NCBI GenBank assembly: GCA_022562855.1
Contig: JADFON010000008.1
Span: 1 to 14,835 of the forward strand
Length of the DNA: 14,835 bases
Direction of reading: 5' to 3'
From: Candidatus Zhuqueibacterota bacterium
Lineage (GTDB): Bacteria; SM23-31
Shown: positions 1-14,835 of the stretch, one piece after another
How the letters are laid out: every line of letters starts with the position of its first letter
How positions within the stretch are numbered: position 1 is the stretch's first letter
Made by a program: the position numbers and the translations under genes
The notes under the pieces: generated by a model
Databases searched by the model: none
What the model saw: the letters and a program-made list of their open reading frames with translations, nothing else
What the model was told of the DNA's origin: nothing

Positions 1-35
1 ACCATATTTGAATTACAAAGAAAATACATTTCTCG

Positions 36-61
36 TATGGGCACGGCGTGCCGTGCCCATA
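36..61. repeat. GC-rich hairpin, repeat-type palindrome
   Basis: Arms 36-46 and 51-61 are perfectly complementary (11 bp) around a CGTG loop, with the core GGGCACGG/CCGTGCCC. It is far more GC-rich than the surrounding sequence. No clean T-tract follows, so a Rho-independent terminator for an upstream gene is possible but not supported. A dispersed palindromic repeat of the REP type is an equally good reading. A shorter related core, CGGC-GTAT-GCCG, occurs at 12075-12086. Confidence 0.6.
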
Positions 62-68
62 TTGTCCT

Positions 69-97
69 TATTTGGTATTTATCCTTATTACCAAATA
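69..97. promoter_or_regulatory. 9-bp inverted repeat upstream of purC (operator-like)
   Basis: TATTTGGTA at 69-77 is repeated as its exact complement TACCAAATA at 89-97, with 11 bp between. Arm centres are 20 bp apart, about two helical turns, as in binding sites for dimeric repressors. The stem is too AT-rich for a good terminator. A purine-responsive operator is an inference from position only; it does not match a purine riboswitch core that I know. Confidence 0.4.
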
Positions 98-106
98 TTT
101 AACCGG

Positions 107-126
107 ACACTTATGAATCTAAGTGT
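107..126 (+). promoter_or_regulatory. 7-bp leader hairpin before the purC ribosome binding site
   Basis: ACACTTA at 107-113 pairs perfectly with TAAGTGT at 120-126 around a 6-nt loop. It ends 9 nt before the AGGAGG ribosome binding site of purC (136-141), so if transcribed it would fold next to the initiation region. No known riboswitch is recognised. Confidence 0.35.
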
Positions 127-146
127 AAAATCAACAGGAGGATGTT

Positions 147-857
147 TTGGCTAAAAGTAAAAAGGAAAAGTTATACGAAGGTAAGGCGAAGATAATTTAC
201 TCGGCGGAAGATGAATCCGAGGTTATTATTAAGTTCAAGGACGACGCTACGGCTTTCGACGGCGCCAAAAAGGGCAAGATAAAAGGCAAAGGATCGGTCA
301 ATAACAAAATGTCATGTTTCCTGTTTGAATATCTTGAAAAATACAATGTACCGACGCATTTTATCGAGCAGTTAAGCGATACCGAAATGAAAGCAAAAAA
401 AGTTGAGATCATTTTGGTCGAAGTAGTGATGCGGAATATCGCTGCCGGAAGCCTCTGTAAAAGGTACGGTTTCAAAGAGGGGGACAAAATAGAGACGCCT
501 ATTCTTGAGTTCTTCCTTAAAGACGACGATCTTCACGATCCTTTAATGAACGAATATCATGCCTATGCCTTGAATTTAGCAACAAAAGATGAGCTCCGGC
601 AGATTTCTAAACTTGCGATGAAAATTAATGTTGTATTGAGTTCGTTTTTCGAACGGAGAAATATTCTTCTTGTAGATTTCAAACTCGAATTTGGAAGATA
701 TGACGGGAAATTGATACTGGCTGATGAGATCTCCCCCGACACGTGCAGATTCTGGGATGCAGAAACAAGAAAAAAACTTGATAAAGACAGATTTCGCCAG
801 GACCTCGGAAAGGTTGAAGAATCATATAAGGAAATCCTGGAACGTGTACTTTCTTGA
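147..857 (+). CDS. purC: SAICAR synthase (phosphoribosylaminoimidazole-succinocarboxamide synthase)
   Basis: This cytoplasmic enzyme of de novo purine synthesis joins CAIR and L-aspartate, using ATP, to give SAICAR. The 236 residues match the usual bacterial length of about 235-240. Family blocks are visible in order: the N-terminal KLYEGKAKIIY nucleotide-binding loop (about 8-18), DDATAFDG with the following Lys/Gly-rich segment and VNNKMS (about 32-55), EVVMRNIAAGSLCKR (about 92-106), and DFKLEFGRYDG...ADEISPDTCRFWD toward the C-terminus. Translation probably starts at TTG 147, preceded by a strong AGGAGG at 136-141 with a 5-nt spacer; the ATG at 142 is in another frame. The leader carries three inverted repeats. 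No other pur gene is in view, so purC is not in a visible purine operon. The identification is firm. Confidence 0.96.
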   Translation: MAKSKKEKLYEGKAKIIYSAEDESEVIIKFKDDATAFDGAKKGKIKGKGSVNNKMSCFLFEYLEKYNVPTHFIEQLSDTEMKAKKVEIILVEVVMRNIAAGSLCKRYGFKEGDKIETPILEFFLKDDDLHDPLMNEYHAYALNLATKDELRQISKLAMKINVVLSSFFERRNILLVDFKLEFGRYDGKLILADEISPDTCRFWDAETRKKLDKDRFRQDLGKVEESYKEILERVLS

Positions 858-1023
858 TGTAATTTTCCGGCAGCATGCAACCGGCTTTTCTTCAATTACC
901 GGATAGCTGAAATAAAAAGATTTTTCTTGCGTTTAATATTATTATGAAATAAGTTATGCAGTTGGGTTCTTATGCGTTACTGTGTAATTATGTCGATATC
1001 TTTTAATCAGTGTAGTTTTTGCA

Positions 1024-1674
1024 ATGGCTCGTGATGGTTATCCCTATATTGGCGGCGGATTAGTTACCGGTATCATTCTCAGTATTTCCGGTATTGTGTT
1101 TGAAGTAAACCTGTTCTATTATATAGCAGGTTTATGCGGCATCATAACCTTATTCTTCATGATTTTTTTTCGTGATCCCGAAAGGGTCACCGATGCCGGC
1201 GCCGCTGAGATTATTTCTCCTGCAGACGGGCGTGTCGTTGCTATAGAGGAAGAAGAAGAACCGGACTATTTTAAGTCGAAAGTAATGAGGGTGTCGATAT
1301 TTTTATCTGTTTTCGACGTCCACATTAACCGCGTTCCTTTGAACGGCACTGTCGAATATTACAAATATTCTCCCGGCGCTTTCAAAGCCGCATATAAGGA
1401 AGAAGCCTCAGCGCAAAACGAACAGACAGTCATCGGGATATCGAACGGCGCCGGAAAAGTGCTTTTCAAACAAATTGCAGGGTTTTTAGCGCGAAGAATT
1501 GTCTGCTCACTCAGAGAGGGACAAAAAGTAACACAGGGAGAAAGGTTTGGAATGATAAAATTCGGTTCGCGTGTTGATGTTTGCATGCCTGTCGGTACCG
1601 AAATTTTAGTTTCCAAAGGTCAAAAAGTATTCGGTGGATTAACACCTGTCGGAAGGCTTAAAAATGATGAATAA
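1024..1674 (+). CDS. psd: Phosphatidylserine decarboxylase proenzyme, short (membrane) type
   Basis: The enzyme decarboxylates phosphatidylserine to phosphatidylethanolamine at the inner membrane. At 216 residues it is the short form (the archaetidylserine-decarboxylase-like group) rather than the ~300-residue E. coli form. Two hydrophobic segments (about 11-27 and 30-48) anchor the N-terminus, followed by FFRDPER. PADG (66-69) and SVFDVHINRVP (95-105) are conserved family blocks. The self-cleavage site is the G181-S182 pair in FGMIKFGSRVDV; in this family cleavage there generates the pyruvoyl cofactor from the Ser, leaving a large beta and a small alpha chain. No clear ribosome binding site precedes the ATG. 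The gene overlaps pssA by 11 bp, so the two consecutive steps of PE synthesis are co-translated. The 166 bp before it hold no gene. Confidence 0.95.
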   Translation: MARDGYPYIGGGLVTGIILSISGIVFEVNLFYYIAGLCGIITLFFMIFFRDPERVTDAGAAEIISPADGRVVAIEEEEEPDYFKSKVMRVSIFLSVFDVHINRVPLNGTVEYYKYSPGAFKAAYKEEASAQNEQTVIGISNGAGKVLFKQIAGFLARRIVCSLREGQKVTQGERFGMIKFGSRVDVCMPVGTEILVSKGQKVFGGLTPVGRLKNDE

Positions 1675-2410
1675 ACGTGCATTTTTACCAAATTTCTTTA
1701 CATTGACCAATGTGTTTCTTGGATTTCTTGCAATTGTAAAAGTGGCTGACGGGCAATATACGACCGCGGCATGGCTGATAGTATTTGCCTCGTTTTGCGA
1801 CTACTTTGACGGAAAACTTGCCAGGTGGTCAAAATCTTTTTCTCAGTTTGGAAAACACCTCGACTCTTTTGCGGACGCAATTTCGTTTGGAGTTGCCCCG
1901 GCATTCTTGCTGTACTCATCAAATTTTAAATCAGCCGGTTTACTTGGGTCCCTTTTTTGTTTTATTTTTATACTTGCGGGAATTTTCAGACTTGCCCGTT
2001 ATAATGTGGAGACAAAAAGTTTTAAGTCAAAGAATTACAAAGGTTTACCGATACCCATTGCAGCGTTAGCATTGTCAACTTTCTTCATCATGTCTCAAAC
2101 GTTGTGGCAGACGGTGGAAATGGGAAAGGTATTTCTAATACTTGTGCCGGGTCTTTCATTTCTTATGATTTCCAATATTGGATTTGAGAGACCACCGTCA
2201 TTCAAGCCTCAGAAAGGTATAAAGAACAACATAAAACGGTTTACCTATATGGTCGGATTTGGTTTTATCATATACAGCCCGAGTATTTGGATTTTCCCCT
2301 ACACAATGGTATACATTTTCGTGATGTTGGCTGCTGGTTTTTGGGCTAAACTTCGTGAAAATGACGAAGAATTGGATATCTCGGTCAAAGATGAAAAGAA
2401 TGTTAACTAA
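1664..2410 (+). CDS. pssA: CDP-diacylglycerol--serine O-phosphatidyltransferase
   Basis: This integral membrane enzyme makes phosphatidylserine from CDP-diacylglycerol and L-serine, the substrate for the overlapping psd product. The CDP-alcohol phosphatidyltransferase signature D-x2-D-G-x2-A-R-x8-G-x3-D-x3-D is complete: D46, D49, G50, A53, R54, G63, D67 and D71. The remaining Asp residues are the metal and catalytic residues of the family. Several hydrophobic helices follow (about 76-112, 130-166, 190-235), and the C-terminal tail is charged. The 248 residues fit the short, membrane-spanning (Bacillus-like, type II) group rather than E. coli PssA, a different superfamily. The start is ATG 1664 (a second ATG follows at 1667), with GGAAGG at 1651-1656 as ribosome binding site inside the end of psd. 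Confidence 0.95.
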   Translation: MMNKRAFLPNFFTLTNVFLGFLAIVKVADGQYTTAAWLIVFASFCDYFDGKLARWSKSFSQFGKHLDSFADAISFGVAPAFLLYSSNFKSAGLLGSLFCFIFILAGIFRLARYNVETKSFKSKNYKGLPIPIAALALSTFFIMSQTLWQTVEMGKVFLILVPGLSFLMISNIGFERPPSFKPQKGIKNNIKRFTYMVGFGFIIYSPSIWIFPYTMVYIFVMLAAGFWAKLRENDEELDISVKDEKNVN

Positions 2411-2472
2411 GATTGAAATCATTATAGATTTTTAGTAGTTGTGTCGAACTGTTTCTGATAATTTATCCACTT

Positions 2473-2733
2473 ATGCGCCGTATCAGTTTTCGTTTGTTAG
2501 TTCTTATAATAATCCTGGGTGCTTTAATCGGTACGGTTATCGGTCAGATAGCGCTTCTTCTGCCTGAAGGTGTAGTGAAAGAGTTTTTCGTCAGATCGGT
2601 AACAAGCGGATTCGGTCCTGCTACTTTAGATTTGAATGTTTTCAGCCTGACGATTGGCTTTACTTTTAATCTTAATATTTCCGGGGTTATTGGAATCGCA
2701 ATTGCAGTTTATATGTTGAGATGGTACAGGTAA
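2473..2733 (+). CDS. Small membrane protein, DUF4321-like
   Basis: An 86-residue protein with a basic N-terminus (MRRISFR), one hydrophobic helix with small residues (about 8-30, ending in GALIGTVIGQ), a middle segment rich in F, L and G (SGFGPATLDLNVFSLTIGF), and a second hydrophobic stretch (about 68-82) ending in basic residues. The pattern of two membrane helices around a short TLDL-x-V-x-SLTIGF segment resembles the DUF4321 family, for which no function is known. It lies 62 bp after pssA, perhaps in the same transcript. No ribosome binding site is visible before ATG 2473. The family assignment is from memory of the motif and is moderately sure; the reading frame is convincing. Confidence 0.75.
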   Translation: MRRISFRLLVLIIILGALIGTVIGQIALLLPEGVVKEFFVRSVTSGFGPATLDLNVFSLTIGFTFNLNISGVIGIAIAVYMLRWYR

Positions 2734-2790
2734 GAAGAATTTCGTCTCGATAAATTAGAGTAAAAATCAATGCAAGTCTATTTTGGAATA

Positions 2791-2820
2791 TTGACAGGAA
2801 CATTATAATTGACTTATATT
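2791..2820 (+). promoter_or_regulatory. Sigma70-like promoter for tatA
   Basis: A perfect TTGACA (-35) at 2791-2796 and TATATT (-10, 5 of 6 consensus) at 2815-2820 are separated by 18 bp. Transcription would begin near 2827 and give a leader of about 85 nt containing the GC-rich structured patch before tatA. A TATAAT at 2804-2809 lies too close to this -35 to be its partner. Confidence 0.55.
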
Positions 2821-2830
2821 GTTTCTTTCT

Positions 2831-2880
2831 ACCGGAGGCGGATCCGCTTCGAAGACCTCGCGGGATCCGGGCTTCGGCTG
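2831..2880 (+). other. GC-rich structured patch in the tatA leader
   Basis: A sharply GC-rich stretch in AT-rich intergenic DNA. It contains the perfect palindrome GCGGATCCGC (2838-2847), a second GGATCC at 2863-2868, and TTCGAA at 2848-2853. Because GGATCC is self-complementary, its two copies can pair with each other over about 7 bp (CGGATCC with GGATCCG), closing a larger stem. It may be a decayed palindromic repeat or an RNA leader structure; no known riboswitch is recognised. Confidence 0.4.
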
Positions 2881-2911
2881 AGAAAAAATTTTCATTTATA
2901 AGGAGTACATT

Positions 2912-3139
2912 ATGTTCGGTTTAGGCACTACAGAAATGGTCGTCATATTTCTTGCTTTGTTGCTCATATTCGGCGGTAAAAAGTTGCCGGAGTTGGCGAG
3001 AGGATTGGGAAAAGGTATAAAAGAATTCAAAAAAGCAACGCGCGAAATAGAAAGCGACCTTGATTTCAGTGATGATCATTCAGAAGACGTAACCGCTAAG
3101 AAACAGGAATCAGGAAAAAGTCCCCAAAACACCTCATGA
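2912..3139 (+). CDS. tatA: Sec-independent protein translocase subunit TatA
   Basis: TatA forms the pore-like oligomers that carry folded proteins with twin-arginine signals across the inner membrane. The 75-residue protein has the family layout: a short periplasmic N-terminus, one membrane helix (about 6-20), the hinge F20-G21-G22, then the amphipathic helix with KKLPELARGLGKGIKEFKKAT (23-43), and an acidic, polar tail. The pre-hinge residue is Glu8, which is common in TatB and in many TatA proteins outside the enterics; tail length and the hinge favour TatA. ATG 2912 is preceded by AGGAG (2901-2905, 6-nt spacer). No tatB or tatC is in the window, so it stands alone with its own promoter. 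Confidence 0.92.
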   Translation: MFGLGTTEMVVIFLALLLIFGGKKLPELARGLGKGIKEFKKATREIESDLDFSDDHSEDVTAKKQESGKSPQNTS

Positions 3140-3144
3140 TTGGC

Positions 3145-3168
3145 AGCAATTCTATTGTTACATTTTTT
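3145..3168 (+). terminator. Weak terminator-like hairpin after tatA
   Basis: Six nucleotides after the tatA stop, AGCAAT (3145-3150) can pair with ATTGTT (3154-3159, one G-T pair) around a TCT loop, followed three bases later by six T residues (3163-3168). The position is right for tatA but the stem is short and AT-rich, so this is only a possible intrinsic terminator. Confidence 0.3.
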
Positions 3169-3246
3169 CCTAAGCCCGGTTGTGCTCGTCGCAAGTACGC
3201 ATTAACGGGAAAAAGATAAGTCACGCCGGATAACGTTTGCCGTTTC

Positions 3247-3272
3247 ACGGGTAATCATAGATTACTTACCGT
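3247..3272. repeat. Hairpin with perfect GTAATC/GATTAC arms in the tatA-gatA gap
   Basis: GTAATC (3251-3256) and GATTAC (3260-3265) form a perfect 6-bp stem around ATA. It can be extended by ACGG (3247-3250) with CCGT (3269-3272) across a 3-nt bulge (3266-3268). The rest of the 273-bp gap (3140-3412) shows no gene. A second possible stem, AAACCC (3358-3363) with GGGTTT (3380-3385), holds an inner CTCC/GGAG pair and ends 27 nt before the gatA start. No promoter with a convincing -35 was found for gatA. Confidence 0.35.
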
Positions 3273-3412
3273 TACCTTTAGTGAGAAAAATCTGGTTATA
3301 TCGAGTAATAGCCTTCAATAAAATAGCTGTCGATCAAACCGACAATTTCCGGCCTTTAAACCCCACTCCCGGAGCACGCGGGTTTTAGAATATTAATTAC
3401 ATAAAACTGATT

Positions 3413-4834
3413 ATGATGTCGTTAAAAGAATGCATTAATTCTGTCCGAAACGGGCAAAAATCATGTGAAGAGCTTACATCTCAGACCCTTAAACGAATCC
3501 GTAGTGAGGACTCTTATAATATTTTTTTAGAGGTATACGATACCGAAAGTTTAGAACAAGCGCGGGAAGTAGACAAACGGATAAAAAGCGGGAATGCCGG
3601 GGAATTAGCGGGATGTGTAATAGGTGTGAAGGACATCATCTGCCTCGCCGGCAAAAAGGTAACGTGCGGTTCGCACATTCTCGAAAACTACGTATCTCCT
3701 TATACTGCAACGGCAATTGAAAAACTTGAAGCTGCCGATGCTGTGGTTGTGGGCAAAACGAATATGGATGAATTCGCAATGGGTTCCACAAACGAAAATT
3801 CCTATTTCGGACCCGTCCTCGATCCTGTTGATAAAGAATTGGTCCCGGGGGGTTCAAGCGGGGGATCTGCGGCTGCTGTTGCAGCGAAACTTGTACCGGT
3901 AACACTTGGCTCCGATACCGGCGGCTCGATACGCCAGCCTGCTGCATTTTGCGGAATTACCGGCATAAAACCGACTTACGGACGGGTATCGCGGTTCGGA
4001 CTTGTTGCCTTTGCATCGTCTTTAGACCAGATAGGACCAATGGGGCAAAATGTAGAAGACGTTGCAACTATCCTTAAAGTCATTTCCGGTTATGATAAGC
4101 GGGATTCCACTTCAGTCAATGTTGAAGTGCCGGATTTCCAGCTTGAGTTGAGCAGTCCCATAAAGAAAGACTCCATTCGAATCGGGTATCTCTCCGATAT
4201 GTACGGCGAAGGACTCGATGAGGAGATTAAAAAATCAATAATGGAAACTATTGACAAACTGAAAACCGATGGGTTTACTGTAGGAGAGGTCAAACTACCT
4301 CACATGTCATATGCGATTTCGGTCTATTACATAATCGCCAATGCTGAGGCGTCGTCCAATCTCGCCCGTTATGACGGAGCTCGATATGGGCATCGAGCCG
4401 AAGGCGCAGGCGACCTCAAGGGAATGTATCTTGCGAGCAGAAACAGCGGATTTGGCGAAGAGGTAATGCGGCGAATTATATTGGGTACGTACGTTCTAAG
4501 CGCAGGATATTACGACGCCTACTATCGAAAAGCACAAAAAGTCCGCAGGCTTATCTATGACGATTTCAAAAACGCCTTTCAGGATTATGATGTTCTGATC
4601 ACTCCGACAACCCCGACTCCGCCATACAAAATCGGAGAAAAGATCGATGATCCTTTGGCGATGTATCTTGGCGATATATTTACTATCCCTGTCAACCTTG
4701 CAGGTCTTCCGGGGCTTTCTATTCCCTGTGGAAAAACCAAAGCCGGGTTGCCTATCGGATTACAGATTATTGGAAAACACTTCGATGAGTCATCGATATT
4801 GAAGACCGGTCATTATATAGAACAAAACTATTAA
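3413..4834 (+). CDS. gatA: Aspartyl/glutamyl-tRNA amidotransferase subunit A
   Basis: GatA is the glutaminase subunit of GatCAB: it releases ammonia from glutamine (or asparagine) for conversion of Glu-tRNA(Gln) and Asp-tRNA(Asn) to the correct amides. The amidase-signature Ser-cisSer-Lys triad is complete: K73 (GVKD), S148 (GGSSGGS) and S172 (TGGSIRQPAAF), with the same spacing as known GatA proteins. The following GIKPTYGRVSRFGLVAFASSLDQIGP block is typical. The 473 residues are slightly below the usual ~485, mostly at the C-terminus. ATG 3413 is followed by a second in-frame ATG; no ribosome binding site is visible. gatB follows after 21 bp. No gatC is present in the window, so that subunit must be encoded elsewhere. 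Confidence 0.97.
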   Translation: MMSLKECINSVRNGQKSCEELTSQTLKRIRSEDSYNIFLEVYDTESLEQAREVDKRIKSGNAGELAGCVIGVKDIICLAGKKVTCGSHILENYVSPYTATAIEKLEAADAVVVGKTNMDEFAMGSTNENSYFGPVLDPVDKELVPGGSSGGSAAAVAAKLVPVTLGSDTGGSIRQPAAFCGITGIKPTYGRVSRFGLVAFASSLDQIGPMGQNVEDVATILKVISGYDKRDSTSVNVEVPDFQLELSSPIKKDSIRIGYLSDMYGEGLDEEIKKSIMETIDKLKTDGFTVGEVKLPHMSYAISVYYIIANAEASSNLARYDGARYGHRAEGAGDLKGMYLASRNSGFGEEVMRRIILGTYVLSAGYYDAYYRKAQKVRRLIYDDFKNAFQDYDVLITPTTPTPPYKIGEKIDDPLAMYLGDIFTIPVNLAGLPGLSIPCGKTKAGLPIGLQIIGKHFDESSILKTGHYIEQNY

Positions 4835-4855
4835 ATTCGATTCATAAAAAATATT

Positions 4856-6304
4856 ATGAAATTCATACCGACTATCGGGCTTGAAGTCCATGTACAGTTA
4901 AAAACCGAATCGAAGATTTTTTGTACCTGCGCTAATAGTTACGGCAAGGCGCAGAATTCTGTTGTATGTCCCGTATGTCTTGGAATGCCCGGTGTACTTC
5001 CCGTTTTGAATAAGAAAGTTGTCGATCTCGCAATTAAAACCGCAGTAGCTCTTCAATGTACCGTGTACCCGCTGTCTATTTTTGCCAGGAAGAACTATTT
5101 TTATCCCGATCTCCCGAAAGGATACCAAATATCTCAATTCGAAGAACCGCTTGCTTTAAACGGTAAGCTTGATATCCCGGTTAATGGGTCGTGGAAAACT
5201 ATCGGTGTTACCCGAATTCACCTTGAAGAAGATGCCGGAAAATCGGTGCACCCCGCAGGGAAAGAAAAATTAACGGAAAGCCGGATCGACGTAAACAGGT
5301 GCGGAATTCCCCTGATTGAAATTGTATCGGAACCCGATATAGACTCTCCGGAGGAAGCGTACCTATATCTTACCCGTTTGAAACAGCTCCTTCTTTATCT
5401 TGAAGTCAGCGATTGCAATATGGAAGAAGGGAGCCTGCGGTGCGACGCAAACGTTTCTGTACGTCCCGAAACAACCGATAAACTTGGAGTAAAAACCGAA
5501 TTAAAGAACCTCAATTCATTCCGATACGTGGAAAAAGCGTTAAAATTTGAGATTAACCGCCAGACCCGCATGGCTGAAAATGGCGAGGAAATCCATCAAC
5601 AAACGCTATCCTGGGATGCAGCGAAAGATACGGCGGTTCTAATGAGAACAAAAGAAGGGTCCGACGATTACCGGTATTTCCCGGAACCCGACCTGATTCC
5701 GCTTGTCATCGATAATCTCTGGATAAAGGAAATCGAAAAAACCATTCCCGAACTCCCCAGGGAGAAAAAAGAACGATTGATAAAACAATATGGTATTTCG
5801 GAACAAAATGCCGAAGTACTTACAACGACGCGCGAACTCGCAGATTATTTTGAAGATACTGCGAAATCCGGTAAAGATTACAAAAAAACTTCAAATTGGA
5901 TTCTCAGCGAAGTTCTTATGGTGCTCAAAGAGCGGAAGATTACGATCGGCGAATTTTCTGTTCCGCCAAAAGATATTGCAGAACTGATCGATCTAATCGG
6001 ATCGGGGGCTATAAGCGGAAAGATCGCAAAAGATGTATTTGTAGAGATGGTAGATTCCGGTGGTCCGCCTTCAGAAATCGTCAAGAATAAAGGTCTTGAG
6101 CAGGTTTCAGACACAGGGTCAATTGATAAAGTTATAGAGTCTATTCTTGTTGAACATCAGAAAGAAGTCAAGGAGTATCTTGGCGGAAAAGAGCGGCTTT
6201 ATGGGTTTTTTGTAGGACAAGTTATGAAGGCAACCCAGGGTAAAGCGAATCCCGAAATAGTCAACCGGATACTAAAAGATAAATTATCCCGGTTACCGGG
6301 ATAA
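4856..6304 (+). CDS. gatB: Aspartyl/glutamyl-tRNA amidotransferase subunit B
   Basis: GatB binds misacylated tRNA, phosphorylates the side chain and transfers ammonia delivered by GatA. At 482 residues it is full length. The N-terminal catalytic domain opens with IGLEVHVQL and carries four cysteines, C23, C25, C38 and C41 (FCTC and CPVCLGMPG), the zinc-binding set of the family. ARKNYFYPDLPKGYQISQFEEP and GSLRCDANVSVRP are further signatures, and the C-terminal third (about 330-480) is the helical GatB/YqeY tRNA-binding region. Start ATG 4856 has only an A/T-rich leader. The 3' end is unusual: a perfect 9-bp hairpin ends on the stop codon. With gatA it implies that the organism forms Gln-tRNA and/or Asn-tRNA indirectly. 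Confidence 0.97.
   Translation: MKFIPTIGLEVHVQLKTESKIFCTCANSYGKAQNSVVCPVCLGMPGVLPVLNKKVVDLAIKTAVALQCTVYPLSIFARKNYFYPDLPKGYQISQFEEPLALNGKLDIPVNGSWKTIGVTRIHLEEDAGKSVHPAGKEKLTESRIDVNRCGIPLIEIVSEPDIDSPEEAYLYLTRLKQLLLYLEVSDCNMEEGSLRCDANVSVRPETTDKLGVKTELKNLNSFRYVEKALKFEINRQTRMAENGEEIHQQTLSWDAAKDTAVLMRTKEGSDDYRYFPEPDLIPLVIDNLWIKEIEKTIPELPREKKERLIKQYGISEQNAEVLTTTRELADYFEDTAKSGKDYKKTSNWILSEVLMVLKERKITIGEFSVPPKDIAELIDLIGSGAISGKIAKDVFVEMVDSGGPPSEIVKNKGLEQVSDTGSIDKVIESILVEHQKEVKEYLGGKERLYGFFVGQVMKATQGKANPEIVNRILKDKLSRLPG
6284..6304 (+). terminator. Perfect hairpin ending on the gatB stop codon
   Basis: TTATCCCGG (6284-6292) and CCGGGATAA (6296-6304) pair without mismatch around TTA, and the last three bases are the gatB stop TAA. 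No T-tract follows, so it is not a classical intrinsic terminator; it may protect the mRNA 3' end, cause pausing, or be a palindromic repeat that has come to supply the C-terminal codons. Confidence 0.45.
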
Positions 6305-6397
6305 ACCCTGCAGAAAACATGATTTTTATGTTATCGATTCGAAATTCAACCAAAAACAGCTTAGTCCACATTTATAGTGACACAAACCTTCTTTTTA

Positions 6398-6413
6398 CAG
6401 GTGCGGTCACCTG
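6398..6413 (+). promoter_or_regulatory. Hairpin in the thrC leader
   Basis: CAGGTG (6398-6403) and CACCTG (6408-6413) form a perfect 6-bp stem around CGGT, directly after a run of five T residues (6392-6396) and 21 nt before thrC. Two other pairings compete with it: TTAGTC (6361-6366) with GACTAA (6413-6418), and GTGAC (6377-6381) with GTCAC (6406-6410). No Thr-rich leader peptide and no T-box were recognised, so a regulatory role is only a possibility. Confidence 0.3.
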
Positions 6414-6434
6414 ACTAAATACATCGGGGATATT

Positions 6435-7607
6435 ATGAAATTTCTGACTGAAATAGCCTGCACAAAGTGCGATAAAACCTATTCCGACGAGCAAACGCTT
6501 TTTTTGTGTTCTTGCGGTGCGCCTTTATTTGCGCATTACGACCTTGAAAAAGTGAAAGCCAATCTTACACGTGAAGAGATTAAAAACCGGCCCGAAGACA
6601 TGTGGCGATACAAGGAGTTGCTGCCTATCACCGACCCGGAAAATATCCTTAATCTTGGAGAGGGATTTACTCCACTGGTATATTCAAAGTCTCTTGGCGC
6701 TTTAATCGGGCTTGAAAATCTCTATCTAAAGGACGAATCTCTCAATCCGACCGGTTCGTTCAAAGCCCGCGGTATGGCGGTTGCATTATCGAAGGCAAAA
6801 GAGCTCGGTAAAACCAAAATCTGCCTGCCGACAGCCGGCAATGCCGGGGGAGCTGCGGCGGCTTATGGGGCAAAAGGCGGTATGGAAGTTCTTATCGCTA
6901 TGCCTCAGACCACACCGGATACTTTTAAAGCTGAAGCGATTGCGCTGGGAGCACGAACACTCTTCGTAGAAGGCAGTATTGTGGATGCAGGCGCTCATCT
7001 GGCAACGCAAACGGATGACACCTGGTACAACGTATCCACACTAAAAGAACCGTACCGCGTCGAAGGCAAGAAAACCATGGGAATAGAGATTGCCGAGCAG
7101 ATGGATTGGACCTTACCGGATGTAGTAATTTATCCAACCGGAGGCGGCACAGGTTTAATAGGAATGTGGAAAGTGTTTGATGAACTCGAAGAGCTTGGAT
7201 GGATATCATCACAGAGACCGCGAATGGTATCGGTTCAGGCAGAGGGCTGTGCTCCGATAATCAAAGCGTTTAAGGACGGTTCTACGTCTGCAGAGGAATG
7301 GATAAATCCCCAAACAGTTGCTGCAGGACTGCGTGTCCCAAAGGCAGTAGGTGATTTTCTCATGCTGAAAGCGCTAAGAGAGAGCGGCGGTACCGCGGTT
7401 GATGTAACCGACGAGGAGCTTATCCAGGGAGTAAAACTCATCGGTAAACATACCGGAATATTTTCTGCGCCCGAAGGCGGTGCAGCCTTCATAGCTGCTA
7501 AGAAGTTACGCGAATCGGGATTTATCAAGGAAAAGGAAAAAGTGGTGATTTTTATTACAGGAAGCGGTCTCAAATACACCGATACATTGATATCTCTCCT
7601 GGAATAG
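6435..7607 (+). CDS. thrC: Threonine synthase, PLP-dependent, with N-terminal zinc ribbon
   Basis: The enzyme converts O-phospho-L-homoserine to L-threonine. The 390 residues belong to the PLP fold-type II family. K110 in NPTGSFKARG is the residue that binds PLP, the glycine-rich loop PTGGGTGLIGMWK holds the cofactor phosphate, and TGSGLKYTD near the end is typical of ThrC. Before the catalytic domain is a small zinc-ribbon-like segment with C9, C12, C25 and C27 (CTKC...CSC), as in many threonine synthases of this class. The start is ATG 6435 with a weak GGGGA at 6426-6430. It lies 130 bp after gatB; no thrA or thrB is nearby. A related cysteate synthase cannot be fully excluded but is less likely. 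Confidence 0.92.
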   Translation: MKFLTEIACTKCDKTYSDEQTLFLCSCGAPLFAHYDLEKVKANLTREEIKNRPEDMWRYKELLPITDPENILNLGEGFTPLVYSKSLGALIGLENLYLKDESLNPTGSFKARGMAVALSKAKELGKTKICLPTAGNAGGAAAAYGAKGGMEVLIAMPQTTPDTFKAEAIALGARTLFVEGSIVDAGAHLATQTDDTWYNVSTLKEPYRVEGKKTMGIEIAEQMDWTLPDVVIYPTGGGTGLIGMWKVFDELEELGWISSQRPRMVSVQAEGCAPIIKAFKDGSTSAEEWINPQTVAAGLRVPKAVGDFLMLKALRESGGTAVDVTDEELIQGVKLIGKHTGIFSAPEGGAAFIAAKKLRESGFIKEKEKVVIFITGSGLKYTDTLISLLE

Positions 7608-7705
7608 AAAATAATTGTAAAAAACTGTATTAATTATTTAAAAATATATTATTTTATGGTTTCATTGACACTTCAAGCGGCGTATTTTTTTAACAAAACA
7701 AACTG

Positions 7706-9268
7706 ATGCCGGACTCTAAACAAAAACAACCTCAAAAAGATCCTCAACAAGGGGCTCCAAAGTCCAATATCATCCAGGCACGGGATTTTAAAAAAGCCGG
7801 CGATAATGAACAGGCGAAAAAATTTGCGAAAAAAGAAGCCGACATCCTTACAAAAGCCGGCAGGTTTCACGATGTCATCGTGTTATGCCAGGAGTTCAAC
7901 CTTCCTAAGGATGTGCGTGACGGCGCTGCCACGGGTTTATTTTCACTCAAAGAAGCAGACAATAAATTCTCCGAAGCCCTCAAGATTATCGAAAAATACC
8001 AGCTTCCCGCAACGCTTGGTTATCCGATTGCAATCAGGCTATTCAAGCAAAGTTTGAACGATGGGAATATGCTCGAAGCCTCACAGTTGAATAAGTCATT
8101 TAAACTCAAAAAAGAGGATTATCTCGAGGATATTCTCGTTTTTGTCAAGAGACAGATTTTTTTGAATAATCTTGATAACGCTCTTGCCCTTAAAAATGAA
8201 TATAGATTAACACCCGACGATCTTTTTGAACCGCTTATCGAAAGCTTTGAGCATTTGATGAAAAACAAGAAAACTGAAAATGCACGGCGGTTGATAAGTG
8301 AATTCGGACTAAAAAAGGAATCGCTTTCAGAAGTTGTTCACAAAATCTATAATCAATATATTACAGATGCAACTTATGAAGATGCAGCTATCCTTGCCGT
8401 GGATTACAAACTTGACATAGAACTGATTACAGAAGCCGCTTATCTTGCTTTTTCCTTGAAAATAAAGCAAAAGAGGTTCCAACCGGCACAGGAAATCGGG
8501 AAAAAATTCAATATCCCGGAAGATAGAATAGACGAAAAAATAACCTTTGAATTTATAGACAATGTTAATCATGGCAGAATGGAGGAAGCCGGCGATTTAA
8601 GACGAATTTTTAAATTATCAGAAGTTGTAACCAATCCTATCGTTGTACCGATTATTATCTCAAAGTTAAAGACAAGAAATATTGACAGGGCGGTGGAATT
8701 GTTTAAAGTCTTTAGCGTCTCTGCGGAAGAAATTATGGCTCCCGCGCTTGAGCTTTGTGAATTTCATCTAAAGCGTGAGAGTATGAAGTGGGCAAAGAGT
8801 ATTATTGAGGAATTTCATATAGCTCCTGAACATTATAACCCTGTGGTATTACGTACTTTTACTGCAAAAATCAAAACGGGTAAATTAGAAACCGCGAAAC
8901 GTTTAATGGGCGACTTTAATCTGAATCCGGGTGAAATTGCTCCCGCAGTGAATGAAGTGTATCAAGAGTTTATTCAAAAAAGGTTATTTGAAAGGGCGCT
9001 TTATTTTGGAAAAGATTTTAAAGTGAACCAGGATTCACTGAAAAAAGTTGCCTGGGAGTTGTTTACGTCAAAAATGGAAAAAAATAACTTTGTTAAAGCC
9101 AAGGAACTCTCCAGACAATTCAAGCTTTCTTCCGACAAGGTAAAGGAGAAGGTGAAAACCATATTGGAAGAATTGAAAAACAAGAAAAGATATCAGCAAA
9201 TAGATAACTTACGATTACATTTCAAAATTGAGAAAAAAGGACTGCTTTCGAAGTTTTTCGGCAAGTAA
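7706..9268 (+). CDS. Alpha-helical repeat (solenoid) protein, 14 units of exactly 34 residues
   Basis: I do not recognise this gene by name. It encodes 520 residues without a signal peptide or membrane helix, so it is probably cytoplasmic. After a polar N-terminus rich in K, Q and P (1-20), nearly the whole protein is a tandem repeat. An aromatic residue followed two positions later by L, I or V occurs at 64, 98, 132, 166, 200, 234, 268, 302, 336, 370, 404, 438, 472 and 506, exactly every 34 residues. Ala lies seven residues before the aromatic in 12 of 14 units and a large hydrophobic residue (Leu or Ile, once Phe) four before it. The 34-residue period is that of TPR, but A-x2-L-x3-F-x-L is not the canonical TPR pattern. 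The last residues are basic (LLSKFFGK). A scaffold or RNA/protein-binding role is inference. No ribosome binding site is visible; the gene converges on the next one. Confidence 0.85.
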   Translation: MPDSKQKQPQKDPQQGAPKSNIIQARDFKKAGDNEQAKKFAKKEADILTKAGRFHDVIVLCQEFNLPKDVRDGAATGLFSLKEADNKFSEALKIIEKYQLPATLGYPIAIRLFKQSLNDGNMLEASQLNKSFKLKKEDYLEDILVFVKRQIFLNNLDNALALKNEYRLTPDDLFEPLIESFEHLMKNKKTENARRLISEFGLKKESLSEVVHKIYNQYITDATYEDAAILAVDYKLDIELITEAAYLAFSLKIKQKRFQPAQEIGKKFNIPEDRIDEKITFEFIDNVNHGRMEEAGDLRRIFKLSEVVTNPIVVPIIISKLKTRNIDRAVELFKVFSVSAEEIMAPALELCEFHLKRESMKWAKSIIEEFHIAPEHYNPVVLRTFTAKIKTGKLETAKRLMGDFNLNPGEIAPAVNEVYQEFIQKRLFERALYFGKDFKVNQDSLKKVAWELFTSKMEKNNFVKAKELSRQFKLSSDKVKEKVKTILEELKNKKRYQQIDNLRLHFKIEKKGLLSKFFGK

Positions 9269-9279
9269 ATATCAGAATA

Positions 9280-10437
9280 TCAGGGGGTTCTCCAGACAAA
9301 TTTCCACGTGCCTCTTGCGTTGCTTTCGCTGCCGATCTCCTCAAGAAATATAAGCTCCAGGTAGTTTGTTCCGGGCGCAATTACCGGTTTATTAGACCAT
9401 TGGGCAGGAAATAGAAGTTGGTAATAGGTATTATAAACTTGTGATATTTCTTCCGAAAATCTACCTCTTCCGCCGCCGGAGCCTCGACCTCTTCCCATGC
9501 CAAACAATCCTTGCCTGCCCTGCTGTGAGTTTCTTGCTGAAAGAGGCGTACTAAGAAAACTTGGGAGTCTGCTTGAAATCAATAAATTTCTTTCCTTAAA
9601 CCACTCTTCGTCTTGTTCGATTATTCTTCTCGGTTCAATTTCACTTCCGTCCGGGAGCCGTATAAACGGAATCCAGTTGTTGATATCGCTGTAATTTGGA
9701 TGCAGCCGGGAAGAGACATGCACCCGTATTTCAACCACCGATTCCGGTTCGACGTCTGATGGAAGGGAATTCGGTTTGTCCTTTTCCAGGTCGCGAAGCG
9801 ATTTATCCATAAGTGTCGCCTGAATACTGATCGGGAAAGAATTTCTGCCTCTCTGTGAAATCGATCCGGATGTATTTCCTGTATAAAATGAGTACATCGG
9901 TAGACCAAAATATACCGTCCACAATTCAAACGGACTTTGAAGACGCGAACCTCGTTGAACCTGCGAAGATCTCCCGGGTGAAACTGTAGTTTCATAGGAA
10001 ATTTTGATTGCGGAATTGAAATTCTTTAAGACGTATTCTCGTGTTTCATTATAATAATAGATAAGCTCAGTACGTCTCCAGGAAAAACGCTGGGAATCGT
10101 CAAGTTGTTCGTCTATTTCAATCATAACCGGATGCAATTGCTCAAGAAATTCTGTTTTCAATTCGAGTAAATCTTCACGCGAATATCTTCTCTTATCGGA
10201 TTGATCCAGACCAGTCTCGATAGACTTGTTATAGCTCTCGACAATTTCGCTCGCTTTTGTCAATAACGGTCTCACTTCCGGTTGATTTTCATCCGTTATC
10301 TCCAGAAAATCAAGATAGTTTTCGACATTGATATGGATCTGCTGCTCTTCGCATCCTGAAAGCAAAACTGCTGTAAACAGAATTATGAACATTACCGGCG
10401 TCTTTAATTTAAACTGATTATGTGCTCTTTGTTTCAT
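9280..10437 (-). CDS. Predicted lipoprotein with an Arg/Gly-rich segment, unknown function
   Basis: A 385-residue protein that I do not recognise. Its N-terminus is a lipoprotein signal: basic residues, a hydrophobic helix (about 14-26) and the lipobox LLSGC with C29 as the predicted lipidated Cys. E30 follows, so no Asp retention signal is seen and outer-membrane sorting is plausible. Residues 30-145 look helical and charged; about 165-300 and 330-385 look beta-rich with several aromatic residues. Between them lies an unusual segment (about 304-327) of R, G, Q and F ending in repeated RG pairs, probably disordered. The stop is 11 bp from the stop of the convergent solenoid gene. No Shine-Dalgarno precedes the ATG. 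The 435-bp gap upstream must hold its promoter. Confidence 0.8.
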   Translation of the reverse strand: MKQRAHNQFKLKTPVMFIILFTAVLLSGCEEQQIHINVENYLDFLEITDENQPEVRPLLTKASEIVESYNKSIETGLDQSDKRRYSREDLLELKTEFLEQLHPVMIEIDEQLDDSQRFSWRRTELIYYYNETREYVLKNFNSAIKISYETTVSPGRSSQVQRGSRLQSPFELWTVYFGLPMYSFYTGNTSGSISQRGRNSFPISIQATLMDKSLRDLEKDKPNSLPSDVEPESVVEIRVHVSSRLHPNYSDINNWIPFIRLPDGSEIEPRRIIEQDEEWFKERNLLISSRLPSFLSTPLSARNSQQGRQGLFGMGRGRGSGGGRGRFSEEISQVYNTYYQLLFPAQWSNKPVIAPGTNYLELIFLEEIGSESNARGTWKFVWRTP

Positions 10438-10872
10438 AGTAAAATGAAATTATGTTATGGTTTAGTCAGCCCTGGGATTTTGAATACGAGGTTCAAATCT
10501 TTTTCCCGTCAGTTAATTCAAGTAAACTTTGCATTCACTGCTAAGTAATATACAAATTTTACAGTATTTAAACATGCACTATATTGCTGACTATAATAAT
10601 ATTCGGCGCATTGAGGTTTCGTATTTAATATTAATATAGATCTTTTTTACTATAGTATCTACAATCCGGTGCGTAAATTATTCCATGAAAATAGTAAGGT
10701 TGTGAAATAGAACAGGTAGGAATTGAGGTATTTCGGTCTCGATTTAATACATAATCTAAGGATGAATTTCTCCTTGTATATCCCGGAAACCTTGTGCAAA
10801 ATCGGAACAGCCCGGAATAGGGATTATGCTTTAAGGAATGTCCATTACCGGATACTTTTGGGTTCGGAGGAT
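10438..10872. other. 435-bp AT-rich gap, no gene seen
   Basis: This lies between two minus-strand genes. No ORF with a credible start and length, no tRNA fold and no strong terminator hairpin was found. The middle (about 10545-10690) is particularly AT-rich. It probably contains the promoter of the minus-strand lipoprotein gene and the 3' end of the preceding transcript. A small RNA cannot be excluded. Confidence 0.5.
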
Positions 10873-12030
10873 TTACTTTGCAGAGTTTACTAATTCAAGC
10901 AGTTCTTTGGAAACGTCGGTATGCACCGACATCTTTACAAAGCCGACCTTGATTTGTTTCTTTTTCTGTTCTGCGGCTTTTTCAGCAATGAGAGATATCC
11001 ACTTTATACATTGTGGTGTAAAATACTCGCTTCGGATCTTTTTATCACTTAAGTCACGGGTTAATATCCTGTTCAAAGAGCGCAAGGTCTGTTCGAACTT
11101 GGGATTCAAACAGAGTTGGTACAGGTATTTCGTGCCCGAGCTTTTCTCTTTTTCATTCATCAGACGAACTGTTTCACCGATAGATTGTTCCGCAGGACCT
11201 CGAAATAAAATGTCTTTTCCCCCGGAATGCTCCTTTATCAAATTAATGAGAGGGACTATCGTTCTCTTTTCGCCAATAGTGCGCATTGTCCTGATCACCT
11301 GATGCAATATATTTTTATCTTTCAGCGCCGCGATCATGGCGTTTACTGCAAAATAGCATTGCGGATTGTTTGCCAATTTGTCGATAGCGATCTGTCGTTT
11401 CGTAATCGAAGTATCTCCCATTTGTTTGATCAATTCACATAGCTCACCATTATCCTGCCCCCCCTCTGAAGATATCTTAACGACAAGCGCAAACAGTTCA
11501 AAAGCAGTCTGATATGCGCCTGTATGTTTTGAATGTTCTTCTTCAGTTGATTTTTGCTGCTCTTCACGTTTTTTATCCATTTCCGCCATTGTTTTTTCAT
11601 GTTCTTGTATTTCTTGACCAATTTCTTTCAAGCCGATTTTTTCAACCTGTCCTTCCTTGTTCTTCTCATCTTTTGCTGCTTTGTCACGCGCTTCTTTTCG
11701 TTTACGTTCGAGAAACTGCTCACTTTTGCTCAGTTTTTTCTGCTTTTCAGGCGCTCTCTGTGGACCGCCCCTGAAGCTTCCCTGTCTGCCTTTTGCCAAT
11801 TTTGCCGAAAGATATTTTACCAATTCATTTGCATAGTATAGAACAATCTTCTTTTTGTCTCCCGGCTTCCCAAGATTCGTAATCACCGTCTCAAGATCTT
11901 CAAGAGTGATGCGCATCTCGTAAATCAATTGTAATGAGTTGTCGATTGGGTCTGACCGTGTAAAGATAATATCTTCGGTATCTGCATCTTTTACCAGCGC
12001 TTCAGAAATTGGCTCTACAATATCCTTCAT
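10873..12030 (-). CDS. Coiled-coil and HEAT-like helical protein, unknown function
   Basis: A 385-residue protein without signal peptide or membrane segment, not recognised. The first 90 residues look helical and acidic. Residues about 83-95 are rich in R, G and P, then about 96-168 are extremely charged (K, E, R, D, Q with few hydrophobics), indicating a long single helix or coiled coil. Residues about 170-345 are helical with a pattern like HEAT/Armadillo repeats: AIDKLANNPQCYFAVNAMIAALKD and TMRTIGEKRTIVPLINLIKE each read as helix pairs in which a short helix is followed by one of the form VxxLIxLI. The start is ATG 12030 (minus), with AAGGGAG at 12046-12040 as a good ribosome binding site. 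A scaffold or regulatory adaptor is possible but unproven. Confidence 0.8.
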   Translation of the reverse strand: MKDIVEPISEALVKDADTEDIIFTRSDPIDNSLQLIYEMRITLEDLETVITNLGKPGDKKKIVLYYANELVKYLSAKLAKGRQGSFRGGPQRAPEKQKKLSKSEQFLERKRKEARDKAAKDEKNKEGQVEKIGLKEIGQEIQEHEKTMAEMDKKREEQQKSTEEEHSKHTGAYQTAFELFALVVKISSEGGQDNGELCELIKQMGDTSITKRQIAIDKLANNPQCYFAVNAMIAALKDKNILHQVIRTMRTIGEKRTIVPLINLIKEHSGGKDILFRGPAEQSIGETVRLMNEKEKSSGTKYLYQLCLNPKFEQTLRSLNRILTRDLSDKKIRSEYFTPQCIKWISLIAEKAAEQKKKQIKVGFVKMSVHTDVSKELLELVNSAK

Positions 12031-12066
12031 GTTTAATTTCTCCCTTTCAACAATTAATAAATAATA

Positions 12067-12142
12067 GCGCGGCGCGGCGTATGCCGTCCCTCATTCGGGT
12101 TAAGGTTTTCCGTCCTGCGGGATAAGCCATCCCTGGCGGGAT
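12067..12142. repeat. GC-rich multi-hairpin patch between divergent genes
   Basis: A compact GC-rich block in AT-rich DNA. CGGC-GTAT-GCCG (12075-12086) is a perfect stem-loop; ATCCC (12129-12133) pairs with GGGAT (12138-12142) around TGGC. GCGGGATAA occurs twice (12117-12125 and 12137-12145), so ATCCC could also pair with the first GGGAT, giving two exclusive folds. It resembles a cluster of REP-like palindromes. An open frame crosses it on the minus strand (12047-12244) but has no homology that I recognise. Confidence 0.5.
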
Positions 12143-12271
12143 AACAGTAATCTTGATATCAACATCAATATTTACATCAAATGAGACACCCAGGATCAGA
12201 ATATATGGGAAATAGTTAGGCGGTTTTAGAATTATATTATACATAACGCGAGCAATAAATGCAAGTTTTTA
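12143..12271. other. Rest of the divergent intergenic region
   Basis: The whole gap between the start of the minus-strand coiled-coil gene (12030) and the + strand lipoprotein start (12341) is 310 bp. Apart from the GC-rich patch and the putative promoter described separately, this part is AT-rich and shows no gene or clear repeat. Confidence 0.4.
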
Positions 12272-12302
12272 TTGACATTTTTTAATAATTTGACGTTATT
12301 AT
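12272..12302 (+). promoter_or_regulatory. Possible sigma70-like promoter for the lipoprotein pair
   Basis: A perfect TTGACA lies at 12272-12277 and TATTAT (5 of 6) at 12297-12302, spaced by 19 bp, slightly longer than ideal. Transcription would begin about 30 nt before ATG 12341. The TTG of this -35 box also opens the longest reading frame here, which argues against using it as the translation start. Confidence 0.4.
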
Positions 12303-12340
12303 CTATAGTAAAATGTATGCCAATTAATACCCTGTTTACG

Positions 12341-12964
12341 ATGAAGACTTTGCATCTGCTGATAAAACATTTTCTCAGGACTACTCCCGTTTTCGGAGTT
12401 ATTGTATCGGTGATTTTTTTACTCGTTACCTGCCAAAATCCGTTTTCTACAAGGGAGCCCGAACTTCCTTCGGGTGAACAAACTTTGTGGATCCAGCCGA
12501 TTGCTCCGGAAATTGTCTTAATCAATTTACAATCAGCGATACAAGAAAGGAATATTGAAAACTACATCCGGTGTTTTGGGCTGGTTGAGGATGTTAGAAA
12601 AAATTTTACCTTTGTACCGGAAATCAGTGTGGCAAACAACTTCCAGGGTATATTTTTAAACTGGGGGATCATTGAAGAACGAAATTACATGAACCATCTA
12701 TTCGGGCTTACTCCCGCAGACTCTGTGAGTAATCTGCGGTTAACGGACATTACCGAAATTCAATTTGGAGATTCGGTTAGTACGACAAAAGAGTACGACC
12801 TGTTTATTGCTCACACTAATCCGTCTGCTCCTGTAATCGTGAATGGACGAATGGTCCTTAATCTTCGTAAAGGCTCCGATGCTCTCTGGTTTATTTCATC
12901 ATGGTCAGATTTTAAGACCGGAAATTCTCCGGTTTGGACATTGTTAAAGGCAGAATTTAAATAA
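12341..12964 (+). CDS. Small lipoprotein with VTCQNPF lipobox, NTF2-like pattern (first of pair)
   Basis: A 207-residue protein when started at ATG 12341; the frame is open further upstream (TTG 12272, ATG 12317), but 12341 gives a normal signal peptide: basic start, a hydrophobic stretch to residue 28, then V29-T30-C31-Q-N-P-F. Thr before the Cys is unusual for a lipobox. The mature part begins with a Pro/Glu/Ser-rich linker, then APEIVLINLQSAI, FLNWG, and near the end LWFISSWSDF. A helix that opens with P-E-x-V-L-x-N followed by strands and a final W-x-I-x-x-W strand is reminiscent of NTF2-like (SnoaL/DUF4440) folds. The second gene shares the same landmarks. Its stop overlaps the next start by 1 nt. 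Function unknown; no ribosome binding site is visible. Confidence 0.8.
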   Translation: MKTLHLLIKHFLRTTPVFGVIVSVIFLLVTCQNPFSTREPELPSGEQTLWIQPIAPEIVLINLQSAIQERNIENYIRCFGLVEDVRKNFTFVPEISVANNFQGIFLNWGIIEERNYMNHLFGLTPADSVSNLRLTDITEIQFGDSVSTTKEYDLFIAHTNPSAPVIVNGRMVLNLRKGSDALWFISSWSDFKTGNSPVWTLLKAEFK

Positions 12965-13500
12965 TGAATCGAGCTTTAACCGCATACCGGCTAAAAGGAG
13001 CGTTAGTCTCTTTTGCTCTTCTTAACCTTATTGTATTGTGGGTTACCTGTTTTAATCCGTTTGCTCCAAAACTTGGTGAAATCTCCTCCAATCTTAATGT
13101 GTTCCTGACCGCCCAGCAAACACCTGAGGAAGTGTTGTCGAATTTCCAATTCGCCTATACTCTCAAGGATTCACTTGTTTACAGGGATGTGTTGGATGAC
13201 GATTTTGTCTTTGTCTACCGGGACCTGGATAACGACGTTTTTCTATCCTGGGGTAAGGAAGAAGATGTAACGGCAACCGTAGGATTATTTAATAATTTTA
13301 CGGTTATAAACCTTGTATGGAATTCTACCAATTTTATCTCGTATTCACTTGACTCGACAACTGCCGAGATTTCAAAAGGATTTATTTTATCTCTCGGTCA
13401 TGAGATTCGGATTACCGGTGAAGCTCTTTTTAGTTTTAAAATGAATATCGAGAATAACATCTGGAAGATCACGAGATGGGTCGACAAATCAATTATTTAA
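12964..13500 (+). CDS. Small lipoprotein with VTCFNPF lipobox, NTF2-like pattern (second of pair)
   Basis: A 178-residue probable paralogue of the preceding protein. The signal peptide ends in LWVTC with C29, followed by FNPF, the same C-x-NPF arrangement. TPEEVLSNFQFAY matches APEIVLINLQSAI of its neighbour at P, E, V, L, N, Q and A; FLSWG matches FLNWG; IWKITRWVDK at the C-terminus matches LWFISSWSDF in W-x-I-x-x-W. The start ATG 12964 shares its A with the TAA stop of the first gene, so translation is probably coupled. The pair looks like a diverged tandem duplication and might form a heterodimer, as NTF2-like domains often dimerise; that is inference. pdxJ follows after 40 bp with its own ribosome binding site. 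Confidence 0.82.
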   Translation: MNRALTAYRLKGALVSFALLNLIVLWVTCFNPFAPKLGEISSNLNVFLTAQQTPEEVLSNFQFAYTLKDSLVYRDVLDDDFVFVYRDLDNDVFLSWGKEEDVTATVGLFNNFTVINLVWNSTNFISYSLDSTTAEISKGFILSLGHEIRITGEALFSFKMNIENNIWKITRWVDKSII

Positions 13501-13540
13501 AAATTCGTGAGATTATCAGGAAAAAATTTAAGGATCAGCT

Positions 13541-14254
13541 ATGAAACTTGGAGTAAACATCGATCATGTAGCCACAGTACGTGAAGCCCGAAAAATCAAT
13601 GAACCGGATCCGGTGACAGCGGCTGCTATCGCTGAAATGGCTGGTGCAGACGGAATTGTATGTCATCTCAGGGAAGACAGGAGACATTTGAGCGATAGGG
13701 ACCTGCGGCTGCTGCGTGAAACGGTAAAGTCCCATTTAAATCTTGAAATGGCTGCAACGGACGAAATGGTTGGGATTGCCTGTGACGTCAAACCGGACAT
13801 GGTCACTCTCGTTCCGGAAAAAAGAACGGAAGTAACAACCGAAGGTGGTCTGGATGTAGTAAATAATATCGATTTAATTAAAAAATCAGTGACAAAATTG
13901 CGATCGAATAACATAATAGTAAGCCTCTTTATCGACCCTGAACTTGAACAAATACAAGCCTCTGTAAAATCCGGAGCGGATTACGTTGAATTACATACCG
14001 GGAAATATGCAGAAGCAAAAGACGCTAACATGCAGGAGGAAGAACTTTCTACGCTCCAATCAATGGCTTTTGCTGCAACAAAATTGGGACTAAGCGTCAG
14101 CGCAGGACATGGGTTGAATTATTACAATGTCCGGTCTGTTGCCGGTCTTGACAAGATCGAAGAGCTAAATATCGGCCATTCGATTATCGGCAGAGCGCTA
14201 TTTTCAGGATTGGATTTAGCGGTAAGGGACATGAAAAAATTAATTAAAGGATAG
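13541..14254 (+). CDS. pdxJ: Pyridoxine 5'-phosphate synthase
   Basis: PdxJ condenses 1-deoxy-D-xylulose 5-phosphate with 3-amino-2-oxopropyl phosphate to pyridoxine 5'-phosphate, the last ring-forming step of the DXP-dependent vitamin B6 route. The 237 residues are the usual length of this TIM barrel. Visible family blocks are [15 protein letters not shown] (3-17), [10 protein letters not shown] (41-50, with H42), LNLEMA (66-71, with E69), the phosphate-binding HTGKYA (152-157) and SAGHGLNY (187-194, with H190). AAGGA at 13530-13534 lies 6 nt before ATG 13541. The next gene starts 2 nt after the stop, so the two are co-transcribed. A DXP-dependent B6 pathway is consistent with a Gram-negative organism. 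Confidence 0.97.
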
Positions 14255-14256
14255 TG

Positions 14257-14835
14257 ATGACTGATCAGACCCTTGCTAAAATTATACGGAACGGCAAAGT
14301 GGAAAGTATCCACTCCGGGATCGTTGTTGTCGTAAACGGTTCGGGAGTTCCACAGGCGGGAATTGGAGATATTACTTATTCAACCTATCTGCGTTCAGCC
14401 GCAAAACCGTTCCAGGCATATCCTCTTGTTGCAAATAACGGCATCGATGAATTTTCATTTACCGAAAAAGAACTCGCAGTGATGTGTGCGTCTCATTCTG
14501 CGGAGCCCGAACATATTTCGCTTGTCGATTCGATACTCGACAAATCCGGAAACACGAGAGATTTACTGCAATGCGGACCTCACGAACCGGGCAATTCTGA
14601 GGCGGTAAAACTTCTTCATAAAGAAAATAAATTTCCGGAACAGATTCATAACAACTGTTCCGGAAAACACGCGGGGATGCTTGCGCTGGCAAAACTGTAC
14701 AAGGCAGATACATCGACATACCTATCATCAGAGAATCCTGTTCAAAAGGAAATCATGAACAGCGTCAAAACAATCGCAAATTTGAATGGAAATGACATTT
14801 TTACCGGTATAGACGGATGCAGCGCCCCGACATTT
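14257..14835 (+). CDS. L-asparaginase II, Rhizobium (ReAII) type, N-terminal part
   Basis: This frame begins at ATG 14257 and is still open at the window edge, giving 193 residues of an expected ~330. It belongs to the family of the inducible Rhizobium etli asparaginase, which hydrolyses L-asparagine to aspartate and ammonia and is unrelated to E. coli AnsA/AnsB. Landmarks agree with the ReAII active site, offset by one: S47 and K50 (RSAAKPFQ), C134 and K137 (NNCSGKHAGM), D186 and C188 (GIDGCSAPTF). CASHS (77-81) and the CGPHEP block (106-111) are also typical. AAAGGA at 14246-14251 inside the end of pdxJ can serve as ribosome binding site. A perfect 12-bp inverted repeat lies inside the coding sequence near C134. 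The substrate cannot be proved from sequence alone. Confidence 0.88.
   Translation, partial: MTDQTLAKIIRNGKVESIHSGIVVVVNGSGVPQAGIGDITYSTYLRSAAKPFQAYPLVANNGIDEFSFTEKELAVMCASHSAEPEHISLVDSILDKSGNTRDLLQCGPHEPGNSEAVKLLHKENKFPEQIHNNCSGKHAGMLALAKLYKADTSTYLSSENPVQKEIMNSVKTIANLNGNDIFTGIDGCSAPTF
14632..14666 (+). repeat. Perfect 12-bp inverted repeat inside the asparaginase gene
   Basis: TTTCCGGAACAG (14632-14643) is exactly complementary to CTGTTCCGGAAA (14655-14666), with 11 nt between. It encodes the residues around K125 to K137, directly before and through the catalytic NNCSGK motif. In the mRNA it would form a stable hairpin within the coding region. Confidence 0.6.

Follow-up and report, generated by a model that had tools for sequence, protein, structure and literature searches.

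Plant PPR proteins wrap single-stranded nucleic acid, and TAL effector repeats, which like the TPR are near 34 residues in length, consist of one short and one long helix. A bacterial precedent for a helical-repeat protein at membranes is the TPR protein Bklc, which binds to lipid vesicles and possesses an amphipathic helix (PMC5372463). Furthermore, the membrane-targeting sequence of E. coli MinD, KGFLKRLFGG, tethers proteins to the membrane when used as a fused tag (PMC5471200). Here we analysed a stretch of DNA of 14,835 nucleotides (the window) from a 2.5-Mb metagenome-assembled genome (G000) of Candidatus Zhuqueibacterota, which encodes a solenoid protein (Table 1). The protein belongs to a helical-repeat subfamily, defined by an unusually strict 34-residue period, that is not described in the family databases searched (Pfam and NCBIfam); likewise, no account of such a solenoid family with 34-residue units turned up in the literature collection searched.

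Table 1. Coordinates of the solenoid gene, the parts of its product and the upstream genes in the window.
Feature	Position	Strand	Basis or remark
Solenoid gene from ATG to stop codon (520 aa)	7706..9268	+	ORF; G002-G005 have orthologues with conserved gene neighbours
Charged N-terminal leader (residues 1-20), predicted to be disordered	7706..7765	+	Structure model; sequence
Fourteen 34-residue units, residues 31-506	7796..9223	+	Autocorrelation, alignment, structure model
Cationic amphipathic tail at the C-terminus (KKGLLSKFFGK, residues 510-520)	9233..9265	+	Resembles MinD membrane-targeting sequence
Threonine synthase (thrC), 98 bases upstream of solenoid gene	6435..7607	+	Neighbour also in G002, G003
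gatB	4856..6304	+	Adjoins solenoid gene in G004, G005; two genes upstream in G000, G002
gatA	3413..4834	+	gatA-gatB-thrC-solenoid order conserved in G000 and G002

The solenoid gene is real, as it has an orthologue with conserved neighbours in four other genera. These direct counterparts, in G002, G003, G004 and G005, share 41, 31, 26 and 27% identity with the window protein, respectively, and lie on the same strand as their neighbours, after thrC in the first two genomes and directly after gatB in the other two. The 14 units are kept in all orthologues, with one 35-residue step, caused by a single-residue insertion, in G004 and G005, and the pI is 9.1-9.5 in all five proteins. Downstream, on the opposite strand, the window encodes a lipoprotein-like 385-aa protein (9283-10437) that has no Pfam match above cut-off and a similarly placed protein in G002 (L070:3456-4532). 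It is followed by another 385-aa protein (10876-12030, minus strand) that weakly resembles HEAT repeats (HEAT_2 below cut-off, E=0.0069) and is possibly a second helical-repeat protein beside the solenoid gene. Its start is similar to that of a G002 protein (L070:2133-3284) encoded at the corresponding place in the gene order. Finally, two adjacent ORFs on the plus strand (12272-13500) have similar lipoprotein-like starts (VTCQNPF and VTCFNPF) and no family match above cut-off, and are possibly a tandem duplicate.

The initial annotation had described an exact 34-residue period starting at position 7895, which is indeed the first base of residue 64, the gene itself starting 63 codons earlier. 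An aromatic residue occurs at 64+34n in all 14 units (n=0-13; F, Y, F, Y, F, Y, then eight F), preceded at seven residues by V, then twelve A (residues 91 to 465), then I, and at four residues by L or I, once F, exactly as described. Fourteen in-phase aromatics compare with at most 9 in 20,000 composition-preserving shuffles, and the BLOSUM autocorrelation rises to z=12.3 at lag 34 and to z=10.5 at lag 68, all other lags remaining at z<=4. Two origins had been proposed for this strictness, namely selection on superhelix geometry or fairly recent repeat amplification followed by divergence. The latter is rejected: Tandem Repeats Finder detected no DNA-level tandem repeat in the window, and the units of the window protein share a mean identity of only 17.6% with one another, as compared to 40% between same-position units of this protein and its nearest orthologue (G002), with mutual best matches in 13 of 14 cases. 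Since the same-position units match best, the 14 units are older than the split of the genera, and the period, judged from these comparisons, is ancient. On the other hand, selection on superhelix geometry is plausible, because unit length is maintained throughout the family. Within the array, a lysine at unit position 18, the end of helix A, is invariant in every second unit (the 7th, 9th, 11th and 13th; K252, K320, K388 and K456 of the window protein) in five of five orthologues and is not conserved in the units between. This alternation amounts to a superperiod of two units within the C-terminal half, which may be due to chance, as 34 positions were tested.

The AlphaFold2 model of the window protein, built on a five-sequence alignment, predicts a regular alpha-solenoid, as had been anticipated, with a pLDDT of 90 and a pTM of 0.63. 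It comprises 29 regular helices and, at 513-518, a further weak one, and the helical array spans residues ~21 to 506; residues 1-17 of the leader are modelled at pLDDT under 50 and by eye are not signal-peptide-like. In each modelled unit, helix A (17 residues, positions 4-20) is followed by a three-residue turn, by helix B of 10-11 residues (24-33/34) and by a linker x-[LI]-P; the aromatic anchor is at unit position 34. The Foldseek matches listed in the PDB are all generic helical solenoids (E to 8.5e-8, TM <=0.28), and VIA aligned parts of the model with helical arrangements of common types (Z <=8.5). None of the Foldseek and VIA matches listed reproduces the full-length superhelix geometry, which by itself is no proof of newness.

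Two features overlooked in the initial annotation, a C-terminal tail resembling a membrane-targeting sequence and a family of paralogues, bear on the role of the protein. In nearly every complete family member, a short stretch in which F, W, L, I and K abound follows directly on the last unit. The tails of the five orthologues (KKGLLSKFFGK in the window, KTGWLSKLFGR, KKRLFSKILGR, KKGFFKKLFG in G004, and KKGFFSKLFG) are short cationic amphipathic motifs of the MinD type, and the tail is conserved across clades, in five of five orthologues and almost all complete paralogues. In 20 of 36 family C-termini, some of which belong to truncated ORFs, the final 14 residues contain the motif [hydrophobic]2-x-[KR]-[hydrophobic]2, as compared to 4 of 136 controls taken from other proteins of the same loci; the mean F+W count is 2.4 and 0.8, respectively. 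The orthologue tail is only ~9-11 residues long, is modelled at pLDDT under 50 and has a moderate hydrophobic moment (0.26-0.46). In the L067 and L075 paralogues the hydrophobic segment is internal and an acidic tail follows, so that a membrane helix suits it better than a C-terminal recognition tag.

Family members were found in all six genomes sampled from this small, uncultured phylum, with seven loci in G000 and twelve genes in G002, as counted by genome search in assemblies that are mostly incomplete and fragmented; a scan of genome contigs returned only two loci, both found before. Some paralogues consist of 9-14 units; others have a longer form with two arrays, for which an all-helical solenoid with a C-terminal helix at 538-551 is predicted. 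A tree of 33 members separates a clade with the window gene, a clade of ~390-residue proteins (9-10 units) and a clade of two-array proteins of 540-590 residues. Several subclades combine proteins from more than one family within the phylum, and some keep their neighbours (rhomboid, PilZ or rpsT). Multiplication of the solenoid family before the families of the phylum diverged is the best explanation for the tree and the conserved neighbours. In G002, two closely related two-array paralogues lie in tandem (L076:8699-12217), a pair that arose by later duplication in this lineage. Outside the phylum, among ~380 genomes, profile A1 gave one weak partial match and profile A2 none, and no relative was found in the viral contigs and plasmids searched. 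The single match, a 230-aa protein of G062 (L084:1510-2202, E=7e-11), has similar stretches ~68 residues apart and no matching array; it was not counted as a family member and is possibly a distant relative. The presence of the family in all six genomes and its own paralogue expansion suggest a basic cell-biological role not named by any annotation.

The genes found beside the paralogues help to weigh one possible role, that of a soluble adaptor or assembly factor for GatAB or ThrC whose tail would be a peptide docking on a protein partner. The solenoid gene does adjoin gatB or thrC, on the same strand, in five genera. However, tailed paralogues adjoin unrelated genes, encoding rhomboid (PF01694, L079 group) and PilZ (PF07238, L080/L072 group) proteins, both membrane-linked, RpsT, or a periplasmic-binding protein, and no operon partner common to all paralogues was found at the loci examined. 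Moreover, gatAB and thrC are widespread in phyla in which the solenoid family was not found, and we regard this role as quite improbable. In G004, one two-array paralogue adjoins a gene for an ArsA/GET3-type ATPase with a C-terminal HSP20-like domain (L080:5895-7052).

As to the relation with named repeat families, no Pfam or NCBIfam model scored above cut-off with the window protein or its orthologues, so that, as suspected, no named family claims this regular alpha-solenoid. Among the TPR models of Pfam, only TPR_ELP1 matched the window protein (15.4 bits, cut-off 28); weak matches to TPR_19 in two of five orthologues (best E=0.0049) and to TPR_1 (0.017) missed the curated cut-offs. The protein shares the tandem 34-residue helix-turn-helix organization of TPRs, with 14 units of two predicted helices each. 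Its key positions differ, as had been stated: tested against the signature W4-L7-G8-Y11-A20-F24-A27-P32, the best register matches on average 0.33 of the key positions, and with A20 aligned a small residue is found at position 8 in 0.01 and at position 27 in 0.01 of 70 units. These positions, small in TPRs, are aromatic in the solenoid family. Identity with canonical TPRs is therefore rejected, as the signature fails. A looser version, that this is a divergent but otherwise ordinary TPR protein whose tail is incidental, could draw on the weak TPR_19 matches and on HHalign, which with a three-unit profile gave 76.6% for a consensus TPR, 88.5% for a consensus PPR and 0.1% for a Sel1-like repeat, figures that are indicative only, being single-pair runs against typed consensus repeats. 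We nevertheless hold it to be rather unlikely in view of the bulky aromatics at TPR positions 8 and 27, the conservation of the tail across clades and the canonical TPR proteins that exist separately in genomes carrying the solenoid family.

The nearest sequence relatives are PPR proteins. The best phmmer match in the PDB is the PPR protein 4wn4 (E=4.8e-4), and the highest identity in the Foldseek list (19%) belongs to the designed PPR 5orm; a PDB search with profile A1 gave no match, and none of the five orthologues matched a PPR model of Pfam, even with matches accepted up to E=1. The core K-x-G-[NR]-[FYL]-x-x-A-[IL] aligns in the family, PPR and TPR, and gapped HHalign alignment to the consensus repeats makes helix B of the family three residues shorter and helix A longer. 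These similarities suggest that the family is a divergent branch of the TPR/PPR-like superfamily, related to it at a distance. Of the proposed "divergent or new alpha-solenoid class", the divergence thus stands, while the HHalign values for PPR and TPR speak against a wholly new class. The PPR relationship also raises the possibility of an RNA- or DNA-binding solenoid whose basic superhelix would wrap single-stranded nucleic acid; the lysine bias, and the pI near 9 of all five orthologues, would fit such binding. However, the unit is unlike that of PPRs, being 34 instead of 35 residues long, with helices of 17 and 10-11 residues that both deviate in length, and basicity is not a family trait, because the two-array paralogues, similar in type of fold and tail, have a pI of 5.0-8.5. 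As nucleic acid binding also gives the tail no role, we consider it unlikely, though worth keeping in mind.

We rather favour a cytoplasmic, membrane-peripheral scaffold or adaptor, a role we consider somewhat probable. The fourteen helical hairpins of equal length, predicted with high confidence, would stack into a long regular superhelix, and the cationic amphipathic tail, by its resemblance to that of MinD, would dock the protein on the inner membrane. Membrane-linked genes beside some paralogues and the internal hydrophobic segment of two paralogues also speak for this role. The solenoid surface, most conserved in its C-terminal half, could then bind a protein partner, and the paralogues, having the same kind of tail, would probably recruit different partners to the membrane. 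Against this role count the short tail with its low pLDDT and moderate hydrophobic moment, the basic character that would also fit nucleic acid binding, and the neighbours of the window gene, thrC and gatAB, which are housekeeping genes and suggest no membrane function. The combination of a solenoid and a MinD-like tail makes a clear prediction, namely membrane localisation. That such scaffolds assemble, throughout the phylum, into a layer resembling a coat or skeleton beneath the inner membrane seems to us a doubtful extension; if true, it would be a bacterial counterpart of solenoid membrane coats, arisen independently from PPR/TPR-like repeats. Apart from its function, the consensus unit, whose helix proportions are unlike those of TPR and PPR, could be used as a repeat building block in protein design.

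Compared with known systems, the family shares with TPRs the 34-residue unit, the conserved Ala in helix B and the superhelix, but differs by its aromatics at the sites matching TPR 8 and 27, by its helix lengths and by a Pro at unit position 3 instead of TPR position 32. With PPRs it has in common antiparallel helix pairs arranged in a superhelix, the segment K-x-G-x-[FLV]-x-x-A-[IL]-x-L and the best matches in both the PDB sequences and the consensus repeats; the differences are the unit and helix lengths given above and an aromatic residue where helix B of PPRs has Met. The PVC membrane-coat-like proteins are also membrane-associated alpha-helical repeat proteins of bacteria, an association only inferred for the present family, but they combine a beta-propeller with the helical repeats (PMC2799638), whereas the models of the window protein and of the two-array paralogue consist entirely of helices. 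Bklc, the bacterial kinesin light chain of Prosthecobacter, is likewise a bacterial helical-repeat protein with an amphipathic helix and binds vesicles (PMC5372463); unlike the solenoid protein, it is a canonical TPR protein, its amphipathic helix is N-terminal, and it is linked to bacterial tubulin, the btub genes of which were not seen in the window. Finally, the MinD sequence KGFLKRLFGG (PMC5471200) closely resembles KKGFFKKLFG of the G004 orthologue and KKGLLSKFFGK of the window protein. MinD is a ParA-type ATPase, whereas in the family it is a helical solenoid that bears the tail; there is no homology between the proteins, and the likeness of their tails is likely convergent.
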